Origin: an uncultured Clostridia bacterium
Lineage (GTDB): Bacteria; Bacillota; Clostridia; Oscillospirales; Ruminococcaceae
Assembly (NCBI GenBank): GCA_947624575.1
Contig: CANQKY010000001.1
Span: 68,964 to 132,963 of the forward strand
Direction: 5' to 3'
Length of the DNA: 64,000 nucleotides
This document shows, in pieces, positions 1 to 64,000 of the stretch. Within the stretch, counting starts at the first letter, position 1. Every line of letters starts with the position of its first letter. The translations under genes and the position numbers were made by a program. Below the pieces are notes generated by a model. That model ran no database searches. It had not been told where the DNA came from and worked only from the letters and a program-made list of their open reading frames with translations.

Positions 1-241
1 TGATTTCAACGAAACCTGAAATCCATTTCAATCTGATTCATGAACAATCTTTTTAATCTGAATCAATTGAGGAATGGTTGTTTTGCAATATGAGCATTGT
101 TGTTGCAGGAGCTGCATAATTGTTCAAGAAAGTGAATGCTGATCTGTCACGCTCATTACAGCTAAAAATGAGAACGCGCTGTATATGTATGGTTCGGCGT
201 ATTCGACATGGTAAATTAATATAACAGGAGGTGAAATCAGA

Positions 242-358
242 GTGAAAAAGCTATTGCGGTTTTTGGGCGAAATGCTCGCTGCGTTGTCCCCTAGGATTCT
301 TAGTACAGCAACGATGGGACTTACCGGCGAAGTCGAGCCGCCCGAGTGCTTGAAATAA
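242..358 (+). CDS. Short AgrD-like (cyclic lactone autoinducer-type) peptide, 38 aa, GTG start
   Basis: Read directly: VKKLLRFLGEMLAALSPRILSTATMGLTGEVEPPECLK. SD AGGAGGTGA at 226-234, about 7 nt before GTG. Amphipathic N-terminus and acidic/proline C-tail (EVEPPECLK) resemble AgrD C-tails. Lies near a LytTR response regulator. No Cys at the expected ring position. Confidence 0.45.
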   Translation: MKKLLRFLGEMLAALSPRILSTATMGLTGEVEPPECLK

Positions 359-457
359 TAGTACAGCCAATATCAAAATAATTAAGGACTGTCAATTATG
401 AAATGCACCCCAAAAGTTAGACAAAGTGGTATAATGTCTAACGGGGGGTGCATTTTT

Positions 458-823
458 ATGTCAAAAGGAGTGCCAAACAAAAGATACACGGGGGAATTCA
501 AGCAAAAAGTAGTGGAGACGATGCAAAAAGAGAAACTCAGTTACAAGGAGGCTGCAAAGCAGTTTGGTATACTGGGTCACTCGATTGTTGCGAAATGGGA
601 GCGCATCTATCTGGAAGAAGGAGCAGAAGGGCTGTACATAGATCGACGAGGACGAGCTTCGGCAGCCGGTGGAACAAGGAAAGGGCGACCGCCAAAGCTG
701 GATAAAAAGGTAGAGGAAGACCTGATCGCAGAGGTACAACGATTAAGAGCGGAGAATGCCTACTTAAAAAAATTGAATGCCTTGGTTTCCGAAAGGGTAC
801 GGCAAGAGAAAAAGCACAAGTGA
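458..823 (+). CDS. IS3-family transposase OrfA (HTH)
   Basis: MSKGVPNKRYTGEFKQKVVETM...; C-terminal leucine-zipper-like region; A7 run at 766-772 is a candidate -1 slippage site. Confidence 0.9.
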   Translation: MSKGVPNKRYTGEFKQKVVETMQKEKLSYKEAAKQFGILGHSIVAKWERIYLEEGAEGLYIDRRGRASAAGGTRKGRPPKLDKKVEEDLIAEVQRLRAENAYLKKLNALVSERVRQEKKHK

Positions 824-1662
824 TTTGGGAACTGAGGCATGAATGTAAGGTATCGCTGCTCATTGAAGTTGCCGGAATCCCTCGCAGCACCTATTACTAT
901 CATGTAAAACACAGAACAGACGAAGATAAATACAGGGAAGTAAAAGAAGAAATCTCAGCTATTTTTGCAGAAAACAACGAAAGATACGGCTACAGGCGCA
1001 TCACAAAAGAACTTTGCAATCGCAAGTATGTCATCAATCATAAAACGGTGCAACGGCTTATGAAAGAGATAGGGCTTGTATGCAAAGTCAGAATGAAGAA
1101 GTACCGCTCCTACAAAGGCGAAGTGGGGAAGATCGCACCCAATCTGCTAAACAGAGATTTCAGTACGAAAAAGCCCAATGAAAAATGGGTGACGGATGTG
1201 ACGGAATTCAGCCTGTTCGGACAAAAGCTGTATCTCTCTCCGATATTGGATTTACATAGCGGAGATATCGTATCTTACACGATTTATGACAGACCGGTGC
1301 TCGGTATGGTAACAGAGATGCTGGAGCAAGCGTTTCAGAAGATACCCGACGGCACAAATCTAATTCTACATTCCGATCAAGGGTGGCAGTATCAGCACAA
1401 ACAGTATCAGAAAATGCTGAAAGACAAGGGGATCCGGCAGAGTATGAGCCGCAAAGGTAACTGCTTGGATAACGCCGTTATGGAAAACTTCTTCGGAATC
1501 CTCAAAACCGAACTGCTGTATTTGCAGGATTTTGATTCGCTTGACCAATTCCGCGCGGAATTGGAGGAGTACTTGGATTACTACAATAACCGCAGAATCA
1601 AGCTAAAACTAAATGGCTTGACACCTGCAAAACACAGATCTCAAGCCATTTTAGTCGCTTAG
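820..1662 (+). CDS. IS3-family transposase OrfB (DDE integrase core)
   Basis: NEKWVTDVTEF, LHSDQGWQYQ, GNCLDNAVMENFFGILKTE motifs; -1 frame relative to orfA, GTGA overlap. Confidence 0.93.
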   Translation: MIWELRHECKVSLLIEVAGIPRSTYYYHVKHRTDEDKYREVKEEISAIFAENNERYGYRRITKELCNRKYVINHKTVQRLMKEIGLVCKVRMKKYRSYKGEVGKIAPNLLNRDFSTKKPNEKWVTDVTEFSLFGQKLYLSPILDLHSGDIVSYTIYDRPVLGMVTEMLEQAFQKIPDGTNLILHSDQGWQYQHKQYQKMLKDKGIRQSMSRKGNCLDNAVMENFFGILKTELLYLQDFDSLDQFRAELEEYLDYYNNRRIKLKLNGLTPAKHRSQAILVA

Positions 1663-1731
1663 TATTCAATTCTCACAAAATCTTTATTAAATCTTTGTCT
1701 AACTTTTTGGGGTCAGTTCATTAGGCAGTCC

Positions 1732-2490
1732 TTAATTATTTTGATATTTTGATAAATAATGCCAGTATCTTCTAGAAATTGGTTTTCCCTCTGTAACATT
1801 AAACAACCACACAGTTGCATAATTCTTTTGCCAATCTATTTTGTGAATACGCATAAGGTTGATAATCACGCTTCGATGAACTTGTTGAAGGCAGTGATTC
1901 TTAACTTGTGAAAGCTGCTCACAAAGCTGCGAAAAAGCATGATGTTTAACCGGAAGGGTGGTTTCCTGACCAAGAAGATTTGTTATAACGATTTCGGTCC
2001 CAAACTGCTCAATGCAAGATATTTCATCAGGATTAAGTTCATATGAGCATCGCTTGCCATCTATTATGAGTTGAGGATATATCATCGATTGATAATTTAT
2101 AGGTTGGATGGCAGATTGAATACTATATAACAGTTGGCTTAAGTCATATGGTTTTTCTATAAAATCATAATAATGTATGTATTGCAGGGCACCCATACCA
2201 TAATGAGAATGAACTGTAATAAAAAATATAGGTGTGAATTTTGCCTCTGGTTTCTGTCTAATTCTTTTTGCCACTTCGATGCCGGAATATCTTTGCCCCT
2301 TCATTTCAATATCTAGAATGTATGCCGCACAAGGAGTGAAATTTTGAGATAACCATTGAACAGCCATATCTGAACTTTGCGTGGCTATTATAGGTAAATG
2401 GAAGGCCCTTTTTATCGCCTGTTTTAAGTGATTTAGCTCTTCCGGATCATCTTCCAATAGAAAAATCGGATTATCATTTATCATTTTCAT
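1732..2490 (-). CDS. LytTR-family response regulator (AgrA-like)
   Basis: Receiver domain (FLLEDDPEELN, YILDIEMKG, FIEKPYD) plus C-terminal LytTR (CLQQVHRSVIINLMRIHKI). Confidence 0.85.
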   Translation of the reverse strand: MKMINDNPIFLLEDDPEELNHLKQAIKRAFHLPIIATQSSDMAVQWLSQNFTPCAAYILDIEMKGQRYSGIEVAKRIRQKPEAKFTPIFFITVHSHYGMGALQYIHYYDFIEKPYDLSQLLYSIQSAIQPINYQSMIYPQLIIDGKRCSYELNPDEISCIEQFGTEIVITNLLGQETTLPVKHHAFSQLCEQLSQVKNHCLQQVHRSVIINLMRIHKIDWQKNYATVWLFNVTEGKPISRRYWHYLSKYQNN

Positions 2491-2855
2491 TAGTACAAAT
2501 GATTTTTATTGTAGATATCTACTTCTAATTGTTTTGCTTCCTCAAGTATATGATCAAGAAACTTTGCTAATTCTGGAGAGCAATTTGCCCATTTGTCTTG
2601 CAGTTCGTGGAGAATTATTTTTGAGCCTATAGGAGTATATGGTAGAAAGTAGTCAATTCCGACATCAAGCACTCGCGCAAGGATAACAACAAAGTCGAAA
2701 GTGGGACGAGCTTTTCCGTTTTCCACTCGACTTAAATAGCTTTCATTACAGTCAATATATTCTGCAATTTCCTTTTGTGAATAATTAAGCTCTTGTCGAC
2801 GCTGTGCTATTTTTTTACCAAGAGCCACATAATCTACGCTTTTATATTTTCTCAT
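2490..2855 (-). CDS. XRE-family HTH transcriptional regulator
   Basis: LGKKIAQRRQELNYSQKEIAEYIDCNESYLSRVENGKARPTFDFVVILARVLDV is a canonical HTH_3; 1-nt overlap with the response regulator gene. Confidence 0.88.
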   Translation of the reverse strand: MRKYKSVDYVALGKKIAQRRQELNYSQKEIAEYIDCNESYLSRVENGKARPTFDFVVILARVLDVGIDYFLPYTPIGSKIILHELQDKWANCSPELAKFLDHILEEAKQLEVDIYNKNHLY

Positions 2856-2988
2856 ATCAATTCCTTTTAACCAATAATATATTTTTCTAAGCTTTATTAA
2901 AATTTTATCCTTAAAAGCATCTATAATAAATGAATTAAATGTAATATTATGATAATTAAATCAATTTTTTTGAAGAAATTGGTGCACG

Positions 2989-3051
2989 AAACGAATTTTT
3001 TTGCCTCTTGTGCCAATTTGCTTTACAATTCGTTTTACATAGTTTACAATT
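2989..3051. promoter_or_regulatory. Candidate operator region: TTTACAATT direct repeat at 21-bp period (3022-3030, 3043-3051) plus AAACGAATT/AATTCGTTT inverted repeat (2989-2997, 3027-3035)
   Basis: Read directly; 9-bp repeats with a 12-bp spacer match typical LytTR operator geometry; lies between the divergent regulator genes and the cluster. Confidence 0.5.
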
Positions 3052-3233
3052 AAATTCAATAAAAAGAACTAGAAGATTAATACCGACAAAACGGTTGGAG
3101 TATATGGAAAACATATTTTGGTTGTTTTAAAAATATCAAAAACCAGCAAATTGGAAGCATCTGCTGCTTTTGCTTGTAAAATCTCTTTTGAAAAAGTACA
3201 GGATCAACAACAAAAATATATGGAGGAAGTAAT

Positions 3234-5366
3234 ATGAACAAGACTTATTTGTGTCCGAAGTATCCGCAGGATTATAAACTGTTTTCCGTAGATGAAGCGG
3301 AAACGGTATTGACTTGTCCTCAGATTGCGATCTCAAAGAATAACGGCATGAAAGTATATGGCTGGTGTAATGGGGAGGAAAGTGTTACTCCGTTTTACAC
3401 TATAGGCACAGTTGGCAAATCAGAGTTGGATTGCAGTCTGTACCGTGTATATATTCATCTGGATATTCCTTTGCTTCAAGTCCATCCGCGTATTAAGAAG
3501 GCAGAATTACAGTTGATGCAGCATGATGCTGTGCATGTCAAAAATGAGCAGCCCAGACTACAGCTGCATCAGGTGAAAAATGGGATCATTGATTCCGGGC
3601 ATTTGCAGGATTTTGAAAAAATGGATCTTGATGAGCCAACCGATGGTGTTTGTTATATATTTAATATAACCGGATTGCTGAATACTGCTGCCAGAACCGG
3701 CACCACAACATTGGATTTGGTAGTGATGATCAGTGATGAGCGGATAAGCTGCGGTAATTATGTGATTCTTTATGGAGATTCATATTCGCTGCAGGCTCCT
3801 ACCTTATACATTACTTATGAAATGAGTTGCGGTGAAGATGAACCTTATCTTCCTGTGCCAAATGTGTTGGAACAGGTGTATAGCGATTACGTGGACTTGC
3901 ATGCCGGTAATACCATGTTTCGAATTGATGATTTTATATTTGAAAACAGATATACGCCGATCTTGTTTCAGCATTTTTATAATGCGGCTCTATATGACCG
4001 TCCGTATACCGCAAACAGGGATTTCAACCTGCAAACAGCCGATTTCAGCTCGATCAGATTGGGTCTTGGCTGGAGATTGAGCTTGATGCAAAGTATGGTG
4101 CAGTCAACTTTTCTGTACGACGGCATGATGCAAACGGGCTATGTTTATATCGACGCAACCGGAAAAGAGCACTTTTTTAGAAAAAGCTTGCAACCCCAAA
4201 TAGGCTTGGTTGTAAGAGAAAACCAGGATTTATATGAGGACATAAGCAATTCTCATTTCATTTATGATTCTTGCCGGAGAGAACTCAGTGTCTGTGGTTG
4301 CCTCGTATATCAGTTTGATGATCATGGTCGGCTAATCAATGTAAAAGATCATGGAGAAAATTATGTGCAGATTAGATATGATGCCGATAGGATATCCTCT
4401 GTTGTCGACAATACCGATGAAACCTTCTCTTTTGCATACGATGAAAACGGCTATTTGATGTCAATTCGTAGTTCCCATGGATGGTATGCACGGTATTCCT
4501 ATCATGATGATAGGCTGGTCGCCGTCACTTACTCTGACGGAAGATGGCTTGAGATTGATTATAAGAACGGAAAACCGTCTGAGATTTTGCAGACGATTGG
4601 TACACGCAGGCGTCGGGTCGTATATGAGTATACGGACACAGGATTACATAAAGTGTCCGAATATGGCATCGGCAAAGAAGGTTGTGTTTTATTACAGGAA
4701 ACGGTGTATACCTTTGAGCATCTGTCCCAGTCTGCATCTGCCAAAACTAAGTGGTTCGGAATGACGGAGAATGGGCTTGGGAACTGCGATCAAACAGTTG
4801 TTTATACTTTTGATAGCAGCGGCAGGCAGCTATGTCAATATATTATCGGTAGTGAAGATGATCAAGACGACCTGCAAGCGGACACAGATGATGCAAATCT
4901 GCTGCAAAACGGAAGGCTGAATCGGGATCTTTCGTTCTGGCATCAGGACGGTGCTCTATCGGACTCGGATTTTAACGGATATGTTTTTGAGAACAGCTTG
5001 GACGGCAGGCGCGTGGCATATCAAGATGTGTTTGTTGATGCAAATGTATCTTCAGGCTGCACATTTACATTATCCGGATGGGCAAAGGGGCATGGTTTAG
5101 TCGACCGTGTTCGCAAAAATGAAAAAGAACCGCTGTATCAACTCCGTGCCGAAATTTTCTATCATGATAACGAGGACAAGCCCTCTGTAACTGATACTTT
5201 TATCGCAAAATTTGTGCCGAATGCAGGCGGCTGGCAAAAAGCGTCTGTAGACTTTAAAAGCAACCCGGATCGCACAATCCGCTTTATTCGGGTCTATTGC
5301 GATTTTAGTGATAATTATGGAACGGTTGCTTTTGATCATATCCGGCTTAGCTATATACAGAATTAA
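3234..5366 (+). CDS. DNRLRE-domain / RHS (YD-repeat) protein with C-terminal carbohydrate-binding-like region
   Basis: N-terminal TVLTCPQIAISKN...DCSLYRVYIHLDIP; YD-like repeats (YDADRISSVVDNTDETFSFAYDENGYLMSI); beta-rich C-terminus. No obvious signal peptide. Confidence 0.65.
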   Translation: MNKTYLCPKYPQDYKLFSVDEAETVLTCPQIAISKNNGMKVYGWCNGEESVTPFYTIGTVGKSELDCSLYRVYIHLDIPLLQVHPRIKKAELQLMQHDAVHVKNEQPRLQLHQVKNGIIDSGHLQDFEKMDLDEPTDGVCYIFNITGLLNTAARTGTTTLDLVVMISDERISCGNYVILYGDSYSLQAPTLYITYEMSCGEDEPYLPVPNVLEQVYSDYVDLHAGNTMFRIDDFIFENRYTPILFQHFYNAALYDRPYTANRDFNLQTADFSSIRLGLGWRLSLMQSMVQSTFLYDGMMQTGYVYIDATGKEHFFRKSLQPQIGLVVRENQDLYEDISNSHFIYDSCRRELSVCGCLVYQFDDHGRLINVKDHGENYVQIRYDADRISSVVDNTDETFSFAYDENGYLMSIRSSHGWYARYSYHDDRLVAVTYSDGRWLEIDYKNGKPSEILQTIGTRRRRVVYEYTDTGLHKVSEYGIGKEGCVLLQETVYTFEHLSQSASAKTKWFGMTENGLGNCDQTVVYTFDSSGRQLCQYIIGSEDDQDDLQADTDDANLLQNGRLNRDLSFWHQDGALSDSDFNGYVFENSLDGRRVAYQDVFVDANVSSGCTFTLSGWAKGHGLVDRVRKNEKEPLYQLRAEIFYHDNEDKPSVTDTFIAKFVPNAGGWQKASVDFKSNPDRTIRFIRVYCDFSDNYGTVAFDHIRLSYIQN

Positions 5367-5558
5367 TAAGGGGATTGTATTGGAATTATTTAATTTAGGA
5401 AATTTCTAAACGACAGTAATGAAATTGCGCATCGAACAGTGAAAATAATTTAGAAATGATGAGAAGTACACTTATGCCATGGTATAGAGGCAAAAAGTCT
5501 AAGATTTCATTATGCGAAATGTAATTTTATCGTAGCAGTGTGAAAGGGGAATATTAAT

Positions 5559-7367
5559 ATGAAAGATATCAGAGAATATCTTTTAGAAGCTTTTTCCAAA
5601 TATTCATCAAATAATGTGATTTGCACCTCTAAAAAAGAGATTTCCTATTCTGAACTCTATCAATATGTATGTTCATTTGCGATATCGGTAAAAAACAGGT
5701 GTGAAAATAATACTAATGGGCAATATTTTGCATTATACATACATTCCCCTGAGAAAGAAATAATTGCACAACTAGCCATACTTTTACTTGGTGGAGTATG
5801 TGTCCCCTTGGATAAGTCAGTCCCGTTAAATTATTATGATCTTAAACGATTTTCTGAAATAGAGTATATTATTACAGACGACGATGAAATCAACCATTTG
5901 TGTAATTTAATGGTGATTAATATGAATAAAGTTGAAATTGATCTAGTGCAAAGCAATGATTTACATTTCAAAATGTCGGCAATAGCTGACAAAGTTGTAT
6001 ATTGCATTATGACATCTGGGACAACTGGAAAGCCCAAGGCAGTGTTACTAAAACAAGATGCGGTTATTAATCAAGTTAAAGCTAAAATACTTGTGCTTAG
6101 TATGAATGAGAAGAGCCGGCTTTGCTTGTCGACAAATTTATCGTTTGTCACTTCAATTTGGCAAATTTTAGCTACGGTTTTTGTGGGAGGATGCATTGTC
6201 GTCCTGAATGAGGCCGAACGAATTAACCCATTAGAAATGTTTAATAGAGCGGACAATTTAGGATCTACAATTATATGTACTGTCCCTTCTGTAATGAGCG
6301 TTTTTTTATCCACTGATACGCATAAAAGAAAAAATCAATTTGACAATATATCAACACTTGTATTAACAGGAGAACCACTGCCGTCAAGATTAGCTCAGAG
6401 CATTATAAATGCGTATAAAGTACGAGTTATTAATGCATATGGTCAAACTGAATGTACGGATGATACATTTCATTTTGTTTTGGAAGACAATTTTGATTTC
6501 AACAAACACCTTTTTGTTCCTATTGGCTATCCAGTATCGAATATTGATTACGTTATTGTGAATAGTGAGGGAGTTGCCGAAACTGATATTCTAACTGGTG
6601 AATTGTGCATTACAGGAACGTGCTTATCTCTAGGATATTTAGATGACGATGAAATGACAAACAAAAAATTTAAGACGATAAACGGAGATGACGATAGAAC
6701 ATTCTATTTCACAGGCGATCTTGTATCGCAACTTGATAACGGCATGCTAGTCTGTCATGGTAGAGTAGATAATCAAATCAAAATTAATGGTTGTCGTATA
6801 GAACCCGAAGCCATTGAAGCGCATTGTATGAATTATTCTGGAGTTGAGGATGCGTTGGCGATAAGGGTAAAAAATCTGAATAGTGAATACATACATTTGA
6901 TTTATAAAGAAAATGATGATGAGCCGGTTGATACTCTCGATTTAAGGAATTATCTCACTCAAAATCTTCCTTCATATATGATCCCTGCGATAATTACGAA
7001 AACGAAAAGCATACAATACGGCAGTAATGGAAAAAAGATTCGAAAAATCGAAGAATTATTGCAACGGAAAAAGGAGGACAGGAGTAGTATTTCAGCATTG
7101 GAAAGCAAAGAAATCTCCAAAGATGTTCTATATGGTTTGGTGCACACAGTTTTTAGAGATGTAATTCGAAGAGAGCTAAATATGAATTTGCCCTTGGATA
7201 TGCGATTGGATTCTTTGGTAAATTCACTTGAGTTTGTATATTTAGTGGTTGAACTGGAACAGATTTTAGGAATTGAGTTTGATTTAGACAAGTTCGCTGT
7301 AAGTGCATTCTCGACATTAAATGATTTTTTGGAATATGTTTTGGCTGAGAATAAAAGGACTGATTGA
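5559..7367 (+). CDS. AMP-binding adenylation enzyme with C-terminal carrier (phosphopantetheine) domain
   Basis: A-domain cores [58 protein letters not shown]-terminal [20 protein letters not shown] fits a carrier-protein helix II. Confidence 0.88.
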
Positions 7368-7711
7368 TTATGATTGAGATGTTAAAATCAAAAATACATA
7401 GAGCAACAGTGACAGACTCAAATTTAAATTATGAGGGTTCAATTACTATTGCAAAAGAATTAATTGATGCTGCAAAACTTTTTGAGTTTCAAAAGGTGAG
7501 TGTTGTAGATATTAATAATGGGAACAGATTTGAGACATATGTTATCTCTACAGATGATGAGGGTAAAATATGTGTAAATGGCGCTGCTGCTCGGCTTGTA
7601 AGTAAAGGTGATCTTGTTATAATTATGGCGTATATGCTTATAGATGAAGACACGGAGACAATGCATATCCCAACAATTGTAAAAGTTGATGGCAACAACT
7701 TGATTATTTAA
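7364..7711 (+). CDS. Aspartate 1-decarboxylase (PanD)-like, pyruvoyl type
   Basis: SKIHRA, NYEGS (Gly-Ser self-cleavage site), [23 protein letters not shown] match PanD landmark residues. Confidence 0.9.
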
Positions 7712-7733
7712 TCATTTTATTCAATAGACGGAG

Positions 7734-7773
7734 TTGTGTATGGAAAGAACTGATTGTGTATGGAAAGAACTGA
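7734..7773 (+). repeat. Exact 20-bp tandem duplication (TTGTGTATGGAAAGAACTGA x2) spanning the carrier-protein start codon
   Basis: 7734-7753 and 7754-7773 identical; read directly. Confidence 0.97.
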
Positions 7774-8014
7774 TATTGTAAATGCATTTCGTACAGCCAT
7801 TATATCTAACGAAAACTTGAGCAGATCTTTATTTTCCAAAGGAGAAATTCCAGAGAATATAAGTGATTTAGTTCTGTCAATATCCTCATTGGATTTTGCA
7901 GATTTGCTGATAAATGTTGAAGAGGTACTTGGCGTTGAATTTGCTGAGGGGTGCATGACAGCAACTAACATTAGTATAGGTGAACTTATTGAAAGGATAG
8001 AAAAAATTGTATAA
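7760..8014 (+). CDS. Stand-alone acyl/peptidyl carrier protein
   Basis: ISSLDFADLLINVEEVLGVEF fits the Ppant-Ser helix; ATG at 7760 used (the track start at 7754 is TTG). Confidence 0.82.
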   Translation: MERTDIVNAFRTAIISNENLSRSLFSKGEIPENISDLVLSISSLDFADLLINVEEVLGVEFAEGCMTATNISIGELIERIEKIV

Positions 8015-9413
8015 TATCACACACATTTTTGATGTTGATGGGGGGAAATACGCTCTTGATTTCCGTAATATATTCTTTTGTCAGTTAGATAAAAAAACGG
8101 AGAGCGAATTAAATGGCTACTTGACGGTCGATGGTCAAATAAGCGATGATTATGCTTTTGGAACTGCGCTGGATGCAGCGGTGAGACATGGCTTCTTTAT
8201 ATCGAATCATCCCGATGAACCAATACCATTGTTTGACTATGATACATTAAATATATCTTTTGCACCGGTGCATGATTGTAATTTTTCATGTGCCTACTGC
8301 TACGCAGAAGGCGGTAAAGGTACAGCCAGCTACCAAAGAAGCTTTGATAAAGATATGATTGATGCTATGCTGAACTATATTTATGTTACTAAATATAGTA
8401 ATTATCAGAAGTACAAGTTTGATTTTGTGAGCGGTGGTGAACCTTTATTAAACCTTGATATTTTGGAGTATTTTTTGAAACAGGTGCGCATTTTTGATTG
8501 GAAGTATAATAAAAAAACAGCAATTCTAATTGTTACAAATGGTTCTTTATTGACATCTGAAATCATAAAAAAACTTGATAAATATGATGTTTATTTAGGA
8601 ATAAGCATTGACGGACGACGACATATCCATAATCTTCATAGGGTGTACAAAAATGGTATAGGAACATATGACGATGTCGTAGCCGCGATAACCAATCTTC
8701 GTGCCTCCAGTGCCTCCTTCAAATTGAAAGATGCATGGGCGATGTCGGTTATTACTCCTAAAACTGGCAATCTAGTTGATCTAATGGAACATTGTATGGA
8801 ATTAGGCTTCAAACGTATGCAAATGCAGTTATTGCGTGTTCCTAACAATCACCATTTGAGATTTCACGATTTAACAAGTTTAAAAAACAAATATAAGGAA
8901 TTGTTTGCATATATACTATTATGTGCGGAAAAGGGCAATTTAGATCCTTTGAAAATGATTGCTAATGATAATGATTCGTTCGGGAAATTTATTGCAAGAT
9001 TAATTTTAAGAAAAAAAGTGTGTTATCGCTGTTTTGCCGGAAAAAACAAAATTGCGATAACAGCAGATGGAATTGTGTTTCCTTGCGATAGTTTTTGTGG
9101 AGATAGCAAATTTGCTATGGATTCGATTATTAATCCGGCAGAAAATGAATCAGTAAGAGAAGAGTTTCAATGTGCGCATATACAGCATAGAGAAAAATGT
9201 TCAACCTGCTGGGCTCGCTTTTTATGTGGGGGAGATTGTTATTACAATAGTTTCGTTATCAATGGTAATATTTATGATCCAGATCCTTTTATATGTGAAA
9301 TGAATCGTTTTTTTATAGAATATGCCATTTATATGATAATGAGGCTTTATGAAGTGGATAAGAAGAATATCGATTATATGGCAAGGCTATTAAGCGTTAA
9401 TAGTTACCTATGA
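8007..9413 (+). CDS. Radical SAM/SPASM peptide maturase
   Basis: CNFSCAYC cluster motif, FDFVSGGEPLLN, C-terminal SPASM cysteines (FPCDSFCG ... CSTCWARFLCGGDC). Confidence 0.93.
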   Translation: MYNITHIFDVDGGKYALDFRNIFFCQLDKKTESELNGYLTVDGQISDDYAFGTALDAAVRHGFFISNHPDEPIPLFDYDTLNISFAPVHDCNFSCAYCYAEGGKGTASYQRSFDKDMIDAMLNYIYVTKYSNYQKYKFDFVSGGEPLLNLDILEYFLKQVRIFDWKYNKKTAILIVTNGSLLTSEIIKKLDKYDVYLGISIDGRRHIHNLHRVYKNGIGTYDDVVAAITNLRASSASFKLKDAWAMSVITPKTGNLVDLMEHCMELGFKRMQMQLLRVPNNHHLRFHDLTSLKNKYKELFAYILLCAEKGNLDPLKMIANDNDSFGKFIARLILRKKVCYRCFAGKNKIAITADGIVFPCDSFCGDSKFAMDSIINPAENESVREEFQCAHIQHREKCSTCWARFLCGGDCYYNSFVINGNIYDPDPFICEMNRFFIEYAIYMIMRLYEVDKKNIDYMARLLSVNSYL

Positions 9414-9485
9414 TTTTAGAATGAAACGTATAGTAATATGTTTCAAAATGCGTACAGAGCCGCAAAATGTAAAGGAGGTGAAAAT

Positions 9486-9779
9486 TTGGAACTGGATTAC
9501 TTGAACGATCTTTTTGAGGAGTTGAATCCGGAAGATTGTCTGGCAATCGAAGGCAGTGGTATTCCAAATACTAGTGGTACAAATGATGTAGTGACAGTTG
9601 TTGGTGGTACAATTGCTATTGTTGGTTTAGCTGTTGTCGCCGGGGCGGCAGTTTCCTTATATTGCCCTCGTTGCAATATTTGGTTTGCTGCCAAAAACAC
9701 AGGTAATGGCAATGTTTATTCTGAATATTGCCCAAATTGTAATCAGTTAGTATCAGGATATGGTTCTAGTGGTTGCTAG
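9486..9779 (+). CDS. Candidate modified-peptide precursor with double-glycine-type leader, TM segment and CPRC/CPNC pairs (97 aa, TTG start)
   Basis: SD AAAGGAGG (9471-9478), about 7 nt before TTG 9486. Leader ELDYLNDLFEELNPEDCLAIEGS/G with I-4, L-12, F-15; then a Gly/Val/Ala-rich hydrophobic stretch and CPRC-x-CPNC. Confidence 0.65.
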   Translation: MELDYLNDLFEELNPEDCLAIEGSGIPNTSGTNDVVTVVGGTIAIVGLAVVAGAAVSLYCPRCNIWFAAKNTGNGNVYSEYCPNCNQLVSGYGSSGC

Positions 9780-9815
9780 AAGTTTTATGTCCTTTACTTA
9801 AACTGTAATGGCAAT

Positions 9816-9847
9816 AAAGAGCATATTTGCTCTGTGGTATGCTCTTT
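9816..9847 (+). terminator. Hairpin after the precursor gene (weak/partial terminator or attenuator)
   Basis: AAAGAGCATA ... TATGCTCTTT, 10-bp stem, no strong U tract. Confidence 0.5.
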
Positions 9848-9919
9848 ACTGCTTAATAATTCAATATTTTATATGAGTTACTATTTAGACATGAACGATT
9901 TTCACTTGAGGGGAACAAC

Positions 9920-10591
9920 ATGAAAAAGTATCTAAAATATATCATCATGATCGTTCTGCCGGTTGCGCTCGATCAGGGGATCAAACTGGTGATCAGCCGC
10001 TTTTACGCCTTTGACAGCGACCCGTCCGAGTTTGCCGGAGGGTTTCATATTCATCCGATGATCAATTACGACACATATGTCGCATTGTCGGGGAAGGCGG
10101 CGCAATCGGGGCAGGAGATCGGCTTCTGGATCGGGGTATATGCGCTGCAGCTATGCTGCGTCATGCTGCTTGTTTTAACCTTTTATTATATGACCTGTGC
10201 TGTAAGTGCTATTGTGAAAAAGAAGAAAATGCCGGTTTTGTTTTCTGTGGGAGCCAGTCTCACGGTTGCCATCACGATTAACAGAATACTGGATCTGGTG
10301 TTGCGAAAGGGCGCGCTCGATTATCTCTGCTACTCTAAGCTTGAGCATATAGAAGAAAAAGGTCTGGTGCGGCACATGAGCAATCACATGACATTTGATT
10401 TAACTGATTTGTATGCGCTTATCACGGTTGTGCTGGTGGCGATTTATGCTTTGCGGCAGTTCTTCACCTTTATTTGGCTGAATATGCATAAAGAACAGGA
10501 AAAAGAGTTTACGCAGGAGCTTAAACGTCGCGTCAAAGCGTTTTTCAAAAAACCGATTGGCTTAATGGGAGAAAAGACAGATGAATCGTGA
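9920..10591 (+). CDS. Signal peptidase II (LspA)-like integral membrane protein
   Basis: VALDQGIKLVI, INRILDLVLRKGALDYL and FDLTDLYA echo the LspA N-x-x-D / FN-x-A-D catalytic pair; 4 TM segments. Confidence 0.65.
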   Translation: MKKYLKYIIMIVLPVALDQGIKLVISRFYAFDSDPSEFAGGFHIHPMINYDTYVALSGKAAQSGQEIGFWIGVYALQLCCVMLLVLTFYYMTCAVSAIVKKKKMPVLFSVGASLTVAITINRILDLVLRKGALDYLCYSKLEHIEEKGLVRHMSNHMTFDLTDLYALITVVLVAIYALRQFFTFIWLNMHKEQEKEFTQELKRRVKAFFKKPIGLMGEKTDES

Positions 10592-11783
10592 CAGTCTGAA
10601 ACGAATTTGGAACTCATGCAGCCGGTTTGCGGATATCTTTCTACTGCACCTTATTGTGGTGCAGGGGGTTTATTTTTCTGTTTTGTTTTTCAGGACCCGT
10701 TTTGATCTCGTCACAACGGAATTGGATTTTAACGGAAAACTTCTGCCGGTCACCTGTCTCATTCTTATGCCGCTGGTGTTTTACTCGCTGGTGCGAATGG
10801 TGGTGATCTACAGCGAACCGCTGATGGAACAGTTTTTTAAAGTGCCGGAGGAGGAGTGGAACTTCCAAAAAAAGTTTCAGTTTTTGTTCCGGCAAAAAGC
10901 CTTCTGGTTCGCAACTGCCGCTTGGGTCGCTTTGTATCTTCTTCTGCCGCTCAAATGGACTTATGCCGTACTGCTGGACACCTTCCTCAAAGGGCAGGAC
11001 AGCATAGCAGGAAAGATGTATCTTCTTGCGGTGCTGTTTCCGCTGTTCTTCCTGCTTGCGGTCGCCGCGTATTTTGCCGCATTCCGTTATTGGACCACCT
11101 ATAAAAAGGGAAAATCATCACTGCGTTATGTGGGCGAAACGATGCGAAAGGCTTATAGAAGAACACTTTTGTCGGTGATTGCCGTTTATGCCATGGCGGG
11201 ATTGATCGTATGTATGCTGTTACCGGTTTTTTTGTCTATTCTGCTGCCGATCGTCTGGACAGTGATCTGGCCGAACGGGATTATTGCGCTTGCGGTAGGC
11301 ATTGCGGTGGCGGCACTGCTCTTTCGACTGCAGGGACTTTTGAAGCGCCGGAAGTTCTTAAAGCGGTTGAAGCGAATGGAGCGGGATCATCTCTGCGAGG
11401 TGACCGGGATCAACCGCCCTTACCGTTCTGTTTTTGCACTTTATGACGGGGAGAGCTTCCGCGTAAAGCGAAACGGGAAAGAATATGCCTGCAAGCTGGT
11501 GAGCGCCCTTAGAAAAAGTCGACCGATGGTGATCCATGAAAACGGAGTCTACGAATTGATCCGCAGTAAATATATCCCATTCGGACAGCGTGGGTATGAC
11601 TTCGGATTTGATGCCGACTGCCAAAAGGTTTTGATTTTAAGCCCGACCCCAAAGCTCATTTTTGACAGCAGAATGCGCCAACTCGATAACGGGGATACCG
11701 TCGGCGGGTATAAGCTCTACACCGGCACGGCTTTTCTAAACGCCCTTGAGCGCGACTGCATCGACCACAACCTGAACCGATAG
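10581..11783 (+). CDS. Multi-pass membrane protein of unknown function, coupled to the LspA-like gene
   Basis: Several TM helices, soluble C-terminal domain, 11-nt overlap with the upstream gene. Confidence 0.6.
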   Translation: MNRDSLKRIWNSCSRFADIFLLHLIVVQGVYFSVLFFRTRFDLVTTELDFNGKLLPVTCLILMPLVFYSLVRMVVIYSEPLMEQFFKVPEEEWNFQKKFQFLFRQKAFWFATAAWVALYLLLPLKWTYAVLLDTFLKGQDSIAGKMYLLAVLFPLFFLLAVAAYFAAFRYWTTYKKGKSSLRYVGETMRKAYRRTLLSVIAVYAMAGLIVCMLLPVFLSILLPIVWTVIWPNGIIALAVGIAVAALLFRLQGLLKRRKFLKRLKRMERDHLCEVTGINRPYRSVFALYDGESFRVKRNGKEYACKLVSALRKSRPMVIHENGVYELIRSKYIPFGQRGYDFGFDADCQKVLILSPTPKLIFDSRMRQLDNGDTVGGYKLYTGTAFLNALERDCIDHNLNR

Positions 11784-11796
11784 AGAGGATAAAACT

Positions 11797-12114
11797 ATGG
11801 AGCGGTCAACAAAAACACTAAGTATATCTTGCACACCATGTCGGATTAACGAATGTTTTTATCAGGGTGATGACATGGTTGAAATGCGTAATCAAAAAGG
11901 AGTATTTCGCTTAAAAGGAATAGGTGCAGCTATATGGCAAATGTTAGATGGTAAGCACACCATCGAAATGATTATAGATGAATTGTGTAGTATGTTAAAT
12001 ATCAATGAAAAAAACAAAATATATGATAAACTGATGCACTTATTATTTCTATTAGAAGAAAAAAGTTTAGTGATTATTGATTGGGATCCGCTTTATAAAT
12101 CGCTTTATAAATAA
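11797..12114 (+). CDS. PqqD-like (RRE-type) peptide-binding protein
   Basis: VFRLKGIGAAIWQMLDGKHTIEMIIDELC is a PqqD fold signature; directly precedes a radical SAM gene. Confidence 0.78.
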   Translation: MERSTKTLSISCTPCRINECFYQGDDMVEMRNQKGVFRLKGIGAAIWQMLDGKHTIEMIIDELCSMLNINEKNKIYDKLMHLLFLLEEKSLVIIDWDPLYKSLYK

Positions 12115-13427
12115 TGGAGGATATTCAAATGGAAAAGAGGTTGGATGTGTTACTAGTATCTCCCCCATCACCAAATCCTCTAATGTTAAAATCGTTTAAA
12201 AGGCAGGGCATGCCACCTCTGGGGCTTGGATATATTGCAACATATCTTAAACAAGCAGATTATTCAGTGGCGATAATGGACATGGGATTAGAGGATAATA
12301 CTATGGATGTTTTGTTAGATACTATTAAAACACAAAAACCTAGTATTGTTGGGATATCATGTTCAACAGAAACTTATAACACCACAATTAGAATTGCAAA
12401 AATCATTAAAGAAATCAATGGGGATATTTGCATTGCATTGGGTGGTCCACATGTCTCACTACAATACAATACAATATTTGGTAAAGAAAATATTATTGAT
12501 TTTGCAATGATCAATGAAGGTGAAATAAGTTTTAAAAAACTATGTGACTATTACATTCGTAAAACACTTAATTTAGAAGATCTTAGAAGTGTGGTCTATG
12601 TAAAGAAAGGGAAAACAATTACAACTCCTCTTGAACCATTTATAGAAGATTTGGATTCATTACCATTTCCCGATCGTTCCTTGTTTGATCCTTTGGATAA
12701 ATATGCAATTCCTGCTACGATTTCTACTAGCAGAGGATGCCCAGGTAAGTGCGCATTTTGTGCAGCTGGAGTGCTTTCCGGCGGAAGATATAGAATGCGG
12801 TCGGCAAAAAATGTAGTTGATGAGTTCCAATACTTACAATCGCTGGGTTATAATCATGTAACCATCGTAGATGATACAATGACCGTAAACAAAAAGAGAT
12901 TGTATGAATTTGCGGATGAATTAATAGCTAGAAAAGTAATGATGACATGGTATTGTGAGTCAAGGATAGATGTTATTACAAGGGAAATGCTTATAAAAAT
13001 GAAAGCAGCCGGGCTTACAGAAATACAATTTGGCGTGGAATCAGGGAATCAAAATGTTTTAGATAACATAAACAAGGGCATTCTTTTAGACAAAGTATAT
13101 ACGGTTTTCAAATGGTGCAAAGAAATGCACATTCACACAATAACCAATTTGATAATCGGACAACCTTCTGATACAAAAGAAACAATTAAAGAGACTATAG
13201 CATTAGGAGAGCAACTGATTGATCTTGGCGCGCAGTTAAGTTTTACGATTTGTACGCCCTTTCCCGGAACTCCTCTTTGGGAAAAGGCGGATGAATATGG
13301 AATAGAAATAGTGGATTATGATTTAGATCATTATTCTACATATCACCCTGTGTATAATACTAGGTATTTAACAGCAAAAGAAATTCGAAATGAATTCTAT
13401 AATGCTTTTAAAATATTTGATAAGTAA
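12114..13427 (+). CDS. B12-binding-domain radical SAM enzyme
   Basis: N-terminal cobalamin-binding-like domain (PPLGLGYIATYLKQ, GGPHVS), CPGKCAFC cluster motif. Confidence 0.92.
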   Translation: MEDIQMEKRLDVLLVSPPSPNPLMLKSFKRQGMPPLGLGYIATYLKQADYSVAIMDMGLEDNTMDVLLDTIKTQKPSIVGISCSTETYNTTIRIAKIIKEINGDICIALGGPHVSLQYNTIFGKENIIDFAMINEGEISFKKLCDYYIRKTLNLEDLRSVVYVKKGKTITTPLEPFIEDLDSLPFPDRSLFDPLDKYAIPATISTSRGCPGKCAFCAAGVLSGGRYRMRSAKNVVDEFQYLQSLGYNHVTIVDDTMTVNKKRLYEFADELIARKVMMTWYCESRIDVITREMLIKMKAAGLTEIQFGVESGNQNVLDNINKGILLDKVYTVFKWCKEMHIHTITNLIIGQPSDTKETIKETIALGEQLIDLGAQLSFTICTPFPGTPLWEKADEYGIEIVDYDLDHYSTYHPVYNTRYLTAKEIRNEFYNAFKIFDK

Positions 13428-13483
13428 ATGCAAAACGGGTTAGAAAATAAAAGCCAGTAAGGAATATTGATTGAAGATTAATA

Positions 13484-15550
13484 ATGGGGTTTAAAAGTAT
13501 GAAGAATGTAACTACATCGATTCCGTATAAAGTGTGTAATCAATTTCAGGTCAGCATACTTGATGATCAGGTTGTATATATTAATTGTCATGACAATTAT
13601 TATATACAAGTGCCGAAAGATGCTCATAACTGGATATTATCCAATACAAAAGATATTGAGCATCAAGATCAATATTACCCTATTTTAATTCAATTATTAG
13701 ATATGCATGTAATTGAATTAGATTTAGATAGGCTTTGTGTTGGGAAGGCATCATTTTTTGTTGAGCAGAAGGTCGGGCATCCAAGAGAACATTTTCATTT
13801 ATCAGAAATATATGTTGACAGGATCTTCACAATTCAACTGCTACATCAGTATGGGTATATAAACGGCAAAACACATATTAATTATTTGCATAATTCAAAC
13901 GAAAATATTGATGGCGATTTTTTAAAAAATGTAAGTGTCATTGTAAATTCATTTAATCAATTACACAAGTATCACAATATAATTTGCAAAAACCTGCGTT
14001 TTGAAGCAAATACGATACCAAACAAAAGAGATATTGACATACTTGTAGATATTTTGGCACATCATTCTGTTGACATCATCATTAAATATACTACACCGAC
14101 AGATGTGGCTCGTTCATTTTTCAATTTAAAAATAAAGCTCGGAAATGACAATTTAACAATATCTCATGATTACTGTTCAATGATGTCAAAATCAAAGATT
14201 CATAATAATAATTTTGTGGCTTGTCCAAATGTCTCAAATCGGAATATTAAGTGCATTAAGTTATCCTGTGGAGCTGGCAGTACTAAGTTTTTTGTTGATT
14301 CTCTAGGGGATGTCTTCCCTTGTGTTCATATGAAAACTTCTAAACCTCTTGGCAATATTAAAGATGACACCCCTCATGAATTGCTTAATAATGCCAACAC
14401 ATATCACAGAGGGATTTTTTCAAAATGTAGGTCGTGTCCGGCATTGTTCTTTTGTGGCGGCGGATGTCAGGCGGAATATGCCAAAAGCGGATATGTGTTT
14501 TGCGATAAAATAAAAAAAGTAATTGTAGATGAATTTAATGGAAGAAATAAAAAAATATGCATGGATTTAATTGAAGCACAGAAAGACTTGAGTGCGTATG
14601 AATATATGTGCGAGAGAAATGCACAAAGAATTCTGCTAATAGGGTATGGCATTAAAGAGCCATTATTTTTGATGCGTCCCGGCTTTTATATTGATAGTTG
14701 CAATTTTTCTCAGACTGGAATTTTTTCCACTTCCTTTTCGCGAGGAATTTTGGATTCTGAAGCGGTTCCGGTTTTAGGGGAGATGAGGTTTGGTCTGGAC
14801 TGGGAAACAATTAATTGGCATTTGCAAAAAGGACAAATTGTTCAGATTACTGTGGATGTGTTTTATTTGCCGTATAAATATAATACATACTTTAATAAAA
14901 GTCATGGGTCACACACTGTTTTTTTATTGAGAAAAACAGAAAAGGGATATATTGTTTTAGACTGGTATCATCCCGACTATTTTATTGGTGAACTTTCTTT
15001 AGAACAATTGACCGCTGCAAGAATGTCAGAAAATCCGAAAAATCAAATAAGTGCATTTAGTGGTTCACCTATTAATGGGGCATATCGCTTGCTAAATATG
15101 AATGGTGTTAGTAATAATGTTTGCGTTCGAGATACTGTATATAAAAACATGTATTTTTTAGTGCAATCGATGTTGGATGCGAATGGCACATTATCGCATA
15201 TTAAGAAATTGCAGACAGAAAAGCCGCAATGGTTAAATGATCCCAAACAAGTAGGGTATTCAAATGCCATAGAGTCATTTTTCTTATTAGAACTAGAGAC
15301 AAGATTTTTAATATTATATTATACAGCGATGGTGGAAGAAGATCAGTTTACTTCTTTTCACCCTGAAGGAATTGTGAAAGCTGTCGTTGAAATTCAAAAA
15401 CAGATACAGAAAATTAAGAATACATTGATTATTGCTCATCGAAGAGTAAAGGCGATAGATGAGAGAGAATGGCGTGAAATGTTAGGTGCTTTTTATAATA
15501 AATTGTATCAATATTGTGAAATGTTGATAAAATCAATGAAAAAAATGTAG
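13484..15550 (+). CDS. SPASM-domain protein lacking the CxxxCxxC motif, fused to a C-terminal BtrH_N-like (C39-like fold) domain
   Basis: SPASM-type cysteines (LSCGAG...FPCVHM...CRSCPALFFCGGGC); no CxxxCxxC anywhere; C-terminus GQIVQITVDVFYLPY...SHGSHTVFLL...IVLDWYHPDYFIGELS. Confidence 0.7.
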   Translation: MGFKSMKNVTTSIPYKVCNQFQVSILDDQVVYINCHDNYYIQVPKDAHNWILSNTKDIEHQDQYYPILIQLLDMHVIELDLDRLCVGKASFFVEQKVGHPREHFHLSEIYVDRIFTIQLLHQYGYINGKTHINYLHNSNENIDGDFLKNVSVIVNSFNQLHKYHNIICKNLRFEANTIPNKRDIDILVDILAHHSVDIIIKYTTPTDVARSFFNLKIKLGNDNLTISHDYCSMMSKSKIHNNNFVACPNVSNRNIKCIKLSCGAGSTKFFVDSLGDVFPCVHMKTSKPLGNIKDDTPHELLNNANTYHRGIFSKCRSCPALFFCGGGCQAEYAKSGYVFCDKIKKVIVDEFNGRNKKICMDLIEAQKDLSAYEYMCERNAQRILLIGYGIKEPLFLMRPGFYIDSCNFSQTGIFSTSFSRGILDSEAVPVLGEMRFGLDWETINWHLQKGQIVQITVDVFYLPYKYNTYFNKSHGSHTVFLLRKTEKGYIVLDWYHPDYFIGELSLEQLTAARMSENPKNQISAFSGSPINGAYRLLNMNGVSNNVCVRDTVYKNMYFLVQSMLDANGTLSHIKKLQTEKPQWLNDPKQVGYSNAIESFFLLELETRFLILYYTAMVEEDQFTSFHPEGIVKAVVEIQKQIQKIKNTLIIAHRRVKAIDEREWREMLGAFYNKLYQYCEMLIKSMKKM

Positions 15551-15655
15551 TTATACACCCTTTTTACATTGACCATATGTAAACCCAGAAAAAGGCTCAA
15601 GGGTTCACAATTACTGCTTTTATTTGTTTGCTCTCTTAAGGAGGTAGAAGGTTTT

Positions 15656-17815
15656 ATGTTATTTAAGCAGTATCCTTTTATCAATCAACGAGGGCATAAT
15701 GATTGTGCAATAGCATGCCTTAAAATGATAGCCGATTATTATCACATAAAGGTTCATTCAGAAAAATTGCGGGAACTAGCTGGCATCAATCAAAAAGGAA
15801 CAAGCATTTATGGGATTGTCGCTGCTGCTAAAAGTGTAGGACTTATTTCAAAAGTTGTTAAAGGAGCAGGGTCGACAAATATCTTATCATCGCTTGTCTT
15901 GCCGTGCATTGCACTAGTTCATGTAGATAATTCCGCGCATTATATTGTAATATATAAAGTGAAAAAGAATAATACTGTAGTTATCGCAGATCCTTTGAAG
16001 GGGGTATTGCGGTTTAAAGTAAGTAGTCGAGGCGATGCAATTCATACTATTAATAATGAATATACATTTTCAGGAATTTATATTTTGTTTTCTCCTAATA
16101 CAGCCAATCACGGCGATAATTCAAATACCACAATTATAAGACAGTTTGCAAGTATATTAAAACCATATAAAAAAATAATCACATCGAATTTGGCACTATT
16201 CTTTTTACATATAATAATTGAAATTGTTGCTACTTTTTTTGTTTGCTTATTTTTATCTATGCAAACCGACTCGTTTGATTTAAAACTAATGATGATGGTA
16301 ATTATGATCATTTTGCTATATCATATTTTATACGCAAAGTTACGAGCACATATAAAAACCAAAATAAGTTATAGAATAAGTACACATATGGGCTTGAATT
16401 ATCATAGCCATATTATGGCGTTACCTATGAGTTTTTTTGATTCGCGAAATGTGGCTGAAATATATTCCCGTTTTGATAATATATCTAATATTTCTCTTGC
16501 AATTGCGGAAGTCGTTTTGACAGTACTTATAGATTTCACACTTATTTTATTAGGACTTTTCTTGGTATTTATGAAAAGCGGTCCTTTATTCATTATACTA
16601 TGTATAAGTTGCTGCATCAGATTTTTGGTATTCTGGCATGCGGATTGTCATTTTTCTTTATACCGGAATAGTTATAAGGGAATATCAATTGAAAATAGAA
16701 TTTGGCAATCTATTAAACACATATTAAAGATAAAAAGCAATACTATCAGCCATACTGTGACATTACAGTTAAAAAATGATATTGAAAACTATTTTTATAA
16801 TAATATTATATATAAAATATCATCGCAGCTGCAAAGAAAAGCTCATACGATAATAACAATTGTTCTTTTGGTAATGGAATGCGGAGCGTTCTACTATATG
16901 TTAAAGGCTGGTATTATAAATATTCAGCTATTATATTTTTCTCTGGCTTTTTATCTTTTTTTTGCGGAATCTATAATGAATCTTGATTATATTAGAGATA
17001 AAATCATATGTGTTTGCGATCCATATAATGAGATGAAAGAAGTTATAGACTTGGCATCAGAAGAAAATCCAGACAAGTTGGTTTTGTCAAAAGCAATATC
17101 TTGCCTCGAAGCAAAAGATGTTTCCTTTCAATATGGTAATGGGGGAAAAGTATTAGAAGACCTTTCATTTAGTGTAAAGGCGGGAGAAACTATTGCTTTT
17201 GTAGGAGAGTTTGGAGCAGGTAAATCAACAATTGCAAAATTAATCATGAAGCTATATGAGCCGACACACGGTAATATATTGGTAGATAATGTTCCTTTAG
17301 TAGATGTTGAGACAGCGTCACTGAGAGAGCATATAGTTTATATTTCTCAAGAATTATACTTTTTTAATTGTACAATCATCGAATATCTAACCTTTGGAAT
17401 TACTCATGTGAAATTTGATGATATTATTACAGCAACAAGGATTGCAGGATGCTTTAACTCTATAAATGCGTTGCCTTTGGGATTTCAAACTAAGTTAACA
17501 GAATTTGGAGATAATTTTTCTTATACACATCGTCAATTGTTGGCCTTGGCAAGGGCAATATTGAAAAAGGCGGATATATATTTATTTGATGAAGTCGTAA
17601 GCACTTTAAATATTTCAATAGCAAAAAAATATTTATGTAATCAGAATTATCATCCAATATTTATTTTTATGACGCAAAAGCTTGAAGTTATAAAAGAAAG
17701 CGATAAAGTCTTTGTGTTAAAAGAAGGGAAGATTATAGAAACAGGTACACATGAAGAACTGGAAAAAAGTAAAGGCCATTATGCGAAACTTATAAACAAT
17801 GGTTTTATATTTTAA
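15656..17815 (+). CDS. Peptidase C39-containing ABC exporter (PCAT) with non-canonical ATPase motifs
   Basis: QRGHNDCAIACLKMIADYYH and SAHYIVIYKV...ADP (C39 triad); Walker A GEFGAGKST; signature reads FSYTHRQ; SD AAGGAGG before ATG 15656. Confidence 0.9.
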   Translation: MLFKQYPFINQRGHNDCAIACLKMIADYYHIKVHSEKLRELAGINQKGTSIYGIVAAAKSVGLISKVVKGAGSTNILSSLVLPCIALVHVDNSAHYIVIYKVKKNNTVVIADPLKGVLRFKVSSRGDAIHTINNEYTFSGIYILFSPNTANHGDNSNTTIIRQFASILKPYKKIITSNLALFFLHIIIEIVATFFVCLFLSMQTDSFDLKLMMMVIMIILLYHILYAKLRAHIKTKISYRISTHMGLNYHSHIMALPMSFFDSRNVAEIYSRFDNISNISLAIAEVVLTVLIDFTLILLGLFLVFMKSGPLFIILCISCCIRFLVFWHADCHFSLYRNSYKGISIENRIWQSIKHILKIKSNTISHTVTLQLKNDIENYFYNNIIYKISSQLQRKAHTIITIVLLVMECGAFYYMLKAGIINIQLLYFSLAFYLFFAESIMNLDYIRDKIICVCDPYNEMKEVIDLASEENPDKLVLSKAISCLEAKDVSFQYGNGGKVLEDLSFSVKAGETIAFVGEFGAGKSTIAKLIMKLYEPTHGNILVDNVPLVDVETASLREHIVYISQELYFFNCTIIEYLTFGITHVKFDDIITATRIAGCFNSINALPLGFQTKLTEFGDNFSYTHRQLLALARAILKKADIYLFDEVVSTLNISIAKKYLCNQNYHPIFIFMTQKLEVIKESDKVFVLKEGKIIETGTHEELEKSKGHYAKLINNGFIF

Positions 17816-17859
17816 GCATAAGTTTTTGTCTGGAACGGTAACAGGAGGATAAACTGAAA

Positions 17860-27462: not shown

Positions 27463-28329
27463 TCAACTTGCGGTTTGCATTAAGAGAATGGCCGCAGCGC
27501 GCAGAATGTTATCCGATCCCTTATATCCGTTGATATAGTATTTCAAGCTGGCGGGTCGTCTTTCGGCAACGGTAGCCATTGTCCATCCGCTGCAGGTTCC
27601 TTCTTTCACAACATAGCTTTTGGCTTCCTCTATGGTCATCATAGAGCATATCGTTTCCACCGGCATATCGGCAGTATAACCGGGCTCCTCGATGATCTCT
27701 TCAAATTCGTCCGCATCTATTGTGATCGTTTCAGCCGGTGCCGTTTCCCGGACGGGAACGGTGGCTTCTGCAGGTGGATGCTGCTCTGCCAAAACAGCCT
27801 GTGCAGGCACATTTGTTGCAGTTGCGTCGGCAGGTTTGTCTTCATGTGCTTTTGAGCTTACCGGTTGTTTACCAATCGGCATGATCTTTTTATGTGTGGA
27901 TAAGGTCTTTTGAGTTTCCGGGTGATCCGGTATGAATTGAATGCCAAAGCCTGCATCGGATAACGCCTGACTGATAGCAGAGTTTTGAGCTGCTTTCAGA
28001 TAGTCGGGAGCTTCTCCTTTCTTGCACTGGGCAATATGGCTGGCAGCCGGTTCCGTATCGCGCCTGTCAAAATAGACCCGCGCTTCCATAATCGCCAGCT
28101 GGTCGGTCAGTTTTACCAGCATAGATTTGACTTTGCCGTTAGGAAATTTCAAGCGGAACCAAAGTTTCTGATAGGGTGTGTCCAGGATCATGCCGTTCTC
28201 GGTTGCCCTCACATAATGCATGGGATCAAATCCCGGCACATGGTTCAGATTTGACACCGTGGAATTCACATGATAAATCGAATTTTCCTTTTTCATCTTA
28301 AAAATACTCCTTTCATAAATACGAAACAC
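27463..28329 (-). CDS. Uncharacterised protein, possible single-strand annealing protein
   Basis: ARVYFDRRDTEPAASHIAQC...YLKAAQNSAISQALSDAGFGIQF; sits between primase and RecD2 genes. Confidence 0.4.
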   Translation of the reverse strand: MFRIYERSIFKMKKENSIYHVNSTVSNLNHVPGFDPMHYVRATENGMILDTPYQKLWFRLKFPNGKVKSMLVKLTDQLAIMEARVYFDRRDTEPAASHIAQCKKGEAPDYLKAAQNSAISQALSDAGFGIQFIPDHPETQKTLSTHKKIMPIGKQPVSSKAHEDKPADATATNVPAQAVLAEQHPPAEATVPVRETAPAETITIDADEFEEIIEEPGYTADMPVETICSMMTIEEAKSYVVKEGTCSGWTMATVAERRPASLKYYINGYKGSDNILRAAAILLMQTAS

Positions 28330-28354
28330 CTATAAGGTTTTCTGCAAAGTCTGT

Positions 28355-30604
28355 TTAACTTGCCATTTTTTCCTGCTTTTGTTTGAGGGCGAGCGCATTC
28401 AGATACTTCTTAATGCGTTCCCCCAGCATGGTCTTTCGCCGTCCGGCGTCATTTTTGTGGATCGCCATAATCAGCATGCCTTTTTGTCCTACCATAATTA
28501 CCTTTTCCTTAGCACGGGTGATAGCGGTGTAAATCAAATTACGCTTGAGCATAATAGCATGACTTTTCATAATCGGAAGGATAACGGTGTCATACTCGGA
28601 TCCCATCGCTTTATGGATCGTTGTGGCGTATGCCAGTTCGATGTGAGCCATCTGCTCCAGATTGTATTTTGCAATACGATCCTCGGCAAACGCGATTGTA
28701 ACTTTGAGTTCACCTGTATCATCATGCTGTATTTCCCGAATGAATCCAATGTCACCGTTTGAAGCGGATGCGCCGTTCTTTGTTTGCATCACTTTATCGC
28801 CCACACGAAAGTAACGACTGCCGACTTTCAAATCAGGCAGATCGTTCTGTGATGGATTCACTAATTCGCGAATCGTCCGATTAAGCTGATCTACTGCCGT
28901 AAGACCTTCCAAGCGAAAAGGGGAAAGGATTTGCACCCGATCAATACCGTGTTTTGCCACCTGTTCACAGAATATTTGGCAAATTAAATCTGCGGCTTCC
29001 TCCTGTGTTTTACACTTCACAAACTGGAACTCATCACCGTAACGCAGATTGCTTTGATCTGCGTTGATACTTTGTGCATTTTGTGCAATCAGACTGCCCT
29101 TTTTCTGACGGAAGATCTCGTCCAGCCTTGTGACGGGAATTTTCCCACAGGAGATCATCTCCCGAAACACATCGCCGGCACCGACACTTTGCAGCTGGTC
29201 TGCATCACCTACCAAAAGCACTTTGGTGGAAGGATGTACGCGCCGAAAGAATTGCCGTGCAAGCCACATATCGATCATGGAACTCTCATCTACAATAATC
29301 ATCGCGGCATCCAGCGTTTCCTCGGATTTATCTTTTGGCATATATTCATCCTCGCTCAATAGACCAAGCATACTGTGTAAGGTGCAGGCTTGTTGTTGAC
29401 CGGTGCTTTCCGCCATACGGCGGCTTGCTCTGCCGGTCGGCGCCGCCAGCAGTATTTTTCCTTTTGGATTGAGCTGCCGGAACACTTCGATTATCGCCCG
29501 TAAAACGGTCGTTTTGCCGGTGCCGGGTGAACCGGTGATGATAGATAGATTGCTGCGAAATGCCATATAGACTGCTTCTGTCTGCTTTTGGGAGAGCGCA
29601 ATACCTAATTTGCTGCGAATTTGCTCCAGAACAGGCGCGATATCCAAATGATCGGGAACGAAGGAAAGAAGCTGTGCGATTTTCAGCGCGGTTTCATCTT
29701 CCTGAACAAAGCATTTGATGAGATAGATGTTTCCGTTACTGCTGACAACCTCTCCCTGAAGGATCATTCGATCCAAAACAGAGCATATTTCTTCGACCCT
29801 CACTCGCATTTGCGGCAGTGGTATTTTTTCATTCAAGAGTTGAGCGGCAGCTTTTATGAGCTTTTCGCTCTCTAAAAACAAATGTCCGTGCTCATTCTTT
29901 TGGGTTTCCAAAGCCGCATAAATGGCACCATGGATACGCATGGGCGAATTTGGTGGGCAGTCGCCTTTTAGAACGATTGCATCTACTCGTTTGAATCCAA
30001 AGCCGGATATCTGGCAGAGTTCATATGGATTGTTTTGCAGTATCTCAACGCTTTTGGCTCCAAAATGGTTGTAGATTTTCATTGCTGTTGCCGGCGTTAC
30101 CTGAAACGGTGAGAGCAGCATCATAATATCCCGCAGACTTCTGCTTTCAACATAGGAATTTTGGATATCCTGCAGTTTAGAGGGAGTGATCCCCTTTATT
30201 TCCAACAGCCGTTCCGGTTCATTCTCCAGAATTTTTAAGGCATCTGCGCCAAACCGCGCAACGATCAGGTCTGCGGTTTTATCCCCGATACCTTTGATTA
30301 AACGAGAAGAGAGGTATCCTTTTATTCCGTCTTTGGTCTGCGGCACAATTTCCTCACAAGATACAACTTGAAGCTGGTAGCCGTGTTTACTGCTTTGCCA
30401 CTCTCCGTCCAGAATCATGCTGACCTGATCGGTTCGCGGCAGCTCATAGCCCACGGCGACAAATCTGATGAGATGGTCGCGGTGATGATATGCGCTGCGT
30501 GCTTTCTGCGGTATGCTTTGATCGGAAGTCTTTACGCTGATCACACAGTATTTGCTTGTAGGATTGTAAAAGATAGTCCGATCATAGACGCCGAGATAAC
30601 TCAT
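28355..30604 (-). CDS. RecD2-like ATP-dependent DNA helicase
   Basis: ITGSPGTGKTTVLRAI, IIVDESSMIDMWLA, LVGDADQLQSVGAGDVFREMI, LAYATTIHKAMGSEYDTVILP. Confidence 0.93.
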   Translation of the reverse strand: MSYLGVYDRTIFYNPTSKYCVISVKTSDQSIPQKARSAYHHRDHLIRFVAVGYELPRTDQVSMILDGEWQSSKHGYQLQVVSCEEIVPQTKDGIKGYLSSRLIKGIGDKTADLIVARFGADALKILENEPERLLEIKGITPSKLQDIQNSYVESRSLRDIMMLLSPFQVTPATAMKIYNHFGAKSVEILQNNPYELCQISGFGFKRVDAIVLKGDCPPNSPMRIHGAIYAALETQKNEHGHLFLESEKLIKAAAQLLNEKIPLPQMRVRVEEICSVLDRMILQGEVVSSNGNIYLIKCFVQEDETALKIAQLLSFVPDHLDIAPVLEQIRSKLGIALSQKQTEAVYMAFRSNLSIITGSPGTGKTTVLRAIIEVFRQLNPKGKILLAAPTGRASRRMAESTGQQQACTLHSMLGLLSEDEYMPKDKSEETLDAAMIIVDESSMIDMWLARQFFRRVHPSTKVLLVGDADQLQSVGAGDVFREMISCGKIPVTRLDEIFRQKKGSLIAQNAQSINADQSNLRYGDEFQFVKCKTQEEAADLICQIFCEQVAKHGIDRVQILSPFRLEGLTAVDQLNRTIRELVNPSQNDLPDLKVGSRYFRVGDKVMQTKNGASASNGDIGFIREIQHDDTGELKVTIAFAEDRIAKYNLEQMAHIELAYATTIHKAMGSEYDTVILPIMKSHAIMLKRNLIYTAITRAKEKVIMVGQKGMLIMAIHKNDAGRRKTMLGERIKKYLNALALKQKQEKMAS

Positions 30605-30672
30605 CTTGCTTCCTCCTTTGTCTATATTGTCGTATGAGTTTTTTCATACCCTGTATCATTCCTCCCCAATCA

Positions 30673-31728
30673 TTAAGCCGCAGTTTCCTGCAACTTTTTA
30701 ACATTAAAACGCCGGCTTTCCGATACTGTTACATAGTCTGCATAGATTTCCGGATGCTGAGCCTGCAGGCGTATTAGGTTATTTTTGTTGACACTCAATT
30801 TTCGAATGGGATTATAGGTGACGGTATATGTGTTGTCTCCAATGGAACAAACAGCAGTACAGCTAGTGCCCATTTCCGCAACAATACGCCCCTGCAACCT
30901 CTTCATTTCTTTATCGAGTGCTTTGGATTGAGCATCAATCTGCTTTTTTTGCGTTTGCAATTCCGTGAAGCGGAGGACGCTGTTTGCTAATGGCAAACTC
31001 AATTTCACTTGCGGGGCGTTCTGGTCTGCCGGACCGATACTCTTTTTAATGCTGCTTAGAATCAAATCCCCGTCTTCGGTATATGGCGGCGGATTTTTTA
31101 GTTGAACATGGTCATTCCAAAAAGTACGCTCCAGTGTGATCAGTTCTTCCTCATAGGCATTGTCCCGTGTGATGTGGCGGATAATGATTTCTTCTTCGCT
31201 GTTACCGTATAGACAACAGTAAAACACCTCATCCAGATTCATGACGCACATATAGTGACGCCCTTGTGCCTCGTAATTGATAGGTACTGTTTCTTGTCCG
31301 TTTAGCCACCAGTGGTCTTTGGCATGATAGTTGGTTGTCTTGATCTCCAGAATTGCAGTTTTGCCGTTTGGCAGCGATACAAGGTAATCCACATCTGCAA
31401 GCATAAAGCGATGAATCGGATGCCGAAACATCTTTTTTGCTTTGCAAATGGGATATCCGGTTGTTTTTTGGAATATCTCGGCAACTAAATCTTCCAGCAA
31501 ATGCCCCATTTTTTTGGCTACCCAGTTGTCGCCCTCGTCTTGAATGGAAACGAGATTCAACTTTTCATAATATAGATCGCGAGCAGTCGCAAACGGAGAA
31601 ATTCCCAAAATCGCAGCAGCATCGCTGCCGCCGATGCCTTGTCTTCGATAGGATAACCACTGCTCTCTTGTGAGATTGGTTGTGTCAACAACCACCTCCG
31701 GCGTGTAGGAATCACATTCTTTTTGCAT
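30673..31728 (-). CDS. YqaJ-type viral recombinase/exonuclease
   Basis: TREQWLSYRRQGIGGSDAAAILGISPFATARDLYYEKL; ADVDYLVSLPNGKTAILEIKTT. Confidence 0.9.
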   Translation of the reverse strand: MQKECDSYTPEVVVDTTNLTREQWLSYRRQGIGGSDAAAILGISPFATARDLYYEKLNLVSIQDEGDNWVAKKMGHLLEDLVAEIFQKTTGYPICKAKKMFRHPIHRFMLADVDYLVSLPNGKTAILEIKTTNYHAKDHWWLNGQETVPINYEAQGRHYMCVMNLDEVFYCCLYGNSEEEIIIRHITRDNAYEEELITLERTFWNDHVQLKNPPPYTEDGDLILSSIKKSIGPADQNAPQVKLSLPLANSVLRFTELQTQKKQIDAQSKALDKEMKRLQGRIVAEMGTSCTAVCSIGDNTYTVTYNPIRKLSVNKNNLIRLQAQHPEIYADYVTVSESRRFNVKKLQETAA

Positions 31729-31732
31729 AAGC

Positions 31733-32599
31733 TCACGCTCTATTCTCGGCTGAGTACCGGCGCACTATTTCATGTGCGACCTCGGACACACTTTCCCAGT
31801 ATGCTTCCCAATAGAAATCGTTGGCTTCAAGCTTTGCCTTGATCAAAGAGGGAATCATTGGATCGGAAATCATGTTTTGATACTGCTCATCGGTTAGGGC
31901 TTCCACTTCATCCCATCCTTCAATTTGATCCTTAAAATCCTCAGCCCGCATACAGTCAGTATATTGCCGGCCAATAGATGAAAAAAGAAGAGAGGGAAGC
32001 GGGACGATGTGGACATTGATTTGCACACTATAATGATTGCTCTCGTATTCACTATCCAAATATTCCTCGTAACAATCTTTGGACGAGTTACATACAAAAT
32101 TGTCATGGTCAGACCAACTTGGATAGGAACCCTTCTGCATCTCATCGGCAATCATTTTGGAAAATGCCAACCTTGCGGCATGATAGTCAAGATAGACACT
32201 GACTGAGCTGCCGCTCTCATTGTCTACTGCCCAGTGTTCCTGAATGGAATATACCGTTAAAAAATGCGCATCGTCGCAAAGCGTTTTTGCCGATATTATC
32301 ATCTCAGGAGCCATGATAACCATGTCCAAGGCAATGGTTTCCAGTTTTTTGGGTTCTCCATACAATTCCGAAAACCGTTTTTCCAATTCATTGATGTCAT
32401 ACGGAGATACCGGCGGATCGAATTCGCAATAGATATCCGGTCCGGTATTATCGGTTTCTTGATCCGTTCCGTCCCTGATTTCAATGATACGACCAATCAG
32501 ACCTTCATACTCGCTTTGATCGGTTCCGATAATTTCTTCCCCGACCACATACTTGATACCATTGTAATAAAATGAATCTCCAATTTCTTTGATAACCAC
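31733..32599 (-). CDS. Hypothetical protein, first gene of the minus-strand operon
   Basis: Coherent 288-aa ORF in operon orientation. Confidence 0.6.
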   Translation of the reverse strand: MVIKEIGDSFYYNGIKYVVGEEIIGTDQSEYEGLIGRIIEIRDGTDQETDNTGPDIYCEFDPPVSPYDINELEKRFSELYGEPKKLETIALDMVIMAPEMIISAKTLCDDAHFLTVYSIQEHWAVDNESGSSVSVYLDYHAARLAFSKMIADEMQKGSYPSWSDHDNFVCNSSKDCYEEYLDSEYESNHYSVQINVHIVPLPSLLFSSIGRQYTDCMRAEDFKDQIEGWDEVEALTDEQYQNMISDPMIPSLIKAKLEANDFYWEAYWESVSEVAHEIVRRYSAENRA

Positions 32600-32827
32600 G
32601 ATATTGTGATCTCCTTTCTAATACTTTTGTGACCTCACTTTTAAAACTCCTTGCTGTGGTTGGCTAAATACGGATATTTCCTTTGCCTTTGTTCCTCCTT
32701 TCTTAAAATCAGTTGCTTGTGAGCAGCCGGTCGTGTTTTGCGCTTTCTATAGCGCAGGTACCTTCGTCTTTTCTTCATTTCACTTTCCACCTTTCTGTAT
32801 TTATTCCAAACGCTGATATGCGTTTTG

Positions 32828-32907
32828 GTAAAATAAAAAAAGCGAGAATGACACGACCGTTTACCGGTACTGTTGTTTGCTGTAAGCAAACCGGTGTCAT
32901 TCTCGCT
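32828..32907 (-). ncRNA. Structured leader element / attenuator hairpin upstream of the recombination operon
   Basis: 14-bp perfect IR (32841-32854 / 32894-32907) with internal GTTTGC-TGTAA-GCAAAC stem, followed on the minus strand by a T7 tract. Confidence 0.6.
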
Positions 32908-33075
32908 ATGTGTGGGGAGTAAAAATACCCCGATAGAATAAAAGCCGGTAAAATTCACCTGCCGATTGGCAGAATAATCCTACCGGTCTAATATACAAAC
33001 AAAAACAATATTGTGCAATGCAGTAAAACTGCTGATCCCTATAACGGAAAACGCACAAAAATCAATTACAGGAAC

Positions 33076-33104
33076 ATCATAGCACAACATATTGATTTTG
33101 TCAA
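33076..33104 (-). promoter_or_regulatory. Near-consensus sigma70 promoter for the minus-strand operon, overlapping AGCACAA-type repeats (33081, 33111)
   Basis: Minus strand TTGACA-N17-TATGAT; AGCACAACATATTGATTTT / AGCACAAGATATAGATTTTT repeat at 30-bp period. Confidence 0.8.
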
Positions 33105-33487
33105 GGGAAAAGCACAAGATATAGATTTTTGGAGCGATATGTAGAATTTTGCTTCGCCCATCGTACTTATTTAATGTAAGGACAGGTTATTCTTTATCCT
33201 TGTTGTTCTTTGAAAATTGCATAGTCCCTGTCGGAAGTTATACAGGATCAGCGGATAGTGTGCCATGACACATTTGCCGAGCGCGCCCGCTGATGAAATG
33301 ACGCATAGCGCAGCCTGAAAATACGCGGTCAAAGAGGGCGCAGGAAATGATCCGGCAGCTTTTTGAAAAATAGCTTAAGTAATTGAAAATAGGGTAGTTG
33401 TTGAAAATTCAATAGGGAAAGTAGTAAAATATATATATGTCGTGATAGATTCAAACTGTATTCACAACTGCCCGGAAAGGAGGCATT

Positions 33488-33697
33488 ATGGCAGTTGAAT
33501 TCAAAAGTAACATTTGTCATGTCACAGCAGATAAAAGGACATATTCGGTTCAAGAGATAGCCAATATTTTGCAGATCAGCAAAAGTATGGCATATACTTT
33601 GTGCAAGAATGCGCCATTCAAAACTGTGAAAATAGGCAAATATGTGCGAATCTCTAAACCCTCCTTTGATGCATGGCTTGACAGCAATAATCAGTAA
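33488..33697 (+). CDS. Excisionase-like HTH protein
   Basis: YSVQEIANILQISKSMAYTLCKNAPFKTVKIGKYVRISKPSFDAWL is an HTH_17/Xis-type protein; immediately upstream of the integrase. Confidence 0.85.
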   Translation: MAVEFKSNICHVTADKRTYSVQEIANILQISKSMAYTLCKNAPFKTVKIGKYVRISKPSFDAWLDSNNQ

Positions 33698-33709
33698 GGA
33701 GATACAGTT

Positions 33710-35095
33710 ATGGCATCTATTATTAAAAGGAAGAAATCATATTCGGTTATTTACAATTATATTGATGAAAGGGGTGAAACAAGGCAGAAATGGGAAACTT
33801 GCCATACATATAAGGAAGCACAAAAGCGGAAAGCCGAGATTGAAAATCAGCAATTTAACGGCACATTTCTTCTTCCAAATAAGCAAACCGTCGAAAGCTT
33901 TCTGCATGACTTTGTTCATACTTACGGTGTGAAAAAGTGGAGCGTGTCCATGTATGACAGCAATACTTCTCTCATTTCAAATTACATAAATCCTATTCTG
34001 GGAGATATGGAAGTGCAAGCTGTTACTGTCCGCGTTGTGGATCAGTACATTCAACAACTCCAAAAAACCCCCGCTGTGTCACGCAGTAGACGAAAAGCTA
34101 GAACTCAGTATGTAACGGATAAAACTATCGTCAAAATTATCAAAGTTCTCCGTTGCGCCTTCAACCAGGCAGTTAGGTGGGAAATAATCGGCAAAAACCC
34201 TTTTGACAATGTGGTACTGCCAAAAACGGAGTATGCAAAGCGGGATATTTGGGATGCTGATACGATCCGCAAAGCATTAGATGAATGCACGGATAGCAAG
34301 TTGTATATTGCAATGAATCTGTCATTCGCCTGTTCTTTGCGTCTGGGAGAGATACTTGGTTTGACTTGGGATAATGTGCACATTGAGGATGAAGATATTG
34401 CAAATGACAATGCGTATGTCTTCATTGATAAAGAGCTGGAACGGTGTTCCAAACAGGCAATAGAAATGCTGGGAGAAAAGGATATATACTATATTTTCAC
34501 TCCGCTCTTACCCAATACAAGCACACGGATTATTCTCAAAAAACCCAAGACAGAGTCCAGTATTCGTAAGGTGTGGTTGCCGAGAACGGTGGCCTATATT
34601 TTAAAAGAATGGAAAGCATCGCAAGATGAACTCAAGAATTTTCTCGGTGATGAGTATCAAGATTATAATCTTGTTATCGCTTTGCCAAATGGTCGACCTT
34701 GTGAAAATAGGATCATTGAGAAAGAATTCTTGGATTTGAAGAAGAAAGCAGGACTGCCCAATGTGGTTTTCCATTCTTTACGCCATTCCAGTACGTCATA
34801 TAAGTTGAAACTGAATCATGGCGACTTAAAGGCAACACAAGGTGACACTGGGCATGCGGAAATTGATATGATTACCAAAGTATATGCACACATACTTGAT
34901 GAGGACAGAAAAATCAATGCACAGAAGTTCGAAAGTGCTTTTTATGCCAATCCTGATCTGCGGAATGTAAAACCGCCGCAGAAGGAGGTGCAACCGCTGC
35001 AGATTGATCTGAATGCTTTGATTGAGCAGTTACAGAAATCCCCGGAGCTTGCAAATACTTTGGCAACGATCATATCAGCCAAATCGGCTTGCTAA
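33710..35095 (+). CDS. Site-specific tyrosine recombinase / integrase
   Basis: ACSLRLGEILGLTWDNV, FHSLRHSSTSYKL, GHAEIDMITKVYAHI (R-HxxR-H/Y set). Confidence 0.95.
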   Translation: MASIIKRKKSYSVIYNYIDERGETRQKWETCHTYKEAQKRKAEIENQQFNGTFLLPNKQTVESFLHDFVHTYGVKKWSVSMYDSNTSLISNYINPILGDMEVQAVTVRVVDQYIQQLQKTPAVSRSRRKARTQYVTDKTIVKIIKVLRCAFNQAVRWEIIGKNPFDNVVLPKTEYAKRDIWDADTIRKALDECTDSKLYIAMNLSFACSLRLGEILGLTWDNVHIEDEDIANDNAYVFIDKELERCSKQAIEMLGEKDIYYIFTPLLPNTSTRIILKKPKTESSIRKVWLPRTVAYILKEWKASQDELKNFLGDEYQDYNLVIALPNGRPCENRIIEKEFLDLKKKAGLPNVVFHSLRHSSTSYKLKLNHGDLKATQGDTGHAEIDMITKVYAHILDEDRKINAQKFESAFYANPDLRNVKPPQKEVQPLQIDLNALIEQLQKSPELANTLATIISAKSAC

Positions 35096-35163
35096 TGAGA
35101 AATTAGCAAAAAAGCGATTTTTATTAGCAAACTTCAAAAAATCGTTCGAATCCAATTAGCAAA
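35089..35163. repeat. TTAGCAAA repeats (inverted 35089-35096; direct 35103, 35124, 35156), candidate integrase arm sites
   Basis: Read directly: TTGCTAATgagaaATTAGCAA and two further TTAGCAAA copies. Confidence 0.5.
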
Positions 35164-35275
35164 TATGCAGGAAAGTATGCAAAAAATCCAATAGGATTTT
35201 GAGGAGGATTGCCGCAGGGCAGCAGAATGAAAAAAGCTGCAAGCCTTTGAAAACAAAGGCCTGCAGCGGATTTTC

Positions 35276-35350
35276 TGGCACCCCCTGCGAGAATCGAACT
35301 CACAACTAACCCTTAGGAGGGGTTTATTATCTCCATTTAACTAAGGGGGC
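35276..35350 (-). tRNA. tRNA-Arg (CCU anticodon), element-encoded, CCA encoded
   Basis: Minus strand GCCCCCT-TA-GTTA..TAAT-A-AACCC-CTCCTAA-GGGTT-..-GTGAG-TTCGATT-CTCGC-AGGGGGT-GCCA folds as a cloverleaf. Confidence 0.88.
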
Positions 35351-35384
35351 AAATGTTAAACTTATTCAGTTATATACAGTTTTT

Positions 35385-35443
35385 GGACTCGAACGAACTA
35401 CCGCTTAGGAGGCGGTCGCTCTATCCAACTGAGCTACGCAGAC
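35385..35443 (-). pseudogene. Truncated host tRNA-Arg (CCU): 5' half through anticodon arm, no matching 3' acceptor
   Basis: Minus strand GTCTGCG-TA-GCTCAGTTGGATAGAGC-G-ACCGC-CTCCTAA-GCGGT-AGTTCGTTCGAGTCCAAAAACTG; the acceptor complement CGCAGAC is absent. Confidence 0.75.
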
Positions 35444-35576
35444 ATTTTTTGGAGCCGATACCGTTGCCGTGCAGCGCATAAAGCACAACCATCGAGGCGC
35501 TGACCAACGAGGCGCTGACTAACAAGTATTATACCACAAATGCGGCGGACGGGCAACCTTTTTCTTTCTGCATATG

Positions 35577-35686
35577 AATGTATAATTATTCATTTATATA
35601 CAGAATTTCCATCTCGAATTTAGGCAATCAAACCGTAAATTCGCCCAATTTACAGCCCTTTTCGGTAATTTGTATAAATATTCAAA
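35577..35686. promoter_or_regulatory. Two ARG-box-like operators upstream of argG
   Basis: TGTATAATTATTCA (35579-35592) and TGTATAAATATTCA (35671-35684) match the TNTGAATWWWWATTCANW-type half-site pattern. Confidence 0.65.
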
Positions 35687-35847
35687 TTAGGGGTTGCATT
35701 TTGCCGCAAACCGGAGTAAAATGGAAGCATCGCAAAAATACGATTTTCCACCGTGCTTCGGACGCCTTCGCGGCAAGAGCCTCTGCCGAGCCGCTTCGGC
35801 AGGCGCTTAGGGTTCCGATCACGCAAAGCGGCAGAATGGAGATTATC

Positions 35848-37068
35848 ATGGCTGAGAAAAAAATCAAAAAGGTCGTGCTTGCCTATTCGGGCGGGCTGGA
35901 CACCTCGATCATCATTCCGTGGCTGAAGGAGAACTACGGCGATCCCGAGATCATTGCCGTATCGGGCGATGTAGGGCAGGAGGCGGAGCTGGACGGGCTG
36001 GAGGAGAAGGCTTTGGCGACCGGCGCCTCCAAGCTGTATATCGAGGATCTTCAGGACGAGTTTGTGGACGAATTTGTCTTTCCGACCCTGAAAGCGGACG
36101 CGGTGTACGAGGGCAAATATCTGCTCGGCACCTCCTTTGCAAGACCGGTCATTGCCAAGCGGATCGTGGAGATCGCCAAGGCGGAGGGCGCGGACGCCAT
36201 CTGCCACGGCTGCACCGGCAAGGGGAACGATCAGGTGCGGTTCGAGCTGACCATCAAAGCCTTTGCGCCGGAGATGACCATCATCGCGCCGTGGCGGGTT
36301 TGGGACATCAAGTCTCGCGATGAGGAGATCGACTATGCCGAGGCGCATCATATCCCGCTGAAGATCACACGGGAGACCAGCTACTCGAAGGATAAAAACC
36401 TCTGGCACCTGTCCCATGAGGGACTGGACCTGGAGGACCCCGCCAACGAACCAAAGTATGACGAGATTCTCGAAATGGGAGTATCGCCCGAAAAAGCGCC
36501 CGATCAGCCGACCTATGTGACGATCCACTTTGAAAAAGGTGTGCCGACCGCGCTGGACGGGGTGGAGATGAAAGGCTCCGATCTCATTAAGGCGCTCAAC
36601 CGGCTTGGCGGCGCGAACGGGATCGGGCTTGCCGATCTGGTGGAGAACCGGCTGGTCGGCATGAAGTCCAGAGGGGTATACGAAACGCCGGGCGGCACGA
36701 TTCTCTATCATGCGCATGATGTGCTGGAGACGATCACGCTGGATAAGGAAACACAGCATTATAAGCAGCAGATCGCTTTGAAGTTTGCCGATATCGTTTA
36801 TAACGGTCAGTGGTACACGCCGCTGCGGGAGGCGCTTTCCGCCTTTGTGGACGAAACGCAGAAAACGGTGACCGGCGATGTGAAGCTGAAGCTCTATAAG
36901 GGGAATATCATCAATGCCGGCGTGACCTCGCCCTACACCCTTTACAGTGAGGAGGTCGCCACCTTCGGTGAGGACGACGTGTATAATCAGATGGATTCGC
37001 AGGGCTTTATCAATCTGTTCGGACTGCCGATCAAGGTGAAGGCGATGCTGGACGCCAAGCGGAAGTAA
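35848..37068 (+). CDS. argG: Argininosuccinate synthase
   Basis: [28 protein letters not shown] 35848 with GGAG 6 nt upstream (track ORF over-extended). Confidence 0.97.
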
Positions 37069-37127
37069 AAACAGAGAAGGCAGACTTCCGGTCTGCCTTG
37101 TCTGCATTTTTGGATAGGGGAAAACAG

Positions 37128-38513
37128 ATGGAAAAGATGTGGGCGGGACGGTTCCAAAAGGAGACCGATTCCCGCGTGAACGATTTTAACTCCTCCATTT
37201 CTTTTGACGCGCGAATGTACCGGCAGGATATTCGCGGGAGCATCGCCCATGCCACCATGCTGGGCGAGGTGGGGATCCTGACGCCGGAAGATGTGCAGGC
37301 GATCACCGATGGGCTGGAGGAAATCCTCTCGGAGCTTCAGAGCGGCGCGCTGACGCCCGACCCGAACGCCGAGGATATCCATATGTTTATCGAGGCGGAG
37401 CTGACTCGCCGGATCGGGGACGCGGGCAAGCGGCTGCACACCGCGCGGAGCCGAAACGATCAGGTGGCGCTCGACCTGCGGCTTTATCTGCGGGACGAGG
37501 TGAACACCCTTCTGCCGCTTTTGCGGGAGCTGATCGAAACGCTCTGCCGCCTTGCCGAGCAGAACGCCGATACCGTGATGGCGGGATATACCCACCTCCA
37601 GCGCGCCCAGCCGATCACCTTCGGGCATCATCTCATGGCGTATGCCGGCATGCTGCTGCGGGACATCTCCCGCCTGTCCGACGCCGAGGAGAGAATGGAG
37701 GAATGTCCGCTCGGAAGCGGTGCGCTGGCGACTACCACCTATCCGATTGATCGGGCGCGGACAGCAAAGCTGCTCGGCTTTCGGGCGCCTGTGGCAAACA
37801 GCCTTGACGGGGTGGCGGATCGCGATTTTTGCATCGAGCTGACCGCCGCGCTCGCACTTTTGATGACCCACCTTTCCCGTCTGTCGGAGGAGATCATTCT
37901 CTGGTGCTCGTGGGAGTTTCGGTTCATCGAACTGGACGACGCCTATGCGACCGGCTCCAGCATCATGCCGCAGAAGAAAAATCCCGACGTGACCGAGCTG
38001 ATTCGCGGCAAAACGGGGCGGGTGATCGGCGATCTGGTGACTTTGCTGACCATGATGAAGGGTCTGCCGCTTGCCTATAATAAGGATATGCAGGAGGATA
38101 AGCAGGCGGTGTTCGATGCGTTTGATACGGCACGGCTGTGCGTGTCCACCATGACGCCGATGCTGGCGACCTGTCGGGTGAAGAAGGAGAATATGCGCGC
38201 GGCGGCGGCGGAGGGCTTTTTGAACGCCACCGACTGTGCCGATTATCTGGTGCGGCAGGGGGTGCCGTTTCGGGACGCCTATAAGGTGACGGGCGGACTG
38301 GTCGCCCGTTGTATCGAAACGGGGCATACGCTGGAAACGCTGCCGTTTGCGGAATATCATGCGGCGCATGAGGCGTTTGGCGAGGATATTTATCAGGCGA
38401 TCGCGCTGGATCGCTGTGTGGCGGGCAGAACGGTATACGGCGGACCCGCGCCCGAAAGCGTGCTGGCGCAGGTAGCCGCGGTACGAGAAAAGCTGACAGG
38501 AGAGAAAGTATGA
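37128..38513 (+). CDS. argH: Argininosuccinate lyase
   Basis: MWAGRFQKETDSRVNDFNSSI; GSSIMPQKKNPDVTELIRGK. Confidence 0.97.
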   Translation: MEKMWAGRFQKETDSRVNDFNSSISFDARMYRQDIRGSIAHATMLGEVGILTPEDVQAITDGLEEILSELQSGALTPDPNAEDIHMFIEAELTRRIGDAGKRLHTARSRNDQVALDLRLYLRDEVNTLLPLLRELIETLCRLAEQNADTVMAGYTHLQRAQPITFGHHLMAYAGMLLRDISRLSDAEERMEECPLGSGALATTTYPIDRARTAKLLGFRAPVANSLDGVADRDFCIELTAALALLMTHLSRLSEEIILWCSWEFRFIELDDAYATGSSIMPQKKNPDVTELIRGKTGRVIGDLVTLLTMMKGLPLAYNKDMQEDKQAVFDAFDTARLCVSTMTPMLATCRVKKENMRAAAAEGFLNATDCADYLVRQGVPFRDAYKVTGGLVARCIETGHTLETLPFAEYHAAHEAFGEDIYQAIALDRCVAGRTVYGGPAPESVLAQVAAVREKLTGEKV

Positions 38514-39547
38514 TCAAAGCGGGAATTATCGGTGCGACCGGCTATGCCGGCGAGGAGCTGGCACGGCTGCTGCTGCGGCATTCGGAGGCGGAGCTTGCGG
38601 CAGTCAGCTCGGTCAGCTTTACCGGCCAAAAATTGAGCGAGGTCTATCCCAGCCTTGCCGGCATATGTGATCTCACTCTGACCGATGAGGACGGGGTGAT
38701 CGCGGCAAGCGATCTGGTGTTTGCCTCCCTGCCGCACGGGCTGTCGGAACAGCTGGCGGAAAAATGCCTTGCAAAGGGGAAGCGGTTGATCGACCTGGGG
38801 GCGGATTTCAGGCTCACCGATCCGGCGGAGTATGAAAGGTGGTACGGGCTTTCCTATCAAAAGCCCGAGCTGCACGGCAAAGCGGTCTATTGTATCCCCG
38901 AACTGCATCGTAAGCTGGTGACGGCGGACACCGCCATCATCGGGAATCCCGGCTGTTATCCGACCGGCATCGGGCTTTCGCTGGCGCCGGTTCTGCGGGC
39001 GGGGCTTGTGAAGCCGGACAGTATTATCATCGACGCAAAGTCGGGTGTGACCGGCGCGGGACGGGGGCTGAGCCAAACCACCCATTATCCCGACTGCAAC
39101 GAGGCGTTTTCGCCCTATAAAATCGCGCAGCACCGTCACACCCCCGAGATCGAGCAGACGCTGAGCGGGCTGGCGGGCGAGCCGGTGCGGATCACCTTTG
39201 TGCCGCATCTGCTGCCGGTCAATCGCGGGATCGTGTCCACCGTCTATGCAGACAGCAGGCGGGAGGTGACCGCCGAGGAGCTCTACCGCCTTTATCGGGA
39301 GAGCTATCAAAATGAGCCGTTCGTGCGGGTGCTGCCGGAGGGCACGGTTGCCAATTTGGGGCGGGTCAAGTACGCCAATTACTGCGACCTGTCGCTCCAC
39401 ACCGATCCCCGTACCGGCAGGATCATACTGGTCTCGGCAATTGACAATATGGTAAAAGGCGCGGCGGGACAGGCGATTCAGAACATGAATCTCTGGTACG
39501 GGCTGGACGAGACTACGGGGCTTACCATGATACCGCCCGCGTTTTGA
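38510..39547 (+). CDS. argC: N-acetyl-gamma-glutamyl-phosphate reductase
   Basis: MIKAGIIGATGYAGEELARLLLRH; GNPGCYPTG. Confidence 0.97.
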   Translation: MIKAGIIGATGYAGEELARLLLRHSEAELAAVSSVSFTGQKLSEVYPSLAGICDLTLTDEDGVIAASDLVFASLPHGLSEQLAEKCLAKGKRLIDLGADFRLTDPAEYERWYGLSYQKPELHGKAVYCIPELHRKLVTADTAIIGNPGCYPTGIGLSLAPVLRAGLVKPDSIIIDAKSGVTGAGRGLSQTTHYPDCNEAFSPYKIAQHRHTPEIEQTLSGLAGEPVRITFVPHLLPVNRGIVSTVYADSRREVTAEELYRLYRESYQNEPFVRVLPEGTVANLGRVKYANYCDLSLHTDPRTGRIILVSAIDNMVKGAAGQAIQNMNLWYGLDETTGLTMIPPAF

Positions 39548-39562
39548 TACAGGAGGAAGAAA

Positions 39563-40804
39563 ATGGACTTAGTGAAGTTCAAGGGATTTACATTTGTAGA
39601 GGGCGGCATCTGCGCGCCCCACGGGTTTCGCGCCGCCGGTATCCATTGCGGGGTGCGGAAGAATAAAGAAAAACGCGATCTGGCGCTGATCGCGGCGGAG
39701 CATTCCTGCGCCGCGGCGGCGATGTATACCCGCAATAAGGTAAAAGGCGCGCCGATCGCCGTCACCAAAAAGCATCTCGAAAACGGCACGGCACGCGCCG
39801 TAATCGTCAACAGCGGGAACGCCAATACCTGCAATGCGGACGGTGTGGAAAAGGCAAATCAGATGTGCAAGGCGACCGCCGCCGCACTGAAGATTCCCGA
39901 GGACGAGGTGATCGTGGCGTCCACCGGCGTGATCGGTGAGCCGCTCCCGATCGAGCCGATCGTCAAGGGAATCCCGACGCTGGCAAGGGCGCTTTCCACT
40001 GAGGGAAGCGAGCAGGCGGCGGAGGCGATCATGACCACCGACACCGTGAAAAAGGAACTGGCGCTCTCTTTCTCGCTCGACGGGGTAAACTGCACCGTGG
40101 CGGGGATCGCAAAGGGCAGCGGCATGATCCACCCGAATATGGCGACCATGCTCTGCTTCCTTACCACCGATGTTGCCATCGGTGCGGTGCTGCTCAAAAA
40201 AGCACTCACACAGGTGGTGGACGAGACCTTCCATATGGTCAGTATCGACGGGGACACCTCGACCAACGACATGGTGTCCTGCATGGCTTCGGGGGACGCG
40301 GATATGAAGCCGATCACCTCGGCGGAGGACCCGCGGTATGCGGTTTTTGTCAACGCGCTTTATGTCCTTTTGATGAATCTGTCGCGGGCGATCGCCGCCG
40401 ACGGCGAGGGCGCGACCAAGCTGCTGGAATGCACCGTGACCGATGCGCCCGATCGGGCGACTGCCAGACGGGTCGCCAAATCGGTCATCACCTCCAGCCT
40501 GTTCAAGGCGGCGATGTTCGGCGCGGACGCCAACTGGGGGCGGATTCTCTGTGCGATCGGCTACACCGAGGGGAGCTTTTCGATCGACAAGGTGGCGGTC
40601 ACCCTCAAAAGCGAAAAGGGGACGCTGCCGGTCTGCCAAAACGGAAGCGGCGTGCCGTTTCAGGAGACAAAGGCAAAGCGGATTCTGGAGGCGGACGAGA
40701 TCAAAATTCTCATCTCGCTGGGTGGTGGAGACTGCTCGGCGATCGCGTGGGGGTGCGATCTCACCTATGACTATGTGAAGATCAACGGCGATTACAGGAC
40801 CTGA
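39563..40804 (+). CDS. argJ: Bifunctional ornithine acetyltransferase / N-acetylglutamate synthase
   Basis: AKGSGMIHPNMATMLCFLTTD self-cleavage motif; operon context. Confidence 0.96.
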   Translation: MDLVKFKGFTFVEGGICAPHGFRAAGIHCGVRKNKEKRDLALIAAEHSCAAAAMYTRNKVKGAPIAVTKKHLENGTARAVIVNSGNANTCNADGVEKANQMCKATAAALKIPEDEVIVASTGVIGEPLPIEPIVKGIPTLARALSTEGSEQAAEAIMTTDTVKKELALSFSLDGVNCTVAGIAKGSGMIHPNMATMLCFLTTDVAIGAVLLKKALTQVVDETFHMVSIDGDTSTNDMVSCMASGDADMKPITSAEDPRYAVFVNALYVLLMNLSRAIAADGEGATKLLECTVTDAPDRATARRVAKSVITSSLFKAAMFGADANWGRILCAIGYTEGSFSIDKVAVTLKSEKGTLPVCQNGSGVPFQETKAKRILEADEIKILISLGGGDCSAIAWGCDLTYDYVKINGDYRT

Positions 40805-40814
40805 GGTGAGTATC

Positions 40815-41672
40815 ATGACAAGCGAAAATCAATCCAGAGCCGAGATACTGGTAGACGCGCTCCCCTTTATCCAGAGCTATAACGATAAAATCGTGGTGGT
40901 GAAATACGGCGGCAACGCGATGACCAGTCCAGAGTTAAAGGACGCGGTCATGACCGATCTGGTACTGCTGTCGCTGGTCGGTGTGCGGGTCGTGCTGGTA
41001 CACGGCGGTGGTCCCGAGATCAACGATATGCTGGATCGGGTGGGGCTGGAAAGCCGGTTTATCGACGGCTTGCGGTATACCGATGCGCCGACGGCGGAAA
41101 TCGTGCAGATGGTGCTGGCGGGGAAGGTGAACAAGGGGCTTGTGTCCCTTTTGCAGCAGCACGGCGGCACGGCGCTGGGGCTTTGCGGCACCGACGCACA
41201 GATGATCCGCGCACACCGCATGACGGGAGAAGTGGACCTCGGACAGGTCGGCGAGATCGACGAGATCGACACCGGTCTGATCGTGGACGCGCTGAATCTG
41301 GGCTATATTCCGGTGGTGGCGACCGTTGCGACCGGCGAGGACGGCGAGATTTACAACATCAACGCCGATACGGCGGCGGCGCGGATTGCGGCGGCGCTCG
41401 GCGCACAGAAGCTGATCGTCATGACCGATATTCGCGGTCTGCTGCGGGATAAAAACGACGAATCCACGCTGATCTCAAATGTCAATGTCAGCGAGGTGCC
41501 GTACTATGTCAAGACAGGGATCATCAGCGGGGGCATGATCCCCAAGATCGAGTGTTGTGTGGAGGCGGTGCGGCGGGGCGTGCCGAACGCCACCATCATC
41601 GACGGGCGGATCCCCCATGCCATTTTGATCGAGATCCTCACCAGTGAGGGTGTCGGCACGATGTTCAGTTAA
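40815..41672 (+). CDS. argB: Acetylglutamate kinase
   Basis: VVKYGGNAM, LVHGGGPEIN, ISGGMIPKIE. Confidence 0.96.
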   Translation: MTSENQSRAEILVDALPFIQSYNDKIVVVKYGGNAMTSPELKDAVMTDLVLLSLVGVRVVLVHGGGPEINDMLDRVGLESRFIDGLRYTDAPTAEIVQMVLAGKVNKGLVSLLQQHGGTALGLCGTDAQMIRAHRMTGEVDLGQVGEIDEIDTGLIVDALNLGYIPVVATVATGEDGEIYNINADTAAARIAAALGAQKLIVMTDIRGLLRDKNDESTLISNVNVSEVPYYVKTGIISGGMIPKIECCVEAVRRGVPNATIIDGRIPHAILIEILTSEGVGTMFS

Positions 41673-41682
41673 GGAGAACAAC

Positions 41683-42852
41683 ATGGATTACAAAAAACGC
41701 GATGAGGCATTTGTGGCACATACCTACCGCCGTTTTCCGGTTTTTCTGGAGCAGGGCAGCGGCGTGACCGCCAAAGGGGACGGGAAAACCTATCTCGATT
41801 TCGGCAGCGGGATCGGGGTCAATGCGCTGGGGTATTCCGACCCCGAATGGGCGGCGGCGGTAGCCGAACAGGCGGGCAGATTGCAGCACACCTCGAATCT
41901 CTATTATACCGCTCCGGCGGCGGAGCTGGCAGAGCTGCTTTGCAAGCTCACCGGCTGTAAAAAGGTGTTTTTCGGCAATTCGGGCGCCGAGGCAAACGAG
42001 GGCGCCATCAAAGCGGCGCGGAAATACAGCTATGATAAATACGGCAAAGGGCGGCAGACCATCGTCACTCTCTGCAATTCCTTTCACGGGCGGACGGTGA
42101 CCACCCTTGCCGCAAACGGGCAGGCTTCGTTTCACGATTTCTTTTTCCCGTTTACCGAGGGCTTTGTGTATGCAAAGGCAAACGATATTGCCGACCTCAC
42201 CGAAAAGCTGACCGAGGACGTCTGCGCGGTGATGGTGGAGCCGGTGCAGGGCGAGGGCGGGGTACACCCGCTGGAGCCTGCGTTCTTGCGGCAGGTCGCT
42301 TCCCTTTGCGAAAAGCGGGATATCCTGTTTGTTGCCGACGAGGTGCAGACCGGCATGGGCAGAACCGGCAAGCTGCTTGCCACTGAGCATTACGGCGTCA
42401 CGCCCGACATCGTCACATTGGCAAAGGGGCTTGGCGGCGGACTGCCGATCGGCGCGGTGCTGTTCGGGGAAAAGACCGAGCAGGTGCTGCAATACGGTCA
42501 GCACGGCAGTACCTTCGGGGGGAATCCGGTGGTCTGCGCCGGCGCGCTGTGCTGCCTGAAACGGATTTCTGAGCCGGCGTTTTTAAGCGAGGTCGCCGAA
42601 AAGGGCGGCTATCTGAAAGCGCGGCTGGAGGAATTGCCGCAGATCGACAAGGTAAGCGGACTGGGGCTGATGCTCGGCTTCACTCTCAAAAGGGGGACGG
42701 CTGCCGAGGTCGCGGCGAAATCAGCCGAAGCGGGATTGCTTTTGCTGACCGCCAAGGAAAAGGTACGCCTGCTGCCGCCGCTTATCATCACAAAGGAAGA
42801 GATCGACCGCGGTATCGCGCTGCTGCAAAAAGTATTGGAGGGGATCGCATGA
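41683..42852 (+). CDS. argD: Acetylornithine aminotransferase
   Basis: NSGAEANEGAIKAARKY; LFVADEVQTGMGRTGK; TLAKGLGGGLPIGA. Confidence 0.95.
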   Translation: MDYKKRDEAFVAHTYRRFPVFLEQGSGVTAKGDGKTYLDFGSGIGVNALGYSDPEWAAAVAEQAGRLQHTSNLYYTAPAAELAELLCKLTGCKKVFFGNSGAEANEGAIKAARKYSYDKYGKGRQTIVTLCNSFHGRTVTTLAANGQASFHDFFFPFTEGFVYAKANDIADLTEKLTEDVCAVMVEPVQGEGGVHPLEPAFLRQVASLCEKRDILFVADEVQTGMGRTGKLLATEHYGVTPDIVTLAKGLGGGLPIGAVLFGEKTEQVLQYGQHGSTFGGNPVVCAGALCCLKRISEPAFLSEVAEKGGYLKARLEELPQIDKVSGLGLMLGFTLKRGTAAEVAAKSAEAGLLLLTAKEKVRLLPPLIITKEEIDRGIALLQKVLEGIA

Positions 42853-43766
42853 AGCATCTTTTGAAAATGGGGGATCTTTCGCGGAAGGAGATCACCGACA
42901 TCTTGAATCTTGCCGACCAGCTCAAGTATGAGCACGCGCATCATATTCCGCACCCCATGCTGGCGGGGAAAAGCCTTGGGCTGATCTTTCAGAAGGCGTC
43001 CACCCGTACCCGCGTGTCGTTCGAGGTGGGTATGTACCAGCTGGGCGGCGAGGCGCTGTTTTTGTCGGCGCGTGACCTCCAGATCGGTCGGGGCGAGCCG
43101 GTGCAGGATACGGCACGGGTGCTTTCCCGCTATCTGGACGGGATTATGATCCGCACCTTTGCGCAAAAGGAAGTGGAGGATCTGGCGAAGTACGGCTCGG
43201 TGCCGGTCATCAATGGGCTCACCGATTACTGCCACCCCTGTCAGGTGCTTGCCGATCTGATGACGGTGCGGGAGTATAAGGGCAAGCTGGACGATTTGAA
43301 GCTCTGCTATATCGGGGACGGCAATAACATGGCAAACTCGCTGATCGTGGGCGGACTGACCGTCGGCATGAAGGTGGCGGCGGCATGCCCCGAGGGTTAT
43401 CGTCCCGCCGTGCTGAATGAGATTCCTGCCGATGCGCCCTTTACCCTCACCGAGTCGGTCGAGGAAGCGGCGGCGGACGCCGATGTGCTGGTCACCGATG
43501 TCTGGGCGTCGATGGGACAGGAGGAGGAAGCGGCAGTCCGCAAAAAAGCCTTTGCCGGTTATCAGATCAACGATACCGTGCTGAAAGCCGCGCGGTCGGA
43601 CGCGCTGGTGCTCCACTGCCTGCCCGCCCACCGCGGGGAGGAGATCACCGACGAGGTGTTCGAGGCGCACGCCGCCGAGATTTTTGACGAGGCGGAAAAC
43701 CGGCTCCACGCGCAGAAGGCTGTGATGGTGCAGCTGATGGCGGACGAGACAAAGCGCACCCTCTAA
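42849..43766 (+). CDS. argF: Ornithine carbamoyltransferase
   Basis: FQKASTRTRVSFEVGM; HCLPAHRGEEI. Confidence 0.96.
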   Translation: MKHLLKMGDLSRKEITDILNLADQLKYEHAHHIPHPMLAGKSLGLIFQKASTRTRVSFEVGMYQLGGEALFLSARDLQIGRGEPVQDTARVLSRYLDGIMIRTFAQKEVEDLAKYGSVPVINGLTDYCHPCQVLADLMTVREYKGKLDDLKLCYIGDGNNMANSLIVGGLTVGMKVAAACPEGYRPAVLNEIPADAPFTLTESVEEAAADADVLVTDVWASMGQEEEAAVRKKAFAGYQINDTVLKAARSDALVLHCLPAHRGEEITDEVFEAHAAEIFDEAENRLHAQKAVMVQLMADETKRTL

Positions 43767-43768
43767 GC

Positions 43769-44305
43769 ATGGAGCTGCACTATACGCTCTCTCGGGAGGA
43801 ACTGACCCACGCGCTGACGCTCATCAATCAAAAGAATTTCAACCGTGCCGGTTATCACAGCCTGTTCTGCCTGCTTTACGGGATCGCCGCCGTTCTGGTG
43901 TCTTTGCGGCTGGCGGCGGCAAGTCTATCGTTTCTGCCTGTCGCGGCGGGCTATCTGCTGGCGGCGGTTTTGGCGGGGTGTCTTTGCAAATGGGCGGTTT
44001 TGCCCTTGGCGGGTCTGACGGTCAAGGGGATCATTCGGCTTCAGGTGAAAGGAAAGTGGGGTAAGCTGCTTTGCGGCAGTCACCATGTCGCTTTTTCGGA
44101 GCAGTCCGCCGTTTTGGACGGCGGCAAGCCTTTTCTCTGGACCCGTGCCTATTATGTGATCCATGCGGGCGACCTGCTGCTGGTGACCGGCAGACGGGGG
44201 CGGCTTTTGGTCTGCTCCTTTGCGGGACTGTCCTTGGAGGAACAAAAGGCATACTGCGACTATCTCGATCAGTATGTATATTTGCTGGAGGAGAAAGATG
44301 CTTAG
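43769..44305 (+). CDS. Membrane protein, YcxB-like
   Basis: N-terminal two-TM hairpin and short C-terminal domain typical of YcxB-like proteins. Confidence 0.55.
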   Translation: MELHYTLSREELTHALTLINQKNFNRAGYHSLFCLLYGIAAVLVSLRLAAASLSFLPVAAGYLLAAVLAGCLCKWAVLPLAGLTVKGIIRLQVKGKWGKLLCGSHHVAFSEQSAVLDGGKPFLWTRAYYVIHAGDLLLVTGRRGRLLVCSFAGLSLEEQKAYCDYLDQYVYLLEEKDA

Positions 44306-45254
44306 CAATCTGATGTTCAGCCTGAGCGTCACCATGCCGCTGTTTTTGGTGATCGCGCTGGGCTACCTGATCCGGCGGGGCGGTATGCTGGACGAGGGGT
44401 TTGTCCGCTCGGCAGGGAAATTCAATTTTTATGTCACACTTCCCGCACTGGTGTTTCGGGATATGGCAGGCTCCGATTTCCGCTCGATCATGGATCGGCA
44501 AATGATCTTATTCTGCGCCGGCGTTACGGCGGGGAGCTTTTTCCTGATCTGGCTGGTGGCGCATTTTGTGATGAAAAACGGCGGGCAGACGGCGGCGCTG
44601 GTGCAGGGGTCGTTTCGTTCCTCGGCGGCGCTTTTGGGCTTTGCGCTGATGGAAAGCATCTACGGCTCGACCGAGATGATGCCGCTGATGATCCTCGGCG
44701 CGGTGCCGCTTTATAATCTGCTGTCGGTCGTGGTGCTGGTGGTCGAGGGCGGCAAAAAGGGCGACGGTTTTTTGAAAATTCTGTTCCGCTCGGTGTTCAA
44801 AACGATCACCAATCCGATTTTGATCGCGCTGGCACTGGGTATGCTGGCGTCCTATTTCAGCGTTCCCATTCCGGCGATACCGGCAAAGCTGATCGGCTAT
44901 CTGGCGGTGATGGCGTCCCCGCTGGCACTGCTGACGGTGGGAGCAAATTTCCGCTTTACCGATCTGAAGCGGGTGAGCGGCGCGGTGGTCATGGCAAGCC
45001 TTTTGAAGCTGGTCATTCTGGCGGCGGTCTTTCTGCCGCCGGCAATCTGGCTCGGCTTTCGGGATCAAAAGCTCGCCGCCATTCTCATCATGCTGGCGTC
45101 TCCGGCAACGCCCGCTTCCTTTACCATGTGTCAGCAGATGGGCGGCGACGCCGACCTTTCGGGGAGCGTTGTGGTGGTGACCACTCTGTTTTCGGCAGTC
45201 ACCCTCACGGCATGGATTTTTGTACTGCGGTATTTCGGCTATATGGTGGGGTGA
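44298..45254 (+). CDS. AEC-family (auxin efflux carrier-like) transporter
   Basis: MPLFLVIALGYLIRRGGMLDEGFVRSAGKFNFYVTLPALVFRDM. Confidence 0.85.
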   Translation: MLSNLMFSLSVTMPLFLVIALGYLIRRGGMLDEGFVRSAGKFNFYVTLPALVFRDMAGSDFRSIMDRQMILFCAGVTAGSFFLIWLVAHFVMKNGGQTAALVQGSFRSSAALLGFALMESIYGSTEMMPLMILGAVPLYNLLSVVVLVVEGGKKGDGFLKILFRSVFKTITNPILIALALGMLASYFSVPIPAIPAKLIGYLAVMASPLALLTVGANFRFTDLKRVSGAVVMASLLKLVILAAVFLPPAIWLGFRDQKLAAILIMLASPATPASFTMCQQMGGDADLSGSVVVVTTLFSAVTLTAWIFVLRYFGYMVG

Positions 45255-45258
45255 AGCT

Positions 45259-45747
45259 ATGGAAGTGACAGTCTGTCCGCTGACCGACGATACGCTTTCC
45301 GGCGCGATCGAAATTTGGAATCGGGTCGTGGAGGACGGGGAGGCGTTCCCGCAGGAGGAAACGCTGGATTTAGAAAGCGGGAAAGCATTTTTCGCCGCAC
45401 AGTCCTATACCGGCGTAGCCGTCACACCGCAGGGCAAAGTGGCGGGGGTGTATATTCTCCACCCCAACAATGTCGGGCGGTGCGGACATATTTGCAACGC
45501 CAGCTATGCGGTAGACGCCGCTTTGCGCGGAGAGCATATCGGGGAACAGCTGGTGCGCCACTGTATGGAGCAGGGAAAGGCGCTGGGCTTTCGGATTTTG
45601 CAGTTCAACGCGGTGGTGGCGACCAATGAACCGGCGCTGAAGCTCTATCGGAAGCTGGGGTTTGTCCCGCTCGGCAGGATATCGGGCGGCTTTCGCAGTA
45701 AGGACGGACAGTATCTGGACATCATTCCGCATTATCATCTATTATAA
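45259..45747 (+). CDS. GNAT-family N-acetyltransferase
   Basis: ALRGEHIGEQLVRHCMEQGKALGFRILQFNAVVATNEPALKLYRKLGF. Confidence 0.88.
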   Translation: MEVTVCPLTDDTLSGAIEIWNRVVEDGEAFPQEETLDLESGKAFFAAQSYTGVAVTPQGKVAGVYILHPNNVGRCGHICNASYAVDAALRGEHIGEQLVRHCMEQGKALGFRILQFNAVVATNEPALKLYRKLGFVPLGRISGGFRSKDGQYLDIIPHYHLL

Positions 45748-45780
45748 AACACCGCCCTCAAAAGAGGGCGGTGTTTTATA
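45747..45780. terminator. Bidirectional terminator
   Basis: AAAACACCGCCCTC-AAAA-GAGGGCGGTGTTTT. Confidence 0.9.
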
Positions 45781-46054
45781 TCTCGTAATCGCAGACGGTG
45801 CGGTCGGCAACCACACCGGAGATATACTCCTTTACTTTGACATGGGTCGGGTGGTTCTGGTAGACAGCGAGTGCGGCGCGATCCTCCACCACGGCGGTGA
45901 GGGCAATATCGCAGCCCGAAAAGCCGAATCCCACCTCGGCGGAAACTAGCCCCGGCACCACGCCGACCAGAGCTTCAATATCCGTTTTGATCTTCTCTTT
46001 GACTGCGCGGTCATTTGGGTTTTGCAGCTTCCACAATACGATGTGCTTTACCAT
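45776..46054 (-). CDS. Dabb (stress-responsive alpha/beta barrel) protein
   Basis: MVKHIVLWKLQN...DIALTAVVEDRAALAVYQNHPTHVKVKEYI. Confidence 0.85.
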   Translation of the reverse strand: MVKHIVLWKLQNPNDRAVKEKIKTDIEALVGVVPGLVSAEVGFGFSGCDIALTAVVEDRAALAVYQNHPTHVKVKEYISGVVADRTVCDYEI

Positions 46055-46107
46055 TATAATACCTCCCATTCTAAAAAATCCCCGACAGCGGACACTGTCG
46101 GGGATAT

Positions 46108-46183
46108 TGGAGCGGATTACGAGGCTCGAACTCGCTACCTCCACCTTGGCAAGGTGGCGCTCTACCAGATGAGCTAAATCCGC
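46108..46183 (-). tRNA. tRNA-Gly (GCC)
   Basis: Minus strand GCGGATT...CCACC-TTGCCAA-GGTGG...GTTCGAGCC...AATCCGC-T-CCA. Confidence 0.95.
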
Positions 46184-46233
46184 ATCGACTTAACAAGGAT
46201 AGCACATTTCGGCTTCCCTGTCAAGCCCTTTTG

Positions 46234-47184
46234 TCAGGATATTGTTTTGCCCCGTTTCGGCTTGTCCGGATCGGACGGGCGTTTGGCAGTCGGCTGGGCG
46301 GCGGGCTTTTCCTCGGTGCCGATGTCGGTGAAAAGTGCTTCCTCGTCGATTTTCTCCTGCTCGTCCTCATGCTCGGCGTAATAGGGGTCGATCACATATT
46401 TTTGAATGTAGGGGAAGGAGTTATAGCAGATCACAAAGCCGGTCAGCGAGAAGAGGATAAACAGGTAAAAGACCAGCGTGAGCGGCAGCAGCTCCTTCGG
46501 CACGAACAGGATCAGCGGCACCATCAGGAGAAAGACGAACAGGGTGGTGATGAGGTTGGTTTTCATGCCGGCGCCGACTAAAATCAGCGCGTTTTTGAAG
46601 ATCTGTTTGAGCTTTAGGGTGGTGCTGACGATCATCAGGAAGATGTAATAGTGCATCATCACAAAAATCAGCGCGATGGCGACCGAAGCGCCGAAGCCGA
46701 GGAACATGGCGATATTGTCGCCCATGCTCTGGTAGTAAAACGGAATGGCGATCGAGAACAGAAGTGCCGCCACCACATCTATCACGCCGACCAGTGCGCT
46801 GGGCTTCCAGTTTTTCTTAAAGCTGTCGATAAAATCGCTCCAGAGGAACACGCCCTTTTCCCGCACCATGTTCCGCAGGACATAGGTGAGCCCTGCCGTA
46901 GCGGGACCCGCCAGCAGCATGGTGAGCGCAAGGAGCAGGCAGAGCGGCAAAAGGGGAAGATAGGAAAAGCCCATCTGTTGGTCGAACATATAAAATATGG
47001 TGCTGCCGATCCAGACCAGCGTACCCAGCGTCGGGAGCATGAACAGCACATAGATCAAATTGAGCTGGATCAGCTGCCAGATCTTTCGCCAGGCAAGCTC
47101 AAAGAAATAGAAAAACCGCTTTTTGCGCGGCGCGTTTTTGTCCACCCCGGGACCGGGACGTTGGTAGTTTCCGAAAAAAGCCAT
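46234..47184 (-). CDS. YesL-like (DUF624) membrane protein
   Basis: WRKIWQLIQLNLIYVLFMLPTLGTLVWIGSTIFYM. Confidence 0.7.
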   Translation of the reverse strand: MAFFGNYQRPGPGVDKNAPRKKRFFYFFELAWRKIWQLIQLNLIYVLFMLPTLGTLVWIGSTIFYMFDQQMGFSYLPLLPLCLLLALTMLLAGPATAGLTYVLRNMVREKGVFLWSDFIDSFKKNWKPSALVGVIDVVAALLFSIAIPFYYQSMGDNIAMFLGFGASVAIALIFVMMHYYIFLMIVSTTLKLKQIFKNALILVGAGMKTNLITTLFVFLLMVPLILFVPKELLPLTLVFYLFILFSLTGFVICYNSFPYIQKYVIDPYYAEHEDEQEKIDEEALFTDIGTEEKPAAQPTAKRPSDPDKPKRGKTIS

Positions 47185-47268
47185 GGCATCGCACCTCCTG
47201 CGTCTTTCTTTAGTATGCAGGATTTTTCGGGAATTGTCAACGGTTTATTTGTCAGACCGGCTCAGCCC

Positions 47269-47907
47269 CTATGGCGTCAGGGTGAAGAAGCGGGCAAACA
47301 GAAAGCTGAGGGTAGCGTCGAGCAGGGCGGCGGGAATGAGCAGCAGGAATAAAACACCGCCCTTGAGGCAGTAAAGCCGCAGATCGGGAACACCCAGCCG
47401 TTCGCTTCTCCAGATACCGGTCAGCAGCAGGTTGGACAACCGGATCGCCTCCCGACAGCTAAGCAACAGCAAAAAGGTGCTGAGGATCGCATAGGGGAGC
47501 AGCAGCACGGCGCCGAAGGCGATCCCCTGTGCTTTGTACTGGGAGGTGAGATACCCCATCGAGATTCCGATCCCCAGCCCGCGAAAGAGAGGGAGCAGGA
47601 AGATGATCGGCTGGGAGACAGCCGAAAGCCCGAGCCAGAATGTGGCGAAAAGCAGCAGCGCGGCGGTGGAGAACGACCGGAAAAAGAGGGCAAAAAAGCC
47701 CCCGCTGCAACGCGCCGCCACAAAGCCCTCGGTCAAAAAAGAGAGCGGGGAGAGGGCGGCGGCATTCTGTTTGGAGAGCAGTACGCCGTAGATCACGCCG
47801 AGCATACTCATCAGCAAAAGAGCGAAAAACAGCTTTTCGCTCCGCAGCCGGTTCACCGGCACCAGCAGTGTTTTGGTTTTCCGTTTGTGATATCTTGTCC
47901 TGTGCAT
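47269..47907 (-). CDS. SpoIIM-like membrane protein
   Basis: LSFLTEGFVAARCSGGFFALFFRSFSTAALLLFATFWLGLSAVSQPIIFLLPLFRGLGIGISMGYL. Confidence 0.6.
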   Translation of the reverse strand: MHRTRYHKRKTKTLLVPVNRLRSEKLFFALLLMSMLGVIYGVLLSKQNAAALSPLSFLTEGFVAARCSGGFFALFFRSFSTAALLLFATFWLGLSAVSQPIIFLLPLFRGLGIGISMGYLTSQYKAQGIAFGAVLLLPYAILSTFLLLLSCREAIRLSNLLLTGIWRSERLGVPDLRLYCLKGGVLFLLLIPAALLDATLSFLFARFFTLTP

Positions 47908-47962
47908 AAAAATTCCCCATTCCTTTGATAGTACACTCTATGAAAGGAATGGGGAATTTATG

Positions 47963-48757
47963 TCACTTGGAAAGCTCGTATGCTCTTTTTGTGCAGGCTT
48001 CGCAGGCGGCGCGGACCGTTTCGGGGAGACGCCCTGTGTAGAGCGCGTCCATGCCTGCCAGCGTAGTGCCGCCGGGGGAGCAGACCGCACGGATCAGCTC
48101 GTCCACCGGCTTTCCCGAACTTGTGAGCATCTCTGCCGCGCCGTTCAGGGTGCCGCAAAACAGGGTGCGGGCAGTATCGGGGTCGATCCCGACCTCCGCC
48201 GCGTAGTCCAGAAAGCTCTTGGCAAACAGGTAGATAAACGCCGGACTGCTGCCGTTGATGGCGATGATCTCTTTCATCTTGTTTTCGGGGAGTACGCCGA
48301 TCACCCCCGAAAGGGCGAAAATATCACAGACCGTTTGGAACGCCTCGTCCGATACCGTGTCATTTTTCGCGAGTGCGGTAGCGCCTTTTCTCAGCATCAG
48401 CGGAGTGTTTGGCATCACGGTGACGACCGGTGTATCATCGCCCAAAACGGCGGTGTACCGCTCGGAGGAAATGCCCGCCGCGATCGAAACGATCACGGTA
48501 TCGGCACGGTAGCAGGGAGCAAGCTCCCGCAGTACGCCGTCCACCGCCTGTGGCTTTACGGCGATCAGCAGATAGTCCGCGTCTGCCAGTTTGTCCATCG
48601 TTTCGCAGGGGGTACAGCCCCATGCACGGGTCGCTTCCGCCTTATCGGGGTCGATCTCATAGACCAAACGGGTGATCGTACTGCTTTTCTCGCTGTCTGC
48701 GATCGCCCTTAAAATCGCCGACGCCATATTCCCCGCGCCGATGACCCCCAGTCTCAT
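47963..48757 (-). CDS. proC: Pyrroline-5-carboxylate reductase
   Basis: MRLGVIGAGNMASAILRAI; VVTVMPNTPLMLRKGATAL. Confidence 0.95.
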   Translation of the reverse strand: MRLGVIGAGNMASAILRAIADSEKSSTITRLVYEIDPDKAEATRAWGCTPCETMDKLADADYLLIAVKPQAVDGVLRELAPCYRADTVIVSIAAGISSERYTAVLGDDTPVVTVMPNTPLMLRKGATALAKNDTVSDEAFQTVCDIFALSGVIGVLPENKMKEIIAINGSSPAFIYLFAKSFLDYAAEVGIDPDTARTLFCGTLNGAAEMLTSSGKPVDELIRAVCSPGGTTLAGMDALYTGRLPETVRAACEACTKRAYELSK

Positions 48758-49617
48758 GCCGGATACCCCGTGCCGGTGAGCTTTTCACAGCAGGTGCGGT
48801 AGAGCTCGGCGGTCTTTTCGGCGATCTCTGCCGGAATTTCCGGCGCCGGTGATACGCCCGCAAAGCCGTTTTCGGTCAGCCAGTCGCGGACAAACTGCTT
48901 GTCGTAGGATTTCGGGGAGGTGCCGGTGCGGTAGGTTTCCGCGTCCCAGAACCGGCTGGAGTCGGGGGTCAGCACCTCGTCCGCCAGGCAAAGCTGCCCG
49001 TTTTCGTCATACCCCAGCTCGAACTTGGTGTCCGCAATGATGATTCCCCGCTCGGCGGCGTATGCGGCGCAGGAGCGGTAAAGCTCCAGACAAACGCGGG
49101 TCAGCCGATCGGTTTCCTCTTTGCCGATCTCGTTTATCATGCGCTCCACCGAGATATTCTCGTCATGCCCCACATTGTTCTTGGAGGAGGGGGTGAAGAT
49201 CGGCTCGGCGAGCTTTTGCGCCTGCTCATACTCGCCGGTGAGGGTCTGCCCGCAAAAGGGTTCGCCCTTTTGGTAGGCGTCCCACATACTGCCGAACATA
49301 TACCCGCGCACAATCAGCTCATAGGGGAGCATCTTGAGCTTTTTGACCAGCACCGTTCTGCCTTTGTATGCGGCGGGATCGCTTCTCAACTCGCTCGGCA
49401 TATCGGCAAGGTCGGTCGACAGGATATGGTTCGGTATGATTTGATTGGTGCGTTCGAACCAGAAATTCGAGATGGTGTTGAGCGCAATCCCCTTTCCGTC
49501 TATCATGGTGGGCAGGATCACATCGTAAGCCGAGATGCGGTCGGTCGTCACAATGACAAGCGATTTTTCGTCCGCCTCATAGACCTCTCTCACTTTGCCT
49601 GATGATACTTTTTTCAT
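48754..49617 (-). CDS. purC: Phosphoribosylaminoimidazolesuccinocarboxamide synthase
   Basis: KVREVYEADEKSLVIVTTDRISAYDVILP; LADEVLTPDSSRFWD. Confidence 0.96.
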   Translation of the reverse strand: MKKVSSGKVREVYEADEKSLVIVTTDRISAYDVILPTMIDGKGIALNTISNFWFERTNQIIPNHILSTDLADMPSELRSDPAAYKGRTVLVKKLKMLPYELIVRGYMFGSMWDAYQKGEPFCGQTLTGEYEQAQKLAEPIFTPSSKNNVGHDENISVERMINEIGKEETDRLTRVCLELYRSCAAYAAERGIIIADTKFELGYDENGQLCLADEVLTPDSSRFWDAETYRTGTSPKSYDKQFVRDWLTENGFAGVSPAPEIPAEIAEKTAELYRTCCEKLTGTGYPA

Positions 49618-49632
49618 TTTTGTTTCCTCCTT

Positions 49633-50991
49633 TTATTCGCTGAGTGCCGCTTTGATCATGATCGCACATTCCAGCCGCTTTTTTTCCAGCTCACAGGAGA
49701 GCCGGTGCGGCTTTGTGATACTGCCCGCATATTGCAGGCTGTTGGCGTTGCAGCCGCCGCTGCAATAAAATTTTGCCCAGCAAGCCTGACATTCGGGCTT
49801 GCTGTAAATATTGGTGCGGGCGAACAGGTCCTTTTTCTCAAGGTCAAGGGTGTCGGTCAGCACGCTGCCCATTTTCCAGTCCTCCATGCCGACAAACTGA
49901 TGACAGGGATAGATGTCCCCGTCGGGGGTGACGGCAACATACTCGTTCCCGCAGCCACAGCCCCGAAGCCGCTTGATCGCGCAGGGACCCTGATCGAGAT
50001 CGAGCATGAAGTGGAAGAAGTTAAAGCCGCGTCCCGCCTTTTCGCGCGCGATCAGCTCACGGCTGAGCTTCTCGTACTCCGCAAAGATCGCAGGCAGGTC
50101 GTCCTCGGTCAGCGCATAAGGAGCCGTCGCGGGCGCCACCACCGGTTCGACCGAGATCTGGTCGAAGCCCAGCTCGTTTAGGTGGAACACGTCCTTTGAA
50201 AAATCAAGATTGTACTTGGTAAAGGTCCCCCGCACGTAGTAATCCCGATCGCCCCGCGCCTCCACCAGACGGCGGTATTTCGGCACGATCGCGTCATAGC
50301 TTCCGCTGCCGTCCACGCGGGCGCGCACGCGGTCGTTCACCTCACGCCGTCCGTCAATCGAAAGCACGACATTCGACATCTCGCGGTTGATAAAGTCAAT
50401 GCTGTCATCGTTGAGCATTAGACCGTTGGTGGTGATGGTGAACCGGAAGTTTTTTCCATACTCCGCTTCCTTGCTGCGGGCGTATGCGACCACCTCCTTC
50501 ACCGCATCGAAGTTCATCAGCGGCTCGCCGCCGAAGAAATCGACCTCCAGATTCCGCCGCCCGTAGGAACGCTTTAGGAGAAAGTCGATCGCCTTTTTGC
50601 CGGTCTCGGCGGGCATCAGCTTCCTGCCGGCGCCGAAATCGCCGGTCGATGCAAAGCAATAGCTGCACCGCAGGTTGCAGTCGTGCGCGATGTGCAGGCA
50701 GAGCGCCTTGACCGGTGAGGACACCATTTGGTCGGCAAACTGAGCGTAGCTGTCCTCCGAAAAGAGCAGTCCGTCTGTGTAAAGGCGGTAAAGCTCGTCA
50801 TAGCAGGCGACAATATCCGCTTTAGGATACTTGCCGCCGAGCGCGGTCAAAGCCGCGTCGGGGCAACGCTCGGACAGCGGCGGCGTGAGGTACGAGAGCA
50901 GCTCGAAGCAGAGCTTGTCCACCAGATGCACCGCACCGCTGTTGACGTCGAGCAGGATATGGTAGCCGTTTAGTTCATAGGTATGTATCAT
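49633..50991 (-). CDS. scfB: SCIFF peptide radical SAM thioether maturase
   Basis: CNLRCSYC; twin SPASM cysteines (CGCGNEYVAVTPDGDIYPC...CQACWAKFYCSGGC); adjacent to SCIFF precursor. Confidence 0.93.
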   Translation of the reverse strand: MIHTYELNGYHILLDVNSGAVHLVDKLCFELLSYLTPPLSERCPDAALTALGGKYPKADIVACYDELYRLYTDGLLFSEDSYAQFADQMVSSPVKALCLHIAHDCNLRCSYCFASTGDFGAGRKLMPAETGKKAIDFLLKRSYGRRNLEVDFFGGEPLMNFDAVKEVVAYARSKEAEYGKNFRFTITTNGLMLNDDSIDFINREMSNVVLSIDGRREVNDRVRARVDGSGSYDAIVPKYRRLVEARGDRDYYVRGTFTKYNLDFSKDVFHLNELGFDQISVEPVVAPATAPYALTEDDLPAIFAEYEKLSRELIAREKAGRGFNFFHFMLDLDQGPCAIKRLRGCGCGNEYVAVTPDGDIYPCHQFVGMEDWKMGSVLTDTLDLEKKDLFARTNIYSKPECQACWAKFYCSGGCNANSLQYAGSITKPHRLSCELEKKRLECAIMIKAALSE

Positions 50992-51048
50992 GATCTGATC
51001 CTTTTTCCATACAAAAAGCGGGGCGAGCGTTTCGCCCGCCCCGTTTGC

Positions 51049-51189
51049 TTATTTCTTTTCGCACTTCTGATTGGCGACCGTGCAGGAGGTCTTGCAGGCA
51101 GACTGGCAGGAAGCCTGGCACTCGCCGCAGCCGCCCTTTGCGGCGGATTCCTTCAGATTTGCTTTGTTGAGCGTCTTGATATGTTTCAT
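51049..51189 (-). CDS. scfA: SCIFF ribosomal peptide precursor (six Cys in 46 aa)
   Basis: MKHIKTLNKANLKESAAKGGCGECQASCQSACKTSCTVANQKCEKK. Confidence 0.95.
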   Translation of the reverse strand: MKHIKTLNKANLKESAAKGGCGECQASCQSACKTSCTVANQKCEKK

Positions 51190-51268
51190 GACCATAACTC
51201 CTTTGCTTTTCCGGCGATCTGCCGGTTCCTGTTTTGAGTATAGCATATCGCGGTGCGATATGCAAGCG

Positions 51269-51670
51269 TTATCGCCGTTTGCGCTGCTTTTTGTTGACGC
51301 CGAGTATACCTCCAACGATCGCAGCCGCCAGCAGAATCAGCAGTCTGCCCCAGAGCGGCGTGCCGCTCACACCCGACACCAGCCGCCCTGCTAAGAGCGA
51401 CATACCGGCGAACACCGCACCGCAGATCACACCGATCACAAGCCCCATACGCCGTGCGATCAGGGCGGTGACAAATGCGGCAAGAAAGCCGCCCGCCGCC
51501 AGAATGACCGTGCCGATCACCGAAAGGGCCGTTGGCGGAAGATCCACAAAATTCATCACCAACGCCAAAACCAGCATCAGCAGCAGCACGGTTCCCGTTC
51601 CGCAGAGAATGCCAAGGCAGAACGGACCGAGTACAAAACGCATTTTGGATTTGCGGAGCGATTCAAACAT
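51269..51670 (-). CDS. TIGR04086-like membrane protein
   Basis: 4-TM small protein upstream of SCIFF, usual clostridial context. Confidence 0.7.
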   Translation of the reverse strand: MFESLRKSKMRFVLGPFCLGILCGTGTVLLLMLVLALVMNFVDLPPTALSVIGTVILAAGGFLAAFVTALIARRMGLVIGVICGAVFAGMSLLAGRLVSGVSGTPLWGRLLILLAAAIVGGILGVNKKQRKRR

Positions 51671-51745
51671 CTCTCATCTTCCTCTCACTGTTTCGCAAGA
51701 TCACATTGCTACTTTATGCGGAGGATCGGGGTGATATGACAAGGC

Positions 51746-52102
51746 TTATGCTTCGTCGTCGTGCGCGGTCTCGTTGCTGGAGATCGCCCACCGCTTGACC
51801 CGCACCTTGCTGCGGTCGCTGCCGGTTTCCAGCACGATGGTATCGTCCTTGATGTTGACCACGATCCCGACGATGCCGCCGGTGGTCACCACCTCGTCCC
51901 CGATCTGGAGATTGTTCCGCATCTCGGCGGCTTCCTTATCCCGCTTCCGCTGGGGGCGGATCAGCAGGAAGTAGAACACCACAATCAGCAGTACCAGCGG
52001 CGCCAGTTGGATCAGCATGGCAAGCGCCGTGTTGCCGGGGGTCGCCTGCTCAGTGCCGGCGTTTGCGGCAGTCTCGGCAGCCTCTAATAAAAACAAATTC
52101 AT
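51746..52102 (-). CDS. yajC: Preprotein translocase subunit YajC
   Basis: FYFLLIRPQRKRDKEAAEMRNNLQIGDEVVTTGGIVGIVVNI. Confidence 0.95.
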   Translation of the reverse strand: MNLFLLEAAETAANAGTEQATPGNTALAMLIQLAPLVLLIVVFYFLLIRPQRKRDKEAAEMRNNLQIGDEVVTTGGIVGIVVNIKDDTIVLETGSDRSKVRVKRWAISSNETAHDDEA

Positions 52103-52180
52103 TGGTTTCTCTCCTTTTTTGGCAATTCATTACTTCTATATCATAGCATAACTTTAAGCCGCTGGCAAGAGGTTTTTCTG

Positions 52181-53188
52181 TTATGCCGCCCATGCCGAAA
52201 ACACCGTGGCGATCACGACCAGCACCAAAAATGCGATCGAAGTCGGGTGCGTCCAGTAGACCCTGCATTTTTCTTTGCCGGTCAGCATGGGACAGCCGTT
52301 TGGCAGCGGAACAAACAGTTTTTTGTGTAAGATCACCGCCAGCACCACCGCGGCGGGGATCGAAAGGACGATGACGCCTTCCAGCAGCATATTGCCCCAT
52401 GCGGCGAGGAAAAAGGAAAGGGAGCCCTCCTCGGCGGTCGAGAGGAAACGGGCAAGCGTGTTGCTCAAAAGGGAGCAGATGTTGATGAAAGCATGGACCC
52501 CGATGCTCGGCAGCAGACTGCGGCACCGCACGGTGAGATAACCGCTGCATAAGCCCATGACCGTGGCAAAGGGGATCGCGGCGGACATATGAAACAGCCC
52601 GAACGAGAGGGCGCTTGTCAAAACGGCGAACGCCGTGCCGAGCGGAAGGGTTTCGCCAAGCAGACCGCCTCGAAAGAACAGCTCCTCCACCAGCGGCGTG
52701 ACAAGGCAGAGGGAGATCAGCTGGATCGCCGTGACAACCGGTGAGCCGAGCGATACGGTGCTGGGCGCCGACATGGGCAGGTGAAAGAGGTTTTCCAAAA
52801 GCTGCTCCACATAGACGGTGGCAAAATTCGCGGCATAGCTGGCGCCGACGGCGATCACCATAAGTGCGATGATCTGTCCGGCGGGCAGCTGTGGCTTTCT
52901 GAGATAGTCACGCGCCCGAAAGCCGTTTTTCCCCTGCGCCGCTTTGAAGATGATCAAAGCCGCCAGGTAAAACGGCAGATGATTGCAGAGGGTTTGGAGA
53001 ATTTCGGCGCCGGTGGGGGAAAGCTCCCGTGCCAACAGCGCGGCGGGATAGGCAAAAAGCCGCGCCAGCAAAAAGGTGAGCGCAAACGCACCCAATAGCA
53101 TGGCGCTGTTTCGCTTTGCCTGTCGTCGAATCGCTTGTGTGGCTCCGGCTTTGGGACCCCGATTGGGATTTCCGTACCACTCGTCCAT
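52181..53188 (-). CDS. CPBP-family intramembrane protease
   Basis: LVEELFFRGGLLGETL...LSFGLFHM. Confidence 0.85.
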   Translation of the reverse strand: MDEWYGNPNRGPKAGATQAIRRQAKRNSAMLLGAFALTFLLARLFAYPAALLARELSPTGAEILQTLCNHLPFYLAALIIFKAAQGKNGFRARDYLRKPQLPAGQIIALMVIAVGASYAANFATVYVEQLLENLFHLPMSAPSTVSLGSPVVTAIQLISLCLVTPLVEELFFRGGLLGETLPLGTAFAVLTSALSFGLFHMSAAIPFATVMGLCSGYLTVRCRSLLPSIGVHAFINICSLLSNTLARFLSTAEEGSLSFFLAAWGNMLLEGVIVLSIPAAVVLAVILHKKLFVPLPNGCPMLTGKEKCRVYWTHPTSIAFLVLVVIATVFSAWAA

Positions 53189-53211
53189 GAGGTCGGCTCC
53201 TTTCCGCCTGA

Positions 53212-54219
53212 TTAGTCGTCCAATGCGTCCCGCATCACTGCGAGCAGCGTATGATCCGTGTCATAGCGATACTCCCATACCATGATACCGGCAACGCCCA
53301 GCTCGGATACCAGCTTGCATTTTTCCCGCACCGAATCGGGATCGTCATAGGAGATAAAATGCTCACCGTTGAACAGATAGGGGGCTTTCGCCGTATCGTC
53401 CCAATAGCGGACATAGCCGTTTTTGTTGATGAACTCGTTTTTCAGCCAGGGGTAATCGGGACCGTAATCGCTTTTGTCCCCCGCATAGGCGTACAGTCCG
53501 TCGGTGTCCGAGCGGACATTGTGCCAGGTGCGGGAATACCATGCCGCGCCGAGCAGCATTTTCTCCCGCGGCACCCCTTTGGCGAGGTAGGCGGGTACGC
53601 TTTCTTCCACGCTGCCGCCCCATACGATGTCGGTATTCGGGCGGCGGGGCGGCGTGTGGTGCATGGTGTAATGCACGCCGGCGTTGATGTCATAGGTCAT
53701 CAGGTTGACGTAATCGACCCCGTCGATGCACCCTTCCAGCGAGCCGAAGCAAAAGCCGGTAGCGGGTACTGCCAGGGACAACAGAAGCCGCCGGTCGGGG
53801 CTGAGCCGGTCCATCTGCTCCCGCAGGGAGCAGATGAGCCTAACATAGTTGTCCCGCTCCCGCATATCGCGGGTCTGGTCGGCGGGGAACTCCCAGTCCA
53901 CATCGACCCCGTCAAAGCCGAGGTCCATCGCGGCGCGCACCATTCGCTCGGCGACCGCGTCGCAGGCGGCTTTCCCATGGGTGCAAAGCCCGAAGCCCAC
54001 CCCCTCGCTTGCGAAGGTGAGAACGATCTTCATATCGGGATTCATCTCCCGCAGACGGGGGAGCTGATCGGCATGGTTCAACTCGGCGTAGGAAAGCGCC
54101 CCGTTTTCGTCCACTCGGACAAAGCAGTAGTAAAAAATATCGGTTTTTTTCGCGTCCGCTTCGGTCATGCGGCCGACGCCGTCATCGGTGCAGTAAACGG
54201 CAAGAATGGGCTGTGACAT
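53212..54219 (-). CDS. GH18-family glycosidase-like protein, no signal peptide
   Basis: GFDGVDVDWEFP (DxxDxDxE) and typical TIM-barrel motifs; ATG at 54219 preferred. Confidence 0.85.
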   Translation of the reverse strand: MSQPILAVYCTDDGVGRMTEADAKKTDIFYYCFVRVDENGALSYAELNHADQLPRLREMNPDMKIVLTFASEGVGFGLCTHGKAACDAVAERMVRAAMDLGFDGVDVDWEFPADQTRDMRERDNYVRLICSLREQMDRLSPDRRLLLSLAVPATGFCFGSLEGCIDGVDYVNLMTYDINAGVHYTMHHTPPRRPNTDIVWGGSVEESVPAYLAKGVPREKMLLGAAWYSRTWHNVRSDTDGLYAYAGDKSDYGPDYPWLKNEFINKNGYVRYWDDTAKAPYLFNGEHFISYDDPDSVREKCKLVSELGVAGIMVWEYRYDTDHTLLAVMRDALDD

Positions 54220-54364
54220 GATGGAATACTCCCTTTTTCTTCTTTTTTGGTTACTATACCATATCGACAGTGGCAAGTCAATAAAGAACCGATGATTTTT
54301 CTTTGCATTTCGGGCAGGATTATGATATGATAACTTATATATGGGTTGAGCGAGGTGACAGGGC

Positions 54365-54826
54365 ATGAAAAACCGCAGACCGGTCGGCATGGAGCCGATC
54401 GCGCACCGTGCCAAGCTGTTCTGGATTTTGCTCACGCTCGCGATCTACGGGTTCCTGCTCGGCAGCATGACCTACTTTCTTACCCCCTTTACGCGGGTCT
54501 GGTGCTATATCGCCGCGCCGATGACCGTGATCATGCTCTATCTGGTGCTTTATTATCTGCCGGCGCTCCATCAGTCGATGTGCTATCTGCTGGACGATCG
54601 GCAGCTTCTGGTGCAGGGCGGTATCTTCTCCCATAAAAAGCAGGTGATGAATCGGGAGCAGATCCTCTATGTATCGGTCATCAAGACGCCCGCTTATTAC
54701 CTGCTTGGCACCTGCACCCTGCTGGTGCAGGCAGCGGGCGCACGGATCGTGCTGGGCTGGCTGCCCCGCAGGCGGGCGGACGCACTGCTTTGCCGTCTCT
54801 CCGAACGGGAGGAGGGGACGTTATGA
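54365..54826 (+). CDS. PH-domain (bPH2, YdbS-like) membrane protein
   Basis: LDDRQLLVQGGIFSHKKQVMNREQILYVSVIKTPAYYLLGTCTLLVQAAG. Confidence 0.75.
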   Translation: MKNRRPVGMEPIAHRAKLFWILLTLAIYGFLLGSMTYFLTPFTRVWCYIAAPMTVIMLYLVLYYLPALHQSMCYLLDDRQLLVQGGIFSHKKQVMNREQILYVSVIKTPAYYLLGTCTLLVQAAGARIVLGWLPRRRADALLCRLSEREEGTL

Positions 54827-56262
54827 AGCGGCACCCCCACCCCGTTTATATCATCGAGAGTATGTCCCGCTTTGTACTGCTGTTGCTGCTGCCGTTGCTG
54901 CGCGGTTTGCTTTCCCTTCGCAGCAGTGTGCTGATCTGGCTGCGCGGCGCGTGGTTTGACCTTGCGGTGCTGTTTCTGATCCTCTTTCTGGGCTTTGCGG
55001 TCTGGCTGTCGAGCAGCTGCTGTGTGCTGGAGGACGGGATTCGGATCGTCACCGGCATCTTTCGGCGGGAGGACAGGTTTTTGCCCTATGCACAGCTTTC
55101 CAGCCTGCGGTATGAAAAGCCCTTTTATTATATCCCGATCGGCGCGGTGCGGATTTATCTCGATACCGATGCGGGCGCCGGAAGCCGGAGTGATGCACGG
55201 CTCACCCTCCGAAAAAAGGACGCGGAGTATCTGTTCCGAAAGGCGACGCGGTGGCTTTCCGCCACCCGTGCGGTGAAGCGGGTGTATCAGCCGAAATGGC
55301 TGTATATCGCGGCGCTCTCCCTCATCACCTCCAATACCCTGACCGGCGCGCTGTTTTTCTGGACCTTCTTCACCCAGGCGGGGCGGATTTTCGGCACCGA
55401 GTTTCAGGACACCATCTATACCGGTCTGACCGATCTGGCAAACTTTCTGGCGTTCGGACTGCCGCCCGCCGCCGTGATCCTCGCCTATGTGATTTTGGGC
55501 GGCTGGCTGATCTCCTTTTTGATGGGGCTGGTGCGGCATCGCGGCTTTTCCACCACCCGCAAGGGGAATACCATTCAGATCAATACCGGCGTCATCATCT
55601 GGCGCAAATATCTGCTTCAGGTGGACCGCATTCATCTGGTGGAGATCAGGCAGAGCCTGATGACCAAGCTGTTGGGGCTTTACTCTGTTTTTGTCCGCTG
55701 TACCGGCTACGGCAAGCAGAAAAATGAGGTCGCGGTGCTGATGCCGGCGGCAGACCGGCAGGAGGCAAGGCGGAATCTGAAGCTGCTTCTGCCCGAGATC
55801 AAACGGGGTGAGCGCACCCTTCGTCCCCGTGCGCAGACCATCACCCGCTTTCTGTTGATCCCCACACTGCTGATCGTGGCAATCGGACTGCTGTTTGCGG
55901 TTTTGATCCGGCTGCTCACCAGCTTTGGGGACACCCTGCTCTTTGTGGGGATCATGGCGGAGATACCGGCGGTCTGGTATCTGCTGGTGCGGGTCGCGTC
56001 CTTCTTCCATACCGGAATCGGGCTGTCCGACGGCGTGTATACCTGCTTTTGCACCTACGGCTTTCGGTTTTGCACCTACGCGCTGCCCAAACAGAAGGTC
56101 GCGCGGTTTACCTTTCGGCAGACCATCTTTCAGCGGTGGTTCGGTTTTTGCGATCTGCTGCTTTACCCCTATGCGGAGCAGAGCCGCCGCATCGTGGTGC
56201 CGAATCTCTATCTCAAGGATATTGCGGCTCTGATGGAGACCGAGCTGCCAAGCGAATCATAA
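54823..56262 (+). CDS. PH-domain (bPH2, YdbT-like) membrane protein
   Basis: Multiple PH-like repeats between TM pairs; overlaps the upstream YdbS-like gene. Confidence 0.75.
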   Translation: MKRHPHPVYIIESMSRFVLLLLLPLLRGLLSLRSSVLIWLRGAWFDLAVLFLILFLGFAVWLSSSCCVLEDGIRIVTGIFRREDRFLPYAQLSSLRYEKPFYYIPIGAVRIYLDTDAGAGSRSDARLTLRKKDAEYLFRKATRWLSATRAVKRVYQPKWLYIAALSLITSNTLTGALFFWTFFTQAGRIFGTEFQDTIYTGLTDLANFLAFGLPPAAVILAYVILGGWLISFLMGLVRHRGFSTTRKGNTIQINTGVIIWRKYLLQVDRIHLVEIRQSLMTKLLGLYSVFVRCTGYGKQKNEVAVLMPAADRQEARRNLKLLLPEIKRGERTLRPRAQTITRFLLIPTLLIVAIGLLFAVLIRLLTSFGDTLLFVGIMAEIPAVWYLLVRVASFFHTGIGLSDGVYTCFCTYGFRFCTYALPKQKVARFTFRQTIFQRWFGFCDLLLYPYAEQSRRIVVPNLYLKDIAALMETELPSES

Positions 56263-56276
56263 CGGAGGTGACGGAT

Positions 56277-57131
56277 ATGTCGGAGCGGGAAACGCAGGAG
56301 GAGCTGGATCGCTGGGAACAGGCGAAGCGGGACGCCGTGCTGATGAAAAAGGTCAAGCAGGGCATCATCAAGGGACAGGTGATCCCAACCGAGGAGGAGC
56401 TGGTACCCAAAACGCCGCGGGAGAAGCTCGCAAACTTCTGGTATCATTATAAATGGGCGGTGCTGGGTACGGCGCTGGGACTGTTTATCTTCGGCTTTCT
56501 GATCGTGGACCTGGTCACCAAGGAAAAAAGCGATATCACCGTGCAGATTGCAACGGTGCAGGGCGCATCGGTGCTGCGAAATGATCTGGAGGCGCTTTTT
56601 GCGCCCTACACCTCGGACATCGACGGGGACGGCAAACAGCAGGTGCAGGCGGCAGCACTGGATCTGATGGAGGACCCGCAGCAAGACGCACGGCGGTACA
56701 ATACGCTGGAAGTACAGCTCACCGTGACGCTCACCTCCCAGACGCCGGCGATCTACCTGCTGGACGACGCCACCTATCGGCGGCTGACCTATTATGAAAT
56801 GGCGGGACAGGAGCCTCAGACGGTGGAGCGGTTTGTCTATCTGGAGGAGCTGTTCCCGGATAACCCCTATGTGCGGGGGGATCGGTATTATCTGGCGGGA
56901 TCGCCGCTGGAGGAAAAAATCGGGTGGAGCGAACTGCCGGAGGATTTTGCGCTGGTCATCAAAAAGCCCTATGACAATCCCGATCGGGACGAGGCGGCGG
57001 AGTATCAGGAGGCTTTGGCGGCGTTCACCCGCTTAATCCAGGACAGTCCGCTTGATACGCCGCAGTCTGCCGAGGCTTTGCAGCGGCTGGAGGAGATCGC
57101 AAACGAGCGGGTCGCACTGCCGACGGAGTAA
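56277..57131 (+). CDS. Hypothetical single-TM protein
   Basis: Good SD (GGAGGTG) and one TM (AVLGTALGLFIFGFLIVDLV). Confidence 0.6.
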   Translation: MSERETQEELDRWEQAKRDAVLMKKVKQGIIKGQVIPTEEELVPKTPREKLANFWYHYKWAVLGTALGLFIFGFLIVDLVTKEKSDITVQIATVQGASVLRNDLEALFAPYTSDIDGDGKQQVQAAALDLMEDPQQDARRYNTLEVQLTVTLTSQTPAIYLLDDATYRRLTYYEMAGQEPQTVERFVYLEELFPDNPYVRGDRYYLAGSPLEEKIGWSELPEDFALVIKKPYDNPDRDEAAEYQEALAAFTRLIQDSPLDTPQSAEALQRLEEIANERVALPTE

Positions 57132-57144
57132 AGGAGGAAGCAAA

Positions 57145-57555
57145 ATGTCTTTCATGGAACGGCTTGCTCGGTTTTTCTATGGGCGAAACGGTATGGATCG
57201 GCTGAATGTCGGGCTGATCGTACTCTATCTGCTGCTCGGCGTGCTGACTGTCTTTTTTAGGCGGAATCCGGTGTTACAGCTGTTGATGCTGCTTTTGATC
57301 GCGCTGATTATTTTTCGCGCGCTTTCGCGGAATCTGGAAGCAAGACAGCGGGAGAACGCACGGTTTTCCGCGTGGTGGGAGCGGGTCGCGCCGTTTTGGA
57401 AGCGGCAGGTGCGGCGTCTGCGGGAGATCAAAACCCATCGGTATCGGAAATGCCCGCATTGCCGTGTGATTCTCCGTCTGCCGCGGAAAAGAGGAACCCG
57501 CACCGTCCGCTGCCCCAAATGCGGCGAACTGTTCAAGGTGCATATCCCATTTTGA
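57145..57555 (+). CDS. Membrane protein with C-terminal zinc ribbon
   Basis: KCPHCRVILRLPRKRGTRTVRCPKCGELFKV. Confidence 0.75.
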   Translation: MSFMERLARFFYGRNGMDRLNVGLIVLYLLLGVLTVFFRRNPVLQLLMLLLIALIIFRALSRNLEARQRENARFSAWWERVAPFWKRQVRRLREIKTHRYRKCPHCRVILRLPRKRGTRTVRCPKCGELFKVHIPF

Positions 57556-57606
57556 AACTTCGAGGGACAAACAAAATTTACGCAAAAGCTATCGTCTTTG
57601 TCAAAA

Positions 57607-64000: not shown

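Follow-up and report, generated by a model that had tools for sequence, protein, structure and literature searches.

To our knowledge, beta-alanine is not normally added to peptides made by the ribosome. It is the carrier-bound unit on which closthioamide is built, in a pathway whose peptidyl transferase is predicted to be CtaG (PMC6772006); CcbD likewise passes a carrier-bound amino acid to an amine, forming an amide by way of a Cys thioester (PMC12945683).

We analysed a 64,000-nucleotide stretch of clostridial DNA (the window), in which a first-pass annotation had proposed a peptide precursor with a double-glycine-type leader, radical SAM and C39 partners, and CPxC cysteines as possible zinc ligands or radical SAM crosslink sites. 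The precursor, its leader and its partners held up, and a central role of the CPxC cysteines in modification was not supported; overlooked were an adenylation (A) domain, the aspartate decarboxylase PanD, an acyl carrier protein (ACP), CtaG/BtrH-like genes, a PqqD protein and a B12-binding radical SAM enzyme. To judge from their sequences, these neighbours could between them produce beta-alanine, activate it and pass it on, and we lean, by a little, towards a radical SAM RiPP with a thiotemplated beta-alanine arm resembling that of closthioamide. Literature searches for this gene combination found no described system that has it.

Sister clusters

With the radical SAM protein as query, two sister clusters (L002 and L003, ~55% identical) were found in genome contigs. 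Both come from MAGs titled Oscillospiraceae, and their isolate names suggest an origin in termite guts. They carry, in the same order, PqqD, B12-binding radical SAM, A-domain with carrier, PanD, ACP, radical SAM/SPASM and two BtrH-like genes; L002 also has the C39 exporter, and the L003 contig stops before that point. Upstream of PqqD lie small ORFs whose leaders align with the window leader (MENIELNYLNDLLVELDENEQFEVDGG before and AHFMVFTVLMAEPPPTGC after the cleavage site, and MELNYLNDILVELEEDDQLKLDGG before and GFWAFAALMLNPPPESGTLGC after it). These three close clusters are the only ones known: ~1,990 sampled genomes gave no further close relative of the radical SAM protein and only four more distant ones, and a plasmid tblastn search and viral-contig scans gave no relatives.

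The precursor and its leader

9486..9557, + strand: leader MELDYLNDLFEELNPEDCLAIEGS, GG-type (GS), from homology with the L002/L003 leaders and a profile search of its own genome
9558..9779, + strand: core, with hydrophobic stretch, CPRC, CPNC and C-terminal -SSGC, stop codon included (ORF; GC common to L002 and L003)
9810..9853, + strand: hairpin 3' of the precursor stop codon, without a T-run (z -3.8)

The precursor ORF spans 9438-9779 (+), and TTG 9486 is its better start, as had been proposed: a strong Shine-Dalgarno sequence, AAAGGAGG (9471-9478), lies 7 bases upstream, and homology with the L002 and L003 precursors begins at this codon in the alignment. The product (TTG 9486-9779) has 97 residues, in which MELDYLNDLFEELNPEDCLAIEGS is followed by GIPNTSG...SLYCPRC...YCPNC...SGYGSSGC. 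Counting S24 as -1, positions -4, -12 and -15 are I21, L13 and F10, all hydrophobic, so that the leader register originally given is correct; the leader combines these residues with a cleavage pair of the GG/GA/GS kind, GS here versus GG in both sister precursors. A leader profile built from the L002 and L003 precursors alone, with the window sequence left out, gave a single match in the 2.4 Mb genome, the window leader itself (E 6e-4). Nine leader positions are invariant in the three precursors and as a pattern match once in the window and in none of 20 Markov-shuffled windows, a test that is merely illustrative because the positions were picked with the window sequence included. Leader conservation beside variable cores is the pattern of RiPPs with a double-glycine leader and C39 export. 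The homology and the independent profile match bear out a precursor with a GG-type leader, and we are confident that 9486-9779 is a real one.

The core is a different matter. Sister cores have 18-21 residues, lack the transmembrane/CPxC region and clearly have only the C-terminal -GC in common with the window core; their one Cys is the last residue. The CPxC pair, found in the window precursor alone, is therefore not a conserved modification site, and radical SAM crosslinking or zinc binding there could still occur in the window peptide by itself. No close relative of the window core turned up in 398 family genomes, and three weak matches (E 6e-4 to 3e-3) span chiefly its hydrophobic part. Small ORFs ending in Cys also lie near radical SAM genes at four more distant loci (L009, L010, L011 and L014) but give weak support, since they were chosen by eye, partly for that Cys.

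A CPxC pair behind a hydrophobic stretch, with weak, sub-threshold zinc-ribbon matches, might instead indicate a small membrane zinc-ribbon protein or an unmodified class II-type bacteriocin. The leader is, however, homologous to those of precursors without CPxC, and the radical SAM partners are conserved, which makes this reading very improbable. The absence of the leader or of the radical SAM/C39 partners from homologs had been put forward as the sign of such a protein; the sister loci have a homologous leader and the same partners. A zinc-ribbon membrane protein was rejected, there being no zinc-ribbon family match above cut-off.

The hairpin downstream of the precursor may be an attenuator. 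L002 and L010 have hairpins at the same position after the precursor stop (z -5.2 and z -8.5, respectively); that of L003 is weak, and L011 has none.

Maturation and export genes

8007..9413, + strand: radical SAM/SPASM maturase, CNFSCAYC (profile match; sister loci)
11797..12114, + strand: PqqD-like peptide-binding protein (E 1e-7)
12114..13427, + strand: B12-binding radical SAM enzyme, CPGKCAFC (domain match and motif)
15569..17815, + strand: C39 peptidase/ABC exporter (profile matches; triad)
17860..19641, + strand: second ABC transporter half (profile match)

The precursor gene directly follows the radical SAM/SPASM gene, as first described, and two higher-GC genes (9920-11783) come between it and the cluster's second half. 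The maturase is nearest by profile to PapB/SCIFF-type enzymes and far under every family cut-off: it scores 173.5 bits against the PapB model (cut-off 340), short of a ranthipeptide maturase, and 95.8 bits against the CcpM/CLI_3235 model (cut-off 500), short of that family also. The precursors match no NCBIfam family above cut-off, the CcpM/CLI_3235 precursor included. The C39 exporter expected downstream is indeed there, with an intact Cys-His-Asp triad as C39 export demands; its ORF opens at 15569, the first possible start, rather than at 15656 as earlier annotated. Its ABC signature is degenerate (FSYTHRQ in place of LSGGQ). The exporter and the adjoining ABC half could form a heterodimer.

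A putative beta-alanine supply

5559..7367, + strand: adenylation domain with C-terminal carrier domain, pocket code VTWTVTADDK (profile matches; pocket alignment)
7364..7711, + strand: aspartate 1-decarboxylase PanD (Pfam E 1e-44; the genome's only copy)
7754..8014, + strand: stand-alone acyl/peptidyl carrier protein, Ser45 (assigned via homologs)

PanD keeps its YEGS processing site and the SKIHR lysine. Since it is single-copy and neither PanB nor PanC was detected in the genome (assembly 98.7% complete), pantothenate synthesis by this route is unlikely as its role and was rejected.

Asp235 of NRPS A-domains holds the alpha-amine. At this position the three PanD clusters have Val, the code being VTWTVTADDK (window) or VAWVVTADDK (L002, L003), whereas two related A-domains encoded in clusters that lack PanD (L009 and L011; DILMMGM..K) retain Asp; for these the code suggests Gly as a possible substrate. 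Thus, loss of Asp235 goes with PanD. The window code also presumably resembles that of the beta-alanine domain of BlmIV; literature searches found no paper confirming a beta-alanine A-domain code.

No family matches the stand-alone carrier directly; it is recognised through its homologs, which score as carriers and in which the Ser is invariant. NCBIfam TIGR04069, "peptide maturation system acyl carrier-related protein", matches the ACPs of distant relatives weakly. The genome has one gene of the phosphopantetheinyl-transferase superfamily.

Transferase candidates

13484..15550, + strand: BtrH/CtaG-like acyltransferase candidate, C376-H477-D493, with an inserted SPASM-type stretch (homolog alignment; fold match)
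19732..20667, + strand: second BtrH/CtaG-like protein, without a conserved catalytic Cys (alignment; fold match)

C376, H477 and D493 are common to the first protein and its homologs, and its His and Asp are 16 positions apart, as are the H128 and D144 named in CtaG PDB titles. Pfam BtrH_N falls under cut-off for the window proteins and over it for a distant homolog (39.3 vs 29.7 bits). In fold searches with AlphaFold models CtaG was the best match for both BtrH-like families (E 1e-6 and 1e-4), with AziU3 next and CcbD further down; the models are low in confidence (pLDDT 46-52, with TM-scores of just 0.2-0.35), so these matches serve as support only. The insertion in 13484-15550 (~230 residues, with a SPASM domain) is missing from L002 and L003, and by eye it contains no CxxxCxxC.

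One cluster or two neighbours

The C-terminal Cys, present in 3/3 leader-defined precursors compared with 3% of 1,408 small ORFs, fits, together with the PapB/SCIFF-type affinity of the maturase, an ordinary radical SAM RiPP with a Cys thioether or similar crosslink, perhaps C-terminal, beside which the A-domain, PanD and ACP would serve a separate small molecule. We consider this rather unlikely: A-domain, PanD, ACP and radical SAM genes stand in one unbroken order in the window, L002 and L003, and distant radical SAM relatives too adjoin an ACP (L010, L011 and L014) or an A-domain (L009 and L011).

GC content is 28-36% in the cluster, 46-47% in 9920-11783 and 42-49% beyond 21 kb to ~32 kb. 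The contrast of the cluster with 9920-11783 and the flank suggests that the cluster was acquired, with later rearrangement or insertion. The two genes of 9920-11783, which split the low-GC cluster in two and seem foreign, encode a signal peptidase II-like protein and a seemingly membrane-bound 400-aa ORF with no Pfam match. Also near the cluster are an integrase-core (rve) transposase-like gene (820-1662), a protein with a borderline RHS-repeat match (3234-5366) and a PcfJ-like gene (22136-24295); a TraB-like gene lies ahead of both sister clusters (L002:46-1011, by Pfam match; L003:495-1511, by sequence resemblance).

Proposed pathway

The pathway that we propose is built on what the sequences show: the set of genes present, the homology of the leaders, catalytic motifs that are intact and the lack of PanB and PanC matches. 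PanD would convert aspartate to beta-alanine, which the A-domain, if its substrate is as we infer, would adenylate and load onto a carrier domain. The PqqD protein would, by analogy with its family, bind the leader while the radical SAM/SPASM and B12-binding enzymes modify the peptide by reactions presumed from their classes. The CtaG/BtrH-like Cys-His-Asp enzyme may then join the beta-alanyl group on the carrier to the peptide, and the C39 exporter would cleave after GS and export the product. That this papain-fold transferase joins beta-alanine to the radical SAM-modified peptide, possibly at the C-terminal Gly-Cys, we put forward tentatively, at slightly under even chances. Neither sister core has a lysine, which weighs against the proposal; the acceptor might then be the C-terminal Cys or a hydroxyl, or the coupling a transpeptidation at Gly-Cys, all of them guesses.

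Conservation of only the leader and the C-terminal GC also recalls the pearlins, which modify the C-terminal Cys of a carrier peptide and use a B12-binding radical SAM enzyme in one pathway (PMC9303977). On that model the encoded Cys would undergo modification and coupling to beta-alanine before being cleaved from the carrier to give a small molecule. A GG-type leader and a C39 exporter instead suit export of the peptide itself, and a peptide-aminoacyl-tRNA ligase was not noticed among the annotated cluster genes; we regard the model as improbable.

If the exported beta-alanyl peptide is indeed the product, ribosomal peptides can gain a beta-amino acid from thiotemplate enzymes beside radical SAM chemistry. 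Peptides bearing beta-amino acids could then be made by a genetically encoded pathway, and CtaG/BtrH-type enzymes would have a new function. The compact size of the cluster makes a test by co-expression practicable.

Comparison with known systems

The cluster resembles that of closthioamide (Ruminiclostridium cellulolyticum) in its aspartate decarboxylase, presumed carrier-bound beta-alanine and CtaG-type transferase (PMC6772006); decarboxylase, carrier and CtaG-like transferase occur together here, the CtaG likeness coming from low-confidence models. Closthioamide differs in being non-ribosomal, with an ATP-grasp enzyme, CtaD, predicted to load beta-alanine, and a leader peptide, radical SAM enzyme and C39 exporter are not described there (PMC6772006). 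Neither its ATP-grasp loader nor its thioamide synthetase CtaC was recognised among the annotated genes of the window cluster.

The carrier-dependent acyltransferases of the CcbD, AziU3 and BtrH type share the Cys-His-acid papain-like motif and, in low-confidence models, the fold, but their known acceptors are small molecules (a thiooctose for CcbD), not ribosomal peptides. Pearlins (3-thiaglutamate, 3-thiahomoleucine) are alike in the C-terminal Cys on a peptide and the B12-binding radical SAM enzyme; in the window cluster, unlike there, the Cys is encoded, a GG-type leader and C39 exporter are present, and a tRNA-dependent ligase was not noticed.

Radical SAM/SPASM RiPPs (PapB ranthipeptides, SCIFF, CcpM clostridial Cys-rich peptides) have in common with the window a leader peptide and a SPASM maturase, although the window enzyme lies far below their cut-offs and the precursors are without an NCBIfam match above cut-off. 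We know of no role for an A-domain or PanD in PapB/SCIFF/CcpM-type systems, and the proposed thiotemplate arm is what sets this cluster apart among radical SAM RiPPs.

Follow-up and report, generated by a model that had tools for sequence, protein, structure and literature searches.

Introduction

SPASM domains are known as the tails of radical SAM enzymes, and enzymes of the BtrH fold are known from antibiotic biosynthesis, where they form amides in a carrier-dependent manner. In the SCIFF/PapB-type radical SAM-SPASM maturases, such as CteB (PDB entry 5wgg), the SPASM domain contains seven cysteines. The lincosamide condensing proteins CcbD and LmbD and the azinomycin protein AziU3 contain no SPASM domain and act on small-molecule substrates; the structure of CcbD has been solved with a PCP domain. 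The goadvionin transferase is of the GNAT type, and neither a BtrH fold nor a SPASM fusion nor PanD is known to us in the goadvionin, lipolanthine or selidamide pathways. BtrH from the butirosin pathway is annotated as taking an acyl group off an acyl carrier protein and attaching it to an amine (PMC10318531). For CtaG, the proposed reaction links two acyl groups that are both bound to carriers; the enzyme belongs to the biosynthesis of closthioamide, a beta-alanine pathway that is nonribosomal and involves no precursor peptide (PMC6772006). In the goadvionin, lipolanthine and selidamide pathways a ribosomal peptide is acylated (PMC9505594), the acyl groups being fatty or polyketide ones; the transferases of the selidamides are of the GNAT type.

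Here we describe a protein in which a SPASM domain is joined to a domain of the BtrH type. Its gene is located in a window of 64,000 nucleotides (positions below refer to this window) from an uncultured Clostridia bacterium. The fusion resembles BtrH (PF14399) in its papain-like fold and in the regions around the histidine and the aspartate, while BtrH has an aminoglycoside substrate and no SPASM part. With CtaG it shares the predicted fold and, probably, a beta-alanine pathway; CtaG is a stand-alone protein, whereas the fusion carries a SPASM domain and is encoded in a gene row with a precursor peptide. The predicted fold is also like that of CcbD/LmbD and AziU3, and the enzyme is unlike the GNAT-type transferases of the selidamides.

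Results

Architecture of the fusion protein

The fusion is encoded on the plus strand at 13484-15550, in a single unbroken frame of 688 codons, and was delimited from the open reading frame and from Pfam and NCBIfam matches. The frame proposed in an earlier note, made from the sequence, is intact. The amino-terminal region (residues 1-255, 13484-14248) belongs to no detectable family. In a low-confidence model it contains strands followed by helices (residues 20-75) and then alternating beta- and alpha-elements (residues 106-203). The earlier note had suggested a PqqD/RRE-like recognition domain here; the low-confidence model does show strands then helices, but no PqqD/RRE match was obtained with Pfam, even at an E-value of 10, and the suggestion has no support in the sequence. 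A home-made RRE profile failed its own positive controls and is powerless.

A radical SAM barrel profile gave -0.5 bits on residues 95-215, a score equalled or exceeded by 774 of the 1859 scored shuffles. A hidden barrel in these residues, drawn from a by-eye alignment running from GGEP to NSNEN, was dropped, its score being no better than that of shuffles. The model of the 349 amino-terminal residues, which is of low confidence, has no significant fold match, and radical SAM enzymes are absent among the hits listed. With 160 residues, the segment ahead of the SPASM domain is on the short side for a complete barrel; in L014 the CxxxCxxC motif and the start of the SPASM domain are about 240 residues apart. 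Neither the sequence profile nor the low-confidence model gives a barrel signal in residues 95-255.

The SPASM domain is made up of residues 262-340 (14267-14503, plus strand) and scores 30.4 bits against Pfam PF13186 (cut-off 21.5) and 47.4 against NCBIfam TIGR04085 (cut-off 27). Cysteines 262, 280, 315, 318, 324, 328 and 340 are invariant in an alignment with 11 radical SAM/SPASM enzymes. The SPASM-type cysteines noticed earlier are thus a full set of seven, as in the SCIFF/PapB-type maturases. Unlike these maturases, the fusion has no CxxxCxxC motif anywhere in its 688 residues, as had been noticed before, no GGEP motif and no detectable barrel. Lacking the motif for the SAM-binding cluster, the SPASM domain is predicted from the sequence to be incapable of radical chemistry; all seven cysteines are retained, and therefore two auxiliary clusters could form.

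The BtrH-type domain, a papain-fold acyltransferase domain, spans approximately residues 355-688 (14546-15547, plus strand), with Cys376 (nucleotide 14609), His477 and Asp493 as its triad. The fusion scores 21.3 bits against Pfam BtrH_N (PF14399), under the cut-off of 29.7. When its carboxy-terminal half is used as a query, stand-alone BtrH-like proteins of 340-380 amino acids are retrieved from Clostridia, with E-values down to 9e-13. In an alignment of the fusion, nine relatives and a 311-residue protein encoded in the window, Cys376, His477 and Asp493 are near-invariant and occur in papain order; the exception at the catalytic cysteine is the 311-residue protein.

Because MAFFT misaligned combined sets of radical SAM and BtrH sequences, structures were predicted from separate BtrH-only and SPASM-only alignments. 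The AlphaFold model of the fusion obtained with the BtrH-only alignment has a mean pLDDT of 50, with values of 63-87 over residues 431-510 in the BtrH core. Comparison of this model to the PDB with Foldseek gave AziU3 (1.9e-9), CtaG (1.2e-7) and CcbD (1.8e-4) as the only matches below 1e-3; some of the CcbD entries also contain the PCP domain of CcbZ. A weak match to the C39-like peptidase of PDB entry 3erv was also found (E-value 0.05). A sequence profile search independently retrieves AziU3 at 5e-8. The PDB titles of CtaG list the variants C11A, H128A and D144N, and the spacing of 16 residues between the histidine and the aspartate of the fusion is the same as that from His128 to Asp144. AziU3, CtaG and CcbD are enzymes of carrier-protein-dependent pathways. 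The BtrH_N/C39-like character ascribed to the carboxy-terminal third is borne out by homology, by the triad and, as far as the predicted model goes, by the matches to AziU3, CtaG and CcbD; its extent is about half of the protein (residues 355-688) and not a third.

The domain identities are well supported, and so is the fusion itself: the SPASM domain has no radical SAM active site, and the BtrH/papain-fold domain to which it is joined keeps its triad intact. Other fusions of this kind, for which the earlier note had advised a search, were found neither in 150 kin genomes, nor in 392 genomes of the class queried with the carboxy-terminal half, nor in 150 genomes of the phylum searched by profile, nor among viral contigs and plasmids. 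Conserved peptide patterns retrieved none from the genome collection either, although these patterns are narrow and do not prove absence. In papers with an open licence, no report of a SPASM-BtrH fusion was found, nor one of PanD or an adenylation domain within a RiPP pathway. Neither the fusion nor this combination of genes was found elsewhere, although the modules themselves are known. A reading of the fusion as part of a defence system was set aside, with no match in PADLOC.

Organisation of the gene cluster

The genes between 5559 and 20667 all run in one direction, on the plus strand, with gaps of at most 140 nucleotides. The row starts with an adenylation-PCP didomain protein (5559-7367), whose PCP carries Ser556 (nucleotide 7224). 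This is followed by an aspartate 1-decarboxylase, PanD (7364-7711), with a Gly-Ser self-cleavage site, and by a stand-alone carrier protein, ACP (7754-8014), with Ser45 (nucleotide 7886). The ACP scores 19.0 bits, the best of 2000 shuffles reaching 10.6. A PapB/SCIFF-like radical SAM/SPASM peptide maturase (8007-9413) has its own CxxxCxxC motif and its own SPASM-like end. Beyond the precursor peptide gene (9486-9779) are located a PqqD/RRE protein (11797-12114; PF05402, 32.6 bits, cut-off 23.4) and a B12-binding radical SAM enzyme identified by a profile match (12114-13427), which precedes the fusion. The row continues with a C39 peptidase-ABC exporter of the leader-cleaving type (15569-17815; Pfam/NCBIfam), a second ABC transporter (17860-19641) and a second BtrH-like protein, the aforementioned protein of 311 residues (19732-20667), which belongs to a subfamily without the catalytic cysteine. 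These surroundings support carrier-dependent chemistry. The G+C content of the fusion gene is low, like that of most of its neighbours.

Between the precursor and PqqD genes, the stretch 9920-11783 has a G+C content of 46-47%, amid 28-36% for the cluster, and encodes two membrane-type proteins, one of them an LspA-like signal peptidase II; these two genes may be a later insertion. Directly behind the cluster, mobile-element genes are present (21281-30604; sigma-like region 4, PcfJ, YodL and a RecD2-type helicase), and the cluster probably rides on an integrative element. Further away, on the minus strand, a SCIFF-type radical SAM maturase of the ordinary Clostridia kind is encoded (49633-50991; G000:C1:118596-119651).

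The precursor peptide, read directly from the sequence, has 97 residues: a leader of 24 amino acids, MELDYLNDLFEELNPEDCLAIEGS, and a core of 73. Translation probably begins with the TTG at 9486, which is separated by a short spacer from the preceding Shine-Dalgarno sequence AAAGGAGGTG. The leader is of the double-Gly type, ending in IEGS (GS-type), and is encoded in the same gene row as the C39-ABC exporter and the maturases. The core contains two CPxC motifs and a single lysine, and the amine of Gly1 becomes free only once the leader is cleaved; the acceptor amine is therefore not obvious. Searches for relatives of the precursor gave matches at chance level only. Directly behind the gene, an inverted repeat (AAAGAGCATA...TATGCTCTTT, 9816-9847) may act as a partial terminator or stabilise the mRNA.

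Supply of beta-alanine

PanD scores 140 bits against TIGR00223 (cut-off 106) and is the only copy found in the source genome. Neither panB (ketopantoate hydroxymethyltransferase) nor panC (pantoate-beta-alanine ligase) was found in this genome, which is 98.7% complete; both are present in two relatives that have panD, and the same searches succeed on control genomes. With a single PanD and neither panB nor panC detected, the genome probably reserves the beta-alanine of this enzyme for the pathway of the cluster. In the adenylation domains of nonribosomal peptide synthetases, Asp235 anchors the alpha-amino group. In the adenylation domain of the cluster a valine occupies this position (LSFVTSIW), a substitution that, judged by sequence, fits a non-alpha amino acid.

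Homologues in other clusters

The stand-alone homologues of Ruminiclostridium papyrosolvens and Clostridium tepidiprofundi adjoin A-PCP proteins, ACPs, a PPTase-like protein and ABC exporters; in these clusters, which contain A-PCP and ACP, a ribosomal precursor is not obvious. Domains of the cysteine-less subfamily to which the 311-residue protein belongs are also found within Clostridia open reading frames of 1631-4261 amino acids (e.g. G344:C1:1055903, G174:C1:3383412 and G437:C5:92485), where they perhaps replace or accompany megasynthase condensation domains. Elsewhere in the source genome, at L072 (10409-10624; G000:C1:30408-30623), there is a fragment that is 53% identical to the carboxy-terminal part of the 311-residue protein; it is located in another conjugative-element region, near ABC, radical SAM/SPASM and nucleotidyltransferase-like genes. 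At L075, a Clostridia cluster inspected by eye, a BtrH-like gene is accompanied by ACP and FkbH-like genes, a radical SAM/SPASM gene, a signal-peptidase/PqqD-like gene and two ABC transporters, possibly another hybrid pathway.

Discussion

We tentatively favour a role of the fusion as a thiotemplated acyltransferase adapted to a peptide substrate, in which a beta-alanyl or beta-alanine-containing group would pass from the ACP to Cys376 and on to an amine of the precursor, while the SPASM domain holds the peptide. PanD would make beta-alanine, and the adenylation protein would activate it and load it onto the PCP or the ACP. By analogy to BtrH, CtaG and CcbD, Cys376 would accept the acyl group from the phosphopantetheine thioester of the carrier, assisted by His477 and Asp493, and the acyl-enzyme would then be attacked by an amine of the precursor peptide. 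The SPASM domain, perhaps together with the amino-terminal region, would dock the precursor, the two true radical SAM enzymes would act on the same precursor, and the C39-ABC exporter would cleave the leader after Gly-Ser. In this scheme we infer three things: that the acyl group is beta-alanine, that the precursor accepts it, and in which order the steps run. The earlier note had seen the protein as a scaffold that recognises the peptide and transfers a carrier-bound group to it; transfer is the natural reading of the triad, the carriers, the beta-alanine supply and the precursor in the cluster, while the word scaffold does not do the protein justice, given the full catalytic triad of its BtrH part.

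The main rival is a condensation of the CtaG kind, in which the BtrH domain joins two carrier-bound amino acids, on the A-PCP protein and the ACP, into a small nonribosomal unit, perhaps without ever coming into contact with the precursor, the SPASM domain being a structural leftover or a module for binding a partner. In favour of it, two carriers as well as two BtrH-like proteins are encoded in the cluster; CtaG, whose proposed reaction in a beta-alanine pathway links two carrier-bound acyl groups (PMC6772006), is among the top fold matches; and the clusters of the relatives combine A-PCP and ACP with no obvious ribosomal precursor. We nevertheless hold this reading unlikely, as the BtrH domain is fused to SPASM, a domain typical of peptide-modifying enzymes, and the precursor, the PqqD protein and the C39 exporter are encoded in the same row. 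Should the papain-fold part instead be a hydrolase that trims the leader or edits mis-loaded carriers, the triad of the papain/C39 superfamily and the weak match to 3erv would find an explanation; leader removal is already covered by the C39 exporter, however, and the best fold and profile matches are carrier-dependent enzymes and not peptidases, which makes a hydrolase distinctly improbable.

The SPASM domain might also be an inactive relative of radical SAM enzymes, acting as a partner of the cluster's two radical SAM enzymes or relaying electrons for them, with the BtrH domain fused merely to keep the steps together. The seven cysteines with their two possible auxiliary clusters and the presence of both enzymes in the row would agree with such a role, but each enzyme is complete alone, the one at 8007-9413 even having a SPASM-like end of its own, and the triad of the BtrH part is conserved; we consider a relay rather improbable. 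That the fusion occurs in no other genome searched could point to an accidental fusion or assembly join without function. An unbroken frame of 688 codons that keeps seven SPASM cysteines and a full triad, a low G+C content shared with most neighbours and a tight co-directional gene row all argue against this, and we regard it as very improbable.

Returning to acyl transfer onto the precursor, a wider reading is possible, which we put forward with more reserve: a hybrid of RiPP and nonribosomal biosynthesis, in which a non-radical SPASM domain would guide a BtrH-type enzyme that adds a carrier-bound beta-amino acid, made by a dedicated PanD, to a ribosomal peptide. To our knowledge, such an enzyme would be the first aminoacyl-ACP-to-RiPP transferase of the BtrH fold, and the first case in which a fusion of this kind has brought a SPASM domain into non-radical catalysis. 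With all the parts needed in one gene row of 15 kb, the cluster is compact and testable. Each of the modules is known, while their joining is not; if the inference is right, carrier-borne beta-amino acids could be placed onto ribosomal peptides in a process that needs neither tRNA nor GNAT enzymes nor NRPS condensation domains.
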